Origin: Bartonella bacilliformis Ver097
GTDB lineage: Bacteria; Pseudomonadota; Alphaproteobacteria; Rhizobiales; Rhizobiaceae
Reading direction: 5' to 3'
DNA: 64,000 nucleotides
NCBI RefSeq assembly: GCF_000709795.1
Contig: NZ_KL503802.1
Location: 404,812-468,811, forward strand
The position numbers and the translations under genes are program-made. Positions 1 through 64,000 of this stretch are shown piece by piece (position 1 is the first letter of the stretch; the number at the start of each line of letters is the position of its first letter). The notes beneath the pieces are model-generated. The model was not told the origin of the DNA, did not search any database, and worked only from the letters and a program-made list of their open reading frames with translations.

Positions 1-349
1 GGCTGAGTTTGCGCGGCGCCAAGATCAGAAAAAGCCTGTTACTGTTCTGCGTGAGCGGACAAAGCAACCCTTGCTGCGTGAGGGAACATCTTTACGCAAA
101 TTGTCTTATAAGCAAGTCTATGCGCTTGAAACACTGCCGAAAAGCATTGATATTTTATCTCATGAGATCCAAACACTTGAAAAAGAATTGTCTGATCCCA
201 CACTCTATTGTTCCGATAAGGCGCGTTTTGAACGTTTATCGGCTGCACTAGAAGAGAAAAAAAATCTTTGTGCGCAACAAGAAGAGAAATGGTTGAATTT
301 GGAACTCTTGCGTGAAGAGATCGAAAAGGAGCTTTGCTCTTCGAATTAA
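1..349 (+). CDS. uup: ABC-F family ATPase, C-terminal part (Uup-like), partial
   Basis: The open frame enters from the left edge and ends at the TAA at 347-349. The visible 115 residues begin in the basic linker after the second ATPase domain. They contain the KLSYKQxxALExLP stretch (about residues 34-47) that precedes the C-terminal coiled coil of Uup-type ABC-F proteins, and then a Glu/Lys/Leu-rich helical hairpin. ABC-F proteins of this type are cytosolic, lack membrane domains and act on ribosomes or branched DNA intermediates. Both ATPase domains lie outside the window, so Uup rather than another ABC-F is inferred from the tail alone. The end overlaps the convergent gapR stop by 4 bp. 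Confidence 0.75.
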
Positions 350-609
350 GTCATCCCGAGAGCATTTTTATACAGTTGAATAACCGCTTCTTCTTCTATG
401 CGCTTATGGTCTTCTTGTTTGCGTAATCCAACAATTTTACGCACGGCCTTACTATCAAAACCAGAACTTTTAAGTTCTGTGTAAACATCTTTAATATCAT
501 CAGCAATTGCTTTTTTTTCTTCTTCTAGCCGTTCAATACGTTCGATAAAAGAACGTAATTGATTGACGGAGATAGCGTGTGTTTGATCGCTAGCGGTGTT
601 CATTTTCAT
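346..609 (-). CDS. gapR: GapR-like DNA-binding protein (DUF2312)
   Basis: An 87-residue protein of DUF2312 type: an N-terminal coiled coil (about residues 15-45, [22 protein letters not shown]) followed by the conserved stretch with [16 protein letters not shown] (about 50-65). In Caulobacter this family is GapR, a nucleoid-associated protein that clamps overtwisted AT-rich DNA ahead of polymerases and helps gyrase. Two start codons are possible (609 and 603); GGAG lies 3 nt before the first and 9 nt before the second, so the protein may begin at the second Met. Length and motif match the family. Confidence 0.88.
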
Positions 610-920
610 TTTCTCCAGATTAGTATGTTATTAACTTTAAGTTATTTATCGGTGGATTTTTAATAAGAAATTTATGTTGGGGACGGCATGAAGAACAGGG
701 TGAGAGTCAAGTTTTTCATTTTTTACACATTAACATTAAAAAAATATCTATAAATTAAGAGTAGTGCAAAGATCATAAGAGAAAATTATGATTAAAAATA
801 AAAAATTTTCTTTTTCATAATTGCCTCCTTTGGGAAAAGGATAAAGAATTACAAGATTTTAAAAGACATGCTATTCGATGCAGAAAACTTCACAAAATCT
901 GAAAGGAAGAAAAGAGATTT
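610..920. other. AT-rich divergent spacer between gapR and the DUF1036 gene
   Basis: About 310 bp without a supportable gene. It is very AT-rich around 720-810 (runs such as ttacacattaac and aaaaataaaaaattttc) and must hold the promoters of the divergent flanking genes. I see no clear paired promoter hexamers or RNA gene. Confidence 0.5.
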
Positions 921-1469
921 ATGGTTTATTGTATAGGCTGTTATCGCAAAAGTGGAGGGAGGGATATAGAGGAGCAATATGGGGCATTGCAGAATATTTT
1001 TCTACAGAAAATAAGAGGAATATTGGTGAATATTTTTCTTTTATTCTCATGTTTGGACTATGCACAAGCTGATTTTCGGGTTTGTAATGAGACACAGGGG
1101 CCTGTGGGGATCGCTCTTGGTTACCGTTCTTCTTCAGGATGGGTAAGCGAGGGTTGGTGGGTTGTGCCGACGGCAGAATGCAAGACCTTAATTGATGGGC
1201 AGTTGACATCGCGATTTTATTATATGCATGCTGAAGATGCTGAGAGAAAAAATGGATGGAACGGCCCTGTGACAATGTGTGTGAAAGATAGTTCTTTTTT
1301 GATTGAGGGGGTTCATGATTGTTTTGCTAGAGGGTTTCAAAAGGCGTATTTTGAAGAGATTGATACTGGCAATCAGATTAATTGGACGGTTCAGTTAACG
1401 GGATCATCTTTGTTTGATAATCCTGCTTTGAATAGGCCTGAAGTGAAAAAAGATCCTTCTTCGCTATAA
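921..1469 (+). CDS. DUF1036 family secreted protein, start uncertain
   Basis: The C-terminal 135 residues match the DUF1036 pattern: DFRVCNxT at the start of the mature part, GYRSSSGWVSEGWWVVPxxEC, YYMHAED and a closing region with TVQLTGSS. A hydrophobic segment, LVNIFLLFSCLDYAQA, sits just before and looks like a signal peptide cleaved after AQA. The ATG at 921 would put about 50 residues before the mature protein. A TTG at 987 gives a better signal peptide (a short n-region with K and R, then the hydrophobic core). A further ATG at 979, with a good GGAG site, is in another frame and stops at once. Function is unknown; the family is mostly periplasmic in alphaproteobacteria. Confidence 0.72.
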   Translation: MVYCIGCYRKSGGRDIEEQYGALQNIFLQKIRGILVNIFLLFSCLDYAQADFRVCNETQGPVGIALGYRSSSGWVSEGWWVVPTAECKTLIDGQLTSRFYYMHAEDAERKNGWNGPVTMCVKDSSFLIEGVHDCFARGFQKAYFEEIDTGNQINWTVQLTGSSLFDNPALNRPEVKKDPSSL

Positions 1470-1845
1470 GCATTGCACGATCATATTGAGCGCGCACGTT
1501 CGTGAAAAAGGATTGTTGCCATGAGCACTAATGGGCTGTGCACGTTAGTTTGCTATTAAGCGTGCATGTTAAAGCATATACGTTCGTGAGAGAGGATTGT
1601 AATTATCACTAGAGGATGAGCACTATACGCGTGCACATTGGTGAAGGTCTTATCATTGCTATGAAGGTGAACTAGAGTCTTGAAAATATTGTTCTAAAGG
1701 GCTGCTTATTTAATATGTTGTCTTTGTGTCAATCACGTTTCGTTGATTATTGGGTGCAGATCAGATGTCTTGGCAAAAATTTCACTGATTCAGTATCTTA
1801 CAAAAGTTGCACTGATGATCATTAACAGTCTGTTGGCTCGCTCTC
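1470..1845. repeat. Spacer with an 84-bp degenerate repeat
   Basis: The word acgttcgtgAAAAAggattgt at 1496-1516 recurs as acgttcgtgAGAGAggattgt at 1580-1600, with related GCGTGCACx words around both. No gene is supportable. It looks like a decayed tandem duplication. Confidence 0.5.
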
Positions 1846-2205
1846 TTACTGTAAGTTAAGAGAATGTGCATCTTTGCGCAATTCTTGGGTTAGTTTTTCA
1901 ATGCGTTTGGTTGTTTCCTGTACAATTTGGATCATGTGACGGTCTTGTTCCTGGTTTTTTTGTAAAAGAGTTGCGTGGCTTTCCTGTAATTTTTTGTATT
2001 CTCGCTTAATTTCTTCTATTTCATCGAGTATCATAATACCAGCCATAACTGATAAACGGTGATCGCCAATTTCCCCAAAATTATTTTTTAAATGTCTGAT
2101 ATATTGGTCTAATTGCGCAGCAAGTTTTGTAAGATGGTCTTCTTGCCCTTTATCACAAGCCATACGATACACTTTATCATCAATGGTGACTAAAATGGTT
2201 TCCAT
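1846..2205 (-). CDS. zapA: Cell division protein ZapA
   Basis: A 119-residue protein with the ZapA N-terminal domain (VTIDDKVYRMAC, then LAAQLDQYIRHL and DHRLSVMAGIMILDEI at about 50-65) and a long C-terminal coiled coil (about 65-115). ZapA binds and cross-links FtsZ filaments at the division septum. The gene follows the DUF4164 gene on the same strand with a 13-bp gap, a pairing I know from other Hyphomicrobiales. AAGG lies about 10 nt before the ATG. Confidence 0.93.
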   Translation of the reverse strand: METILVTIDDKVYRMACDKGQEDHLTKLAAQLDQYIRHLKNNFGEIGDHRLSVMAGIMILDEIEEIKREYKKLQESHATLLQKNQEQDRHMIQIVQETTKRIEKLTQELRKDAHSLNLQ

Positions 2206-2218
2206 ATATTTTAAACCT

Positions 2219-2494
2219 TTATCGATCGAGGAGAGTGCGAATAGCTTCCATGGCTGTGATAAGCCGTTTGGAAACTTCCTTATTGGCTTCTTTCAACCGT
2301 TCTGCACGCGCTTCGGAGTTATCAAGTTCTTGGGCAAGACGGTTGCGATCTGCGTTCATGTACTGAATTTCTTCTTCCCACTCATTATGTTTATCCATGA
2401 GAATATTGTGGTTGATAATTGTGGTTTCTAAAGTTTTCAGTGCATTGTTTAATTTTTTGAGCACTTCTGGCAAAGAAGTAGTCTCTTGATTCAT
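2219..2494 (-). CDS. DUF4164 family coiled-coil protein
   Basis: A 91-residue, almost wholly helical, charged protein with a long coiled coil (NRLAQELDNSEARAERLKEA near the middle). The frame stays open to an upstream Met at 2536, but I chose the ATG at 2494 because AAGGG lies 10 nt before it. It sits directly upstream of zapA on the same strand, which fits the DUF4164 proteins usually paired with zapA in rhizobia. A role in division is inferred from this context only. Confidence 0.8.
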   Translation of the reverse strand: MNQETTSLPEVLKKLNNALKTLETTIINHNILMDKHNEWEEEIQYMNADRNRLAQELDNSEARAERLKEANKEVSKRLITAMEAIRTLLDR

Positions 2495-2789
2495 AATGAT
2501 TTCACCCTTTATCATTTTTTCACAAAAACGAATCACGCATTTTTTATAATGAATTTATTCCTTAAATATGTAAAATCTTTTGGCAAGAAAAGCATCAGAG
2601 ACATATAAATTAAAAACTAGATTTTTTGAGACTATTAGCATAAATGGTAGAAACCAGTAAGATGGAGGAAAGAAATATAAGCACGTGATCACAAAAGGTT
2701 TCTATGAAAAGTTACTGTATTTCTCAAACTAGCCGTATTTCTCGAATTATCAGAAGCAGAAAAATCAAACAAAAGCAGTATTATAACTC

Positions 2790-4790
2790 ATGATGAATAC
2801 TAAGCAACAAACACAAATGGCCAATGCGGTTCGGTTTCTTGCCATTGACGCAATTGAAAAAGCAAAGTCTGGTCACCCTGGTTTGCCAATGGGAGCAGCC
2901 GATATTGCGACAGTTCTTTATACACAATTTTTAGTCCATGATCCTAAAAATCCTCATTGGGTCAACCGTGACCGCTTTGTTCTGTCGGCAGGGCATGGGT
3001 CTATGTTACTTTATGCTGTCCTCTATTTATCTGGCTATGAAGACATCTCTTTAGAAGAAATTCGCAATTTTCGCCAAATGGGGTCTAAGGTTGCTGGCCA
3101 TCCAGAATATGGACACGCTGCAGGCATTGAAACAACAACCGGGCCATTAGGCCAAGGGTTGGCTAATGCTGTGGGTATGGCACTGGGTGAGTGTTTGCTT
3201 AATGCTCGCTTTGGCGATTTAATTAACCATTATACTTATGCCTTGGTCGGTGATGGTTGTTTGATGGAGGGAATTTCTCAAGAGGCGATCGCTTTTGCAG
3301 GCCATTTGAAACTTAATAAACTCATTGTTTTATGGGATGATAATAATATTTCCATTGATGGAGAAATTTCACTGACTGACAGTACAGATCAAGAGGCACG
3401 CTTTAAGGCGTGTGGATGGAATGTCATAAAAGTTGATGGACACAATCAAACAGCTATAGCCCACGCTTTGAAAGCAGCACAAAAGTCTAATCAGCCAACG
3501 TTAATAGCTTGTAAAACAACCCTTGGTTTTGGTGCCCCCAAAAAGGCGGGAACCAATAAAGTTCATGGTGCCCCTTTAGGAGAAGAAGAAGCCGCTGCAA
3601 CGCGTGAAGCTTTGGGGTGGGAGGCTGAGTCTTTCATGGTTCCATCGGATATTCTTGATTGTTGGCGCTTGGCAGGTTTAAATGCTGCGAAAAAACGACA
3701 GGAATGGGAAGAAAAATTAGCTGCGTTACCAACTGAAGAGCGGGTTCAGTTTGAATGTTTTGTGCGTGGTGATCTCGTCAGTAATTTTGATGAAGTTCTT
3801 GAGGCTTATAAAGAAAAGCTTGTGGCAGAGTGTCCCACTGTGGCAACACGTAAAGCTTCAGAAATGGCTTTGGATGTCATTAATGAAGTGGTGATGGGAA
3901 CCATTGGCGGATCAGCTGATTTAACGGGCTCTAATCTAACAAAAAGCAGCCAAATGAGAAAAATTACAGCGGATGATTTTTCAGGCCGCTATATCCATTA
4001 TGGGATTCGTGAACATGCGATGGGGGCCATCATGAATGGCTTAGCCCTTTATGGTGGTTTTATCCCTTATGGCGGAACTTTTTTATGCTTTGCTGACTAT
4101 ATGCGCCCTGCTATGCGCTTGTCCTCTTTAATGGGGTTGCGTGTGATTTATGTCATGACGCATGATTCTATCGGCCTTGGCGAAGATGGCCCAACTCATC
4201 AACCCGTTGAACATTTGGCCGCGTTGCGTGCTTTGCCTAATCATTATGTTTTCAGACCTGCAGACGCTGTTGAAACTGTCGAATGTTGGCAATTGGCTTT
4301 AAAATCTCTCAAAACACCTTCTACTTTAGCGTTAAGTCGGCAAAATTTGCCGCTTGTGCGCCGTGAGCATACAGGAGACAATCTATGCTTATTGGGGGCA
4401 TATGAGTTGTTGACAGATGGTGATGATGCACAGGTGACATTATTTGCCTCAGGTTCAGAAGTTGAGATTATTGTGCGGGCGCATGCTATGTTAGAAGCAG
4501 AGGGGATTGCATCCCGCGTAGTTTCTGTGCCTTGTTTTGAATTATTTTTTGAACAATCTGTTGCTTATCAGAATGCGTTGATTGGGAATTCCCCTGTGAA
4601 AGTTGCTGTTGAAGCTGCTATCCGGCAAGGGTGGGAATGCTTTATTGGTCGGGATGGCATTTTTATTGGCATGGAAGGGTTTGGTGCCAGTGCGCCGATA
4701 GATGAATTATACAAGCATTTTGGCATTACATGTGAAAATATTGTCGCGGTGGTGAAAGAAAAACTCCAAAAAATAAATGAGGAATCGTGA
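2790..4790 (+). CDS. tkt: Transketolase
   Basis: A full-length 666-residue transketolase. Visible motifs are [12 protein letters not shown] (about 27-38), the thiamine diphosphate motif from GDGCLMEG (154-161) to DDNN (about 183-186), and the pyrimidine-domain segments around [11 protein letters not shown] and [16 protein letters not shown]. It moves two-carbon ketol units between pentose phosphates and glycolytic intermediates in the cytosol. Two Met codons stand at the start, and the second may be used. The gap gene begins 1 bp after the stop, so the two are surely co-transcribed. DUF4164-zapA diverge upstream. Confidence 0.97.
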
Positions 4791-4791
4791 A

Positions 4792-5799
4792 ATGAGTGTT
4801 CGTGTTGCCATTAATGGGTTTGGTCGTATTGGGCGCGGTATTTTGCGTGCTGTGGTTGAAAATGAGCGCCAAGATATTGAAGTTGTAGCGGTTAATAGTT
4901 TAAGTTCTGTAGAATTGAATGCACATTTATTACGCTATGATTCAGTGCATGGGCGTTTCCCTGAAACTGTAAAAGTGGTTGGGAATGCTTTGGAGATTGG
5001 CGGGCGTTTGGTTCAGGTAACAGCATCGCGCGATCCAGTACAGTTACCGTGGAAAGATTTAGATATTGATATTGCCTTGGAATGTACGGGTAAGTTTACA
5101 GCACGTGACCAAGCAAGCGCTCATCTGGTGGCCGGGGCAAAACGTGTTCTCGTTTCTGCTCCTTCTGAAGGTGCTGATTTAACAGTGGTTTATGGGGTTA
5201 ATCATCGCGATTTGAAAAAGGAGCATCAGGTTATTTCCAATGCTTCTTGTACAACCAATTGTTTGGCGCCTGTGGCGCAGGTGCTACACGAGACGGTGGG
5301 TATTGAAAAAGGCTTTATGACAACGATCCATTCTTATACGGGGGATCAAAATCTATTAGATGCAACCCACCGTGATCTTTATCGTGCACGGGCTGCAGCT
5401 CTTTCTATGATCCCGACATCAACAGGAGCAGCGAAAGCCGTGGGCTTGGTTTTGCCAACATTAAAAGGTTTATTAGATGGCGTGTCTATGCGCGTTCCCA
5501 CTCCGAATGTCTCTGTGGTTGATTTGACATTTACTTCTCAACGTTCCACCAGTGTGGAAGAGATTAATGTGGCTTTATGTGCGGCCTCAAAAGGAGTGCT
5601 TAAAGGCATTTTGGGCTATACAGAGGAAAAGCTTGTGAGCTGTGATTTTAATCATGATCCACATTCAGCCATTGTGCAAAGTGACCAAACTAAGGTTATC
5701 GATCATCGTTTATGTCGTGTTTTGGCTTGGTATGATAATGAATGGGGTTTTTCAAACCGCATGATCGATACAGCTGTTGCCCTGGCTAAAACTTTGTAA
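4792..5799 (+). CDS. gap: Glyceraldehyde-3-phosphate dehydrogenase
   Basis: A 335-residue GAPDH. The NAD-binding GFGRIG is at residues 9-14, the catalytic SNASCTTN motif has its nucleophile at Cys153, and the C-terminal WYDNEWGFSNRM is intact. It oxidises glyceraldehyde-3-phosphate to 1,3-bisphosphoglycerate. I chose the ATG at 4792 rather than the upstream in-frame Met at 4777, because MSVRVAINGFGRIG is the usual N-terminus and GAGG lies 9 nt before it. It follows tkt by one base and precedes pgk. Confidence 0.97.
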   Translation: MSVRVAINGFGRIGRGILRAVVENERQDIEVVAVNSLSSVELNAHLLRYDSVHGRFPETVKVVGNALEIGGRLVQVTASRDPVQLPWKDLDIDIALECTGKFTARDQASAHLVAGAKRVLVSAPSEGADLTVVYGVNHRDLKKEHQVISNASCTTNCLAPVAQVLHETVGIEKGFMTTIHSYTGDQNLLDATHRDLYRARAAALSMIPTSTGAAKAVGLVLPTLKGLLDGVSMRVPTPNVSVVDLTFTSQRSTSVEEINVALCAASKGVLKGILGYTEEKLVSCDFNHDPHSAIVQSDQTKVIDHRLCRVLAWYDNEWGFSNRMIDTAVALAKTL

Positions 5800-6104
5800 A
5801 AGAAAAAGGTTTTTAAGTTTCTACTTGAGAAAAAGCTTATCCCACTGGTATCTTTCCATAAGCTAATAGGGATAGCGGCGTGTGTTATGCATTTGAGTAA
5901 AATGAAAAAACCGATTGTCTCACTCGTTATGAATTGTCTAACCTATTATTCAAGAGACAATGCTGTTTCCATAGGGCAAGAAAAAAAGAGAAAGCTGTTT
6001 AGACAGATATCCCATAAATTTTTTTGAAAATCTCTTTCTAAAAAGAGAAAAATTGAAGGAAAAGAGACAGTGTGAGGGGTCAAAAAAGGAGAATAAGCGC
6101 AGTG
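5800..6104. other. gap-pgk spacer with an inverted repeat
   Basis: About 300 bp without a gene. An 8-bp inverted repeat, attgtctc (5914-5921) and gagacaat (5954-5961), brackets AT-rich DNA. It is not followed by a T-run, so it is not an obvious terminator and could be an RNA processing or regulatory structure. Confidence 0.35.
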
Positions 6105-7307
6105 ATGAAGTTTCGTACAATTGATGAAGCGAATGTTTCTGGAAAGCGTGTATTGGTGCGCGTAGACTTTAATGTACCGATGTCACAGGGTAAGGTCTAT
6201 GATGATACGCGCCTTGAGAGACACAAAGAAACGCTTTGTGCACTGCAAAAACGCGGTGCTAAGATCATTCTTTTTTCCCATTGCAGCCGCCCCAGGGGCA
6301 AGATTGTGCCGGAATTATCTTTGCGTCCTGTTGCAAAGGCACTAGAAACTATTATGGGACAGCAAATTTTCTTTGTTGAGGAGTGTATTGGGGCTACCGT
6401 ACAGACAGCGATTGAAACTTTGCAAGAGGGGCAGATTCTTCTTTTAGAAAATCTCCGTTTTTACAAGGAAGAAGAAAATAATGATGCTGATTTTGCTGAA
6501 GCTTTAGCACAACAGGGTGATCTTTATGTGAATGATGCTTTTTCGGTATCTCATCGTGCGCATGCTTCTGTTGAAGCGATCACACATTACCTGCCTTCTT
6601 ATGCGGGTATAGCGCTGCAGCGCGAATTGCAGGCTTTAGAAAAAGGGCTTGATAATCCAAAGAAACCAGTGACCGCTATCGTGGGAGGAGCCAAGGTTTC
6701 AAGTAAGCTTTTTGTGCTCAATCATTTGGTAACAAAGGTTGATTATTTGGTGATTGGCGGCGGGATGGCCAATAATTTTTTAATGGCTCAAGGTCATGGT
6801 GTTGGCAAATCCCTTTGTGAACCTATGCTTATGGATGTGGTCAAAGATGTTATTGAAAAAGCGCGTGAAAACCACTGTACACTTGTTTTACCTGTTGATG
6901 CGGTGGTAGGATTACAGTGTGAAACAGGAACACCGCATCAACATTGTATGATTGAAGCGATCCCTGATGAGGGGATGATTTTGGATATTGGCGAGCATTC
7001 TGTCGCGCGTATTAATACGGTGATTGATGCTTCTGCGACTCTTGTGTGGAATGGGCCGCTTGGTGTTTTTGAGGTACCTCCTTTTGATCATGGAACGATT
7101 GCCGTTGCACGCTATGTGGCAGCGCGCAGCCAAAAAGGCCATTGTGTGTCGATTGCAGGAGGTGGAGACACGATTTTTGCTCTTAACCATGCTGGGGTTG
7201 CTGATGATTTCACCTATCTTTCAACGGCAGGGGGAGCTTTTTTGGAATGGATGGAAGGGAAGACCCTTCCTGGTGTGCTCGCTTTGATGCAAGATTTAAA
7301 GAATTAA
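6105..7307 (+). CDS. pgk: Phosphoglycerate kinase
   Basis: A 400-residue PGK with RVLVRVDFNVPM near the N-terminus, SHCSRPRG, LLLENLRFY, the hinge region with GGAKVSSK, and the C-terminal nucleotide motif IAGGGDT. It interconverts 1,3-bisphosphoglycerate and ADP with 3-phosphoglycerate and ATP. The frame is open from 6072, but MKFRTIDEA starting at 6105 matches the family N-terminus; AGGAG lies at about 6087-6091. A GTG at 6102 is an alternative start. It lies between gap and fba in a glycolytic cluster. Confidence 0.97.
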   Translation: MKFRTIDEANVSGKRVLVRVDFNVPMSQGKVYDDTRLERHKETLCALQKRGAKIILFSHCSRPRGKIVPELSLRPVAKALETIMGQQIFFVEECIGATVQTAIETLQEGQILLLENLRFYKEEENNDADFAEALAQQGDLYVNDAFSVSHRAHASVEAITHYLPSYAGIALQRELQALEKGLDNPKKPVTAIVGGAKVSSKLFVLNHLVTKVDYLVIGGGMANNFLMAQGHGVGKSLCEPMLMDVVKDVIEKARENHCTLVLPVDAVVGLQCETGTPHQHCMIEAIPDEGMILDIGEHSVARINTVIDASATLVWNGPLGVFEVPPFDHGTIAVARYVAARSQKGHCVSIAGGGDTIFALNHAGVADDFTYLSTAGGAFLEWMEGKTLPGVLALMQDLKN

Positions 7308-7445
7308 AAATTTGCAGAATTAAGGCTTCTGGCATTGAACAGATGTTTTTGTTTTAAAGACTAGGCTTTGCTTTAAAGGCCAGAATTTTGGTTTTAAAAG
7401 GGTGATAACCCTTGTTTAAAAATTGAGAAACAAGAGGAGCTTGTT

Positions 7446-8480
7446 ATGAAGGAACGTCTTGAAGACATTGCACTTGCCTTAGTTGATGGAGGTAAGGGGA
7501 TTTTAGCAGCAGATGAAAGTACAGCGACGATTGGGAAGCGTTTTGAAACTATGGGGATCGAGTCTAGCGAAGACAATCGCCGGGCTTACCGTGAAATGTT
7601 TTTCACAGCAAAAGATGCTATGAAATCAGCTATTTCTGGTGTGATTTTGTTTGATGAAACGATACGCCAAAAAGCATCAACGGGGAAAATGTTGACAGAT
7701 CTCATTCATGAGACAGGCGCTTTGTCCGGCATTAAGGTGGATACAGGTGCGAAGCCTTTAGCAGCTTTTATGCATGAAACTATCACAGAAGGGCTCGATG
7801 GATTGCGTGAGCGTTTAAAAGAATATTATGTGCTCGGGGCTCGTTTTGCCAAGTGGCGTGCTGTGATTGCGATTGATAACCAGACTTTACCAACACGGGG
7901 GGCTATCCGCCAGAATGCACAGGCTTTGGCGCGCTATGCTGCTTTGTGTCAGGAAGTTGGTCTTGTGCCGATTGTTGAACCAGAAGTTTTGATGGATGGT
8001 CCTTTTCGCCAACATTCAATCACACGCTGTTTTGATGTCACTTACGCTGTTTTAAAAACGGTTTTTGAAGAATTATTTGAAGCCCGTGTGATGTGTGAAG
8101 GGATGATTTTAAAACCCAATATGGTGATTGATGGCAAGGATGTTCGCCGTGCTTCTGTTGAAGAAGTAGCTGAAAAGACGGTTCGTGTTCTCAAACAAAG
8201 TGTTCCGACTGCTGTTCCAGGGATCGCTTTCCTCTCAGGTGGTCAGTCTGATGAAGAAGCCACGGCTCATTTGTCGGCGATGAATGCTTTGGGCACCATG
8301 CCTTGGAAATTAACTTTTTCTTATGGGCGTGCATTGCAAGCTGCAGCGTTAAAAGTATGGGGTGGTAAACAGGAAAATGTTCCTGCTGCTCAAAAAGCTT
8401 TTTATCACCGTGCACGGATGAATCACCTTGCAGCGTTAGGGCAATGGACAAAAGCACAAGAACAGTCTATTTTGAGATAA
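7446..8480 (+). CDS. fbaB: Fructose-bisphosphate aldolase, class I
   Basis: A 344-residue class I (Schiff base) aldolase. GILAADESTATIGKRF is at about 18-33, KWRA at 136-139, and the Schiff-base lysine is Lys223 in GMILKPNMVI; LSGGQS and SYGRALQ follow. It cleaves fructose-1,6-bisphosphate to triose phosphates without a metal. An AGAGGAGC ribosome site precedes the ATG. It closes the tkt-gap-pgk-fba cluster, with 138 bp after pgk. Confidence 0.95.
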   Translation: MKERLEDIALALVDGGKGILAADESTATIGKRFETMGIESSEDNRRAYREMFFTAKDAMKSAISGVILFDETIRQKASTGKMLTDLIHETGALSGIKVDTGAKPLAAFMHETITEGLDGLRERLKEYYVLGARFAKWRAVIAIDNQTLPTRGAIRQNAQALARYAALCQEVGLVPIVEPEVLMDGPFRQHSITRCFDVTYAVLKTVFEELFEARVMCEGMILKPNMVIDGKDVRRASVEEVAEKTVRVLKQSVPTAVPGIAFLSGGQSDEEATAHLSAMNALGTMPWKLTFSYGRALQAAALKVWGGKQENVPAAQKAFYHRARMNHLAALGQWTKAQEQSILR

Positions 8481-8902
8481 AGCTTGGGTTGTTTTTGCTT
8501 GGTGTTTTAACCTGACGGATTATTATGCCCTTCCCTTTGTGGATTATGTGTGGAGTAGCTGTGGATTATGAACCCAGTGATCGTGAGTATGAGTATAAGT
8601 GGCATGCCAGGGAAAGTGTTGAGGATGGGGCAAAAGCAGAGTATTGGTTCTGCATCTTTATGGTGCTTGTCTTGAAGGCTTTCTTGAGTTTTTTTGTTTA
8701 AATCAACTTGTTTGAATTATGGAAAACTATGCTGGATGAGAGTTGCAGTACTTTCCCCGTGTAAAGTTCAATGTGAACCCAATTAAGGCTTAGAATGAAA
8801 TCTAACGTGATGGCCCTTATATTAGGCTCCCTATGAGATTTCCTATATATTAGGTGCCAATTAGGCCTACCAGTATAAGACTCAATTGAGATCCATAGAT
8901 AT
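8481..8902. other. Spacer between convergent fba and tolB
   Basis: About 420 bp without a gene. It holds two TGTGGATTA words (8538-8546 and 8560-8568), one base off the DnaA box. It also has repeated words near 8815-8865 (ttatattaggctcc, tatatattaggtgcc, caattaggcc). If the tol locus was inverted relative to relatives, one breakpoint lies here. Confidence 0.4.
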
Positions 8903-10276
8903 TTATGGTGTTTTGCCAAGTAAAGGAGACCACGCTGGGTCAGAGGCATTATTGGGTGTGGGCAATCGACGCTCATTACGTCCGGTGATGTCAATCGTAT
9001 AAATTTGTGCGCCTTGATTTGCATCTTGACGAAAGAACATGAGAACACGTCCATTAGGTGCCCAGGTTGGTCCTTCATTATGAAATCCTGTTGTTAATAA
9101 TCTTTCGCCTTTCCCATTAGGATGCATCACCCCAATAGAAAATTGCCCCTGAGATTGTTTGGTGAAAGCAATATAATCACCGCGTGGTGACCAAATGGGT
9201 GTTGAATAACTACCTTCATTTTCAGAAATACGATGAGGGTTTTTCCCATCTGCGTCCATAATATAAATTTGTGGTTTTCCATTACGATCAGATGAAAAAA
9301 CAATCTGTTTGCCATCTGGCGAATAGGAGGCCGATGTATCAATGGCGCGTGTTGTTGTTAAGCGTGTCACGGTTCGTGTGCGTAAATCCATGGTGTAAAG
9401 ATTGGCACTGCCATTATCTTCTAACAAACTCATAATCACTTTTTGGCCATCTGGTGAAAAGCGCGGGGCAATGGTCATATTATCGAAGGTCCCGATCAAC
9501 TCTCTTTGTCCCGTTTCAATTTGTTGCAGATAAACATGTGGAGTTTTATGCGCATCATAAGCCATATAGGTAATTTCTTGTCGATTAGGAGAAAAGCGCG
9601 GTGTCAGTACTAGTTCCTTGCCATTGGAAAGATAGGTCAAATTTGCGCCATCTTGGTCCATGATCGCTAAACGCTTTACACGGGCATTGAGCGGCCCTGT
9701 TTCATCAACAAAAACAATACGGGTATCAAAATAACCATTTTCTCCTGTCATTTTGCTATAAATTTCATCCGAGATCATATGAGCAACACGGCGCCAATAT
9801 TCCGTTGTTGTGTAAAAGCGCCGTCCTTTGATTTGCTTCTGGGTAAAGACATCCCATAAACGGAAATCAATTCTTAATCGTCCATTAGAGTCTCGGTGGA
9901 TATACCCGGTGACCAATCCTTGTGCGTTAAGTTGCTGCCAATTGGAAAAATTGGGTTGGCTATTAGGGTCGGTGATTTTTTCAAGAAAAGAGTCCTTGTC
10001 TAGTGGTTTAAAAAGCCCTGACCGTTCAAGATCTGCGGCAACAACAGCAGCAATCTTTTCGCCAATTGAATCTTGCGCAATAAAATCTGTGATTGCAATG
10101 GGAATAGGGTTAAAGTCAGCATTAGAAATGGCTCCCTTTAACTGTGCATGAGAAAAAGAACCAGAAAAAAAACACACACTCGTACTGATTATAAACCAAG
10201 AAAAAAGAGGATGTTTCATCATAGAAATCATGGGGACTACCCTTTTATGTATCAAAAAGATCAATTGTTGTTTCAT
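8903..10276 (-). CDS. tolB: Tol-Pal system protein TolB
   Basis: A 457-residue periplasmic protein. A signal peptide (hydrophobic [11 protein letters not shown], cleavage after SHAQ near residue 45) is followed by the TolB N-terminal domain and a six-bladed beta-propeller with repeated [24 protein letters not shown] blades. It couples the inner-membrane TolQRA complex to Pal during division. The ATG at 10276 overlaps the tolA stop (ATGA), which favours this start by coupling, although internal Mets at 10231 and 10219 would give a more normal signal peptide. Pal, usually next, is 18 kb away on the other strand. Confidence 0.95.
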
Positions 10277-11352
10277 GGTTCTTGTCCTTGCAGGGGATCA
10301 ACATTAAAATCAAAGCCCTGTCCCCATAGATTATATTGATCACGTGGGAGATCTGCATAGGGTTGGCAAGCAAAAACAGCTGCATATATTTGTCGTGTCA
10401 TGACAGTTTTTTGATTTTCATCACCTTGAAGTGGGTCAATGATAGGCGTGCCTTGAATCATTCCGTTATTATCTAGTTGAAATTGTAATCGCACAATAGG
10501 ACGATTTTGTAAATTGCCACCAATAGCAACAAGTTTGAGCTTGCTTTGAATACAAGCGCCAACAAGATTTACCAGAGTTTGGGCCATGCGTTCTGAAGCG
10601 TTAATATCTTTTTTTGCCCCTATTGCTTCTGGTTGTTGTGAGCGTTTTGCCCCTCCGCCTTGTGTGCGAGCACGATTTATAAGATCATTTTTCTCGAGTG
10701 CGAGAATATCTTCAATGGTTTGTTCACCTTTTGGGGGTGAAGCTTGTGCTGTTTGTTGAGGGCGTTTTGGTGAGGCTTTAGCTTTAATCCGTGGCAGAGG
10801 AACTGTTTCTGGTACAGGTGTGAGTGGTGGGGGTATTATTGCCGGAGCCGGTTCTGGTTGTGCTAGTTCCGATTGCGTTGGCTCTGGCTGTATTTGTTCG
10901 GATTGCGTTGGCTTTGGCTCGGGTTGTAGTCGCTCTGGTTGAACACTCTCTTCTTGTGTTTTTTGTGGAAGCACAGGAAGTTCTGCAGCATCCTTTTCAC
11001 CAAAGATCGGAGATGCTGCATCAATTTGGCGTAGTTTTTCTTGCTTTTTAAAAGGGGCAGCAAGATCCATTTCTCCATCACCCACATGACGTGCTTGCTC
11101 TTTTTCCTGCAGTTTGGTTGTCGGATTTAGGGCAGGGCTTTCACCAGGAGGAGCGTTTAATGAACCTTGTTGGAGAGACAGCTCCTGACTAAGAGGCGTT
11201 AACGTAATGGGTACAGCTTCCAGTTGATGAGAAGGTAAAGAAGGCGAATGGATAAAATGCATCATTCCCAAAATGAGAAAGATGATATGAGCTGCAAAAG
11301 AAAAAGCTAAGCTCCATTTCATGGAATGATGAGAATTTTTTTCCATCAGCAT
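10273..11352 (-). CDS. tolA: Tol-Pal system protein TolA
   Basis: A 359-residue protein with one N-terminal membrane helix (about 13-33, [20 protein letters not shown]), a long Pro/Glu/Gln-rich periplasmic stalk and a C-terminal TolA domain ([36 protein letters not shown]). It transmits proton-driven TolQR motion to Pal and TolB. The stalk contains short degenerate [12 protein letters not shown] repeats at about 138-175, probably a variable expansion. It overlaps tolB by 4 bp and lies 104 bp after tolR. Confidence 0.93.
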
Positions 11353-11456
11353 TGCCTTGGTTTTTTATTGTTCAGCCCTGTTATAATTTATATTGACATG
11401 GTACGACGATTAATATTTGCATCATGCAACGAGAATCATTTTATCAAGATCACCAT

Positions 11457-11909
11457 TTATTGTGCTAAGCTAGCTAAGGAAACTTGTGAGAATCCTGTTT
11501 TTTGAATGCTAGCAAGAAGTGCTAAAATTTCCTGATATTCAACAGTTCGGGCCGCACGTACAAAAATACGTTGCGTATTTTGTGTTGGATCTGTTTCAAG
11601 AAGAGACTTCAATTTTGCAATCAATTCTTCCACACTGTTATAATAATCATTATTGATGGCTAAGCGGCCTTTTTCATCAAGCGAAACAGTAAGCGGAGGA
11701 CGATCAACCTGAATAGGGCCTGCTTGACTTTTCGGTAAATCAAGGGGAACACCATTCACCACAAGGGGAGCAGAGACCATAAAAATAATCAATAAAACTA
11801 AGATAACGTCGACAAAAGGTGTCACATTAATTTCGCTTATCAAATGGTTACGCGAGCGACGCTTTTTTCGTGAGCCTTTTTGAGAAAGAGGAGAAACAGA
11901 AAGTGCCAT
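11457..11909 (-). CDS. tolR: Tol-Pal system protein TolR
   Basis: A 150-residue ExbD/TolR protein. A basic cytoplasmic tail (KGSRKKRRSR) and SEINVTPFVDVILVLLIIFMV form the single membrane helix with its proton-carrying Asp, followed by a periplasmic domain. It works with TolQ as a proton-driven motor in the inner membrane. It lies 12 bp after tolQ. A separate ExbD paralogue is at 36402-36860. Confidence 0.95.
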   Translation of the reverse strand: MALSVSPLSQKGSRKKRRSRNHLISEINVTPFVDVILVLLIIFMVSAPLVVNGVPLDLPKSQAGPIQVDRPPLTVSLDEKGRLAINNDYYNSVEELIAKLKSLLETDPTQNTQRIFVRAARTVEYQEILALLASIQKTGFSQVSLASLAQ

Positions 11910-11921
11910 AAAACTTTCCCT

Positions 11922-12629
11922 TTATGAGTTAGAAGTTATCTTCTCATCAATACGTCGTGATATAATGGTTGAAAATTCATCGGCAAAATTTTCTATTTGC
12001 GCAATAATTTGCGCGCTTTCACCTGTTAATTTGTTATAAAAAATAACTGCGGGAATAGCCACAATCAAACCAATTGCCGTGGCCAAAAGCGCTTCTGCAA
12101 TACCTGGTGCCACAATGGCAAGGGATGTATTTTGTGAGGCGGAGATTGAAAGAAACGAGTTCATAATGCCTACAACTGTTCCAAATAAGCCAATAAACGG
12201 AGCTGCGGACCCAAGGGTTGCCAAATAGCTTAATTTCGATTCTATTTTTGCACTTTCACGCCCGATAGCCAGGTCCATCGCCTTTTCAATTCTAATTTGT
12301 AAGCTCGATGAGGTATGGATCCCTTTTGTGAGTGACTTTTTCCATTCTGTCATCGCCGCTATAAAAACTGTAGAGATATTATTGAAGTGCTGATTTTGAC
12401 AAGCCGTGTAAAGCTCTTCTAACGATTTCCCTGACCAAAAAAACTTTTCAAAATGTCTGATATCACGGCGGATTTTCCGGTAAGCGAATGTTTTATGAAA
12501 AATAATACTCCAGCTCCATACAGAAGCAAGCACAAGCCCAATCATAACAGCTTTTACAACCCAATTGGCTTGTATGAATAAAGCCCACATTCCTGTAATT
12601 TCTGGACTAGCAAGGTCTACGTGCGTCAT
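11922..12629 (-). CDS. tolQ: Tol-Pal system protein TolQ
   Basis: A 235-residue MotA/TolQ/ExbB-type protein. One membrane helix lies near residues 25-45 (VVKAVMIGLVLASVWSWSIIF). Two more are in the C-terminal third, with LGSAAPFIGLFGTVVGIMNSF and APGIAEALLATAIGLIVAIPA. It forms the stator-like channel that drives TolA. It is first of tolQRAB and 472 bp after ybgC. Confidence 0.95.
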   Translation of the reverse strand: MTHVDLASPEITGMWALFIQANWVVKAVMIGLVLASVWSWSIIFHKTFAYRKIRRDIRHFEKFFWSGKSLEELYTACQNQHFNNISTVFIAAMTEWKKSLTKGIHTSSSLQIRIEKAMDLAIGRESAKIESKLSYLATLGSAAPFIGLFGTVVGIMNSFLSISASQNTSLAIVAPGIAEALLATAIGLIVAIPAVIFYNKLTGESAQIIAQIENFADEFSTIISRRIDEKITSNS

Positions 12630-13101
12630 AATTCTCGTCTCTTTAGAATGAAAACTTTAAAACTCTTATACTCTATTTGTGTATAGTTTCTAAATTTAAC
12701 AAAGGAAATCGTTACTTTGCGGAGAAAATTTTTGGACACAAAAGTTGCCCATTTTATCTCAGGCATTTTAGATTTCTTTTGAACACGCCTTGTAAGAAAG
12801 GTCCTCATATGCGTAGATAAACCCCTCCATACGGAAAAATCTATGCGTGGATAAATGATTTGAGCATAAACGATCTGCTCATTCTTAATCTTACGCACTT
12901 AAGTCTTTATTTTAATACTTGTTTAAGCGATTTCAACATGCAGATGAAGAATTATTTAAGCAAAAAAGCTATCCCTGCGTATCTGAGAGGGTTTTTTGAA
13001 ATAAATTTTCAAGAGATCTTCTAAGAAGTAGATCTCTTAAGCTTTTTGTGATCTATGCTCAGGAGATCTGCATCCCATCTTAATGTTTCTGGTCGTGCAT
13101 T
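12630..13101. other. ybgC-tolQ spacer
   Basis: About 470 AT-rich bases. A 90-codon GTG-started frame on the minus strand (12626-12898) overlaps the tolQ start, but it has no recognisable domain and I do not accept it as a gene. A near-repeat, atgcgtagataaa (12809-12821) and atgcgtggataaa (12843-12855), is the only structure seen. The tolQ promoter should lie here. Confidence 0.4.
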
Positions 13102-13542
13102 TTAACAAGAGGTTCCAGAAAATAAATTCTTAGGCAAGCGTCTTGGTCTACCTTCTTGGTTGATGATGGCGATTTCAACCTTAGCTTCGGCCAACAATGT
13201 ATCATCACGCATAATCACTTGATCAATGAAAAGGCGTGCCCCTTGTGCACGATTGATTCGTGTTTTGATGGTTAAAAGATCATCAATGTGAGCGGGTTGA
13301 GAATAACTGATCTCTATGCGTCGTACAACAAAAAATAGCTTTTCCCCCTGTTGGCCTGAGGCCAAATCGATATTCTTTAACCCTATATGGCGCAAAAATT
13401 CTGAGCGTCCTCGTTCAAAAAATTCCAAATAGCGTGCGTGATAAACAATGCCAGAAAAGTCAGTATCCGCGACATAAACACGCGCCTGCAGGTTATCAAA
13501 AGAATAAAAGGGAGAAGCCTGAATATCGGTTGTTTCAGTCAT
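13102..13542 (-). CDS. ybgC: Acyl-CoA thioesterase YbgC
   Basis: A 146-residue hotdog-fold protein with the 4HBT signature: [30 protein letters not shown], with the catalytic Asp at about residue 27. The family hydrolyses short-chain acyl-CoA and is linked to phospholipid metabolism and Tol-Pal loci. It overlaps the ruvB end by 8 bp and precedes tolQ, the usual arrangement. Confidence 0.93.
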
Positions 13543-14644
13543 AATCTTTTTCCCATAAATGTTTTTGTATCAAAGAGCTAACGGGGATATCCGATGATGT
13601 GCTGAGATTTGGTGTTGAGTGTGTGGCTGAAGCCGCTGGCTGTGTCGGAGCACGAAGCCCTAAATGTGCCCAAGCTTTCTCTGTGATTATACGCCCACGC
13701 GGTGTTCGTTGAATAAAGCCTTGTTGGAGCAAATAGGGTTCTATAATATCTTCAATCGCATCACGTGGTTCTGAAAGAGCTGCTGCGATTGTTTCAATGC
13801 CGACAGGGCCCCCTAAAAAAACATCAGCAATCAACATTAAATAACTACGGTCTAGCGGGTCAAGACCAAGATGGTCCACCTCTAAACGCGAAAGTGCGGT
13901 GTCTGCAATTTCACGGTCAATGGCTTTTGCTTGTTTAACCAGAGCAAAGTCACACACGCGGCGCAACAGTCGCCCGGCAATACGCGGTGTTCCCCGTGCA
14001 CGGCATGCAATTTCATGCGCTCCGTCATCGCTGATGGGCACAGAAAAAAGGCGTGCATTGCGTTTAACAATATATTCTAATTCTTCGATCGTGTAAAAAT
14101 TGAGCCGGATTGGAATGCCAAAACGATCCCGTAAGGGAGTGGTTAATAACCCCAAACGCGTTGTGGCGGCGACTAAGGTAAATTTTGCTAAGTCAATTTT
14201 GACCGAACGCGCTGCCGGACCTTCACCAATGATGAGATCAAGCTGATAGTCTTCCATCGCAGGATAAAGAATTTCTTCGATCGCTGGGTTTAAACGATGA
14301 ATTTCATCAATAAACAAGACATCACGCTCTTCTAAATTAGTTAAAAGCGCTGCTAAATCGCCTGCTTTAGCAATCACGGGCCCTGATGTAGAGCGAAAAT
14401 TAACTCCTAATTCCTTCGCCATAATTTGCGATAAGGTTGTTTTTCCCAAACCAGGGGGACCAACAAATAAAACATGATCCAAGGCCTCGTGACGTGTTTT
14501 CGCGGCTTCGATGAATATTTTTAAATTGGCGCGGGCCGCTTCTTGACCAATAAAGTCATCCAACACTTGTGGTCTTAAAGAACGATCTGGATCGTCCGGA
14601 AGGGACACGTTACCAAGAAGACGGTTATTCTCATTTTTATGCAT
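13535..14644 (-). CDS. ruvB: Holliday junction branch migration ATPase RuvB
   Basis: A 369-residue AAA+ ATPase. It shows [11 protein letters not shown], Walker [10 protein letters not shown] (about 62-70), Walker [10 protein letters not shown], sensor [17 protein letters not shown], arginine finger [12 protein letters not shown] and a C-terminal winged helix ([15 protein letters not shown]). It pumps DNA through the RuvA tetramer during branch migration. A 35-residue Ser/Thr-rich tail is longer than usual. It lies 7 bp after ruvA. Confidence 0.97.
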
Positions 14645-14651
14645 CTTGACC

Positions 14652-15305
14652 TTATTTTGAATGAGAGGAAAGCAATTTCAAACTATGGCGAATAAGAAGT
14701 GCTGAAGAAGGGGTTTCTCCTTCAAAAGCCTTTATCGCTTCTTGAAGAGCATGGGTTGCTTGATCCCGCTCAAAACCAAGTTTTGTCAAAGCAGCAAGGG
14801 CATCCATACTGTGTTGATGGCCAGTTTGTTGAGTGCCTGCTTGAGAAAAGGTCTCTGACAAATGAGAGACAAAATGTGGCATGCTTTGATGAGGTGCGTT
14901 GGAAGGCAAAGCTTTGTTTTTGAGCTCATTGATAATTCTTTCGCTCACCATTTTGCCCACTCCGGGAGAGCGGCTGATCATGGCGATATCACTGAGCGTA
15001 ATGGCTTGTGCCAGCTGTGGGGGAGGCAGAGTGCTTAAGATCGCCAAAGCGACCTTGGCGCCTACACCGCGGACATTTTGTAGCAGACAAAACCAGTCTT
15101 GTTCAACTTTTGTTTCAAAACCAAAAAGGCGGATTGCATCTTCCCGTACATGGGTTTCAATAAAGAAACTGACCGCTTTCCCCCGCTCAGGGAGAGAAGA
15201 AAGCAGCCGATTGGATAAAAAGATGACATAGCCTACACCCTGGACATCCAGAATGATGTGATCTTCAAAAACGCTATCGAGAATACCCGTTAATTTTCCA
15301 ATCAT
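14652..15305 (-). CDS. ruvA: Holliday junction DNA helicase subunit RuvA
   Basis: A 217-residue RuvA with an OB-fold N-terminus ([39 protein letters not shown]), tandem helix-hairpin-helix motifs ([17 protein letters not shown] and [15 protein letters not shown]) and a C-terminal RuvB-binding three-helix domain ([16 protein letters not shown]). It binds the four-way junction. It is placed 4 bp after ruvC. Confidence 0.96.
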
Positions 15306-15309
15306 AGGC

Positions 15310-15813
15310 TCACCCCTTTATGCGATGAGCAAAGTTTGTGCGGTGGGCACTGTGACAGATCACAAGTGCAAGTGCATCAGCGGCGTCATGGCCATCAAAT
15401 TCAGCGCGGGGAAGAAGCCTCTTAACCATCATATGAATTTGTTCCTTTGCTCCATGACCAACACCAATGACAGATTTTTTGATCGTATTTGGTGCATATT
15501 CAAAGACCGGCAATCCTGCTTGTGCCGGAACAAGAAGCGCAATAGCACGAGCTTGCCCCAATTTTAAAGTGGCTGTAGCATCTTTGTTAACAAAAACATG
15601 CTCAACAGCGGCTTCATGTGGCATAAATTGGTGTACAACTTCTGAAAGCCCTTTATGCAGCTGATACAATCTTGAGGCAAGGTTTAATTGCGCGTCAGAG
15701 TGAAGCGTTCCTGAAGCAACAAAATGCATATGATTCCCCAAGAAATCAATAATGCCCCACCCTGTTCGTCGTAATCCTGGATCGATGCCTATAATACGAA
15801 TCTTTTCTACCAT
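15310..15813 (-). CDS. ruvC: Crossover junction endodeoxyribonuclease RuvC
   Basis: A 167-residue RuvC resolvase. The catalytic acidic residues are visible in [14 protein letters not shown] (Asp near residue 11), [10 protein letters not shown] (Glu near 70) and the C-terminal HDAADALA pair. It nicks Holliday junctions symmetrically. It is first of the ruvC-ruvA-ruvB-ybgC-tolQRAB run. Confidence 0.96.
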
Positions 15814-16321
15814 AGGGCGAGTTTATGTTATTTTTTTGTTTTTGGATAGATGCAATACGGTCTTACAGAATGCAATAAAGGGAGCAGAGAGTACGAGAAA
15901 GAGGGCGGAATGAGAGAGAAGGAGGGGCTAGAGTGAGGGGCTAGAGTGCGAAAAAGGGAGCGGAGTGTGAGAGGGAAGAAAGAGTGAGAGAAGCAGGCAA
16001 AATGATGCGAGAGGGAGCAGAGTATGAAAAGAGGAGCAGGATGAAGGAGGAGAGTTAGAGTGTGAAAAGGGGCAGAGTGCAAGAGGAAAGGTGAAATGCA
16101 AAAGGGGAAAAAATGTGAAAGGGAGTCTCATAATGTATCAAGCACAAAAAAATGCAGAAAAAAACATGAAGTAAGGTGTCAGGATGCAGGGAAAATCAGA
16201 AAAGAGCGTGTAGCATAAAAAAGCAGAGGGAGATCTTTATGGGCGCACATAGAGGGAGCCTGATATATCCACTAGGATAGAGGAAAAGAAGAGACTCTTA
16301 AAACATCAATCTTAATCTGTG
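15814..16321. repeat. Purine-rich degenerate spacer
   Basis: About 500 bp. From 15880 to 16130 the plus strand is almost all A and G, built from variants of gggagcagagtxtgagagag (for example around 15889, 15958 and 16014). Long antisense frames here are low-complexity artefacts of the base bias. No gene is supported. Confidence 0.55.
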
Positions 16322-16840
16322 CTAAAAGTGCCGAAAGGCATTTTTTAGCAATTCAAGTTGTTTATTAACTGGATTTTTGTCTTCTAAGCTTTTAGAAGAG
16401 ACATAGTCTGAGTCATAGTGCATATGATATACGCGTTTTTCTAAACTTAGCGAGCGCGTTACAAAAGAACGGAAAATTTCTGGCAGTTCTTGCCAGTGCG
16501 CAATATCTGGCCCAAGCGATGGTGTATGAAGCGATATTTTGGCAATTTCTTTTTCTATTTGTTCAGGTAACATCTCTTCTTCGCGTCCCGCACGAAAGAG
16601 CAAAAGTCGTGAGGCAATTTGCATCAGCCTTGTACTTAAATACATCGCTTCCTTTACGTAAAGGGCAGAAGTTTCAACAGAAAGATCACGTGTTGCCAAT
16701 TTGCCATTTTGATCAATATACGCTGCCGTTTCTTCAATCAGATTCATTGTCTCTTCATAAAGGCGGTTAAAGGCATTTTCAAAAGCATCATGCTCAATCA
16801 TGACAATAGGTTTATCGTGCGGATGGTCATGGGCGCTCAC
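16322..16840 (-). CDS. rcdA: DUF1465 protein, RcdA-like CtrA-degradation adaptor
   Basis: A 172-residue helical protein of DUF1465 type, with FENAFNRLYEETMNLIEETAAYID, YVKEAMYLSTRLMQIASRLLLFRAGREEEM and a disordered C-terminal tail. In Caulobacter the DUF1465 protein RcdA is an adaptor that brings CtrA and other substrates to ClpXP during the cell cycle. Length and helical pattern match. The role in this organism is inferred from family membership. Confidence 0.8.
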   Translation of the reverse strand: MSAHDHPHDKPIVMIEHDAFENAFNRLYEETMNLIEETAAYIDQNGKLATRDLSVETSALYVKEAMYLSTRLMQIASRLLLFRAGREEEMLPEQIEKEIAKISLHTPSLGPDIAHWQELPEIFRSFVTRSLSLEKRVYHMHYDSDYVSSKSLEDKNPVNKQLELLKNAFRHF

Positions 16841-17094
16841 GTTTATTACTCCGATACGAAGAGGGGATGGCTAACGATACAGACATCATTAAACTGAATA
16901 AACCATAAAATTGAAATGTTTTTTCAATCATATAGCTTAAATTACTCTTAAGATGACGTGTTTGCAACGATTACGCAAGATGCTTTTTTCGCTAAGGTTA
17001 ATGAGCACGTATAGAAGGAAACTTTAAACCGCGTAAAAGAAAAGCTTTAAGTGTGCATATGGAAAAAAGCTTAATAAGCGCGTGTAGAGAGTGT

Positions 17095-18240
17095 TTAAGG
17101 TCCTTTCTGTTGTGGCAGGAAAGATAGAGGACGCTGCGATTTTCTCTTTTCATAAAAATAAGCAACAGCAAGTTGTACCACAATGCCACTTGTGATTAAC
17201 AAGGTATCCGACAAGAAATTACTTGTCATCACTGTTTTATAAATTTGCCCAATCATTGCAAAAATAGTCCCAGTAACAAAAACGGGTAAGCTATGTTTGC
17301 CCAAAATCACCAAAGGGTGTTTAACCGAAAGGCGAAATCGCTCATTCAGCCAAGGAAGGCAAAGAAAGATAGACGATAAAGCCAGAATATGAAACAGACG
17401 AGGCAGACCTAAAAAACTCTTATTAAAACTCGCCAAGGGTGAAGGCAAACCAAGCCATGAAAAACTGCCCCACCAGTTTAAGCGTACCCAGAATAGGGCG
17501 ATCACAAGATAACTGATCGAGACAGTAAGGAGGAAAGGTTTAAATATAATTTTTCCCCCTTGTTTGAAGTATAAGCTCCCCGTAAACCCGAGGATAAAGA
17601 GAAATTGCCACGAGAGTGGATTTAAAAACCATTGCCCTGGTAAAGGATAAGAGGGAAAACCAATCTTGTAGAAGCCGCACACTAAGTAAAGGCTGAATGA
17701 GCTGAAGAGCAGAAGCCCCTTTTGTTTGTAACTACAATAAAGAAGAAAGGGAGAAAAAAGCGTGAAAACAATATAAAGCGGGAGAATATTATTATACCCT
17801 AGCTGATGGCCAAAACTCAGCATGCTGAAAAAGGCAACGACAGGCTGTGTGACAAACAGACCGATATTATTCATAGACGTTAGTTTTTCGCACTGCCAGA
17901 TTAAAAAAGCCCCTAAAAAAAGGCCTAAGGTTATAAGGCTGGCAAAAAGATAGGCTGTATAAAGCTGAACAATTCTTTGCCAAATTTTGCGCAGATTCTC
18001 TATAAAATTCATCCGCTCAGGCAGTGTGCCAAAACTCAAGGCAAGAGAAATCCCCGACAGAAAAACAAATATTTCTGTCGAATCAGAAAAACCAAAATGT
18101 TTATGTGTGATATGTTCATAGATCGTGCCAGGAATATGGTTGATGAAAATTGTCAATAACGCTAAGGAACGCACAACATCAAGACGTGTATCACGTTGCG
18201 ACTGCGTTGAAATATGAGGAAAAGCGTTATGTAGTGCCAT
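17095..18240 (-). CDS. opgC: OpgC-type membrane acyltransferase
   Basis: A 381-residue integral membrane protein with about ten hydrophobic segments. Near the start it has RDTRLDVVRSLALLTIFINHIPGTIYEHITHKHFGFSDS (split over about residues 16-54), which is the OpgC signature. OpgC proteins add succinyl groups to periplasmic glucans; related acyltransferases modify other polysaccharides. No glucan synthase gene is nearby, so the substrate is inferred. It is divergent from the ThiE-like gene. Confidence 0.85.
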   Translation of the reverse strand: MALHNAFPHISTQSQRDTRLDVVRSLALLTIFINHIPGTIYEHITHKHFGFSDSTEIFVFLSGISLALSFGTLPERMNFIENLRKIWQRIVQLYTAYLFASLITLGLFLGAFLIWQCEKLTSMNNIGLFVTQPVVAFFSMLSFGHQLGYNNILPLYIVFTLFSPFLLYCSYKQKGLLLFSSFSLYLVCGFYKIGFPSYPLPGQWFLNPLSWQFLFILGFTGSLYFKQGGKIIFKPFLLTVSISYLVIALFWVRLNWWGSFSWLGLPSPLASFNKSFLGLPRLFHILALSSIFLCLPWLNERFRLSVKHPLVILGKHSLPVFVTGTIFAMIGQIYKTVMTSNFLSDTLLITSGIVVQLAVAYFYEKRKSQRPLSFLPQQKGP

Positions 18241-18343
18241 AAAGGAACCTCTATCAATTCACGAGCATCACTTAATTTTAGCAAAGCACGATCATAAAAA
18301 AAAACTTATTTTGAACATATGAGCTATGCAAGGATAGTAGTCT

Positions 18344-19021
18344 ATGACAGAACAGAAAAGTAAACCGCTTGAGTCTTGTCTTTATCCGCAGTTAGTTTTG
18401 ACAGTGGATGTTCGACGGACTCTTAATCCATCATTACTCCGCACACTTTTGCAAACACAATCGTTTACTTGCGTTATTATTTACGATTCGTTCATTCATC
18501 AAGGCGATGAAAATTTTTTACAAAATAAAGCGCAAAGCTATGTTGATGACGTTCAACATAGTGGTGCAGCTCTTATCATTGCTGATAATAGCCAGATTGT
18601 TGGTCGAATCAAGGCCGATGGTTTGCATGTTGAAGGAAATAAGGAGGCGCTTAAGATTTTCAAAGACCAAACAAAAGAAAATAAAATTGTTGGGTTTGGC
18701 AATTTACGTGATCGCCATTCGGCAATGACTGTTGCCGAAGCGGGTGTTGACTATTTGTTTTTTGGAAAATTAGGGGCTGACCAAAAAGCACAGGCGCATC
18801 CGCGCAATCTTTCTCTAGCGACATGGTGGGCAGAAATTATGGAAATTCCTGCGATTATTCAAGCTGGGAACGATTATGCAACGGTTGATGAAGCTTTTAA
18901 GACTGCTTGCGAATTTATTGCGGTTGAAGACATGTTTTTGTCTCATGAGGATCCTCTCCCCCTACTGCAGGAGATAGTGAAAAAGTGTAAAAATTTTCCT
19001 TTATTGATGGGGAAAGCATGA
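18344..19021 (+). CDS. ThiE-like TIM-barrel protein (thiamine phosphate synthase family)
   Basis: A 225-residue protein with the ThiE fold pattern: QLVLTVD at strand 1, GAALIIADNSQIVGRIKADGLHVEG, VGFGNLRDRHSAMTVAEAGVDYLFFGKLG, and PAIIQAGNDY near the end. The diphosphate-binding GPxxxTxTK segment of true ThiE is replaced by FFGKLGADQKAQ, and the usual HLGQxD is HVEGNK, so catalysis is doubtful. It overlaps the next gene by 4 bp, so the two are translationally coupled. Confidence 0.65.
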   Translation: MTEQKSKPLESCLYPQLVLTVDVRRTLNPSLLRTLLQTQSFTCVIIYDSFIHQGDENFLQNKAQSYVDDVQHSGAALIIADNSQIVGRIKADGLHVEGNKEALKIFKDQTKENKIVGFGNLRDRHSAMTVAEAGVDYLFFGKLGADQKAQAHPRNLSLATWWAEIMEIPAIIQAGNDYATVDEAFKTACEFIAVEDMFLSHEDPLPLLQEIVKKCKNFPLLMGKA

Positions 19022-20097
19022 TCATGACGAAAATTGCTTATTGGGCCTATAGGGTTTTTTGGGCTTTTCGGTTGATGTTGGTGGTTATTGGCGCTTTGGC
19101 TCTATCGGCGGCTTTTGCTAAAGACGAGGAAATTTTAGATCTTGAACAGTCTTTAAACACGGTGCAGGATTTTTCAAAAAACAAGGGGACACAAAAAATA
19201 CCGCAGATTTTGCGCGCAGGAAAATATGATGAGGCTTATGATTATTATATGCAAGGCCTTTATTTACAAGCGTTTCGTGCAGCACTCAGACGGGCTGAAA
19301 ATAATGATCCAAAGGCACAAACCTTGGTAGGGAAAATGTATATGGAAGGTTATGCCGTTGCCCAAGATGGTGCGCGCGCGGCTTTGTGGTTTGGACGTGC
19401 TGCCAAACAAGGCGATCCACATGCACAACTGCGCTATGGACTGATGTTGTTTAATGGGAGTTTTGTCAAAAAAAATGAAGAAGAAGGTGAAAAACTCGTT
19501 CACGAAGCGATGCGAGCAGGCCTTAAAGAAGCCTATTTTTATTGTGGACAATTGCTTCTTTACAAAACGATGCGTGAAAAAGAGAATCTCCGAGGTGTTG
19601 CAGCAGCTGATGATAACGATGAAAATTCAGATAAGGCTTTGGCCTTCTTTTTAAAGGGAGCTGCTTTGGGCGATGTTGAAGCAGCTTTCGCTGCAGCACA
19701 AATTTTGGCTGTGGGAACTATGAAATATCCAAGACATGATCATTATGCACGACGGTTGATGACCATTGCTGCACAAAAGAAGCATGTGATGGCGCAAATG
19801 ATGTTGGCGCAGTGGTTGCTACAAGGCCGTGGTGGCGAAGCTGATTTTAAAGAGGCTTTTTCTTTGCTTTATGACAATGCCCTAAAAAGGGTGATGCTCG
19901 CACAGGTTAATTTAGCTAGGATTTATCGTGATGGCTTAGGGGTTGAGGGGGATATTGTCACAGCGGCCGCTTGGTATTTGGTGGTTAAAAGTGGAAAAGG
20001 GCAAGCCGCTGATTTGGATATGATGCTGGAGGGGATGAGCGAGGCCCAATTAGAGCAGGCACACCAAAAGGCCTATGAATTCATGCAGCTTTTTTAA
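19018..20097 (+). CDS. Sel1-repeat (TPR-like) exported protein
   Basis: A 359-residue protein with an N-terminal signal or anchor (RLMLVVIGALALSAAFA, ending near residue 38) and at least five Sel1-type helical repeats, for example AQTLVGKMYMEGYAVAQDGA, AALWFGRAAKQGDPHAQLRYG and AQVNLARIYRDGLGVEGD. Such repeats are protein-interaction scaffolds in the periplasm. The ATG overlaps the ThiE-like stop; a second Met at 19024 is possible. The partner is unknown. Confidence 0.82.
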   Translation: MIMTKIAYWAYRVFWAFRLMLVVIGALALSAAFAKDEEILDLEQSLNTVQDFSKNKGTQKIPQILRAGKYDEAYDYYMQGLYLQAFRAALRRAENNDPKAQTLVGKMYMEGYAVAQDGARAALWFGRAAKQGDPHAQLRYGLMLFNGSFVKKNEEEGEKLVHEAMRAGLKEAYFYCGQLLLYKTMREKENLRGVAAADDNDENSDKALAFFLKGAALGDVEAAFAAAQILAVGTMKYPRHDHYARRLMTIAAQKKHVMAQMMLAQWLLQGRGGEADFKEAFSLLYDNALKRVMLAQVNLARIYRDGLGVEGDIVTAAAWYLVVKSGKGQAADLDMMLEGMSEAQLEQAHQKAYEFMQLF

Positions 20098-20696
20098 AGA
20101 GTTTCTCGATTTTTATAGGGAGCAACTGTTATCATACTTTTCTTATTATAGGACATTATAGCACTCCATTCAATAAAGGGGCTGAATATAATAGGAGATG
20201 TTGGGGCAGATGCGGGTATGGAGCGCTCCATGAATGAATGGGAGCCAAATATAATGAGAGACTATAGTGGCCCCCAATATCATTGGACATATGGGGGCCT
20301 ATAATGGGCGACAGAGGGGAAAATGAAAAAGACGCGAAGGAAAGCTATCGAGCCTTAAGAAAATTACCCTTCAGCCAAGATAAATTGAAGGAAAATTTTA
20401 TTAAAATGATGTTTTGAATTTTATGCTCTTGCAAAAAGCTAAAAAGCTAAGGTACACAAAGACTAAGACTTTTCCATGACACAAGCTGAGACATTAGAAA
20501 TATTTAAGATATTAGGAAAGTGCTTGAAACATTGAGAAAAAGTTTAAGATATTGAAAGTTCTTGGAAAAATGCCTGTTCTTTGCTTTATGACAATGAGAA
20601 ATATCTCCTGGAATATACTTGGGGAAAATACCTAGGATAGCAAGTGCTTGAGAGAGTGAAAGTCAATATATGAAATTGGGAAATTGGATGTGAATC
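20098..20696. other. Spacer before efp with a strong hairpin
   Basis: About 600 bp without a gene. An inverted repeat pairs tatagTggccccca (20263-20276) with tgggggcctata (20292-20303); no T-run follows. A palindrome, ggagcgctcc, lies at 20220-20229. The later part repeats words such as gaxatttaagatatt. It probably contains the efp promoter. Confidence 0.45.
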
Positions 20697-21269
20697 ATGA
20701 AGATTAATGGTAATGAAATTCGCCCCGGAAATGTGATTGAACATCAAGGAAGTTTGTGGGTAGCTGTTAAATGCAATGCTGTTAAACCAGGCAAAGGGGG
20801 TGCATTTAATCAGGTCGAACTAAAAAATGTGATCGATGGAACCAAGCTCAATGAAAGATTTCGTGCCGCTGAAACTGTTGAAAAAGTGCGGTTAGAACAA
20901 AAAGATTTTACCTTTCTTTACCAGCAGGGTGAAGCGTTGGTTTTCATGGATACGGAATCTTATGAACAGCTTGAATTACAAAGAGATTTTGTCGGCGATC
21001 GCGCGGCTTTTTTACAAGATGGAATGACGGTCACTGTTGAACTTCACGAGGAAAAACCTCTTGGTATATCCTTGCCGGATCAAGTTACTGTTACCATTGC
21101 TGAAGCCGATCCTGCCATTAAAGGACAAACGGTGACATCTTCTTACAAGCCTGCTATTCTTGAAAATGGCATTCGTATCCTTGTGCCCCCTTTTGTTCAA
21201 GCAGGTGAGCGGGTCATTGTTGATACTAATGAATTAATTTATATACGCCGCGTGAGTGAAAAGGGGTAA
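20697..21269 (+). CDS. efp: Translation elongation factor P
   Basis: A 190-residue three-domain EF-P. It has [20 protein letters not shown] at the start, the modified-lysine loop KPGKGGAF (Lys at about residue 34), and the C-terminal OB domain ending [20 protein letters not shown] enters the ribosome E site to relieve stalling at polyproline. It is followed after 3 bp by the inositol monophosphatase gene, so the pair is likely one operon. Confidence 0.97.
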
Positions 21270-21272
21270 GAT

Positions 21273-22064
21273 ATGGCTCGTTCTGCCATCATGAATGTTA
21301 TGGTTCAAGCGGCTCTGAGAGCGGGTCGCTCTTTAGTTCGTGATTATGGCGAAGTACAAAATTTGCAAGTCTCTTTAAAAGGGCCAGCTGACTATGTTAG
21401 CCAAGCGGATCGTAAAGCGGAAAAAATCGTTTTCGCTGAATTGAGCAAAGCACGGCCAAGTTTTGGTTTTCTGATGGAAGAAACAGGCAATATTGTTGGG
21501 GAAGATCCTCAGCATCGTTTTATTGTTGATCCTTTAGATGGGACAACCAATTTTTTACACGGCATTCCTTTTTTTGCGGTTTCTATTGCTTTGGAACGGC
21601 AAGGACAGATTTTTGCTGGTGTGATTTATAATCCTATTTTGGATGAGCTTTTTACGGTAGAGCGTGGTCAGGGTGCTTTTTTTAATGATCGGCGTTGCCG
21701 TGTGGCAGGGCGGAGAAAATTGTCAGAATGTGTGATTGCAACCGGCATGCCTCATTTGGGTCGTCCGCAGCATGGGCATTATCTGGTTGAATTGCGCAAT
21801 ATGATGGCTGAAGTGTCAGGGGTGCGCCGTTTTGGTGCAGCAGCTCTTGATTTAGCCTATGTAGCGGCTGGCAGAACCGATGGCTTTTGGGAAAGTCATT
21901 TGCGGATTTGGGATGTAGCGGCTGGAATCTTGATGGTGCGTGAGGCAGGAGGGTTTGTTAGCGACCAAGTCGATGAAGGTGATTCTTCCCGTGTGAAAAA
22001 TATTATTGCTGGTAATGAAATCATTCACGCTGAATTAAATAAAGTTCTCAAAAAACCTGTTTGA
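21273..22064 (+). CDS. suhB: Inositol monophosphatase family protein (SuhB-like)
   Basis: A 263-residue member of the inositol monophosphatase family. Metal-binding motifs are GFLMEETG (Glu near 70), IVDPLDGTTNFLHGIP (about 89-104) and the C-terminal WDVAAGILMVREAGG. It dephosphorylates inositol-1-phosphate or similar substrates; SuhB proteins also assist rRNA antitermination in some bacteria. An alternative is a phosphatase with another sugar phosphate substrate. Confidence 0.9.
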   Translation: MARSAIMNVMVQAALRAGRSLVRDYGEVQNLQVSLKGPADYVSQADRKAEKIVFAELSKARPSFGFLMEETGNIVGEDPQHRFIVDPLDGTTNFLHGIPFFAVSIALERQGQIFAGVIYNPILDELFTVERGQGAFFNDRRCRVAGRRKLSECVIATGMPHLGRPQHGHYLVELRNMMAEVSGVRRFGAAALDLAYVAAGRTDGFWESHLRIWDVAAGILMVREAGGFVSDQVDEGDSSRVKNIIAGNEIIHAELNKVLKKPV

Positions 22065-22498
22065 AAGCATTAAGAAATTTCAGCTGTGGAGCCCATGCCT
22101 TTGAGGCTCTACGATTTGAGCTTCATGCGTTTGAAGCCTTAAAGATTTAGAGCTCAGGGGGCCATTCTGAAAAAGTTAGCGGCCCTACAGATTTAGAGTT
22201 GAATAGGATGAAATCCGCGAAAATTGGAGCCCTATGATCTAAGGTCATGAGAGATGAAATCTCTGCAGATTAAGGCTGATGGGAGCAGTTCTGGAAGCGT
22301 GAGGCTTTACAGATTTAGGGTTGAAAGGGATGAAATTCCCGAAAGTTGGAGGCGTCCTACGATTTAAGATCGTGAAAGATAAAATCTCTGCAAATTAAGG
22401 TTGATGGGAAAAGTTCTGGGATTGAGAGGCTTGACAGATTTAGGTGGGAGGTTGACAGATTTAGGGTTGCAGGGGATGCAATTCCCACAAAGTTAAGA
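22065..22498. repeat. Tandem repeat of about 125 bp, three units
   Basis: Degenerate units start at 22167, 22291 and 22417 (periods 124 and 126), each with acagatttagxgttg, gatgaaattcccg and ctgcagattaaggttgatggg. A weaker partial unit precedes at about 22080-22166. The last unit runs into the 3-prime end of the convergent ABC transporter gene, whose final codons come from repeat sequence. Confidence 0.75.
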
Positions 22499-24319
22499 TT
22501 AAGGAGATGAAATCCCTGATGAAAATTGCAAGTTAGTCCAATGGGCATAAATACCATCCTGTGCGACCAATTGTGCGTGCGTTCCTTCTTCCACAAGCGT
22601 TCCTTGATCAATCACAAGGATGCGATCTGCCTTCAAAACTGTTGCTAAACGGTGGGCAATCACCAAGGTTGTGCGATTGTGCATAAGATTTTCTAAGGCT
22701 TTTTGTACCAGATGTTCATTATTGGCATCTAAGGCTGATGTCGCTTCATCCAAAAGCAAAAGGGGAGCATTTCTTAAAATAGCCCGGGCAATACTAATCC
22801 GTTGTTTTTGTCCACCAGAAAGCATGATGCCCCGTTCTCCTACTTTACTGTCAAAGCCATCGGGGAGAGTTTCGATAAATTCGAGCGCATTAGCTGCTTG
22901 AGAGGCTGCAATAATTTGCTCTTGGCTCGCATTTTCTATGCCAAAGGCAATATTGTCCCGTATCGTACCTTCAAAAATAGCAACATCTTGCGAAACATAA
23001 GCCATGGAAGAGCGTAAATCATGCAAGGAAAGCTGGTTCAGATCTACACCATCAAACTGGATATGGCCGCTTGTCGGGTCATAAAAGCGCAAAATGAGAG
23101 AAAAAATTGTACTCTTTCCCGCTCCTGAGGGCCCTACAAAAGCAACGGTTTCGCTAGCTTTGATGGAAAAGGAAAGATTTTGTAAGATTTTTTTTTGTGG
23201 TCTGGATGGATAATGAAAATCAATCTGATCAAAAAGAATCGCCCCTTGGATAGGCTGCTTCAATGGTAAAGGAGAAGTGGGCGTGGTAATAGCTGGTTTT
23301 TCTTGCAACCAGTTAAACAATTCTTCTGCGGCATTTGCTGCTTGCCATAATTCTGTTCCCATTTCTGGTAATTGCGCAAAGGTTGCGGCACCAAAAATGG
23401 CATAGATAACAAATTGACTTAAAGTTCCGCCAGACATGGTGCCATGAAGCACATCATGTGATCCGATCCACAAAACCGCAACAATACTGCTAAAAATAAG
23501 AAAAATCGCAAGGCCAGTAAAAAGAGAACGCACTGTAATCGAAATTTTCGCTGTTTGAAAGCTATGTTCTATCAATTTGGAAAAGCGGTTAGCAATAAAG
23601 GGTTCTGCCGTATAGGCTTGCACTGTGCGAATGGTGCTCATTTGTTCAGCAGCTAGGCTATTGGCTTCAGAAAGTTTATTGTGTGCGATGCGTGCATGTG
23701 TGCGGACTTGGCGCCCCAAAAGTATGAGAGGGATAACCACAAAGGGGATAGATAGCAAAACAAGCAAGGATAATTTGGCATTTGTGATGACCATCATCAT
23801 GATGGCCCCGACAACAATAATAAGCTGACGCAAAGCGGTAGATATTTTGGAGCCAATAGCCAATTTTACTTGGGTTGTGTTTGTGGCGAGCTTTGCAATA
23901 ATGTCACCAGAATGGGAACGGTCAAAAAAATCAGGTGAGAGTTGTAGGATATGGCTAAAAATATCGCGCTGTAAGTCGGCAACAACACGTTCACTTAATG
24001 TGATGACACAATAATAGCGACTTGCTGAAGCTGCGGCCAAAAGAAAGGCAAGCACAAATAAAATGCTAAAATAACTATTGATTTCCCCATAACGAGACGC
24101 TTGAAAACCATGATCAAGCATTTGCTGAATAGCAATAGGCAAAGCCAGAGTGATAAAGGCAGCTGCCAACAATGAGATGAGCGAACCAACAATCAACCAG
24201 CGATAGCGCATAAGATAGGGGAGAAGATGCGCAAATAAAGATAAAGAATGCTGTATCTTAAAAATTTGTGTTGAAGGTGCAGAGTGATTTGGAGATGTTG
24301 GGTGCAAAGGGGTTTTCAT
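22499..24319 (-). CDS. ABC transporter, fused membrane and ATPase (MsbA/LmrA type exporter)
   Basis: A 606-residue half-transporter. Six membrane helices lie within about 30-320 (first WLIVGSLISLLAAAFITLAL). The nucleotide-binding domain follows with Walker A GPSGAGKST (about 398-406), the signature LSGGQKQR and Walker B LLLLDEATSALD. It would act as a homodimeric inner-membrane exporter; lipid or drug substrates are typical but cannot be read from the sequence. The C-terminus ends in QFSSGISSP, encoded by the adjoining repeat. Confidence 0.9.
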   Translation of the reverse strand: MKTPLHPTSPNHSAPSTQIFKIQHSLSLFAHLLPYLMRYRWLIVGSLISLLAAAFITLALPIAIQQMLDHGFQASRYGEINSYFSILFVLAFLLAAASASRYYCVITLSERVVADLQRDIFSHILQLSPDFFDRSHSGDIIAKLATNTTQVKLAIGSKISTALRQLIIVVGAIMMMVITNAKLSLLVLLSIPFVVIPLILLGRQVRTHARIAHNKLSEANSLAAEQMSTIRTVQAYTAEPFIANRFSKLIEHSFQTAKISITVRSLFTGLAIFLIFSSIVAVLWIGSHDVLHGTMSGGTLSQFVIYAIFGAATFAQLPEMGTELWQAANAAEELFNWLQEKPAITTPTSPLPLKQPIQGAILFDQIDFHYPSRPQKKILQNLSFSIKASETVAFVGPSGAGKSTIFSLILRFYDPTSGHIQFDGVDLNQLSLHDLRSSMAYVSQDVAIFEGTIRDNIAFGIENASQEQIIAASQAANALEFIETLPDGFDSKVGERGIMLSGGQKQRISIARAILRNAPLLLLDEATSALDANNEHLVQKALENLMHNRTTLVIAHRLATVLKADRILVIDQGTLVEEGTHAQLVAQDGIYAHWTNLQFSSGISSP

Positions 24320-24491
24320 GTATTTGACTGATAAGACTTTGAGTAATCGATTGTGTTTGAACCCTTGTTTTTTGATGCATGCTCAGCTATAGGGAAATCA
24401 ACTCAATGAATGTATCAAAAAGGCGAAGAGAGTGCACTTAAAAAATAATAAAGAGCTTTTCTTCGTTCTCTGAAAACAGAAAGTTTGCCGT

Positions 24492-24713
24492 ATGAAACCC
24501 AATATTCATCCCGACTATCATCAGATTTATGTTGTTATGACTGATGGAACCAAATATGCGACGCGTTCAACATGGGGAAAAGAAGGGGATACATTGAATT
24601 TGGATATTGATCCAACAACCCATCCGGCGTGGATTGGTGGGTCACAAACACTTGTTGACCGTGGCGGACGTGTTTCCAAATTCAAAAACCGCTTTGGAAA
24701 TCTTGGCGTATAA
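24492..24713 (+). CDS. rpmE: 50S ribosomal protein L31
   Basis: A 73-residue L31: [20 protein letters not shown] at the start and the closing [14 protein letters not shown]. The zinc-binding CxxC of some L31 proteins is absent, which is normal for the alphaproteobacterial zinc-free form. It is divergent from the ABC exporter gene. Confidence 0.95.
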
Positions 24714-25275
24714 TTTTTACTTCAATCTTGGTGGATGCTTCATTTTATAAAGTTTCAACGAGAACAGGCCTAAAAAAGCAAAGTCCTTAAAAGAGGGCTT
24801 TACCTTAAGGAATTTAAGAGAATCCTTTTAAGGTTGAAAAAGCTTAAGCGATGCAAGGTTGCTTTTTTTGCCATTTTACCGATAGTTTGGTTTTTCTATG
24901 CTTTTGCTGATGAATAAGGTGCTTGTTTCAGCCTGAAGGAGTGCCTATCAGGAGGCTACAAAAAATCTATTGATAGTGTCTTACAGATAGTTGCAGGAGG
25001 ATCAGGTTGCAGCCTTAGTTCAAAGTGCCTATTAGAGCGGTTTGCAAGAAGTTTCAAGGGGAATCAGGTCCATAAAGGGATAGCCAAAGAGAGGACAATA
25101 GTTACCGGAAAATGGCTCATAAAAGAAGGGGCAACAAGCACTCATCTCATAAGAAAGAATTCTTAATTTGCTTAATCAAAAAAGCGGACTGCTTCTCAAC
25201 AGAGAGCCCAAATTTTAAACAAACACTATTTTAAGCAAATACTATTAAAAGCGGAGATTATAAACAGGCGCTATT
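24714..25275. other. rpmE-yebC convergent spacer
   Basis: About 560 bp. A perfect 9-bp inverted repeat, ccttaaaag (24785-24793) and cttttaagg (24825-24833), could act as a transcript-end structure for rpmE. Toward yebC the phrase actattttaagcxxata recurs (about 25226 and 25270). No gene is supported. Confidence 0.45.
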
Positions 25276-26022
25276 TTAAGCTGATAATGTCGCTAAAACT
25301 TCATCACTCACATCAAAATTAGCATAGACATTTTGCACGTCGTCATCTTCTTCCAATGTAGAAATGAGACGTAAAATTGACATGGCTTTTTCTTCATCTA
25401 CGGGGGCAAGTGTGGTTGGCTTCCAAATGGTTTTAATGAATTCTGCCTCGCCTAGGGTTGCTTCAAGCATTTTTGAAACTTCACCAATATCTTCAAACGC
25501 ACAGGTAATATGATGGCCTGTTTCTTCTGATTGCACGTCTTCTGCACCTGCTTCAATGGCAGCTTCCATAACGCTTTCTGCTGTACCGGCTTCAGGCTTG
25601 TAGATAATTTCACCAATCCGGTTAAACATAAAGCCTACGGATCCTGTTTCTCCCAAAGCACCGCCGGCTTTGGTGAAGGCTGCACGCACATTGGAGGCGG
25701 TGCGGTTACGGTTATCGGTGAGGGCTTCAACAATGACAGCCACGCCACCGGGACCGTATCCCTCATACCGGACTTCATCATAATTTTCGACATCACTGCC
25801 TGAAGCTTTCTTAATCGCTCGTTCAATATTATCCTTTGGCATCGATTGTGATTTAGCATTTTGAACAGCAAGTCTTAAACGCGGGTTCATCGCTGGGTCA
25901 GGAGAACCTTGTTTGGCAGCAACCGTAATTTCACGTGCAAGTTTAGAAAATATCTTTGAGCGTACCGCATCTTGACGCCCTTTACGGTGCATAATATTTT
26001 TAAATTGTGAATGGCCTGCCAT
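25276..26022 (-). CDS. yebC: YebC/PmpR family protein
   Basis: A 248-residue YebC-type protein: [20 protein letters not shown] at the start, then [34 protein letters not shown], and [13 protein letters not shown] with a slight variation. Family members act as transcription regulators or as ribosome-associated factors that relieve stalling. In relatives it usually precedes ruvC; here 9 kb of other genes separate them. Confidence 0.95.
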
Positions 26023-26536
26023 TGGCTCCCTCTCTGTTTGATGAGTGAGATTGATACTATCTCACATGTGCTTAAGGGCACTATGAAAGAGTATAGACTA
26101 TTGAACGAAGACCCTTATAAAAAAAATCTTATCAAAGGTAAAGATCCTCGTAAAGAGAGATATCTTGTCGCAGCATAAAAATCACGTTATAAGAAAAGGA
26201 TCACGCTATAAAAAGGTATCATTGTGTGATAGAAGCGATTTATTCGCAGCCGCGGTGGGATGTAATGTTTATTAAGAAGATGTTAGTGTCTACTGATTTG
26301 GAGCGAATGAAGAGGCTCTCTTTATTCTCTATAAAATTTTATAGAGAAGAGTGCAAACCCTGTAGCGTGACGAAACTGTGATCTGATGGTCCTATGGTTT
26401 GAAAAAATCTATGGTTAAAAAGCCTGTGGCTTGAAAAACTCGTAGTTTGATGATCTACAGATTGAAAATGGGCAGTTTCCTGCCTTTAAAAAGGAAAGCA
26501 ACCTACCTTTAAAAAGGAAAGATGAGGAATAAGAAA
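26023..26536. repeat. Spacer with short degenerate tandem repeats before trcR
   Basis: About 510 bp. From about 26391 to 26470 it has five degenerate units of about 16 bp (ctatggtttgaaaaaat, ctatggttaaaaagc, ctgtggcttgaaaaac and so on). Just before the gene, cctttaaaaaggaaag occurs twice (26483-26498 and 26506-26521). The second copy supplies part of the ribosome-binding region. Confidence 0.55.
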
Positions 26537-27238
26537 ATGGCAACGCAACTCTTGATGCCCAAGGCAACAGCTGTTTGGCTGGTTGATAATACAGCACTTT
26601 CTTTTGAACAAATTGCAGATTTTTGTAAATTGCATGTGTTGGAAGTAAAAGCAATTGCCGATGGTGAGAGTGCTTGCAGTATTAAAGGGCTTAACCCTAT
26701 TAGTTCTGGGCAATTGACACGCAGTGAGATTGCGCGCGTTGAAGCAGACCCAACAGCTCGTCTTAAACTTGCTGAATCTAAAGTGAATATTCCCCTTCCT
26801 AAGCGTAAAGGTGCACGCTACATTCCTCTTTTTCGGCGTCAAGACCGTCCAAATGGAATCTTGTGGTTGGTACTCAATCATCCTGAATTAAAAGATGCAC
26901 AAATTGCACGGTTAATTGGAACAACAAAGTCAACCATTGAGCAAATTCGCAATAGAACCCATTGGAATAGCTCTAATCTTGTTCCTATGGACCCTGTTGG
27001 GTTAGGATTGTGTTCGCAAATTGATTTTGATATCGAATTGCAGCGCGCTGCAAAAAATCGTCCTCAGTCTGAACAGCGGGATGAAACTTTGCTGCCTGCA
27101 TCTGTTACAGAAAATGCCTTCTTCGATTTAATGGAAGATAAGAGAGAAAATAAATCTATAAAAAATCAAGAATTTGATGCAGATAAGGTTTTTGCCAAAT
27201 TAAATACACAGATAAGAAACGCGCAAGACGCTGAATAG
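26537..27238 (+). CDS. trcR: DUF1013 cell-cycle transcriptional regulator (TrcR-like)
   Basis: A 233-residue DUF1013 protein beginning MATQLLMPKATAVWLVDNTA with a helix-turn-helix-like LSFEQIADFCKLHVLEVKAI. A second HTH-like segment is in LKDAQIARLIGTTKSTIEQIRNRTHW. The Caulobacter relative, TrcR, is an RNA-polymerase-associated cell-cycle regulator. I chose the ATG at 26537 over 26522 because GAGGA lies 8 nt before it and the family begins with this peptide. Confidence 0.87.
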   Translation: MATQLLMPKATAVWLVDNTALSFEQIADFCKLHVLEVKAIADGESACSIKGLNPISSGQLTRSEIARVEADPTARLKLAESKVNIPLPKRKGARYIPLFRRQDRPNGILWLVLNHPELKDAQIARLIGTTKSTIEQIRNRTHWNSSNLVPMDPVGLGLCSQIDFDIELQRAAKNRPQSEQRDETLLPASVTENAFFDLMEDKRENKSIKNQEFDADKVFAKLNTQIRNAQDAE

Positions 27239-27540
27239 ATATTTAAAGAGGGATTTTGAAGGGGCGCGGCAGAGACGTAAGTCAAACAGTTGGTATTTAT
27301 GACTTAAGGTGTTTGTGTTTCCTAGCGGGCGGCTTTGAAAAATGGCGATATTAATAGGGTGAGATAAGAGATTTTTGTTAAAAGATGAAAAACAAAAAAA
27401 GAAGATGAGTATAAATAAAGACAAAGATTTTTCTTACTTAATTCTTGTTGGGATTTTTTTAACGATACTGCATTAAATTTTTCCTTTTAGTGCTTCAAAA
27501 TTACCCCAACTTTGGCCTTTATAAAGAGGAGAATTAGCGT
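27239..27540. other. trcR-pal spacer
   Basis: About 300 AT-rich bases with no gene. The pal ribosome site (aaagaggag) is at about 27523-27531. If the tol locus was inverted, the second breakpoint should lie in this spacer. Confidence 0.35.
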
Positions 27541-28059
27541 ATGGATTTTGTTTACAAAATTATTTTCTGTCCATTGACTCTGGTCTTTGTTTGTTTGCTA
27601 AGTGTGGCTGGGTGTGGAAAAAAGACTATCAATCCAACCAATGATATGGGATTTTTTGCAAAAAATGCAAAGTATGGTGATGTGACACTAGGTTCAGAGC
27701 AAGATTTTGTAGTAAATGTTGGTGATCGTGTTTTCTTTAGTCTTGATTCTTCAGTTATTGAAGCAGACGCTCAACGTATTTTAATGCGCCAAGCAGAATG
27801 GTTGCTTTCTTATCCCCAGTATACCATCATGGTTGAAGGGCATGCGGATGACCGCGGAACACGCGAGTATAATCTAGCTCTTGGGCAACGCCGTGCTGTT
27901 GCGGTACGGGATTATTTGATTTCTCTTGGTATTTCTCCACAACGGATGAAAACCATGTCTTACGGTAAAGAAAGGCCTGTCGCTGTGTGTGATGATATCT
28001 CTTGTTGGAATCAAAATCGACGGGTGGTTATTAGCGTTACGTCAAAGGGCGGTGCATAA
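27541..28059 (+). CDS. pal: Peptidoglycan-associated lipoprotein Pal
   Basis: A 172-residue lipoprotein with a lipoprotein signal peptide ending in LSVAGC (lipidated Cys at about residue 25) and an OmpA-type peptidoglycan-binding domain: VFFSLDSSVIEADAQRIL, VEGHADDRGTREYNLALGQRRA and the closing NRRVVISV. It tethers the outer membrane to peptidoglycan and binds TolA and TolB. It normally follows tolB; here tolB is at 8903-10276 on the opposite strand. Confidence 0.96.
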   Translation: MDFVYKIIFCPLTLVFVCLLSVAGCGKKTINPTNDMGFFAKNAKYGDVTLGSEQDFVVNVGDRVFFSLDSSVIEADAQRILMRQAEWLLSYPQYTIMVEGHADDRGTREYNLALGQRRAVAVRDYLISLGISPQRMKTMSYGKERPVAVCDDISCWNQNRRVVISVTSKGGA

Positions 28060-28636
28060 GGGTTTTTGTCAAAAATCTATTTTCCTATTGAGAAAGAGAG
28101 CTTTGTCTACTGAAAAGAGAGCAGGACGTGTTAACTGCTTAAGGGCTCTTTTTATAGAGGAGCAATAGCTCTGAAAACTTTTTGTGCAAAGCTTTTTTCC
28201 TCCATTGAGCCGTGTTGCTTTTTGCGCTCTCTTAAGAGAAGTTGGTTTTTTTGAGAATGTTCTCTTTTGCGGATTTTTTTATTTTTCGCTTTAAGAAAGG
28301 GGCAAATTCGAGGAGCACTTTCATATCATTGTGTTTTTTTCGGCAGACTTGGCCATCTGGCTTTTTTCCCGGTAGGCCGTGTCGTCATGTCTTTTCCAGC
28401 TGACAAAGATAGGGAGGCAAAGAGAGAAAGCGTTTTTTGAGGTATCTTCTAAGCATTTTTCGGATCTTACGTGTGTTCTTTTCAAAAAATTCAAGATAAA
28501 GTTGAAACTCATTGTGAGTCTCGCTACTCTTGGGGCCACTTGAAAAGCTATAAACGCTTTTATCAGATTGTTTTAACAAGGATAAATGGTGAACAATATT
28601 TTATCAAAGCCTTAAAAGAAGGAAAAATCGTTTTCG
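28060..28636. other. pal-tilS spacer, cpoB position without a gene
   Basis: About 577 bp in which no frame resembles CpoB/YbgF, the TPR protein usually encoded between pal and tilS in relatives. A 12-bp palindrome, tctcttaagaga (28228-28239), is followed by a T-rich stretch. The gene appears lost, or decayed beyond recognition by eye. Confidence 0.45.
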
Positions 28637-30376
28637 GTGTTTGTTAAATTAGCAAAAAATGTGTTTAAAGAGTCTGATTTTGTTCAGTGCCAGAAACTGA
28701 TCTTAGCGGTTTCAGGAGGAAGTGATTCGCTAGCTTTGTTGTTTTTGCTGAGAGACTATTTCAAAACATGGTCTGCTGCTGATGAGACTGTTTCCTCAAG
28801 ATCTCTTTCTTCTGAAAATATTCCTATTAAAAAAGTCCCCCCTGAAATTATTGTGGTGACAGTTGATCATCAATTGCGTGCAGAATCTGCTTTGGAAGCA
28901 GAAAATGTTGCTGCTCTTTGTCGCGCGCATCACATTAAACATGTCATTGTGCGGTGGGAAGGTGAAAAGCCAAAGACAAATATTGCTCAACAAGCCCGTA
29001 TTGCCCGCTACGATTTGCTTTTTAAAGAAGCTAAAAAACAAGGTGCAACATTGATTATGACAGGGCATACGCTCAATGATCAGGTGGAAACTTATCATAT
29101 GCGTCGTCAGCGTCTTCACAAGGGCGCTGTTATTGCTGAGCCAGAAGGAGAGGATGATACAAAGCAAGAGGCCGATATTAAGCAAAAAATTGGAGAAAAG
29201 AAAAAAGTCAAGCCAGAGATAGGAGTTCAACCAGAGGTCCACCCAGAAAGAGGGGAAGATGCTCAGCCAAAGACAGAGTTTGCGCTCAATGTTGTGCCAC
29301 AAGAAGAGCCGAAGGCGCCAAAAAAGGCCGAGAAAGCGGTGGGTAGTGGTGTGTATCAAGAATTTACTTCTGAAAATGTGGAACAAAGTCTATCAGGTTA
29401 CGATAGGAACAGCTTGTCAAGTTGTGATGGGGAAAGTGTATCACATCAGAGAGAAGAGAGTGATCTGTTCTATGAACGGGGTTTAGCCTGTATCCCGAGA
29501 GAGGCATTGTTGCGCGGCAAGGTGCGTTTGATTCGCCCTTTACTTGGCGTTAAGCGGAAAACATTGCGTGCTTATTTATCTTTGCAAGGAACATCATGGA
29601 TCGATGACCCGACCAATGAAGATCGCAAATTTGAACGCGTGCGCGTGCGTCATTCTCTGCATCAACAAAAGCTTGCTGATATTGCCAAAAAGGTTAATCA
29701 CGCGGCTGTGCAACGGCGCAAACAAGCACAAGATATTGCAGATTTGATTTTGGCTTTAGATATTTGTGTTGAATATGGGCACTGCTTTATCGGCAAACCT
29801 GCATCCTTCTTACAACAGCATGTCAATTTTCCCTTTGTTGTCGGGTTATTTGTAGTGCTGATGGGGGGTAACCCTTATTTACTGTCTTCTCAAAAAGTAG
29901 CAGCACTTGGGCGGAAATTATCTTTGCAGCATCCAGAAAAACAACGTTTCACGCTGTCTGGGTCTGTTATTGAATATAATCATAAAGGCATTGTGTGTTG
30001 GCGCGAAGCACGCAACATTAAGGAAGAGATTCTCTTCCCAGGACAAAGCTTGCTGTGGGATGGGCGCTATCAGATCATCAATCATGATGAGGAGGTTATC
30101 CGCGTTGGACCAGCAGATATTGACCATTTGAAATATTTTCTCAAACAGGGGGCTATGGATGGTGTCTTGAATTTTGAGCGGCCTCATTTCCCCTCTTTGC
30201 AGTCTCTTTTGATGATTTCGAAGAGTCAAGACGTTGATATTCCAGATTTGACTTCCCATCTCTATAGTAAGCGCAAAGTCATCATCAAACGTATTATGGC
30301 ACCCTTTGATTGGTTGTTATCACGCGAAGATGCTGCTATTGTTAATGTTGTAGAGCCTTTATTAAACATCGAGTAA
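28637..30376 (+). CDS. tilS: tRNA(Ile)-lysidine synthase with a large internal insertion
   Basis: A 579-residue TilS; the family is more often 430-480. The PP-loop SGGSDS is at about 26-31, VTVDHQLR at about 74-81, and MTGHTLNDQVET at about 141-152. Conserved sequence resumes with RGLACIPRE (about 281) and WIDDPTNED. In between, residues about 161-278 are a Lys/Glu/Pro- then Ser-rich low-complexity insertion. TilS makes lysidine at the wobble C of tRNA-Ile(CAU), which is essential for AUA decoding. The start is GTG at 28637 with AAGGA about 14 nt upstream, so the start is uncertain. Confidence 0.92.
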   Translation: MFVKLAKNVFKESDFVQCQKLILAVSGGSDSLALLFLLRDYFKTWSAADETVSSRSLSSENIPIKKVPPEIIVVTVDHQLRAESALEAENVAALCRAHHIKHVIVRWEGEKPKTNIAQQARIARYDLLFKEAKKQGATLIMTGHTLNDQVETYHMRRQRLHKGAVIAEPEGEDDTKQEADIKQKIGEKKKVKPEIGVQPEVHPERGEDAQPKTEFALNVVPQEEPKAPKKAEKAVGSGVYQEFTSENVEQSLSGYDRNSLSSCDGESVSHQREESDLFYERGLACIPREALLRGKVRLIRPLLGVKRKTLRAYLSLQGTSWIDDPTNEDRKFERVRVRHSLHQQKLADIAKKVNHAAVQRRKQAQDIADLILALDICVEYGHCFIGKPASFLQQHVNFPFVVGLFVVLMGGNPYLLSSQKVAALGRKLSLQHPEKQRFTLSGSVIEYNHKGIVCWREARNIKEEILFPGQSLLWDGRYQIINHDEEVIRVGPADIDHLKYFLKQGAMDGVLNFERPHFPSLQSLLMISKSQDVDIPDLTSHLYSKRKVIIKRIMAPFDWLLSREDAAIVNVVEPLLNIE

Positions 30377-30498
30377 AAGAATTGAAAAAAATTATTCTAA
30401 AAGATAAGAAACCGCTTTCTTTCTCTTGGCAAGGCTGAGACAAGATTATATGCTATAAAGACTTCTTCGAGAACCTGTATCTGATAAATGGGCCAAAT

Positions 30499-32730
30499 AT
30501 GAATTCTAATTTTCGATCCTTGATGATTTGGGGCCTTATCGCCTTAGTTTTAATCGTTTTATTTTCTTTTTTTAATGGCAATAGGCAACGCGCCAGCAAT
30601 GGTGAGGTTTCTTATTCCGAATTTTTACAAAAGATTGACAGTAATGAGTTGAAAACTGTGACCATCCAAGGTCAAAAATTAACAGGGCAAACGGCGGATC
30701 GTCGCACAATTTCAACTTATGCGCCAAGAGATCCCAGTTTGGTACAAAGATTAGATACAAACAAAGTCAATATTAGAGCTGTGCCCGAAAGCTCTGGCAA
30801 TAGCATTTTCCTCAATTTATTATTCTCACTGCTTCCTGTTCTGATTATTGTTGGGGCATGGATCTTCTTTATGCGGCAAATGCAAGGGGGATCACGCGGT
30901 GCCCTGGGTTTTGGAAAATCAAAAGCAAAATTGCTAACAGAAGCGCAAGGGCGTGTCACCTTTAAAGATGTTGCTGGGGTTGAAGAAGCTAAACAAGATT
31001 TACAAGAAATTGTCGATTTTTTGCGTGAACCACAAAAATTTCAGCGTTTAGGGGGGCGTATCCCACGAGGCGTTTTGTTGGTGGGGCCGCCAGGAACCGG
31101 AAAAACATTGTTAGCACGCTCTATTGCTGGGGAAGCCAATGTGCCGTTTTTCACCATTTCAGGGTCAGATTTTGTTGAAATGTTTGTTGGTGTTGGGGCA
31201 AGCCGCGTGCGAGACATGTTTGAACAGGCAAAGAAAAATGCTCCTTGCATTATCTTTATCGATGAAATTGATGCTGTTGGTCGGCATCGTGGTGCCGGAT
31301 TGGGTGGTGGAAATGATGAACGAGAACAGACATTAAACCAGCTGCTGGTTGAAATGGATGGCTTTGAACCCAATGAAAGCATCATTCTTATTGCTGCAAC
31401 AAACCGGCCAGATGTGTTGGACCCTGCTTTGTTAAGACCAGGTCGGTTTGACCGACAAGTTGTAGTGCCCAACCCTGATGTTGCTGGGCGTGAGAAGATT
31501 TTAGAAGTTCATGTGCGCAGTGTGCCTTTGGCGCCAAATGTTAATTTGAGAGTTTTAGCACGGGGAACCCCAGGATTTTCAGGGGCGGATTTGATGAATC
31601 TTGTCAATGAAGCTGCTTTGATGGCAGCAAGCCGCAATAAAAAAGTGGTCACAATGCAAGAGTTTGAAGATGCCAAAGATAAAGTGATGATGGGGGCTGA
31701 ACGCCGTTCAACCGCCATGACACAGGAAGAAAAAGAACTCACTGCTTATCACGAAGCAGGGCACGCGATTGTAGCTTTAAATGTGCCTGTAAGTGACCCT
31801 GTTCATAAAGCAACAATCGTGCCACGGGGCCGGGCTTTAGGGATGGTGATGCAATTGCCTGAAGGTGATCGTTATTCCATGAGCTATCTCTGGATGATTT
31901 CACGTTTGGCTATTATGATGGGCGGAAGAGTGGCAGAAGAGTTAAAATTTGGCAAAGAGAATATCACCTCTGGGGCTGCATCAGATATTGAACAGGCAAC
32001 AAAATTAGCCCGTGCTATGATCACCCGTTGGGGGTTTTCTGATGTGCTTGGACATGTTGCTTATGGTGACAATCAAGATGAAGTCTTTTTAGGCCATTCT
32101 GTGGCAAGGACACAAAATATCTCTGAAGAAACCGCCCGCATGATTGATGCTGAGGTACGCAGACTGATTGATAACGCCTATAAAACGGCGACAAAAATTC
32201 TTAAAGCACAAAATAAACAATGGTTAGCTTTAGCGCAAGGATTATTGGAATATGAAACATTAACGGGGACAGAAATTAATGAAGTGATTGCAGGAAACCC
32301 TCCTTCACGTACACAGGGCAGTGATACTGCACCTTTGCGCACGTCTTCTGTGCCAAAGATTGGCGCTAAAAATGGCAAAGGGGCTTCACAAGCTAGTGAT
32401 GCTAAAGAAGAAGAACCAAGTGTTGGAACAAAAGCTGTAGCAGCGAACTCTGCCAAAAAGGTGGTAAAAAATGCGTCTGCTAAAAGTGCGGAAAAGAAGG
32501 CATCCGGTACACAAATTAAAACAGCGACACCGGCCGCAACGCCTATCAAAGCCACATCAGCGAAGGTAGCATCGGCAGAGGCAGCGACAGCCAATATGGC
32601 CAAGAAGAGTCTGGGAAGTGCGCAGGCTAGTGATGCTGAAAAGAAACGCTTAGAGCATAATAAATCAGCACACAATAAAAAAGGCAATTTAACGGCAGAA
32701 GCCGCAAGCAACACAGAAGATGAAAAATAA
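30499..32730 (+). CDS. ftsH: ATP-dependent zinc metalloprotease FtsH
   Basis: A 743-residue FtsH. Two N-terminal membrane helices (about 6-25 and 103-125), Walker A GPPGTGKT at 196-203, [12 protein letters not shown], the SRH region and the zinc site HEAGH at 418-422 are present. It is an inner-membrane AAA protease that degrades membrane and short-lived cytosolic proteins. The last 130 residues are an Ala/Lys/Ser-rich tail with repeated AKSAEKKA- and ASDAEKK-like words, longer than typical. It lies 122 bp after tilS. Confidence 0.97.
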
Positions 32731-33422
32731 GGGTATCTGCGTGATACAGAGAGGAAGCCTTCTTTTTCATGGGGATGTTGCATAGCATAGCGCTTTTTCA
32801 ATGATAAAAACCAAATTTGTGAAAATAAAAGCGCGCTCTTATTTTGCGAGACGGATTGCCAACAAGGGTGCGTGAAGATTGAAGCCAATGAGCATTGAAT
32901 TTTTGTCAAAAATGATGTGTGAAGATTGAGACCTGTGAGAGTGAGGTTTCGTCAGCGAGGGCATGTGAACTTGAAGCTTGTGAGGATTGAGGCTTTATCG
33001 ACAAGGATATGAGAATTGAGCCCTTGTTAAAATGGTCTATGGAGATTTTGGCCCTTGTTGAAACTTGGGAATGGGGTAAAGTTTTCAGCGTTGAGCTTTC
33101 CGCTCTAAATTTTCAGCTTTGATAAATGGGCCGCTCTGGGAGATGAATTATTCTTTGCGGCTGTTCAGTATAGGGTAAAAGGGTTTTGCGAGAATTTTTA
33201 AAAACGAAGTGAGCATTTTTAAAACGATATTGTGGAAAAATAAAGGCTGTTTTCTGTGAATTTTAGATCAGTTTGTAAAAACAGTGTGTGGTCTTTCAGG
33301 ATTTAGAGAATATTATAAGTCAGGAATTCATGAAAGGGTTGCGTCTTGTTTTGTTGAAAAAGATAAGCACTCTGAGGGAAAGTTTGTAATGGGCTTCAAG
33401 CAGTCGTGGTAAAGGAAACAAA
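32731..33422. repeat. Tandem repeat of 46-47 bp in the ftsH-glmM spacer
   Basis: Degenerate units begin at 32872, 32919, 32965 and 33011 (periods 47, 46, 46), with a shorter fifth at 33041. The shared pattern is gtgaagattgaagcctgtgag, then a gttttgtc-like stretch and aaggat. The rest of the 690 bp shows no gene. Confidence 0.7.
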
Positions 33423-34775
33423 ATGGCGCGTAAATATTTCGGTACAGATGGAATTCGTGGCAAAGCTAATGTTTTCCCCATGACACCAGATTTCGCCATG
33501 AAAGTGGGGATGGCTGTTGGTGTTTTGTTTCGATCAAAAGCGACATCCCGTCGTGTTGTGATTGGGAAAGATACCCGGTTATCTTGTTATATGCTTGAAA
33601 ATGCCTTGGTTGCAGGGTTTACAGCAGCAGGGATGGATGTCTTTTTGCTGGGGCCTATTCCAACACCTGCTGTGGCGATGTTGTGTCGTTCGTTACGCAC
33701 TGATATTGGGGTGATGATTTCTGCCTCTCATAATGCTTTTTATGATAATGGCATCAAGCTTTTTGGTCCTGATGGTTTTAAGCTATCAGATGAAAAAGAA
33801 ACAAAAATTGAGGCTTTGCTTGATTCTGATATTTCAGAACTGCCCCTGGCAAATTGTGAAGAAATTGGGCGAGCCAAACGGGTTGAAGGTGATATTTATC
33901 GTTATATTGAATATGCCAAGCGAACTTTGCCGCGTGATGTGCGTTTGGATGCTTTGCGTATTGTGGTTGATTGTGCCAATGGTGCTACCTATAAAGCGGC
34001 GCCACGTGCCTTGTGGGAATTAGGGGCTGAGGTTATTGCCATTAATAATGAACCTAATGGTTTTAATATTAATCAAGAATGTGGTTCAACAGATCTGACA
34101 TCTTTAAGAAATAAAGTTCATGAAGTGCGTGCTGATGTTGGTATTGCACTTGATGGTGATGGCGATCGTGTTTTGATGGTTGATGAAAAAGGGCAAATGA
34201 TTGATGGTGATCAGTTGATTGCTGTCATTGCGGAACATTGGCACAAAACCGGGCGGTTGCATCATAAGGGTATTGTAACAACGGTGATGTCGAATTTAGG
34301 GTTGGAGCGCTTTCTATCGGAGAAAGGGCTAGAGCTTATTCGCACAGATGTTGGAGATCGCTATGTTGTTGATATGATGCGCCAGAAGAAATATAATATT
34401 GGTGGTGAATCCTCTGGCCATATTATTTTGAGTGATTTCTGCACCACGGGAGATGGCTTGGTGGCTGCTTTGCAGATTTTGGCCTGTATAAAGGAAAGTC
34501 AACAACCAATGAGCCAGTTATGTAAGCGCTTTGAGCCTGTGCCACAAATTTTGAAAAACAAGGTCGTGCACAATAAAAATGTCTTGCAAAAGTCTAAAGT
34601 GCAAACAGCTATTATGAAAGCCTCTGAACATTTAGGCAAAGAGGGGCGGCTGTTGGTGCGCGCTTCTGGAACAGAACCGGTGATCCGTGTCATGGCAGAA
34701 GGGGATAACCGCGAAGCTATAACTGCTATAGTCGATGATCTCATTAAGCTGATTGCGCGCCATGATCATGATTAA
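33423..34775 (+). CDS. glmM: Phosphoglucosamine mutase
   Basis: A 450-residue GlmM with [13 protein letters not shown] at the start, the catalytic phosphoserine Ser102 in MISASHNAF, the Mg-binding DGDGDR, the sugar-binding GGESSGH and the phosphate-binding [11 protein letters not shown] near the end. It converts glucosamine-6-phosphate to glucosamine-1-phosphate for UDP-GlcNAc. It follows ftsH as in relatives, but across a 690-bp spacer. Confidence 0.97.
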
Positions 34776-35520
34776 GACAAAATCATAATGGGGAAATTTT
34801 CCTCGTGTACAATTTCTCCATGGACACAATGTTGTGAAGCTTTTCCCTAAAAGGCAGATCCCCTATGGGATGGGGCTAGAACTAAGGTTTTAAAGGTAAG
34901 ATTTTGGACTCAAGTGTTTAAGGATCGGGGTTGGGGATAAAGCCCTAAGGGTTTAGATTTTGGGGCATAGAACTCGATCAGAAGGTTCTGCTTTATGCTT
35001 AAAGAGCATTTTCCAGCTCTGCTTGTGTTTCATAACCTTTGTTTTATAAGGTTAAACTTTGAAATCAAAAATTTAATCCAGCAATGATAGCATGTTGCTC
35101 CTTATTCATAGAGCTATTTCATGTTGTTGAACTTGTGTAAACAGACCAACTTTCTATGCAGAATGTACATCAAGTATGGAGAATATGCAGTAAAGGGTTA
35201 CAAGGGGGCTAGAGAGGGCTTTTATCAACGCGGAACGGATCTCACTCTTTATCGTTTTCATGCTGTTTTTTTGTAAATTTTCGTTGCAAGGGGGAAGAAA
35301 AGTCTCTGTGAAGGGGGAGCAGAAAAGGACAAGGGTTGACTTAAACAAGATTTGTTTTTGGTTCTCTCTTATGGTCAAAAAGCTTTATTTATTTTGTGTT
35401 GTTGGCCTTTGATCGTGAAGAGGCAAAAAATACAGTTGCAATATAATCGCGATACAGTCAAAGAAACAATAAAAACAATGCAAATGATGAGGGTACAGTA
35501 ACACTGTCTGCGAGGGAGAA
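34776..35520. other. glmM-exbB spacer
   Basis: About 745 bp without a gene. Degenerate aaggttttaaagxtaagattttgg words lie at 34880-34970. A TTGACT (35336-35341) followed by AT-rich DNA may belong to the exbBD promoter, but no good -10 is placed. I see no Irr-type palindrome like the one at 40011-40029. Confidence 0.4.
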
Positions 35521-36402
35521 ATGGGACCTGACGTAGCACCACTTCTAGAGAGTAATTTTCCTTCATTTGCAGCGCATGATTTTTCCCCTCTTGCCATGTT
35601 TATGGCAGCCGATTTTGTTGTAAAAGCCGTGATGGTTCTTCTTATTTTGGCATCTATTGTATCGTGGACAATTGCTTTTGCCAAAATCGTTGAAATCACT
35701 TTGGCAAAACGTAAAGCACAGCGCGCTTTACGCTCCGCTCAGCAGGCGCAGACTTTGGCGTGTTTGGTGGATCAATTGCAAAATCAAACAGGGGCTAGTG
35801 TTTTATTTCTCCAAGAGACATTGAGAGAAATTTCTTTGTCAACACAACAGGGTGTTAGTCTATCCGCACAACAGAATGTTGCCTCATCCATGCAACAAGG
35901 TGTTGCTGTACAAAAAGGTGTTCCTTTGTCAACAACACAACAGAGCGCTGCTGGGTCTGAAGAGGCAGAGAGCAACAATAATCCAGACATTCTTTCAGGC
36001 ATGCTCCATGAGGGTGTGAAAGAGCGGGTTCATTCGCTGTTATCGCGCTACTTATTGGTGGCAACACAGCGCATGGCAGCAGGCAATGCTATCCTGGCAA
36101 CGATTGGGGCCATTTCCCCCTTTGTCGGGCTTTTTGCAACCGTTTGGGGGATTATGAATTCCTTTATCGGGATTGCAAAAACACAAACAACGCGGTTAGA
36201 TGTGGTGGCACCAGGCATTGCGGAAGCCTTGTTGGCAACGGCTCTTGGGCTTTTTGTTGCGATCCCCACTGTGGTGATGTACAATGGTTTGTCGCGTGCA
36301 TTGAGCCATTATCGCAGTGATTTAGGCAATGTCGCCGCAGCAATTGAAAGACTCTTAAGTCGTGATATGGATCGACAAAGACAACAAAAAAGTCTCCAAT
36401 AA
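35521..36402 (+). CDS. exbB: Biopolymer transport protein ExbB
   Basis: A 293-residue MotA/TolQ/ExbB protein. The first membrane helix is at about 36-58 (VKAVMVLLILASIVSWTIAF); the later helices carry IGAISPFVGLFATVWGIMNSFIGIA and APGIAEALLATALGLFVAIPT. It energises TonB-dependent uptake with ExbD. The cytoplasmic loop contains a Ser/Gln-rich degenerate repeat (LSTQQGVSLSAQQ and variants, about 106-140) not seen in TolQ here. The stop shares a base with the exbD ATG. No tonB is in the window. Confidence 0.9.
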   Translation: MGPDVAPLLESNFPSFAAHDFSPLAMFMAADFVVKAVMVLLILASIVSWTIAFAKIVEITLAKRKAQRALRSAQQAQTLACLVDQLQNQTGASVLFLQETLREISLSTQQGVSLSAQQNVASSMQQGVAVQKGVPLSTTQQSAAGSEEAESNNNPDILSGMLHEGVKERVHSLLSRYLLVATQRMAAGNAILATIGAISPFVGLFATVWGIMNSFIGIAKTQTTRLDVVAPGIAEALLATALGLFVAIPTVVMYNGLSRALSHYRSDLGNVAAAIERLLSRDMDRQRQQKSLQ

Positions 36403-36860
36403 TGGCTATGAATTTTCAAGATGATTGGGATAACGCAGAAGATTTTGAGCTCAATAATACAATCAATGTGACACCTTTCATTGATGTTATTTTAGTGTTG
36501 CTCATTGTTTTTATGGTGGCAGCGCCTTTGGCTACATCGGTCATTCCTGTTCAACTGCCAGCTGTTACGCAAGAGCCTGTTTCACATCTTGATGAACCAC
36601 TTTACATTACTTTAAAAAAGGATGAATCTTGGTATGTCGGCAATAAGCCTGTGAGTGAGGCTGATTTTATGGAGATCTTATCTCAAGAGACTAAGCAGAA
36701 TCTTGAAACGAAGATTTTAATCAATGCTGATGCTGAAATTGATTATGGCTATGTGGTGGGTGTGATTGATCGAGTCCGCATGGCTGGCTATACCAAAATT
36801 GGCCTTGTCGGGCTGCAAAAAACGGCCAATAAAACGGTTGAGACTATTCCTGCTGAATAA
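36402..36860 (+). CDS. exbD: Biopolymer transport protein ExbD
   Basis: A 152-residue ExbD/TolR protein: INVTPFIDVILVLLIVFMVAAP forms the single membrane helix with the conserved Asp, followed by a periplasmic domain (YVGNKPVSEADF, ILINADAEIDYGYVVGVIDRVRMAGYTKIGLV). It is coupled to exbB by a TAATG overlap. Together with TonB, encoded elsewhere, it would drive heme or siderophore receptors; the substrate is inferred. Confidence 0.92.
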   Translation: MAMNFQDDWDNAEDFELNNTINVTPFIDVILVLLIVFMVAAPLATSVIPVQLPAVTQEPVSHLDEPLYITLKKDESWYVGNKPVSEADFMEILSQETKQNLETKILINADAEIDYGYVVGVIDRVRMAGYTKIGLVGLQKTANKTVETIPAE

Positions 36861-37679
36861 TCTTTTCAATTTTTTCAATGATTTAAAAAATTTTACGCGT
36901 AAACAAAAAACCTCATGCTTAAATTAAACTAAGTGAGGAACAGATTATTTTCTTAAAGCATTTGCGCGGGTCGTGGTGTGCATGGGGCGCGTGCGTAAAT
37001 GTAAGTGCATGCGATGGAGGAAGGAGCCGGTGTGAATGTAGTTGCTATGTTTGGAGTTGTATGCATAAAGGTGAGGGTATCCGTGTTCGTGCTGTATGGG
37101 GGTAGGTGTGCTTAGTCGTTGTGGACATGGAGCGCGTAAATGTTGAGGGAGCAGTTTTTGGGCGTTTTTTCTCAGCATCATCAGCCTTTTGTACTCTCTT
37201 CACATTCTTCTTCACTGTTTTGACCGGTGTGCTGGATGCCTTCTTTTTTGCACCTTTAGAATAGGACGTATAAGTGATTTCGCGAGTTGTGGCAGGGATT
37301 ATCGAGAGTGCATGCTATAGTGCATGAATGTAGGTGTATAGTAGATAATATATGGGGGCAGGGAGCAGACGTGAATGTAGTTGTGTGAATGTAGATGCCA
37401 TAGGGTGAGACGTATAGGCTTGATGCTTAGGTTCTTTCCTTTCATGGAGAGCGTTGGGCTTCGTATAGGAGATGATCAAGCCTTGCATATGATGAGGTTA
37501 TGTAAGTGTTGCGCCTTATGCTGGCAGGTATTTAAGAGTGTGTTACAAGGCATTGACGCATAAAGGTGAGCACATAGATGTTTGTGCATGGGAAATCCGA
37601 TGGGGAAGAAAGAGATAGCAGAGATGGATGGTGCAAAGCGCACCATCACTATCATCGTGATTTCTATTATAGATTTGTA
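36861..37679. other. exbD-dut spacer with a decayed coding-like stretch
   Basis: About 820 bp. On the minus strand, about 37313 down to 37150, a frame without a start reads IPATTREITYTSYSKGAKKK and continues Lys-rich to KADDAEKKRPKTA, resembling coding sequence and loosely the FtsH tail. The phrase gtgaatgtagttg recurs at about 37032 and 37371. No intact gene is supported. Confidence 0.4.
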
Positions 37680-38234
37680 TTATTTCTGTCCTGTTGAACC
37701 AAAGCCGCCAGTGCCGCGCCCTGTGTCAGGTTGATTGCTAAGATCTGTTTGAGAAGAGGTCCGATCTGAATTTGGGTCCAACAGGCGAACTTCCACCTGA
37801 GTTACAGGAGCGATGACCGTTTGGGCAATGCGCATTCCACGTTCAATGATAAAGTCTTCTTGGCCTAAATTGATCAGCAACACTTTTACCTCACCACGGT
37901 AATCACTATCAATCGTGCCTGGGGTATTGAGGCAGGTGATGCCGCTCTTTAAAGCTAAGCCAGAGCGTGGGCGTATTTGTGCTTCAAAACCAGGGGAGAG
38001 ATGAAAAATAAGACCTGTGGGGATAAGAGCCCGCTGCCCGGGGAAGAGTGTGATGCTCTCATTTTCAGGAAGCGCGGCCCGTAGATCAAGACCTGCTGAG
38101 CCTTCTGTGGCATAATGGGGAAGTGCTAGACCTTGTCCATGTTCAAGGCATTGAACCCATAAAGGTAATTTTTGCGATGGAGAAGAAGAATTGTGTGCGT
38201 CTTGCAAAGACATGTGGGGATGATGATCAGACAT
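37680..38234 (-). CDS. dut: dUTP diphosphatase
   Basis: A 184-residue trimeric dUTPase with all five motifs: [37 protein letters not shown] and the C-terminal [10 protein letters not shown]. It hydrolyses dUTP to dUMP and pyrophosphate. The first 25 residues are extra relative to the usual length, so translation may start later (a second Met is at MSLQD). Confidence 0.95.
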
Positions 38235-39195
38235 GACAAAAGATTTCCAAAACAGTAAAAAACAGACAAAATGTTAACACCAGCATGTTAAAAAAAACGA
38301 GCCGATAAATGGCGCACTCCATGGGATGAGCTGTGCTCCACAGTGTATACGTTACCAAAAAAATGTCTGTAATAAAAACCAAAATTCCATCAAGAAGATG
38401 TTAATGTAACACTTGGCCCAAAAGAGGGAAGAGCAAGCAAGTATGGCTTAAGAGGGTGAAAGGCAAAGAACAGCCTAAATGATAAGAAGATGTTGACGTA
38501 GAATGGGAGGAGAAGATGTTGGGTGTGAGGCCATGAAAGGGCAGGGACGCAGCTGATGTGAGGCACAGCTTAAGAAGGGAAAAGGCATGTTCTAAAGGGT
38601 GAAAAGATGTTGGTGGTGAGGTGGCAGGGAAAGTGAGAGGCCATATGAAGTGGGCTGTCTTAAGAAGGCGAAGAGACATTGGTGGGGGGCATCCTAAAAG
38701 AGGAGAAGATGTTAGGTGAAGCTTTCTGAAAAGGATGAAGCAGGAACGGCTTAAGAAGGCAGCCGGTGCAAGGCGTGGATTAAGAGAGGGGAAGAAGAGT
38801 AGGGTTCAGCCTGAGAGAGGAAGAAGACCTTTATACGGCATGGCCTGAGAGAATGAAGGAAAGGTATGGCTTAAGAAGGTAAAAAATGTTGGTATGAAAG
38901 GTGGCAGGGAAGAGTGAGAGGCAATATGGAGTGGGCTATTTAAAGAAGGAAAGAAAACGTGTTGGTAGGAGCATGCCTAAAGGGAAAAATATATTGTATA
39001 AAGCCTGAAAGGGCGTAACATAGCTGATGTGACTCATGACCTTAAGAAGGGGACAGGGACGGCCTAAAGGACGAAAAGATGTTGGCAGTGAGGTGAGCGA
39101 AGAAAGAGGTGAGGAGTAACATTGTGTAAGGTACAATCTAAGAAGGAGAAGAGCAAGGCATGGCTTAAGGGCGAACCTTGGTTCCTCTTCCAGAT
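38235..39195. repeat. Degenerate repeat array downstream of the VIT gene
   Basis: From about 38400 to 39180 the plus strand repeats variants of cttaagaaggxgaaaagatgttggtggtgaggtggcaggg. Clear copies start near 38599 and 38893 (both followed by gtgagaggcxatatgxagtgggct). Copies of the preceding part (agctgatgtgaxxca) are near 38549 and 39020. At 38370-38396 ccaaaattccatcaag echoes the 3-prime end of the VIT gene (39226-39241), suggesting a duplicated gene end. Confidence 0.65.
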
Positions 39196-39996
39196 TTATG
39201 CACTGCCAATCAAAATACCGGTCGCAAAAACCAAAATTCCACCAACAATCACCTGCAGGGAAGCACGCCAAAAAGGTGTTGCCATAAATTTATTTTGAAT
39301 CCAAACAATGGCCCATAATTCAAAAAACACAATAATAAGCGCAAGAATTGTTGCCGCGTAAAAAGAGGAAAGCAAATAAGGCAATGTATGGCCCAACCCA
39401 CCCAGGGTTGTCATGATGCCGTTGGCGATGCCTCTTTTCAGTGGTGAGCCGCGCCCGGATAATTTACCATCATCATGGGCGGCTTCTGTAAACCCCATGG
39501 AGAGACCCGCCCCAATCGAAGCAGAAAGGCCTATTAAAAAGGTTTTATGGGTGTCACCCGTGGCAAAAGCTGCAGCAAAAATTGGCGCCAGAGTAGAAAC
39601 CGATCCATCCATTAAACCCGCAAGGCCAGGTTGGATCCATGTTAACAATCGTTGTCGATATTTTGGTGACGAATGTGTATGGTCTGTTGGCTTTGCTCCT
39701 TCTGCACAGGCTGCTTGTATAGCTGGTACTGGTGCAGGAGAGGATTCAGGAAGCCATGACTCTAAAATTTTTACATAATTTTTACAGGAAAAACACTGAC
39801 AGCGTTGATGATGCTGCGAGGAATGATCCTTCGTATTAGCAGGGAATGTTGCTTTTAAAGGGCAAGACAGCTGCAGTGCTTGGCTATTGTTGTCGCAACA
39901 AAGGGCTGCACAAGGCCCTGTCACTGTTAAAGCATGAGAGTCTATGTAAGAGGTAGAGAATTTGCGTTTCAACAGTGAAAAAAAGGCTTCAAACAT
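39196..39996 (-). CDS. MbfA-like VIT-domain iron exporter lacking the ferritin-like domain
   Basis: A 266-residue protein. Residues about 115-266 match the C-terminal VIT domain of MbfA (membrane-bound ferritin A): QPGLAGLMDGSVSTLAPIFAAAFATG, GAGLSMGFTEAAHDDGKLSG, MTTLGGLGHTLPYL and a closing GGILVFATGILIGSA, with about four or five membrane segments. MbfA normally has an N-terminal ferritin-like domain with Glu/His iron ligands; here it is replaced by about 110 residues with Cys clusters (CAALCC, CQCFSC) and no ExxH. Iron or manganese export from the cytosol is inferred. An Irr-type palindrome lies 15 bp upstream. Confidence 0.82.
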   Translation of the reverse strand: MFEAFFSLLKRKFSTSYIDSHALTVTGPCAALCCDNNSQALQLSCPLKATFPANTKDHSSQHHQRCQCFSCKNYVKILESWLPESSPAPVPAIQAACAEGAKPTDHTHSSPKYRQRLLTWIQPGLAGLMDGSVSTLAPIFAAAFATGDTHKTFLIGLSASIGAGLSMGFTEAAHDDGKLSGRGSPLKRGIANGIMTTLGGLGHTLPYLLSSFYAATILALIIVFFELWAIVWIQNKFMATPFWRASLQVIVGGILVFATGILIGSA

Positions 39997-40465
39997 AACA
40001 GACCTTTATAATTTAGAATAATTCTAAATGTAGGGCGTCAAAAAGACAAAGTCAATCCGAAATCAGAATTTTCCGTGTGATAAGATGAGAAAATTTGTGT
40101 TTTGCTTCTGTGCAAGAGAGGGGGCCAGGTTGTGGTGGGGCAGGTAAGGGAGAAATGGCTGTGATGAGGGCTGTAATACAGGGAGACAGAGCTGTTATGG
40201 AGAGGAATTATGGTGAAGGTGTAAAGGTGATGGAAGATATGATGGAGGATTGTGACGAGGACCATGAATGATAGGGGCCATGGTGAGGAGGCCGTGATAA
40301 AGGTCATAATGGATGGCTGTGATGGGAGGTTCTCATGGATGGGTGTGGTATGTTGTGCATAGTTTGTAGAGATGCGATGTGGCATAGTTTGTGGATGTGG
40401 CATGTCTATCCTGTGGATTGCAATGCATCTTTCATGTGTGGGATGTTGCTCTTTAAGTGCAGGAT
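39997..40465. other. Spacer between the MbfA-like gene and dsbB
   Basis: About 470 bp. Besides the Irr-type element it holds G/A/T-rich degenerate words such as ggtgatggaagatatgatgg and gccatggtgaggaggccgtgat (about 40190-40340). No gene is supported; antisense frames are low complexity. Confidence 0.45.
40011..40029. promoter_or_regulatory. Irr-type iron control element (ICE) palindrome
   Basis: The 19-bp stretch atttagaataattctaaat is a perfect palindrome around its central base at 40020. It matches the TTTAGAA-TTCTAAA pattern bound by Irr in Hyphomicrobiales. It sits 15 bp before the ATG of the MbfA-like gene, where a bound repressor would block transcription or initiation. In relatives mbfA is Irr-regulated, so position and target agree. 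Confidence 0.75.
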
Positions 40466-41038
40466 TTATGTTATTTTGCGTTTTGATAACAGTCCCTTTG
40501 AAGCAGCAAAAAGGCTAAGCAGCATATAAAACAGGCTTGCTACGGCGTTCCATCCTGCAAAGGATAAAAAGAGAAAATGTCCTGGAGTTTGCGAACAAGA
40601 AGGTGGTTGAATATTGTTTAAGTGATGCAATAAGTGGTTGGCATTTGTGATGATCCTTGTTGCCCCTACGCCACAACTGGTTGGTGCAGGCCAAAGTTGA
40701 TATTCAATCCCCACATGATAGATCGCTAAGCCAAGGCTACAAGCCATGATTCCCCCAACACATAAAAACAAAAACCTTACCCAGCAAGATGTTTTGACAA
40801 ACCATGCCCATAGGCTGGCGGTACCCAAAAAAACAAGAGCACTATAATAAGGCAAACGCTCAATAAGGCATAAAGAACATGGGAGATATCCCCCAATATA
40901 TTCAAAACCCAGGGTCAGACCTACAGTTACTGAGAGACTGAGAGTAAGGCATAACGCCCAAAAACATCGTTCTTTATTGCTTTGTGTTTGGTAAAGATGT
41001 TTATGCAAAAAGGAGGGCAATGATAAAAAAGGAACCAT
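40466..41038 (-). CDS. dsbB: Disulfide bond formation protein DsbB-like
   Basis: A 190-residue membrane protein with four hydrophobic helices. The first redox pair is in GGYLPCSLCLIERLPYY (CxxC); the second Cys pair is in the long periplasmic loop (APTSCGVG and QPPSC). DsbB reoxidises DsbA and passes electrons to quinones. It lies 12 bp after the DedA-family gene on the same strand. No dsbA is in the window. Confidence 0.87.
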   Translation of the reverse strand: MVPFLSLPSFLHKHLYQTQSNKERCFWALCLTLSLSVTVGLTLGFEYIGGYLPCSLCLIERLPYYSALVFLGTASLWAWFVKTSCWVRFLFLCVGGIMACSLGLAIYHVGIEYQLWPAPTSCGVGATRIITNANHLLHHLNNIQPPSCSQTPGHFLFLSFAGWNAVASLFYMLLSLFAASKGLLSKRKIT

Positions 41039-41050
41039 GGCTTATTGTCT

Positions 41051-41671
41051 TTAAAAATTGAGATAATATTTCAAAACAGTAGAAAAAAGTCCATAAATCA
41101 ATCCAAAAGCAATTAAACCAATGAGTAAGACCCATTTCCACTGTTTCGATATAAAGGAAAGCACTTGTGAGCCAAAACGTTGAATAAGCCACGCGAAAAG
41201 ATAAAAACGAGCACCGCGGGCGATCAAAGAGGTGGTGGAAAAAAGCCAAAGAGGAATGTCCATCGCACCTGCAAAAAGTGTGGTCATCTTGATGGGAGGA
41301 ATGTGAAACAACCCTGAAAGAAAGATGCAAACCACAAGCATTTCCTGCGTGATATGGGTTTGTAGAGCTTGAAAATAGTCATATTTGTCGTAAAATTCTA
41401 AAATGGGTCTGGCGATGCTGTCATAGGCATAGGCGCCAATATACCAACCCAAAATGCCGCCTAAAACAGAACAAACTGTCGCAATAAATGCGTAAAAATA
41501 GGCTTTTTTAGGGCGAAGAAGCGACATCGGAATGTACAATACATCCCCCGGGATAGGGAAAAAAGAACTTTCAATAAACACAATGAAGCCAAGCCAATAG
41601 GAAGCTGTCCGCCGCGTTCCTAAAGAAATTGTCCAATTTTTTATTTTTTTTATGTTTCGTTTTATATTCAT
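41051..41671 (-). CDS. DedA family (VTT domain, YqaA-like) membrane protein
   Basis: A 206-residue protein with about five hydrophobic segments. Core motifs are FIESSFFPIPGDVLYIPMSL, GGILGWYIGAYA, IFLSGLFHIPPIKMTTLFAGAMD and RGARFYLFAWLIQRFG. DedA/VTT proteins are lipid scramblase-like transporters in the inner membrane. It is the upstream gene of a pair with dsbB. Confidence 0.85.
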   Translation of the reverse strand: MNIKRNIKKIKNWTISLGTRRTASYWLGFIVFIESSFFPIPGDVLYIPMSLLRPKKAYFYAFIATVCSVLGGILGWYIGAYAYDSIARPILEFYDKYDYFQALQTHITQEMLVVCIFLSGLFHIPPIKMTTLFAGAMDIPLWLFSTTSLIARGARFYLFAWLIQRFGSQVLSFISKQWKWVLLIGLIAFGLIYGLFSTVLKYYLNF

Positions 41672-41828
41672 ATAAAATCAAATTCTTTGTTGTAGAGTTA
41701 AAAATATTGATCCAACGGATGTTCCATCCAAAGAGTGTTCCATAGAGAGAAACTTACAAAAATTGAACCCTGGAGGAAACAACAGAGATCAAAATGTGGC
41801 CCATTTTGTAAAAAATAGAATGCACCTG

Positions 41829-41856
41829 TTGACGAATCTACCATTCTTCATATAGT
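41829..41856 (+). promoter_or_regulatory. Predicted promoter of tRNA-Leu
   Basis: TTGACG (41829-41834) and TATAGT (41851-41856) are separated by 16 bp and lie about 50 bp before the mature tRNA 5-prime end. The hexamers are close to the sigma-70 consensus; the assignment is by inspection. Confidence 0.45.
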
Positions 41857-41907
41857 GCAAGGTCAAAGAGTACAAGTCTAACTATGCTGTACTCTTGAGC
41901 ATTGTAT

Positions 41908-41992
41908 GCGGGTGTGGTGGAACTGGTAGACGCGCCAGACTCAAAATCTGGTTCCGAGAGGAGTGTCGGTTCGAGTCCGACCACCCGCACCA
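41908..41992 (+). tRNA. tRNA-Leu (CAA)
   Basis: An 85-nt class II tRNA with an encoded CCA end. The acceptor stem pairs gcgggtg with cacccgc. The anticodon arm is ccaga-ctcaaaa-tctgg with anticodon CAA. There is a long variable arm, and the T loop is ttcgagt. It lies at the left edge of the phage-derived module. Confidence 0.97.
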
Positions 41993-42408
41993 GTGCCCGT
42001 AGGCGCTACCCTGTAATTGGTATATTGGGTGAGTGGTTTGTTGAGTGGGCCTGTCTATTCAAGGGGGCTATGCATTGAATAGCCCCACATATCAAACAAG
42101 ACCATTTTTCTCAACTTTCCAGCTTAAGCTTTCTGATTAATTTTTCTTTGTTAATGCGAGCTTGATGAAACTTTGCTGCGCAGGCTCTTTCTGTTATGCG
42201 TTAACTGGCAACACATCAATCATCTATGGGAGGATTTCATATTTGGAAAATTGGTATGGGGGATTTTTTACCTGGGATTCATGTGGGGATTTGATATCTG
42301 GATATGGAGGATTTGAATTCTTGGAGATTGTGCAATTTTAAAATGACGACATTTTTTATTGATTTTCTATAGAAAGTTCATTTGAGAAAAACCTATTTGC
42401 GGTTTTTT
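41993..42408. other. Spacer between tRNA-Leu and the phage module
   Basis: About 415 bp. A hairpin, ggggctat-gcattga-atagcccc (42064-42086), may end the tRNA transcript, although its T-run is delayed (about 42105). Further on, gggatttgatatctgg-like words repeat (about 42250-42330). I find no integrase and no repeat of the tRNA 3-prime end that would mark an att site. Confidence 0.45.
42064..42086 (+). terminator. Possible terminator hairpin after tRNA-Leu
   Basis: An 8-bp perfect stem (ggggctat / atagcccc) with a 7-nt loop lies 72 nt after the tRNA. A T-rich stretch begins only about 20 nt later, so intrinsic termination is uncertain. Confidence 0.4.
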
Positions 42409-43041
42409 TTAAGACTTTGCTTTCATATAACTCCAATGAAGAGCCATCAAGTCCAAACAGTCGCGCAAATGATCCGCTAGGGAGTTTTGTTTGCGTTTGA
42501 CAGAGTTTAATTCTTTGATCGATAGGCCATAACCGACCACTTGCTCAACCAGGGCATAGCCGAGAATTCCAAGTTGAATTTTGATCTCTTGTAGCTGTTT
42601 GGTTGCTTCTATTTGGTACTCGATCTTGCCTTGATAAGGGGGGTTGCCGTCAACCTTTTGCCGGGTGAAATCAAAGCCCATATGCGCTTGTCCCTGTATT
42701 TGGTACCAATATTTATAGAAATGTTCTGCTGCCTTATATTGTGCTTTGCTGATATGCCCTTTGGCATATAATAGGGCAATGGGGCGGCTATGCGCATCGG
42801 CGATGGCTATGATGGTGCGTGGGTTTCTGGAACTCTCTTTATACGCTGGTTGGAAATATGGGTTGCTCGTTTCAATAGCGATAGCCTGTGTTTTTAAAGA
42901 CCCGAGACTTTGGGAGGATTTGCTTGAGTTTTGAGAGAATTGGCCTATTTTTTTTAAAGATTGTGCGACATCTTGCTTTGAATGCGCAACATCTTGCTTT
43001 TTTTGTTGCGGTGTTTTTACAGAATGAGCGTGTTTCTTCAT
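42409..43041 (-). CDS. Phage-related protein, DUF6456-like C-terminus
   Basis: A 210-residue protein with a polar Gln/Ser/Lys-rich N-terminus and a C-terminal part (from about residue 70) with SNPYFQPAYKE, IALLYAKGHISKAQYKAAEHFYKYWY and GYGLSIKELNSVKRK near the end. This order resembles the DUF6456-type proteins of rhizobial phages, in which a small helical domain is followed by an HTH-like segment. It is last of three minus-strand genes after the primase-helicase. The role is unknown. Confidence 0.6.
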   Translation of the reverse strand: MKKHAHSVKTPQQKKQDVAHSKQDVAQSLKKIGQFSQNSSKSSQSLGSLKTQAIAIETSNPYFQPAYKESSRNPRTIIAIADAHSRPIALLYAKGHISKAQYKAAEHFYKYWYQIQGQAHMGFDFTRQKVDGNPPYQGKIEYQIEATKQLQEIKIQLGILGYALVEQVVGYGLSIKELNSVKRKQNSLADHLRDCLDLMALHWSYMKAKS

Positions 43042-43105
43042 GGGATTCTCCTAAAAGAAAGATCATTAATCTTTGTGTGTTTGGAAAGCAGATGTAGCTG
43101 TGCAC

Positions 43106-45151
43106 CTAATGCACAGGGTTAGGAGTGAGGCTGCGAGGAGAGGCATCTTCAAGATAGCGGCGTAACCATGGCGTTTCTTCTGGTGAACAGCGATAACGGT
43201 AGCTTTGTGTATCAAACCACAGGCCGACCTTGCCTTCAAAATCACCGGAGCGTTGTTTGGCGATATTCATCACCACACCGGGGCGTTTGGTTAATTCTGC
43301 TTTTTCATGCAGCTGTTGTGTGGCAAAAATTTTATCTTCTAAAGGGCGGTTGCGCCAGATGGTGATGATGTTAAACGCATTGGCGCCAATTTCTGAAGCG
43401 CCTTTGATATCTTCTGTACCAGGGACATCTTTGTCGACACCGCTTTTACGTGCATGGGCAACAAGGTGAACGTGCACAGCGTTTAAGACAGCCCAGTCTA
43501 CTATTTTATAAACCGCTTGTTCTTGCCCGGTATAGTCATCAGCGGCGATGCCAAGTCGCATCAAACTGTCGATAATAAATTGGTCGCAGCCATATTTGGC
43601 ACGGCAATAGTCAAACACATCAAGAAGAGTTTCGACATTTGATTTGCCTACATGTTCGTACAAAATGAGACCGTGATCAAGAAAATGCAAAATCTGTTCA
43701 ATTTTTTCTTTTGTCGGGTGGCTAGTGCCCCCTGTTTGTTTGATAAGACGGCGCAAAGATTGCTCTCCTTTCATTTCTAAAGAGGCTAAACAAAGGCGGC
43801 TTTCCTGTGCGATCCAATGGGGGATACAGTCTGATAACAACTGACTTTTTCCGACCCCACTGGCGCCGCTCCATAAGGTTAATTCTGCTGGCCGAAACGA
43901 TAATTTCCCCTCTAACTTCGGGTAGGGCACGCTATAGCCTACATGCTGTTTTGGGTTTGGCCAAAAGAGTTCCAGCACTTTTCCCTTATAATCAGAGGCA
44001 TGGTGCAATCCTTCCGGCGTGAAGCTTTTTGCTTTTGCAAAGGCTTGCGCTATAGTGGCGGCATCTAGGCCTGCGGTTAAACAATCATTTGCATCCTTAT
44101 AAGGTAGACATACTCGGTAACAACGGTGGCGTCCAAGCCGGTTAGCAATGACCAGAGCGGCTTCTTCCCCCGGTGGGTCCATATCGGTTGCGAGATAAAT
44201 TTTTTCAAAAATCTCTAAATGATCAAATTCTTGTTCAATCCAGGCATGTTTGCCCCCTTTACCTCCTCCAAAGGGAAGAGATAAAGCCGGATATCCATAA
44301 GCTGCCAAAGAGAGAGCATCAATTTCCCCTTCAGTGATGACAAGATCACGCGTCTGCTTTGCACCCTGCGTTGGTGGAGGTGAGGAGGCTTGCTCCGCAG
44401 GTTTTTTTATGGGGATCTGCGGGGATGTTTGCACAGATAAGAAAGAAAGGTCATTCAAAGGCGCTTGCGTTGGTGGAAAGGCACAGTCACTCAAAGGAGT
44501 CTGCGAGGCCGGTGAGGATGATGGGGCCTGTGCAGGTCGGGAAAAGAGCTCATCCAAAGAATCCTGCGAAGCAGGGAAGAGGGCTTGCCAGCCAAATAAA
44601 ATCGGCTCACACTGCGCGGTAGTAGGCTTAGCTTTGGCTCCTGCTTCAGCGCGCCGGGCTTTCACCATGGCCAGTGTGCCATCAGGCTTATAAAAAGGAA
44701 AAAGGATGCTATTGCCCTCTTCTTTAATGCGGTAACGCGCTAAGATCTCTAGTGGTATACGCCGTTTATGGTGCAAATAGCTTTTCACCACACCGCTAGG
44801 GTCGTGACCTTTTGGGGGAGGCGGAAGACAATAAGTGCGGCGCGGCGCCATAAAGGGTTTTGGGCGGGAAAGATTAAGATAAGTATGTGCTTCCTCTAAC
44901 GCCGCTGAGAGGGGGATGCCTTTTACTGCACACCAGAGATCTAACAGATCCCCCCCAATTCCCTCAGCAAAATCATACCACAGGCCTGCTTTGTTGCCGC
45001 TTAAACAGAGCGATAAACTTTGCCCTGCTTCCCCGTGGATATTGCCAATGATCCAAGCATTGCCCTTTTTTCGCCCTTGCGGAAGAAGCATTTCAGCAAT
45101 GGCTTGCACGTGAAGCAAAAGTTTTTGTTTAACCTCAATAAGTGTGCTCAT
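43106..45151 (-). CDS. Phage primase-helicase (Toprim plus RecA-like ATPase)
   Basis: A 681-residue protein. The N-terminal primase-like part has GKGKxxxW-like and LWYDFAEGIGGDLLDLW segments but no CHC2 zinc ligands. The Toprim domain (about 270-345) has VITEGEIDALSLAAYG and YLATDMDPPGEEAA. The helicase core has Walker A GASGVGKS at 429-436, LASLEMKGEQSLRRL and FIIDSLMRLG. It resembles T7 gp4-type or alphaproteobacterial phage replicative primase-helicases. Residues about 195-265 are a Ser/Pro/Gln-rich linker with degenerate repeats (QTPLSDCAF, QAPLNDLSF). Confidence 0.87.
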   Translation of the reverse strand: MSTLIEVKQKLLLHVQAIAEMLLPQGRKKGNAWIIGNIHGEAGQSLSLCLSGNKAGLWYDFAEGIGGDLLDLWCAVKGIPLSAALEEAHTYLNLSRPKPFMAPRRTYCLPPPPKGHDPSGVVKSYLHHKRRIPLEILARYRIKEEGNSILFPFYKPDGTLAMVKARRAEAGAKAKPTTAQCEPILFGWQALFPASQDSLDELFSRPAQAPSSSPASQTPLSDCAFPPTQAPLNDLSFLSVQTSPQIPIKKPAEQASSPPPTQGAKQTRDLVITEGEIDALSLAAYGYPALSLPFGGGKGGKHAWIEQEFDHLEIFEKIYLATDMDPPGEEAALVIANRLGRHRCYRVCLPYKDANDCLTAGLDAATIAQAFAKAKSFTPEGLHHASDYKGKVLELFWPNPKQHVGYSVPYPKLEGKLSFRPAELTLWSGASGVGKSQLLSDCIPHWIAQESRLCLASLEMKGEQSLRRLIKQTGGTSHPTKEKIEQILHFLDHGLILYEHVGKSNVETLLDVFDYCRAKYGCDQFIIDSLMRLGIAADDYTGQEQAVYKIVDWAVLNAVHVHLVAHARKSGVDKDVPGTEDIKGASEIGANAFNIITIWRNRPLEDKIFATQQLHEKAELTKRPGVVMNIAKQRSGDFEGKVGLWFDTQSYRYRCSPEETPWLRRYLEDASPRSLTPNPVH

Positions 45152-45345
45152 GGTTTCTCCCCTGACGAGAATGTGTTCCTGATTAGAATGTGATTAGATC
45201 TGCATCGTTAGTGTGAATGGGTTGTGGTGTAAGTAGGTTGCTATAGTTGCTGATGGGTGAATGGGTGCGGTGTTGTTGGGCCATGAGTGTAGTGGATTTT
45301 TGTGGTTAGTGTGTGAATGGGTTTTCATTGTTGGTGATAATGGGG
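45152..45345. repeat. Iteron-like repeats between the primase and DUF1376 genes
   Basis: The word gtgtgaatgggtt occurs at 45211-45223 and again exactly 100 bp later at 45311-45323; gtgaatgggtg lies between them at 45257-45267. Copies of gttagtg precede both full words. Directly repeated 11-13-mers next to replication genes are typical of phage or plasmid origins. This is an inference from pattern alone. Confidence 0.45.
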
Positions 45346-46656
45346 TTATGGTTTCTGGTTTGGATAATTGATCAGGCTTTGGTAAAATCTCTCTTCCCCT
45401 GTATGACGATTTGTTTGATGAGAAGGGACACGGAGAAGAGAGGGCGTGGGATAACACGTGTCTTGTGTCTCTTTTAACCGCTCAATCTCATAACGGCACC
45501 AGTTGCGCCATGTGGCTGGCCAATCCACTTTAAGCGCTTCTTTGCCGCTTTTGGCTCGCCAATAGTCGCGAAATTTCTTCTCTTGCCAACGGGCTTGCTC
45601 TTCGCTCAATCCTTCAGTCATGGCCATGCTGATATCAGCTTGCCAATCGGCAGGAAGACGATGGCCTTTTAAGCACCCTTTACGAGCAGAATGCTTTGGA
45701 GGAAGAGCAGAATTTTCAGAAATTATCGGACTTTTTAGAAATGGTGGGCTTATAACAGATGGTGAGCTTGTGATAGGTGTTGAAGTTGTAGCAAGTGTTG
45801 GACCTATAACAGCTGTTGAGGTTGTTGGTATAGGCTCTTGAGAAGGGGCAGAAGACCAAGAGGGAGAAGAGCATGAAGGAGCACAGTAGAGGGCATAAGA
45901 GGAGGAATTGTCTGCCGAGAAAGAAGCCTTGTTTTGCTGTTTTTGTGAAACACCGTTAGGTGTTTCTTTTTCTTTCTTCTGAGCTTCTGAGTTATAGGTC
46001 TCATCTGTTCTACATGTGTTGAGCAGCTGTTGAGGTGTTGCATTGATTTTCTTACGTTTTTGCGCTGAAGAACGGCCAGCCAATGATTTTTGCTTCAGTA
46101 ATTTTGCACGCTCACGAAAGATACTGTCACAGCGCTTATTCCATAAGCCATTGGCGAGAGGGATAATCTTGCCTTCTGCGATCAGAATATTGAGTGCGTT
46201 GAGAAAGGTGCGTTTGTCACATCCGCAAAGCCGCGTTAATCTTTGTGTTGAGAGGTCTAAGGGGTGGCCTCTGGCATACATTTCATTGAGTAAAATGGTG
46301 TAAATGCCAATTTCATGCGCACGCATACCACGGACACCACCTAGAAAATCATTTTGATACCAACAGACATAGGGAAGAATAGAAGATTCATAATGCGGTG
46401 TTTCTTCTATGGCGGATGAGGTTGTAGCAACAGGAGATGCTGCTAGAAGAGGAGCAGATGCAGGTGCTGGGGATGCTGTTGCTGGAGCGGATGAAGGTGC
46501 TAAAGACACCGCCGCAACGGTTTCCGAAAAAAATAACCCCGAAGAAGGAACGGGTGTTGAGGATAAGGTTGCAGTGCAAAGAGCTTGTTGATGGGCTGTG
46601 TCTCGGGAAGAGGTTTTGTACATGGTGCAAATCAACTTTCTTATTGTTTCATCCAT
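45346..46656 (-). CDS. Phage replication protein with DUF1376 (YdaU-like) domain
   Basis: A 436-residue protein. The DUF1376 domain is at about 95-205: YVCWYQNDFLGGVRGMRAHEIGIYTILLNEMYARGHPL (in two stretches), winged-helix-like RLCGCDKRTFLNALNILIAEGKI, then KSLAGRSSAQKRKK. The C-terminus (about 365-415) has SEEQARWQEKKFRDYWRAKSG and WPATWRNWCR, typical of phage replication-initiation proteins. Two low-complexity segments (Ala/Pro/Ser-rich at 45-85 and Ser/Thr/Pro-rich at about 250-310) flank the domain. It is first gene of the minus-strand replication operon, divergent from the repressor. Confidence 0.8.
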   Translation of the reverse strand: MDETIRKLICTMYKTSSRDTAHQQALCTATLSSTPVPSSGLFFSETVAAVSLAPSSAPATASPAPASAPLLAASPVATTSSAIEETPHYESSILPYVCWYQNDFLGGVRGMRAHEIGIYTILLNEMYARGHPLDLSTQRLTRLCGCDKRTFLNALNILIAEGKIIPLANGLWNKRCDSIFRERAKLLKQKSLAGRSSAQKRKKINATPQQLLNTCRTDETYNSEAQKKEKETPNGVSQKQQNKASFSADNSSSYALYCAPSCSSPSWSSAPSQEPIPTTSTAVIGPTLATTSTPITSSPSVISPPFLKSPIISENSALPPKHSARKGCLKGHRLPADWQADISMAMTEGLSEEQARWQEKKFRDYWRAKSGKEALKVDWPATWRNWCRYEIERLKETQDTCYPTPSLLRVPSHQTNRHTGEERFYQSLINYPNQKP

Positions 46657-47080
46657 TTCTATTCAGATAAAAAACATTAAATGATGTTTTTATGTCTTTT
46701 TATGTTTGTGGGAGATGCAGGAAAAGTTTACTATTTTGTAAGATGTTTCTGGTTTGCTTTGCTTTTGTTGCAATTTGTTCTGTTAAATAATCTTATTTTT
46801 CATTAGACCCTGTGAGTGCAATTCTATACGCTTATGAGTATATTGTTGTACAACTTTAAATTGCAAAGCAACAAAGGACAAAGAATACAAAAGTGAAGAC
46901 ATGCGAGTTTTTGGGAGCGCCTGTCTGCATCCTTTAGGGTGATAAATGGTTGGTTAATCAAATAAAGTGCAGTTCCCCCCGAAAATAAAATGTGTCCTAT
47001 AAATGTATATCCTTTTTAGAGGATATTGCAAGATAAATTTATAAAACAATATGTATTTTTTTAGACAGCTATAGGATGAA
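46657..47080. promoter_or_regulatory. Divergent control region between replication operon and repressor
   Basis: A 424-bp AT-rich region between divergent genes. It holds the palindrome gttgtacaac (46845-46854), a repeated ttgcaaagcaacaa/ttgctttgc-like set (about 46755 and 46861), and the inverted repeat atatcc-N8-ggatat (47007-47026) about 55 bp before the repressor ATG. These are candidate operators. No good gene is seen; a 39-codon hydrophobic frame at 46681 is not convincing. Confidence 0.5.
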
Positions 47081-47398
47081 ATGATGAATATTGATGGTTG
47101 GCGTCAAAGATTGAGTGAAGTGCTCAAAAAAAGTGGACGGTCAAAACGGTCCATTTCTCTCTCAGCTGGAAAGGGAGCAGGCTACCTTCACTCTATCTTG
47201 TCTGAAGGAAAGGATCCAACTATTGAATCCCTTTCTGATGTTTGTAAAACAATTGATGTTAGTATGGGATACATTCTTTACGGGCAAGCTGCCAGCACAG
47301 AAGATCAAGAATTTATCGAGTTGATTTCAAAGATCTCTTCCGAGGAACGACAGGCGATTTTGACGCTTTTGCGCAAACCAAATGACGAAGTAAAATAA
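47081..47398 (+). CDS. Phage-type HTH repressor (Cro/CI-like)
   Basis: A 105-residue protein with a helix-turn-helix of XRE type: RLSEVLKKSGRSKRSISLSAG, GAGYLHSILSEGKDPTIESLSDVCKTIDV. There is a short C-terminal helical extension (EDQEFIELISKISSEERQAILTLLR). It lacks a LexA-like peptidase domain, so it is not a self-cleaving repressor. AGGA lies just before two tandem ATGs. It is divergent from the replication operon, the usual lysogeny-control layout. Confidence 0.85.
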   Translation: MMNIDGWRQRLSEVLKKSGRSKRSISLSAGKGAGYLHSILSEGKDPTIESLSDVCKTIDVSMGYILYGQAASTEDQEFIELISKISSEERQAILTLLRKPNDEVK

Positions 47399-47709
47399 GG
47401 AGTGCTCTTTTCTTTGTGGCATCAAGAGTTTTCCAATGGTTAAGTAAATCGGAATCATTCATTTTAGCTTTTCCCCCCCGTTTGGGTTGCTGTGATTAGA
47501 AACAATAGGAATTATAACAGCACAGTAGAGAATAAGGTGTAGGATATTTTCATTCTTACAAAGCTATTTGGATGTCTGATAAATTGAAAAATATCTTTTT
47601 AAAAGGATAAAATTGATTGACATCTCTCCCATAGAGGAGATAAGACTAAAGCTATATTTGACCATGTCAAGACTAAAGCTGCGTTTTATTACGATCTAAG
47701 GGGGAAAAA
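47399..47709. other. Spacer with a phage-type promoter
   Basis: About 310 bp. TTGACA at 47617-47622 is the main signal. The phrase aagactaaagct occurs twice (47642-47653 and 47669-47680), just downstream of that promoter. No gene is supported. Confidence 0.45.
47617..47645 (+). promoter_or_regulatory. Predicted promoter with overlapping inverted repeat
   Basis: TTGACA (47617-47622) is followed after 17 bp by ataaga (47640-47645), or after 18 bp by taagac. The spacer contains tctcc-N6-ggaga (47625-47629 and 47636-47640), placed where a repressor would block RNA polymerase. It shares tagagga with the inverted repeat upstream of the repressor. Confidence 0.45.
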
Positions 47710-48123
47710 ATGATCAAACATATACCGTTCGTTAAAGAGGATGAAATTCTCATTATTCTCTGTGAGGGTGAAGAGGGCGATCTCTATATTGGGCCTATTG
47801 AAACTTCCGAAGAGGTGCTTGATTTTGTCGATAATCGAGAGGCTGTGCAGAGGCTTTTGCGGCTTGATTTAACAACGCTCCATGCTGATGATGTCAGTGA
47901 AAGTGTCGCCGATATCTATGTTGCACTTTCTGATATGGCCGAAAAGACAGAGTCTCTGCAGCCTTTCATTGTAAATAGTGAAGCTTATCACGACTATTTA
48001 GAGCAACAAAATAAACAAGCTTATCATGATACGCTCTATGGCTCTTATGAACAACAGCATCGTCTCCGCTTTAGTGATATCTTGTCGGCTCCTGATCATC
48101 TTTTTGATGAGCAGGAGGGATAA
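47710..48123 (+). CDS. Hypothetical acidic protein in the phage module
   Basis: A 137-residue acidic protein with a strong AAGGGGG ribosome site 5 nt before the ATG. The N-terminus looks like a small beta domain (VKEDEILIILCEGEEGDLYIGPI); the rest is helical (EEVLDFVDNREAVQRLLRL, ESVADIYVALSDMAE). I do not recognise the family. It lies 4 bp before the next small gene and shares its promoter. Confidence 0.7.
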   Translation: MIKHIPFVKEDEILIILCEGEEGDLYIGPIETSEEVLDFVDNREAVQRLLRLDLTTLHADDVSESVADIYVALSDMAEKTESLQPFIVNSEAYHDYLEQQNKQAYHDTLYGSYEQQHRLRFSDILSAPDHLFDEQEG

Positions 48124-48127
48124 AGAT

Positions 48128-48328
48128 ATGCAAAGCTATCTTATGATCCTTGCTTATGGGGTGCCCCTTTATTACGTGGGCAGACAGCACGACACTATCC
48201 AGCTTGATCCACAAAAACATCAGGCCTTTCTCTTCCCTTCACAAAAAGAGGCAGAAGGTACTGTGCAGGCCTTGGCTTATGATCTCTGTGATTTTTTTGA
48301 TCTCTTCGAGATAGAAAGTGTTTCTTAA
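48128..48328 (+). CDS. Small hypothetical protein in the phage module
   Basis: A 66-residue protein starting MQSYLMILAYGVPLYYVGRQ and ending DLFEIESVS. GGAGGG lies 7 nt before the ATG at 48128; the longer frame upstream overlaps the previous gene and is rejected. The family is not recognised. The tight spacing suggests it is co-expressed with the preceding acidic protein. Confidence 0.65.
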   Translation: MQSYLMILAYGVPLYYVGRQHDTIQLDPQKHQAFLFPSQKEAEGTVQALAYDLCDFFDLFEIESVS

Positions 48329-48714
48329 GAAGCACAGAGCTCTGGGTAAGGTGGGGGTGGATTTGCGAAGGGAAGCATAAGCTTTGCCAATAAAGAGAGC
48401 TAGGTTTGAAATGAGGAGCCGCAGGTAAGTGGCTTGCAAGAATAAGGGAAGCTGAGCTTTTTGGTAAGGTAGGGCTGGACTGGTGAGAGAGGAGGGCTGA
48501 GTCTGTGAAGGGAAGGATTGGTGAGAAAAGGGAGTTTGGCTTGTAAGAAGGGGCTTGTGAAAAGGGAAATGAAGTGTGCGAGCAAGTGGGCCTTGCGATT
48601 GCGATAAGATTAAGCCTCGAGAAGGGGGGCTTGAAAGTGTTGCAGGTAATGGGCCTGCAAGAATATGGGGCATGGTGTGCCCACTGGAGAGAAATTTTAT
48701 CAAGGAATAAGACA
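48329..48714. repeat. Purine-rich degenerate spacer before the exonuclease
   Basis: About 385 bp made of variants of ggcttgxgaxaaggg and gagggaaggxttggtgag. Similar words occur in the spacer after the exonuclease (49375-49995). Long antisense frames here reflect base bias. Confidence 0.5.
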
Positions 48715-49374
48715 ATGCCCATATGCATCGAATGTCAGCAAGGAACAGAGGAATGGCGCCAAGTCCGCAGGGGGGTGATAACCGCTTCTGTGTTTGAAAT
48801 GGTTATCGCACGGAAAAAAGATGGGCAACGATCCCAAAAATATCATTCTGTGATGATGAAGCTTGCTGGGGAGAGAATTACCGGAAAAATTGTTGACGAG
48901 GGAACAACTATGCCAATGCGCCGCGGTACAGAATTAGAACCAAAAGCTCGCCAGTTTTATGCAGCGCTCACCAACACAGAGCCTGAATGTGTTGGGTTTC
49001 TCTTGGCGGATGACCGTAAAAAAGGATTTTCACCTGATGCGCTTATCGGGGCAAATGGGCTGCTGGAAATTAAAACAAAAAAGCCTGAAATTCTAATCCC
49101 GCATTTTTATCAAAATATATTTCCTGTTGAGCATAAAGCCCAGTGTCAGGGAGGATTATGGATTGCGCAACGCGAATGGGTAGATTTAATGCTTTATTGG
49201 CCGGGGATGCCCCCTTTGATCAAACGTGCTTACCGTGATGAAGTCTATATTCGTAAGCTAGACAATGAGATTAATCGTTTTAATGAAGCTTTGGAAAGAA
49301 TGGTGCAGGCGATCAAGCAGGTTGGTGAAAGGAGCCAGGATATTTTCAGAAAATATGAAACAATCAGGGGATGA
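48715..49374 (+). CDS. YqaJ-type (lambda exonuclease family) viral recombinase nuclease
   Basis: A 219-residue nuclease of the PD-(D/E)xK YqaJ/lambda Exo family: QQGTEEWRQVRRGVITASVFE, MRRGTELEPKARQFYAALTN, catalytic Asp108 in GFSPDALI and the ExK pair Glu118/Lys120 in LLEIKTKKP, then QCQGGLWIAQREWVDLMLYWPG. It degrades one strand of duplex DNA for single-strand annealing. I chose the ATG at 48715 (AAGGA about 8 nt upstream) over 48574 because the domain begins there. No RecT/Beta partner is seen. Confidence 0.87.
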   Translation: MPICIECQQGTEEWRQVRRGVITASVFEMVIARKKDGQRSQKYHSVMMKLAGERITGKIVDEGTTMPMRRGTELEPKARQFYAALTNTEPECVGFLLADDRKKGFSPDALIGANGLLEIKTKKPEILIPHFYQNIFPVEHKAQCQGGLWIAQREWVDLMLYWPGMPPLIKRAYRDEVYIRKLDNEINRFNEALERMVQAIKQVGERSQDIFRKYETIRG

Positions 49375-49995
49375 GGTCTACTGTCTAGCGGGGTGCTAAG
49401 TTTGTGAGGGAGCAGCTCGGTGCGGATCTAAGTGCAGGAAGGGAGCTGAATGGGGAGAGTTTGCGAGAGCCAGCAAGCCAGACGAGCTTGCAAAGAAGTT
49501 TGAAGGCTTACGAGGAAGTGAAGATGAGATTTGGCACGGGTGTGACAGCAAGCCAGGGAAAAAGCGGGAATAAGATTTGCTGTTTAGCGGGGTGTTGAGC
49601 TTGCGAGGAATCAGGAAATAAAGTTTGGCACAGGTGTAACAGCGAAATTACAAGGAAGTGGGGGCTCCAAGATGTCAAAAACTGTTCTGGGATGGCATGC
49701 CGCTATGCAAATTATAAGGTTTTTGTGTAAGGTGAGTTTCTGCCCGCGTGTGCAGAAAACCAGAAGGATAAAGAGCTGGATGTTAAGAAAAGCCAGCAAG
49801 ACTTGCAGCTAAATGCAGGAAGATCCATTCTTGAATTAAAGATAAAGGGCGTGAGTGAAGATAAGGAAACAGGAGTAAAAGCCTTAAGGTTTGCGTGCTT
49901 GTAAAAGCTAGCAGGAAAAAGAGCTTGCGAAAAGGGGAAGTTGGGCTTGTGAGGAAGCGGGGATGAGGTTCGGTGCAAGGGAAAGAAAATAGACA
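49375..49995. repeat. Degenerate repeats after the exonuclease gene
   Basis: About 620 bp. The phrase ctgtxtagcggggtgxtxag recurs at about 49380 and 49579; tttggcacrggtgtracagc occurs at about 49531 and 49624; and gcttgtgaggaagcggggatgagg at about 49946 echoes a copy near 49497. No gene is supported. Confidence 0.6.
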
Positions 49996-50070
49996 TGGTG
50001 CTGCGAGAGAGGATTGAACTCTCGACCTCTCCCTTACCAAGGGAGTGCTCTGCCACTGAGCTACCGCAGC
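49996..50070 (-). tRNA. tRNA-Thr (GGT)
   Basis: A 75-nt tRNA with encoded CCA. The acceptor gctgcgg pairs with tcgcagc. The anticodon arm is ctccc-ttggtaa-gggag with anticodon GGT, and the T arm has gttcaatcc. It lies at the right edge of the region holding the phage module. Confidence 0.97.
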
Positions 50071-50547
50071 ATTTTGCCAATCTTTGCGCTGCCTTGTGCC
50101 ACATTGGCGCCAAATAGGCAAGAGAGCTCTTGCAAGAAAATCTTCCTTGTGTCATGATATAAAGGTTAAAAAATATCAGTTATTTCTGTATATTCGTAGT
50201 TATAATACCCCCTCATTATTTTCTTAAATTAGGGTTTTAAAATGTGTGACTTCTTGCATATTTACTTATTTAAAAATAAGGGATGAAAATGGGGAAGTTG
50301 AAAGGATAAGAAATTCACAAATTTTAGCCTATAGGGGAGTTAAGAAAATAGAGGGTTGAAATGAACGAAGAAAGTTTGCGCAAAAGAGGGTAAGCGAACA
50401 GGGAGGTTAAGCAAATAGGGGCTTAAGCAAGCGAAGTTTAAGCGAAAAAATTTGAGCAAACAAAGTTTGCCAGAATTTGTCGAAATGTTTGCCAAAGTGT
50501 TTGCTGGAGTTTGCGCCATGAAGGACAAAAAGAACCCATAAAATATC
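50071..50547. repeat. Spacer with taagcgaa-type repeats
   Basis: About 475 bp. From 50340 to 50500 short words (ggttaagcaaatag, gcttaagcaagcgaag, gtttaagcgaaaaaa) repeat with decay. The remainder is AT-rich and contains no recognisable gene. Confidence 0.5.
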
Positions 50548-50718
50548 ATGAATGAGAATAAAAATACCGTTACACACAAAGATGATCAAAGAAAAAATGA
50601 AAAAGCAAAACAGCGAGAACAAAGACTTGCTAAGCAATTGCGCGATAATTTAAAACGACGCAAAGAGCAAAGTCGACAGCGCTCTCCAGAAGGGTTTAGA
50701 AAAACTTTTTCTGTTTGA
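50548..50718 (+). CDS. Small basic protein upstream of murA
   Basis: A 56-residue, highly charged protein: KAKQREQRLAKQLRDNLKRR followed by KEQSRQRSPEGF. Small basic proteins with an LRxNLxRRKxQ core commonly precede murA in Hyphomicrobiales, which supports a real gene. No strong ribosome site is visible. Function is unknown. Confidence 0.6.
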   Translation: MNENKNTVTHKDDQRKNEKAKQREQRLAKQLRDNLKRRKEQSRQRSPEGFRKTFSV

Positions 50719-50868
50719 TACATCTTACGGCAATCTTGCAGCATACGTTTTAGTGATTCGTTTTCAATCTTGTGAAAAAATACTCTCAAGAATCCAAATT
50801 TTCAGAAAATTAAAGAGAACCTGTAAAAGAAAGATTCCAACGAGGAATAGAGGGATAAAATTAAATCT

Positions 50869-52164
50869 ATGGATTCAATTAAAATTACAGGGGGCCATAT
50901 TCTTAATGGGGTTATTCCAATTTCTGGAGCTAAAAATGCTGCGTTACCGCTTATGATTGCTGCTTTGCTTACCGATGAAACACTCATTGTTGAAAATGTC
51001 CCTCATCTTGCAGATGTTGAATGTCTTATCCGGATCTTAAACAATCATGGCGTCAGTTATGCCGTTGAAGGACGGCAATACCACAATGTGTGTAGCGATG
51101 CACGAACCATCTATTTTACCGCAAAAACCATCACCACAATACGCGCGCCTTATGAACTTGTCAGAAAAATGCGGGCCAGCTTCTGGGTGATTGGGCCGCT
51201 TCTTGCCCGCTGTCAGGAGACTTGTGTTTCCCTACCAGGGGGGTGTGCTATTGGAACACGCCCTGTTGATTTCATCCTTGAAGGGCTAAAAGCTTTAGGT
51301 GCCGATATTGCTATCAAAAATGGCTATGTGCATGCAAAAGCGCCAAAAGGTTTAAAAGGGGCTTCTTACCATTTCCCCAAAGTGACCGTTGGAGGAACTC
51401 ATGTTTTGCTGATGGCTGCTGTGTTGGCGGAAGGAAAAACTGTTCTTCACAATGCTGCGTGTGAACCGGAAGTGACCAACCTTGTGCAAGCGCTGAAAGC
51501 TATGGGAGCTGATATCTCTGGGGAAGGTACGGATGTTTTAACCATTAATGGTGTCAAAAAGCTCTATGGTGCGCGGGTTTGTATTATCCCTGATCGTATT
51601 GAAGCGGGAACTTATGCAATGGCTGTTGCTATGACTGGAGGAGATGTCTTGTTGCAAGACGCTGTTCCAGAACATCTGACAGAAGTTCTCACTGTGCTTG
51701 AAAAAGCAGGGCTCTCCGTTAAAATTGAAGCTGAAGGCATTCGCGTTTTCCGCGATCCACACAAAAAAATGAAGCCTGTTGATATCACGACAGCGCCTTT
51801 TCCAGCTTTCCCAACCGATCTGCAAGCACAATTTATGGCTTTGATGACCCTTGCTGAAAGAAATACGCATATCACAGAAACGATTTTTGAAAATCGCTTT
51901 ATGCATGTGCAGGAATTGGTGCGTTTGGGTGCGCGTATCACGTTGCAGGGAAAAACCGCAACGGTGCACGGAACCGATAAGTTGCAAGGTGCACAAGTGA
52001 TGGCAACAGATTTGCGGGCTTCTGTCTCACTTGTTATTGCAGCACTCGCTGCTGAAGGAGAAACCACGGTTAATCGCGTTTATCATCTGGATCGCGGCTT
52101 TGAACGGTTGGAAGAAAAGTTAGCTCAGTGTGGGGCATGTATTCAACGCGTCACAGCTTCTTAA
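50869..52164 (+). CDS. murA: UDP-N-acetylglucosamine 1-carboxyvinyltransferase
   Basis: A 431-residue MurA with ISGAKNAALPLM near the N-terminus, the catalytic Cys126 in PGGCAIGTRPVD (the fosfomycin target), PDRIEAGTYAMA, FPTDLQAQFMAL and the closing HLDRGFERLEEKLAQCGA. It adds enolpyruvate to UDP-GlcNAc, the first committed step of peptidoglycan synthesis. Start MDSIKITGGH is standard for the family. Confidence 0.97.
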   Translation: MDSIKITGGHILNGVIPISGAKNAALPLMIAALLTDETLIVENVPHLADVECLIRILNNHGVSYAVEGRQYHNVCSDARTIYFTAKTITTIRAPYELVRKMRASFWVIGPLLARCQETCVSLPGGCAIGTRPVDFILEGLKALGADIAIKNGYVHAKAPKGLKGASYHFPKVTVGGTHVLLMAAVLAEGKTVLHNAACEPEVTNLVQALKAMGADISGEGTDVLTINGVKKLYGARVCIIPDRIEAGTYAMAVAMTGGDVLLQDAVPEHLTEVLTVLEKAGLSVKIEAEGIRVFRDPHKKMKPVDITTAPFPAFPTDLQAQFMALMTLAERNTHITETIFENRFMHVQELVRLGARITLQGKTATVHGTDKLQGAQVMATDLRASVSLVIAALAAEGETTVNRVYHLDRGFERLEEKLAQCGACIQRVTAS

Positions 52165-52527
52165 ATAAGAGAAATAGCCTTAAATCAGAAGAAATTAGTC
52201 TTTGCAAGCGGTTCGTGCCGCTTGCTGAAGGGCCATTCGCATCTCGAAAAATGGCTAATTTAATTTAAAGGGGTCCTGAATGGTATGATGAAGGGTGACC
52301 TGAAGTGGCCCTGGTAGGGTGGGTCTTGGTGGTAAGGTGAATGACAGGTTAGAGGGGTGGTTTTGAAGGTAAGAGTGTGGGGTGTCAGGTCAGGATGCAG
52401 TGATGGCTTGAGTGGCAAGGTGTAGAGGCAGAGGCAGTAAAGGGTGGCTTGAAGTGTAGCCCTGAGTATTGGGATGAAGGGTAGCTTAGCGGTGAGCTTT
52501 GAGCTAAAGCGTTAGGGGGCTACAGCG
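52165..52527. other. murA-ymdB convergent spacer
   Basis: About 360 bp. A hairpin, gcaagcgg-ttcgtg-ccgcttgc (52206-52227), lies 42 nt after the murA stop but lacks a T-run. From 52270 the DNA is a G-rich degenerate series of gaagggtggcctgaagtgg-like words. No gene is supported. Confidence 0.5.
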
Positions 52528-53376
52528 TTAAAGCACAAAATTTTCAGGCAGAGGTTCCCAAAAATCAGGAGCTTCAGTCTTTAATCTTGGGCCAAGACGA
52601 AGAGGAGAAATCTTTTCCGCCAGGCCTGTGCGGTCTGACACTTCAACCGCTAAGCCACAAAGCGTTGCAGGGCCTTGAGCAGGGCGATATGAACCACAAG
52701 ATTCTTGATAGACAAACCGATGCAATGGTTCTTTTTTATCCATCCCAAGAGAAGAGTCATAATCACCACACATGCCAGCATCTGATAAATAGGCACTGCC
52801 CCCTGCTAAAATTTGCGCATCCGCTGTTGGAATATGCGTATGGGTACCCACAATGACGCTAACACGGCCATCAAGAAAATGACCAAAACATTGCTTTTCA
52901 CTTGTTGCTTCAGCATGAAAATCAACAATAATTGCGTCTGTCTCTTCTTTTAAAGGAAATTTGGAGAGAATTTTGTCTGCTGTTGTAAAAGGATTCTCTA
53001 CAGTGCAAGGCATAAAAACAGATCCCAAAATATTGGTCACCAAAATACGCGCGCCATTTTTAGCCGTAAAGATACCGGAGCCCTTGCCTGGTGTCCCCGC
53101 GATAAAATTAGCAGGGCGTAAAAAACGGTCACTATAATTGGCGTATTTTAGAGCTTCCTTGCAATGAAAGGCATGGTTTCCTGTGGTGACGACATTTGCG
53201 CCTGCTGTTAAAAGAGAATGATAGGTCTCTTGGCTAAGACCAAAGCCATGCGATGCGTTTTCACCGTTCACCACAACAAAATCAAGCTGCCATTGCTGAA
53301 TAAGGCGAGGAAGTGCATAAAATACAGCAGCACAGCCTGTTGCACCTACAATGTCACCCAAAAATAAAAACCGCAT
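52528..53376 (-). CDS. YmdB-type metallophosphoesterase (TIGR00282 family)
   Basis: A 282-residue calcineurin-like phosphoesterase. Metal-binding motifs are FLGDIVG (Asp8), VVNGENASHG, TTGNHAF, DFHAEATSEK and VGTHTHIPTAD. Bacillus YmdB hydrolyses cyclic nucleotides in vitro. It lies 2 bp after the 5-formyl-THF cyclo-ligase gene, clearly one operon downstream of 6S RNA. Confidence 0.93.
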   Translation of the reverse strand: MRFLFLGDIVGATGCAAVFYALPRLIQQWQLDFVVVNGENASHGFGLSQETYHSLLTAGANVVTTGNHAFHCKEALKYANYSDRFLRPANFIAGTPGKGSGIFTAKNGARILVTNILGSVFMPCTVENPFTTADKILSKFPLKEETDAIIVDFHAEATSEKQCFGHFLDGRVSVIVGTHTHIPTADAQILAGGSAYLSDAGMCGDYDSSLGMDKKEPLHRFVYQESCGSYRPAQGPATLCGLAVEVSDRTGLAEKISPLRLGPRLKTEAPDFWEPLPENFVL

Positions 53377-53378
53377 AT

Positions 53379-54017
53379 TTACCGCTCTAAAAAACCTTTT
53401 TCTGTAAAAATGCCTTGTAAAACCAAGTCATGCTTTGTGTTAGGAATAGACTCAACTTCCTGACACGAAAATCCTAAACCAAATAAATCTATGCAGTGCC
53501 CTTCTGCCTTTAATGCTGCAATGGCACGATCATAATAGCCTTTACCATAGCCAAGGCGGTTATACTGACGATCAAATGCTAAAAGAGGCACAAGTATAAA
53601 TGTAGGGGTGACAACCGCGCTGCTTGCCTCCGGGCCCATGGTATGAAACCGCATGCTCTCTAAGGGTGTGTGCGGTGAATAAGCACGGAAAACCATTGTC
53701 TCATCATCAATGATAGCAGGCAAAGCTAGACGACCACCATGCGACACAACATATTCTAAAAAGAGGTTAGGGTCGAGCTCTGATCGTATTGGCCAATAGC
53801 CTGCAATAATCATTTGAGAAATATCTCCCATTTTTTGTTTAAGTGTATGGGCGATATGCCAACAGGCACGATGTGAAAAAATACGATGATTATCCTTAGA
53901 TAGCTTCTCACGCTCTGAAAAACCCAGATGCCGCAAGTGTGACCGAACGGATTGAATAGAAAGCGAGTCTTTAGACATTCTTGGTATTGCTAATCCATCA
54001 TCCATAAAAATGTTCAT
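53379..54017 (-). CDS. 5-formyltetrahydrofolate cyclo-ligase
   Basis: A 212-residue 5-FCL (YgfA) protein with IAGYWPIRSELDPNLFLEY, LALPAI, ATP-site VPLLAFDRQYNRLGYGKGYYDRAIA and a closing LVLQGIFTEKGF. It converts 5-formyl-THF to 5,10-methenyl-THF using ATP. 6S RNA lies upstream on the same strand, the arrangement seen across many proteobacteria. The N-terminus has several possible Met starts. Confidence 0.93.
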   Translation of the reverse strand: MNIFMDDGLAIPRMSKDSLSIQSVRSHLRHLGFSEREKLSKDNHRIFSHRACWHIAHTLKQKMGDISQMIIAGYWPIRSELDPNLFLEYVVSHGGRLALPAIIDDETMVFRAYSPHTPLESMRFHTMGPEASSAVVTPTFILVPLLAFDRQYNRLGYGKGYYDRAIAALKAEGHCIDLFGLGFSCQEVESIPNTKHDLVLQGIFTEKGFLER

Positions 54018-54462
54018 ACCATTCTGTTTTCACATCGCCAAGGCATGAAGAACATGTTCCCCAAAAAACAAGAACGAGCTTTAGGAAAGCAGGGGTTGAT
54101 TCCAGAAAACGGAAATAGAGCCCGTAAACAGGGGTAAAGTTATGCGAGGCGCATAAGAGTGTAGGATTGTGATGTTGTCAGACTAGTAAAGGGAGTTTCT
54201 AGGCAAAGTAGGGGCTGCTTGATGAGAGCTTATGGCATTTACTAAGCGCTTACGGCTTTTTGCTATAGGAAAAAAACAATAAATAAAGCCAGCAAGGAGA
54301 TGAAGCAGTGAGGCAATGTGGTAAAAGAGAGGCCAAGAGGTCATGAGGCAGGGAGGTGAGAGGGTAAGGAAACAGGAAGGTAGAGAGGTGAGGTCGTAAG
54401 GTAAAAAAGAGGCAGGAAGCTAAGAGGTTATGAAGCAGGGAGCCAAAGCTCCTCTTCCTAAT
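54018..54462. other. Spacer between 6S RNA and the 5-FCL gene
   Basis: About 445 bp. At 54290-54440 short gaggcagggaggtgagaggtaag-like words repeat (G/A-rich on plus). An inverted repeat, ggagccaaagctcc (54440-54453), lies just beyond the 6S 3-prime end and may help stop transcription. Confidence 0.45.
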
Positions 54463-54633
54463 AAAAATGGTGAACCGCAGCGACCGATGGAAAAGTCTGA
54501 TTCCGGGAACCTACACAAGTAGGTGGGCGCCATATGAAAAAGCCCACGGACTTTCTCAGGGACAGCTCCCTTAGGAATCAATAAGGCCCCGGGAATGTCT
54601 GTATTTCCTGTCGAGAAGAGCAGAACACCACCT
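54463..54633 (-). ncRNA. ssrS: 6S RNA
   Basis: The minus strand contains the alphaproteobacterial 6S core: cattcccggggccttattga, then cctaagggagctgtccctg, a G/C-rich upper stem around gggc...gcccacc, acttgtgtaggt and the returning cccggaatcag. A closing stem pairs the 5-prime tggtg with caccatttttatt at the 3-prime end, followed by a T-run. It binds sigma-70 RNA polymerase as a promoter mimic in stationary phase. It lies upstream of the 5-FCL gene, its usual neighbour. The ends are set from the stem and the -10 box, so they are good to a few bases. Confidence 0.88.
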
Positions 54634-54636
54634 ATA

Positions 54637-54642
54637 ATTATA
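54637..54642 (-). promoter_or_regulatory. -10 box of the 6S RNA promoter
   Basis: A consensus TATAAT on the minus strand, inside the palindrome cctataattatagg (54631-54644), ends about 4-7 nt before the predicted 6S start. No clear -35 is seen. Confidence 0.6.
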
Positions 54643-54759
54643 GGAGAATTTATACGTTCTGACCAGAGAAAATAATGACACAGCGCAATAAAAAGACTTT
54701 TTAAATTTCCTTTATGCCAAATTCCTTACCTAAATGCCCCCTTATCTCAAATTTTTCAT

Positions 54760-55494
54760 TCAAATACTTTGTGGGGATTTTTCATCAAGCAATAGGCCAA
54801 TACGTTTTTGGAGTTTTTGCATTTGCGGATAATAATGCAATGCCATTTTATAGGCCTTAATGGCAAGCTCTGTGCGGTCTGTTGCTTCCATCGTTAATCC
54901 AAGTTCAAAATAGGCAATATAATTGCGCGGTTCAAGCTTAAGCGCATGACTTAAGTCAAACATGGCAAGTTTAAAATCACTCATTTGAATGTGAACCCAG
55001 GCGCGTCTGACCCAAGCTTCCGCATAAGTTGGGTTGAGTGCAATGATGGTGTCAAGATAATCAAGAGCAAGGCCATAATGATCACTATTAATGCCATTTT
55101 CAGCCCATTGCATCAAAAGATCAATCGTTTCACTGCCCGATTGCAACCATAAACGTTGCACTTGTTTGCTAAGTTTCTGAGCTTCTTGGGCATTGGCACA
55201 ATGTTTTAATTCTTTCAGCAAACGAGCAATCTCTGCTTCTTTACGCTGTTCCGTTGTTTGTGTTTGAGAGAGGTTTTCTGGGGTTTGATCATCAAAAAGC
55301 GTGGCTGTTGAGGGGAGAGAAGATGTTGAAGGATGTAGATCGGGGATTAGGTCATCCAACGATAAAAAAGACTGTGGAGGAGGCAGTTCAGATGGCAAAG
55401 AAGGAGGCTCTTTCCCATAGCAAGGAGACAGTAAAACCAGACTGCTGAAACAAAGGAAAAAATATCGCCATTGAAAAGGGGTTCTCTTGCTCAC
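54760..55494 (-). CDS. TPR-repeat exported protein
   Basis: A tetratricopeptide protein: three TPR units lie in the C-terminal half (SDHYGLALDYLDTIIALNPT, YAEAWVRRAWVHIQMSDFKL, YIAYFELGLTMEATDRTELA). Before them is a signal-like YFFLCFSSLVLLSPCYG, with a Cys that could be lipidated, and a Pro/Ser-rich linker. I start it at GTG 55494, just before SKRTPFQWR and the hydrophobic core; the frame is open to an ATG at 55773, but that adds about 90 residues of unpersuasive sequence. The role is unknown; periplasmic scaffolding is likely. Confidence 0.7.
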   Translation of the reverse strand: MSKRTPFQWRYFFLCFSSLVLLSPCYGKEPPSLPSELPPPQSFLSLDDLIPDLHPSTSSLPSTATLFDDQTPENLSQTQTTEQRKEAEIARLLKELKHCANAQEAQKLSKQVQRLWLQSGSETIDLLMQWAENGINSDHYGLALDYLDTIIALNPTYAEAWVRRAWVHIQMSDFKLAMFDLSHALKLEPRNYIAYFELGLTMEATDRTELAIKAYKMALHYYPQMQKLQKRIGLLLDEKSPQSI

Positions 55495-55781
55495 ACGATA
55501 TTTAAATGGATTGCTGACACTTTTTGCCACACAATATTTTACCCTGTGATCTTTTACGAAAGACACCTGTCTTGAAAAATACCCTCTTAAAAAAGAGAAG
55601 GCCCGCATATAAGAGGCCCGCAATACATAGGACAGCACGTTAAATGCTCTATAAGAAATGTGTGAAATTCCTATATGAGAAATGTGTAAACAATATGAAG
55701 TCTGCACAGCATATAAAATCTGATATAACCTTGCTATTTTGGCGCAAGCTTTATCAATCGCAGTAGCAGGCATTTGTAATC

Positions 55782-55907
55782 TTAACCTTGGCGCGCCCTA
55801 AAACGCGGGTTGGTTTTATTCAAGATATAAATACGACCTTTTCGACGAACCACCCTGTTGTCGCGGTGACGTTCCTTAAGTGCCTTGAGCGAATTTTTAA
55901 TTTTCAT
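55782..55907 (-). CDS. rpmJ: 50S ribosomal protein L36
   Basis: A 41-residue L36 of the zinc-free type: [40 protein letters not shown], then Gly and stop. It is a short basic protein of the large ribosomal subunit. The length (41) matches the alphaproteobacterial form that lacks the CxxC zinc ribbon. GGTGG lies 4 nt before the ATG. Confidence 0.96.
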
Positions 55908-56849
55908 GATCACCACCGTTTATAACGAAAGACCTAAATTCTCAAAAAGATACGAAGAGAAAGTTTTGACCCTCATCGTACTTGCTTTTTTCTTACGCAT
56001 TCTTGTTCAAAACTTAAGACTATTGTCATTGTACATTGTCAGACCACAGTTATTTTACTCTGTCGATTAGTGTACTTTGCCATCGTACCCTGTCAATCAG
56101 GGTATTTTGTCACTGTGTCCTGTCGATGATTCCACTTTGTCACTTGAGTCTTCTTCCTTAAAAGCAATGCAAAAAAAACTCTGCCTTCTCTTAAAAAACA
56201 AAAGCTTGCCTAAGGACAATGAAACCCAACAAGAGAACAATGAAATCGAACAAGATAATGAGTAAGCGAAAATCGCAAAAAATCTGCAATTCTTCTAACA
56301 AGAAGTCTTTACCTTGTCAACTCAACAGTTTTCACAAAATCAAGAATAAAGGGGGCTGAAGAGGGAGACAAAAATGGAGGGGAAAGCAGGAGGCAGGAGC
56401 AAAAAAAAAGACAAGAGGGTTGTTGAGTAGGGGAGAAAGAAAGAGGAAGCTGAAAAAGAGGAGAGAAGCGGTAAGAATGGAGGAATGAGCAAAAGTGAGC
56501 TAAGAATAACAGGAGGAGCCAAAAGAGAAGGAGTGAGAAGTAAGAGAGAAAAGCAAGAGGAGAGGAAAATAGGACCAGAGAAAAAAGGAGGAAGGTTAAG
56601 AAGGGACTGAAAAATGAGCCAAGAATAACGGAGAAGCCAAGGGAGAAGAAGAGGCTAAGAAGGAGGGAGGAGTAAAAATGGGAGTAAGCTAAAAATAAAA
56701 GAGGGCTGAGAAAGGAAAATCAAGAAGAATGGGTTGAGAGGGGCCAAGAATGAAAAGGAATTGAGGAAGTCTTGAGTTGGATCATTGGGGAGAAAGTGTT
56801 GAAGAATGTCTGGACTTAAAGTGGTGAGGGATGAGAATTCATCTCTTCT
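55908..56849. repeat. rpmJ-purK spacer: 30-bp tandem repeat and homopurine tract
   Basis: Three degenerate 30-bp units occupy 56057-56086, 56087-56116 and 56117-56146, each with ctgtcgat-like and ttttgtcac-like cores, plus a shorter preceding copy. From 56340 to 56800 the plus strand is nearly pure A/G; gagcYaagaataac recurs at 56497-56510 and 56616-56629. A 62-codon frame at 56077-56265 covers the repeat and I do not accept it as a gene. Confidence 0.65.
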
Positions 56850-58013
56850 TTAAGCAGAGTGTGTCGCTGGCCCGGTTAAGCGGATGATATGCCCCATTTT
56901 TCGTTCTGGCTGTACTGATTTTTTGCCATATAAATGCACTGATGTATTCTCTTGCATCAGAGCAGAGACGTAATCATCCAAATTATTGCCAAGAAGATTG
57001 ATCATTTCGCAGTTGCTATGGCGCTCTGTATTGCCCAGAGGAAGGCCACAAATGGCTCGGATATGTTGTTCAAACTGCGAGGTCACACAGGCTTTTTGCG
57101 TCCAATGGCCAGAATTGTGAACACGAGGCGCCAGTTCATTGACCAATAATCGCTCGTCAGACAAAACAAAAAATTCGATACACAGCACACCAACATACTC
57201 AAGCGCCTGCAACACACGCGTGCTGACCTCATACGCGGCTTTCTGCACTGATTGTGGAACAGCTGAGGGAACACACGCTTTATGCAGAATGCCATTCTTG
57301 TGTTGATTTTCTGAGCAATCATAAAATGCAACAGTCCCGTGTGGATCACGAGCAGCAATAACAGAAATTTCTGCTACAAAAGGCACAATCTCTTCTAAAA
57401 TAGAAGGCGTCTTTTCAAGCTCTATTGAGAGTGCGGCAATCATTTGTGGACTTGGATTGTGAAGAGATTGCTGCATTTTGCCATCATAGCCAAAGCGGCG
57501 TGCTTTCAAAAGGCCATGGCCCCTAAATCCATTGTTATTGAGTCCGTTGTTGTTGAGTTCATGGCTATTGAGCGCAGCAAGACCTGCCAACAAAGAAGCT
57601 TGATCTTGCACCGCATGCCAGGATGCTGTCTCGATACCATGCTCATTGAGAAAACTTTTCTCTAAAACTCGATCTTGCGAAATTTTCAACACTTTTGATG
57701 ATGGATAAAGACGACACGCTTTTTCTATCCATTGAATCGTTGTCACGGGGAGATTTTCAAATTCATACGTTACAACATCGCACAGGTCTACCAATTGCTG
57801 CAAAGCGGCCCTATCATCATAGTCCGCAACCATGTGATGGTTAGCAGTTTGCGCTGCTGGACATTGTATTTCAGGGCATAAGATAACCGTTTTAAAGCCA
57901 AGCTCAGCGGCAGCTATGGCTAACATGCGTGCAAGTTGTCCCCCTCCAATCACACCAATTGTGCTTCCTGGTTTTAAAGGATCAGAGATATTGATCACCG
58001 TAGTCACGCTCAA
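56850..58013 (-). CDS. purK: N5-carboxyaminoimidazole ribonucleotide synthase
   Basis: A 387-residue ATP-grasp enzyme with [20 protein letters not shown] at the start, [48 protein letters not shown] and the closing KMGHIIRL. It carboxylates AIR with ATP and bicarbonate in purine synthesis. The region with [19 protein letters not shown] (about 148-166) is a small Asn/Gly repeat replacing a normally short loop. The ATG overlaps the purE stop by 4 bp. Confidence 0.95.
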
Positions 58014-58525
58014 AGTCCATCATTAGGGTATTCAGCAACATGAGCCGTTTGTTGATGGCGCCATGCTTCTAAACGCTTGGCAAGTGCATCATCAGAAAGT
58101 GCTAAAACCGCTGCTGATAAAAGAGCTGCATTGACAGCGCCTGCTTTGCCTATGGTTAAGGTCCCAACCGGGACTCCGGCAGGCATTTGCACAATGGAAA
58201 GCAGAGAATCTTGCCCTGATAAAGCGTGTGATTCCACTGGAACACCAAAAACAGGAAGAGGCGTTAAAGCAGCCACCATGCCTGGAAGGTGTGCAGCACC
58301 GCCAGCGCCAGCAATCAAAATTTTAAATCCTGCGGCTTTTGCTCCTTTGGCAAAGCTGTAGAGTCGATCTGGAGTGCGATGTGCAGAAACAATGTGCGCA
58401 CTATGGGAGATGCCAAGTTCTGTCAACATAGCTGCGCTATGGCACATGGTTTGCCAATCAGATTGGCTGCCCATTAAAAGCGCTACATCATAGGACTGTT
58501 GAGCCATTTCACATCCTTTTCCCAT
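58010..58525 (-). CDS. purE: N5-CAIR mutase
   Basis: A 171-residue class I Pur[12 protein letters not shown] (the catalytic SxSD region), [32 protein letters not shown] and [20 protein letters not shown] (in two stretches). It shifts the carboxyl of N5-CAIR to give CAIR. It is upstream of and overlaps purK, the usual purEK operon. Confidence 0.96.
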
Positions 58526-59042
58526 TCTGCATTTTTGATTGTTTTAGAAAATTTCATCTTCCTTATATCCTTTTTGTGTCACCAATGCACCATTTTTTGA
58601 CATGTCATCAGAAAGAGACAATAATTTTTGCGTTCATAAAGTACCAGGGAATGCCGGGGGATATGGGCCAAGGGAGCATAAGTGAGAAGAGTATTGGTGT
58701 GGGGATATGAGAGAGAACGGTGAAATGGAGAAGGAGGTTTTAAGGGATGAGCGATGCAGCGATGAATGTGACGAGGGGATGTCAGTGAAAGGGGAATTCG
58801 GAGATAGTGAGGAAAAGATTAAGAGATAGAGTATAAATTTTTATTGTATCCTTTCGGGATTAATGGGAAGTTTATAGGGAAAATCTCTGTTTCTACGTAA
58901 AATGCATGTTCACAAAAGGATGAAAATGAGATATAAACAATTTAAGTTGTATCCTGTAGGGCTCAGCTACTAACACGTTCATTATTAACTAAAACATTAA
59001 CCATTAAATAAAGTACGTTAATCATAAAGGAAGTTCTCATTT
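58526..59042. other. purE-infA divergent spacer
   Basis: About 515 bp. From 58640 to 58830 it is a G/A-rich degenerate stretch. Nearer infA, ttgtatccttt/ttgtatcctg words (about 58843 and 58949) repeat, and ttaactaaaacattaacc and ttaaccattaaa (58985-59010) contain TTAACCAT-like CtrA half-sites, though not the exact TTAA-N7-TTAA spacing. Confidence 0.4.
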
Positions 59043-59261
59043 ATGTCCAAAGAAGAAGTTTTGGAATTTTCCGGTATCGTTACCGAACTCTTGCCAAATG
59101 CGATGTTTCGCGTGAAACTGGAAAATGATCATGAAATTATTGCTCATACGGCAGGAAGAATGCGCAAAAACCGTATTCGTGTGTTGGCAGGCGATAAAAT
59201 TATGGTTGAAATGACTCCGTATGATCTTACAAAAGGGCGTATTACGTACCGTTATAAATAA
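59043..59261 (+). CDS. infA: Translation initiation factor IF-1
   Basis: A 72-residue OB-fold protein: [40 protein letters not shown] and [20 protein letters not shown]. It binds the 30S A site during initiation. AAAGGAAG lies about 11 nt before the ATG. Length and sequence are typical. Confidence 0.97.
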
Positions 59262-59744
59262 AAAATAGAGTTTTTAGCGCGCAAGATTTTAGCTTACAGC
59301 TTAAAACCTTCAGCTTGAATGGGGTTTGATGTCTCTTTTCATCATTCGTGGTGTCTGTAAGGATTGTAAATTGGAGGTGTGCATGGGGGAGTGCAAAGCA
59401 AAAAAATAAAACGGACTGAATAAGGCCGATTGTCGGGGGGCAAGGAGCCAAAGAGCTAAAAGGCAAGATATCTCCGTAATTGGCAAGCTGTTTCAAAAGT
59501 TGTAGAGAAAAATATAGAATATATAAAAAATATATAGCCAGGGATATGATAAAATGCAGTCTGATCAGGGCTCTCATGAGAATTTTATGGGGCTTAGCGT
59601 GAGGTTGTATAGTGTTGTGCATGGGGAGCGCAGAAAAATTGACAGACCCTTTCTATGCCGGTATCCTTAAGGCCAATAGGTCAAAAACCCCCTGTAAAAA
59701 AGGATGAATGAAATCATTCAATAGAATGGATAAGGGGTAAAATA
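59262..59744. other. infA-maf spacer
   Basis: About 480 bp without a gene. Just after infA, gattttagcttacagcttaaaacc is a weak repeat set. The maf promoter lies at 59639-59667. A short inverted tract, atatagaatatataaaaaatatat (about 59512-59535), is simply AT-rich. Confidence 0.4.
59639..59667 (+). promoter_or_regulatory. Predicted sigma-70 promoter of maf
   Basis: A consensus TTGACA (59639-59644) is followed after exactly 17 bp by TATCCT (59662-59667), about 78 bp before the maf ATG. It is the best-formed promoter seen in the window and would drive maf and possibly yacG. Confidence 0.6.
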
Positions 59745-60389
59745 ATGGAAATCGAATTGGTTCTTGCTTCTGCTTCACCGCGGCGTTTAGAGCTTTTGGC
59801 ACAAATTGGTCTAAAGCCTGATCATGTATGTGCTACTGATATTGATGAAACACCACATGCACGAGAAAACCCAGCAGATCTGGCTAAGCGCTTGGCACAG
59901 GAAAAAGCGCTGAAAGCTTATGACACTTTATTTAGTGCTGAGAAAATTTGTCAACAAGATCTGGATTCAAAAAAATGTCTGATCTTAGCGGCGGATACAG
60001 TGGTTGCTGTGGGTGGTTCTGTTCTGCCTAAACCTAACGGAGAAGAGGACGCTTACACCTGTTTACGCGCTCTTGCTGGACAAGTGCATAAGGTTTATGG
60101 CGCTGTTTGTTTTCTTAATGAACACAGGGAGAAAACTGTCACTTTGGTTGAAACTTGTGTGCGTTTTAAACACTTGACTCCCCCTGTGATGGAGGCTTAT
60201 ATCGCTTCTGGAGAATGGCAAGGAAAAGCAGGTGGCTACGCTATTCAGGGAAAAGCCGCTGCTTTTGTTATTGATATTGCAGGTTCTTATACCAATGTTG
60301 TTGGGTTGCCTTTGGCGGAAACAACAGATCTTTTGATTGCTTATGGATATTCTCTTTTTCCTAAATGGACTAAAATTTTTAAAGGATGA
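59745..60389 (+). CDS. maf: Maf-like nucleoside triphosphate pyrophosphatase
   Basis: A 214-residue Maf protein: LASASPRRLELLAQIGL at the start, ATDIDETP, KALKAY, catalytic LAADTVVAVGG, the GKAGGYAIQGKAAAFVIDIAGSY region (in two stretches) and NVVGLPL. It hydrolyses non-canonical or modified NTPs and is linked to septum regulation. It is followed by yacG after 85 bp. Confidence 0.95.
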   Translation: MEIELVLASASPRRLELLAQIGLKPDHVCATDIDETPHARENPADLAKRLAQEKALKAYDTLFSAEKICQQDLDSKKCLILAADTVVAVGGSVLPKPNGEEDAYTCLRALAGQVHKVYGAVCFLNEHREKTVTLVETCVRFKHLTPPVMEAYIASGEWQGKAGGYAIQGKAAAFVIDIAGSYTNVVGLPLAETTDLLIAYGYSLFPKWTKIFKG

Positions 60390-60474
60390 GAATAGCTCAC
60401 CTCTCTTTTGAAAATATGATAAAGGCTATGGGAAATATGAGGGCTATGGGGATGATTGGGGATAAGAAAAACGC

Positions 60475-60708
60475 ATGACAAAAGCTCAAACACTACAAAA
60501 AAGAGGAGAAGAAGTCGAAACTTTCATGCAAAATCAGTCGATACATCCGCTCCGTCCACCACGGCCTTGCCCAGAATGTGGTCAAAAATCACAGTATAAT
60601 ACCTATCCTTTCTGTTCATCACGGTGTCGTGCAATTGACCTGAATCGTTGGCTTTCTGGCTCTTATATTTTGCCGCCACCTCCTCAGAAAAGTGACGAAG
60701 AGGAATAA
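60475..60708 (+). CDS. yacG: DNA gyrase inhibitor YacG
   Basis: A 77-residue zinc-ribbon protein with four Cys ligands in [20 protein letters not shown] and the following [12 protein letters not shown], which is the YacG signature. YacG binds GyrB and lowers gyrase activity. The first 25 residues are a polar extension, and a later Met start (MQNQS) is possible. It follows maf, a common pairing in Hyphomicrobiales. Confidence 0.93.
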
Positions 60709-61284
60709 AGAAAAAACACTGCCTCTGAATTTATGGGTGGTTTATGAGTGTTTGCGCTGGGGGTATTTGCGCTAGGGAGTGGTGGTGAGATGCAGCGCTT
60801 TGAGCGAGAGGTGTGGAAGAGGAAAAATGTTGCCCCTTGAGCTGGGAGGGTTGAAGAAGTATGTTTCTTTAGGTCAGTAACATTTGTCCTCAGGAGCGGT
60901 TAAGAGACGCCGCATTTTGTACGAGAGGTAAGTTTACAGTGAATGCTGCGTTTTTCTATACTCTCTTGCATTCATTTATTTTAGCTCCCATATTTCATTC
61001 ATATTCAGACTATAAGTGTAGCGTCTTTTCCCACACTGGGAGAGTGTTTTCGGATGCAAAGAGGCCCACCTTATGTGATTGAGGGTATGTGGTTTGGAGA
61101 TAAGGATTAAACAAGAGATTTCAATAAAAGGATAAAAAGGGAATCCCCAAAAAGGGACTTGCTAAAAAAGGAGGTTAACAAAAAAGACCCTTGGAAAAAT
61201 GGCTAAAAGGAAGCTTGGCAAAAAGGGATAAAAATGGGGAAAAGAGTTTTATAAAAGGGTCTGATAGCGGCAAAGGATAGAAAA
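60709..61284. other. yacG-clpB spacer
   Basis: About 575 bp. It holds the heat-shock-type promoter at 60965-60995. Next to clpB, at 61140-61250, aaaaagggacttgctaaaa, gacccttggaaaaatggctaaaa and gcttggcaaaaagggataaaa form a degenerate tandem series of about 25-30 bp. No gene is supported. Confidence 0.5.
60965..60995 (+). promoter_or_regulatory. Possible RpoH (sigma-32) promoter for clpB
   Basis: CTTG at 60965-60968 and CCCATATTT at 60987-60995 are separated by 18 bp, close to the alphaproteobacterial heat-shock pattern. It would leave a leader of about 285 nt before the clpB ATG. clpB is a classic RpoH target, which supports the call; the spacing is slightly long. Confidence 0.4.
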
Positions 61285-63885
61285 ATGAATTTAGAAAAAT
61301 ATAGCGAACAGCTAAAAATCTTTCTACAAACAGCGCAAAGCAACGCTCTTTCCTCTGATAACCAGCAATTAATGTCTGAGCATCTCTTGCAAGTGTTTTT
61401 AGAAGATCGTCAGGGATTGACTGTCTCACTGATCCAAAAAGCAGGCGGCGATATGCCAACTTTACGTAAAATGCTGCAAGAGGCTCTTGATGCTTTGCCT
61501 AAGGTTCAAGGGGGCAATGCTCAGCTCTATATGTCTCAGCCGTTAGCAAAAGTCTTCACGATGGCAGAAGAGCTTGCACAAAAAGCAGGGGATCAGTTTG
61601 TGACAGTAGAGCGCGTATTACAAGCGCTCAGCGTAGAAAAAACAGCCAAAACAGCAGACATCCTAACACGCGCAGGAGTCACACCGCAGGCGCTTAATCA
61701 GGCGATTAACACAATGCGAAAGGGAAGAACCACATCTAGTCCGCATGCTGAAAGCCACTATGAAGCTCTGCAAAAATATGCCCGCAATTTAACAGAAGAT
61801 GCCCGCGAGGGAAAACTTGACCCTGTGATTGGCCGTGAAGAGGAAATTCGGCGTGCTATCCAGGTTTTATCAAGGCGGACAAAAAATAATCCTGTTCTCA
61901 TTGGCGAACCAGGCGTTGGAAAAACTGCTATTGTTGAAGGACTGGCTTTGCGCATTATTAATGGCGATATACCAGAATCTTTGCGTGATAAACAGCTTTA
62001 TGCTCTCGATATGGGAGCTTTGATTGCAGGGGCTAAATATCGCGGTGAATTTGAAGAACGCTTAAAAGCCGTTTTGGCAGAAGTGCAAAATGAAAATGGG
62101 CAAATTATTCTCTTTATCGATGAATTGCACAATTTGGTTGGAGCAGGAAAAACTGACGGGCCAATGGATGCTTCCAATCTTCTCAAGCCTGCTCTTGCTC
62201 GTGGCGAATTGCATTGTGTTGGGGCGACTACCTTGGAAGAATATCGAAAATATGTTGAAAAAGATCCAGCTCTTGCGCGCCGTTTCCAACCTGTCTTTGT
62301 GCCAGAGCCAACGCTTGAGGATACGATCTCTATCTTACGTGGGATCAAAGAAAAATACGAACAACATCACAAAGTGCGCTTGGCGGATAATGCGTTAATT
62401 GCAGCGGCGCGTTTGTCGGATCGTTATATTTCTAACCGTTTCTTACCTGATAAAGCGATTGATCTTATCGATGAAGCGGCAGCACGGGTTCGTATGCAGA
62501 TTGATTCTAAACCAGAAGAACTGGATGTGATTGATCGGCGTATCGTCCAACTAAAAATCGAGCGTGAAGCTTTAAAAACAGAAATTGACCCCACTGCAAA
62601 AGAACGGTTAGAAATTTTGCAAACTGAACTCAACATATTGGAAACGCAGTCTGCAAGAATGACGATGGCTTGGCAAGGAGAAAAACAAAAGCTTGGACAT
62701 GCTGCTGACTTGAAAAAACGACTTGAAGAAGCCCGCAATGCTCTTGCTATTGCGCAGCGCAATGGACAATTTCAACGTGCTGGAGAGTTGGCCTATAGTG
62801 TGATTCCCGAATTGGAAAGGCAGCTGAGTGTTGCTGAAAATGATGATCAGGCCAACACTTTAGTGGAAGAAACGGTTTCTGCTGAACATATTGCTCAGAT
62901 TGTTTCGCGATGGACAGGCATTCCTGTTGATCGGATGCTTGTTGCTGAGCGTGATAGGCTCTTGCAGATGGAAGAGGATATTGGCAAACGTGTTATTGGA
63001 CAAAGCGAGGCTGTGCGCGCTATTGCTCGGGCTGTGCGCCGTGCCCGTGCTGGTTTGCAAGACCCCAACCGCCCCATTGGTTCTTTTATGTTCTTAGGGC
63101 CAACGGGTGTGGGAAAAACCGAATTAACTAAGGCGCTCGCGGCTTTTCTCTTCCAAGATCATAAAGCGATGTTACGCATTGACATGTCGGAATATATGGA
63201 AAAACATGCTGGAGCACGCTTAATTGGTGCCCCTCCTGGCTATGTTGGTTATGAAGAAGGCGGCGTTTTAACTGAGGCTGTACGGCAGCGACCTTACCAG
63301 GTTATTCTTTTTGATGAAATTGAAAAAGCCCATCCTGATATTTTTAATCTCTTACTTCAAGTTTTAGATGAAGGACGCTTGACTGATAGTCAGGGTAATA
63401 CTGTTGATTTTCGCAATACTCTGCTGATTATGACTTCTAATTTAGGAGCTGAGTTTTTAACCAATCTGGATGAGGGAGAAAGTGTTGACCAGGCCAGAGA
63501 GGATGTGATGAGGGTTGTTAAAAGTGCTTTTAGACCAGAATTTCTGAACCGTGTTGATGAGATTATTCTGTTTCAGCGTTTACAACGTAAAGATATGGAA
63601 GCGATAGTTGATATTCAGATGAAACAGCTGCAAAATTTGCTTAATGAACGCAAAATTACCATGCAGATGGATAGCGAAGCCAAGAAATTCCTCGCCCATA
63701 ACGGTTATGATCCGCTTTATGGGGCGCGGCCTTTAAAACGAATTTTGCAAAGGGAAATTCAAGATCCACTGGCTGAAAAGATTTTGTTAGGACAAATTCC
63801 AGAAGGCGCAAGTGTGCATATTACAAAAGAGGGCAATGAATTACAGTTTTCTGCTTTTCAGAAACCTCAAAAAAAATCTCAATAA
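61285..63885 (+). CDS. clpB: ATP-dependent disaggregase ClpB
   Basis: An 866-residue ClpB. It has the N-terminal double Clp-N domain (about 1-145), the first AAA module with Walker A GEPGVGKT at 207-214 and the inserted middle coiled coil (about 405-525, [20 protein letters not shown]). The second AAA module has Walker A GPTGVGKT at 605-612, pore loop [13 protein letters not shown] and the sensor region [18 protein letters not shown]. With DnaK it dissolves aggregates after heat stress. The full family length is present. Confidence 0.97.
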
Positions 63886-63967
63886 AAGAATTGAAAAGAT
63901 AAAGGACATAATGAGAGTTAAAAAGATACGAAATGAAAAAATATAATTGACAAATTTAACAAAATGC

Positions 63968-64000
63968 TATATTTAAAGCTCCTATATTTAAAGCTCCTAT
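63968..64000. repeat. 15-bp perfect tandem repeat at the window edge
   Basis: tatatttaaagctcc occurs at 63968-63982 and 63983-63997, with a third copy starting at 63998 and cut by the window. A TTGACA lies at 63947-63952, so the first repeat unit falls where a -10 box would be. Confidence 0.8.

What the first reader, a model, noticed from the sequence alone, without database searches (positions are those of the whole stretch)
42409..49374. Stripped phage replication module, candidate run-off replication locus
Seen: a primase-helicase, a DUF1376 replication protein and a DUF6456-like protein in one minus-strand operon, divergent from an XRE repressor. Then come two small unknown genes and a YqaJ/lambda-type exonuclease. 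There is no integrase, terminase, capsid or lysis gene, and the block lies between tRNA-Leu and tRNA-Thr. Known: Bartonella carries a gene transfer agent (BaGTA) linked to run-off replication from a phage-derived origin. Inference: intact reading frames for replication, control and end processing with nothing else kept suggest a domesticated amplification system rather than random prophage debris.
Basis: partly seen in the sequence, partly recalled or inferred. Interest (0 to 1): 0.72.

Follow-up and report, generated by a model that had tools for sequence, protein, structure and literature searches.

The report
Bartonella run-off replication switch
This is the seven-gene run-off replication locus known from Bartonella, found here in a close relative of B. 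bacilliformis; its last gene belongs to the same protein family as known gene-transfer-agent activators, so one predicted repressor switch likely ties local DNA copying to particle production.

Summary
The seven genes are intact and collinear with 35 named Bartonella loci and under purifying selection (primase omega 0.09; murA 0.09). ROR genes occur in 57 of 57 genus genomes whose BaGTA terminase is 83-100% identical to this one's; the other 14 of 71 lack the primase, but for a relic in one. A full BaGTA cluster lies 22 kb away, outside the window.

Not seen in the papers I could read: (1) an 18-bp palindrome fills the 16-bp spacers of both predicted early promoters; with one mismatch allowed, its pattern hits only the two ROR places in the 1.39-Mb genome. 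(2) The last gene is a remote DUF6456 relative (profile E 7e-36), the family of GafA, activator of an unrelated gene transfer agent. (3) In 33 of 40 other genomes the same operator precedes a distal phage-type gene.

Inference: one repressor governs replication and, through the DUF6456 protein, BaGTA. Amplification, binding and activation were not testable here.

The parts
42409..43041 (-). DUF6456-family protein (phrog_21451), last gene of the leftward operon; predicted late-gene activator or anti-terminator
   Evidence: phrog_21451 E 1.1e-37; profile link to DUF6456 E 7.3e-36; function inferred
43106..45151 (-). primase-helicase (Toprim plus DnaB-type helicase)
   Evidence: phrog_239 E 8.6e-99, PF13155 E 4.9e-9; omega 0.092
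45346..46656 (-). DUF1376 replication-initiation (O-like) protein; published candidate site of the origin
   Evidence: PF07120 E 3.3e-12, phrog_9327 primosomal protein E 1.8e-35; origin role from PMC3610622 passages
47004..47031 (-). predicted leftward promoter PL: TTGCAA, 16 bp, TATACA
   Evidence: conserved layout in 36 loci: TTG in 35, second hexamer at least 4 of 6 in 35, first hexamer at least 4 of 6 in only 14
47008..47025 (.). operator O1 (18-bp palindrome) in the PL spacer
   Evidence: 36 of 36 loci with at most one arm mismatch; genome-wide uniqueness
47081..47398 (+). XRE-type repressor
   Evidence: weak HTH_3 and phage repressor hits; omega 0.124
47592..47609 (.). operator O2
   Evidence: 24.2 bits; a site with at most one arm mismatch before the next gene in 35 of 36 loci
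47617..47644 (+). predicted rightward promoter PR: TTGACA, 16 bp, GATAAG
   Evidence: read from the window; same pair is the script's best in 34 of 36 loci, tied with another in the window
47623..47640 (.). operator O3, degenerate in the window, in the PR spacer
   Evidence: 9.2 bits in the window, chance level alone; kept in the spacer in other loci
47710..48123 (+). small conserved protein (phrog_23448), function unknown
   Evidence: phrog_23448 E 3.5e-18; omega 0.168
48026..48328 (+). second small protein; likely start ATG 48128
   Evidence: BLAST hit in 32 of 35 other loci; no family hit
48574..49374 (+). YqaJ/lambda-type exonuclease; likely start ATG 48715
   Evidence: PF09588 E 7.6e-18; orthologues start near 48715
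41908..41992 (+). tRNA-Leu(caa), left boundary
   Evidence: same neighbour in bee-type genomes without ROR
49996..50070 (-). tRNA-Thr(ggt), right boundary; site of an integrase prophage in G270

Best explanation
The block is the Bartonella run-off replication (ROR) locus, in which an XRE repressor is predicted to hold down two operons, one that would fire a phage-type origin and one that would make an exonuclease, and whose last gene, a DUF6456-family protein, likely switches on the gene transfer agent genes 22 kb away. Shown: the seven genes, their order and conservation, the palindromes in both promoter-like spacers, the BaGTA cluster nearby, and the family link of the last gene. Inferred: release of the repressor in some cells lets the DUF1376 initiator and primase-helicase start bidirectional replication that runs into the chromosome, the exonuclease processes ends, and the DUF6456 protein works as GafA does, on RNA polymerase at the BaGTA promoter. 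One early operon would then make both the DNA to be packaged and the signal to build particles.
For: Gene order and place match the published ROR. BaGTA with terminases, portal, capsid, ejection, tail-fibre and endolysin families at C1:475934-490425. Co-occurrence with BaGTA in the genus. Core-like dN/dS. O1 in 36 of 36 loci, a second site in 35 of 36, placed in 16-bp promoter-like spacers; in the whole genome the pattern hits only those two places. DUF6456 link: 3 of 115 relatives carry PF20057, 3 of 8 scanned pass the cut-off, profile E 7.3e-36; gafA is annotated DUF6456, its Hyphomicrobiales relatives match in the C-terminal part, GafZ is an anti-terminator. Related prophages hold NusG-type proteins after the primase and, in L036, before the terminase. 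In the published review disrupting OriROR or some ROR genes stops BaGTA transfer, and brrD is essential; the fourth of seven genes is XRE from either end (my inference on naming).
Against: No read coverage, binding or expression data. No conserved motif found before the BaGTA small terminase in 18 genomes. No DnaA-like partner gene of the GafY kind is among the seven genes, and full-length GafA is needed for most RcGTA loci. No direct Pfam hit to DUF6456; the fold model is poor. The XRE call itself is weak. The promoters are not found by a plain consensus scan, O3 is degenerate in the window, and the backward control pattern hits in other genomes, five times in G216. No origin mark was found. 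GC skew stays positive on both sides of the block.
Confidence: 0.6

Rival explanations
1. It is the ROR locus, but the DUF6456 protein does not act on BaGTA: it is a relic of the donor phage's late-gene control or a replication accessory, and BaGTA is switched on by host regulators or another phage-type gene.
For: BaGTA is older than ROR: bee-type genomes have BaGTA terminases at 68-69% without ROR. A phrog_15385 gene lies near the BaGTA terminase in 2 of 3 bee-type genomes checked. No target site seen before BaGTA.
Against: The gene is kept under purifying selection (omega 0.184) although ROR has no late genes of its own, and the phrog_15385 gene is absent from this genome.
Confidence: 0.33
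2. The locus is ROR in ancestry but silent in this species.
For: No activity data; GC skew shows no flip at the block.
Against: Frames open and operators kept here; sister genome G216 has the same genes.
Confidence: 0.05
3. Random prophage debris.
For: Phage-type genes beside a tRNA; an integrase prophage sits at the same tRNA-Thr in G270.
Against: Conserved order in 36 loci, core-like dN/dS, found in 57 of 57 genomes of the type.
Confidence: 0.01

Closest known systems
Bartonella run-off replication segment (ROR; brrA-G) of B. grahamii, B. henselae, B. australis
   Same: Gene content and order, place beside BaGTA; the B. australis orthologue of the last gene is BAnh1_11130 and the published ROR tags run from 11070
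   Different: Another species; the operators and the DUF6456 assignment are added here
GafA of Rhodobacter capsulatus and GafYZ of Caulobacter crescentus
   Same: DUF6456 family
   Different: They drive RcGTA-type clusters; the protein here sits in a phage replication operon without a DnaA-like partner among the seven genes, and its target is unknown
Lambda-type replication module and early switch
   Same: O-like initiator before a helicase; repressor with operators in two early promoters (predicted)
   Different: Primase-helicase instead of a helicase loader; no late genes, no integrase in the block
Escape replication of Salmonella prophages (PMC2697382 passages)
   Same: Phage origin fires in place and copies flanking chromosome
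   Different: There a defect of excision; here a conserved locus tied to a gene transfer agent

Membership tests
Bartonella ROR segment | Phage exonuclease, O-like gene upstream of a helicase, small conserved genes, in fixed order | tested here: met
   Same order in 35 named Bartonella loci where contigs reach; published gene set in PMC3610622 passages
Bartonella ROR segment | BaGTA cluster on the exonuclease side, median distance 32 kb | tested here: met
   First BaGTA gene 22 kb beyond the exonuclease (published median)
Bartonella ROR segment | Purifying selection like core genes | tested here: met
   Primase 0.092, murA 0.086; DUF1376 0.231 and second small gene 0.242 are weaker
Bartonella ROR segment | Coverage peak of amplified DNA at the locus | not testable with these tools
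   No reads on hand
Bartonella ROR segment | Origin with inverted repeats inside the O-like gene | tested here: inconclusive
   One weak palindrome at 45620-45647; no significant synonymous suppression in the gene
DUF6456 / GafA-GafZ family | Direct match to PF20057 | tested here: not met
   None at E<=10 for the window protein or 18 orthologues
DUF6456 / GafA-GafZ family | Homology over the domain by profile | tested here: met
   99.9%, E 7.3e-36, 173 columns against a set with PF20057 members
DUF6456 / GafA-GafZ family | DnaA-like partner (GafY) beside or fused | tested here: not met
   None among the seven genes by family scans; the rest of the genome was not searched
DUF6456 / GafA-GafZ family | Binds the GTA promoter and RNA polymerase | not testable with these tools
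   Needs bench work
Lambda-type early switch | Repressor operators overlapping two early promoters | tested here: inconclusive
   Sequence level only: O1 in the PL spacer, O3 in the PR spacer; binding not tested, consensus scan negative

The most novel reading that the evidence does not exclude
[quoted passage not shown] Two gene transfer agents with unrelated particles (BaGTA and RcGTA/CcGTA) would then be run by one family of phage late-gene regulators, and other Bartonella lineages would have wired a second regulator into the same operator.
Probability: 0.38. Interest if true: 0.8.

Novelty: new member of a known kind. Interest (0 to 1): 0.55.

Why it matters
[quoted passage not shown] The operators and the DUF6456 assignment turn that open question into two simple tests: does the XRE protein bind O1-O3, and does BaGTA transcription need the DUF6456 gene? 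If so, separately domesticated gene transfer agents share one class of activator inherited from phages.

Tried and rejected
Tested without result. Synonymous-site suppression as an origin mark: nothing significant over seven genes except a marginal stretch in the DUF6456 gene, p 0.03 uncorrected. Iterons: no array in the window. ROR-type operator in C1:466000-511167 with BaGTA: none at 8 bits or more (two stretches there read as N and were left alone). Conserved motif before the BaGTA small terminase, 18 genomes: none clear. AlphaFold model of the DUF6456 protein: mean pLDDT 49.9, not searched with. PDB sequence searches with the two alignments of that family: none, and one chance-like hit. 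The distal phrog_15385 protein as a further DUF6456 member: not shown (15.6% against the ROR protein, 2.8% against the DUF6456 set). Consensus promoter scan: 3 hits against 3.8 in shuffles, neither PL nor PR.

Rejected. Debris (conservation). My first reading that BaGTA was missing, from PF05876 and PF05136, overturned by phrog_2. Loss of ROR in G275 and G276 (contig ends).

Left out of counts. Five non-Bartonella loci (L033, L035-L038) from the dN/dS and operator work. Columns under 90% occupied from dN/dS (primase 594 of 1439 used, DUF1376 279 of 1236), so the variable linkers are not measured. The phrog_15385 count takes the 40 listed matches at 72% or more, one per genome; weaker paralogues were left out. 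The operator matrix was built from O1 and O2 calls in 36 loci, including one misplaced O2 call (L017).
Full report
WHAT IS THERE. The window lies on contig C1 (404812-468811) of a 1.39-Mb genome in six contigs. The seven genes of the finding are confirmed by Pfam and PHROGs, the XRE gene only weakly, and lie between tRNA-Leu(caa) and tRNA-Thr(ggt). The nearest genome, G216, is one contig of 1,445,021 bases, the size I recall for B. bacilliformis KC583. Its proteins around the locus are 80-100% identical in the best local alignments, lowest for the two genes with variable linkers, and a protein named B. bacilliformis is 92% identical to the last gene's product. So the host is a close relative of B. 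bacilliformis.

KNOWN LOCUS. In B. [quoted passage not shown] henselae (PMC2697382, passages). In 16 genomes a six-gene phage remnant with exonuclease, helicase and origin, termed ROR, and a nearby gene transfer agent, BaGTA, were among the most conserved innovations (PMC3610622, passages). A review names brrA-G and OriROR and says ROR is kept in all modern Bartonella (PMC6899734, passages). The block matches: 35 named Bartonella loci found by the primase hold the same genes in the same order where the contig reaches. Misses: the second small gene gives no hit in three loci, the exonuclease in one and the DUF6456 gene in two; the last three loci end at a contig end on that side.

BAGTA. Two Pfam searches missed it. 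A PHROG terminase profile found one copy at C1:477086. C1:466000-511167 holds a small-terminase-like gene, large terminase, portal, capsid, ejection protein, tail fibre and endolysin families from 475934 to 490425, 22 kb beyond the exonuclease and outside the window.

DISTRIBUTION. Of the 71 held genomes of the genus, 57 have a BaGTA terminase 83-100% identical to this one, nine have one at 68-69%, four a weak match and one none. The ROR primase is strong in 55 of the 57. In the other two, G275 and G276, the DUF1376 gene and exonuclease are present and the contig ends 236 and 108 bases after the last DUF1376 match, so the gap is most simply one of assembly. Of the remaining 14, ten give no primase hit, three a short N-terminal hit (E 1e-11 to 4e-9) and G270 a 109-residue stretch, 68% identical, at another place.

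INSERTION SITE. In G212, G263 and G265, which lack ROR, the order is DedA gene, tRNA-Leu, other genes over 5.5-6.0 kb, tRNA-Thr, murA; in G263 these genes are ArsC, Sir2, an unassigned protein and a YkuD protein. I call these genomes bee-type from their size and from recall of the bee symbiont clade; no call names them. In G270 a prophage with an integrase (PF00589 E 6e-24) sits directly at the same tRNA-Thr, with YqaJ and ERF genes, the exonuclease (30% identical) in the orientation of ROR's. I infer that ROR descends from a prophage that entered at tRNA-Thr, with the old neighbours lost; no att repeat showed up.

SELECTION. Median dN/dS (Nei-Gojobori, pairs with dS 0.05-1, columns at least 90% occupied): primase 0.092, exonuclease 0.122, XRE 0.124, small genes 0.168 and 0.242, DUF6456 0.184, DUF1376 0.231, murA 0.086.

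OPERATORS. Aligning the DUF1376-XRE gap of 36 loci (35 plus the window) showed a conserved palindrome. O1 has at most one arm mismatch in 36 of 36 loci. Between XRE and the next gene a site with at most one arm mismatch is present in 35 of 36. In the window the matrix finds 27.3 bits at 47008, 24.2 at 47592 and 9.2 at 47623; the last is at chance level on its own, as 20 shuffled windows gave maxima of 4.3-14.7. With one mismatch allowed the pattern occurs in this genome at two places only, O1 and O2, and the backward control nowhere. The control is not empty elsewhere: five hits in G216. In 34 of 36 loci the best promoter-like pair before the exonuclease operon is TTGACA, 16 bp, TATAAG or GATAAG, with the operator in the spacer; the window has that pair too, tied with another. 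O1 fills the same 16-bp spacer of a leftward pair: TTG kept in 35 of 36, a good second hexamer in 35 of 36, but only 14 of 36 first hexamers reach four of six. A plain consensus scan did not single out these promoters. Read together: one repressor, two early operons.

THE LAST GENE. Pfam and NCBIfam give no DUF6456 hit for it. A profile search from 19 Bartonella sequences reached three unnamed proteins at 34-35% identity. A second search from those reached 115 proteins, three carrying PF20057, DUF6456. Of eight scanned again, three pass the cut-off, two fall below it and three give nothing. Profile against a 17-member set with those three: 99.9%, E 7.3e-36, 173 columns. gafA, the direct activator of RcGTA, is annotated DUF6456 (PMC9765227 table in a passage; PMC9638019 passages); its Hyphomicrobiales relatives match in the C-terminal part. 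GafY and GafZ correspond to the N- and C-terminal parts of GafA (PMC9632790 passages), and GafZ is an anti-terminator with a putative site between the -35 and -10 elements (PMC11150451 passages). In L036, a Rhizobiales prophage with a related primase, a NusG protein lies between primase and terminase; L038 also has one after its primase. That fits a late-control slot. Against: no DnaA-like partner is among the seven genes. Searches for GafA with Bartonella, DUF6456 or gene transfer agent and repressor/operator terms listed no title or abstract start making this link. I saw listings, and passages of some papers only; Quebatte 2017 and Tamarit 2018 are not held.

A SECOND LINK ELSEWHERE. 40 genomes hold a close relative (72-100%) of a phrog_15385 protein. 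The 1200 bases upstream hold an ROR-type operator of at least 14 bits in 33 of 40, against a fraction of 0.004 of shuffles. In the 28 genomes where I paired it with the primase on one contig, it is 4.4-34.9 kb away, always on the primase side. It is absent here and in G216. Paralogues lie 0.9-2.9 kb before terminase copies in G214, G234, G244 and G247 (coordinates), and in two of three bee-type genomes checked it lies 2.1 and 5.4 kb before the BaGTA small terminase in the same direction. Its function is unknown; late regulator is a guess from position.

VERDICT. A known system in another species, with a new and testable regulatory reading. Amplification, repressor binding and BaGTA activation remain untested.

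Noticed in passing
L136:4671-5213 and relatives in 39 other genomes: A distal phage-type gene (phrog_15385) carries an ROR-type operator upstream in 33 of 40 genomes; it is absent from the window's genome.
   Followed up: partly
window 43106-46656 and loci L002-L041: The primase and DUF1376 proteins keep their domains but vary in linker length (615-956 and 290-721 aa), and the gap between them runs from overlap to 2.2 kb with repeated gene ends in some loci.
   Followed up: partly
L130:9343-13589 (G270): A prophage with integrase, YqaJ exonuclease and ERF sits at the same tRNA-Thr; a primase relic lies elsewhere in that genome, L129:9202-9519.
   Followed up: partly
L131, L134, L135: ROR-free genomes hold other genes (ArsC, Sir2, YkuD in L134) between the same two tRNAs.
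   Followed up: partly
window 38001-39000, 48330-48570, 49375-49990, 56001-57000: G-rich, strand-biased stretches, partly with repeated short motifs; the skew has the same sign on both sides of ROR.
   Followed up: no
G211:C1:311550-313552 and G244:C1:1487670-1489461: The primase match is split over two frames in each of these genomes; real break or sequencing error not settled.
   Followed up: no
G214, G234, G244, G247: Extra BaGTA-like terminase copies are common in the genus, several with a phrog_15385 gene just upstream.
   Followed up: no
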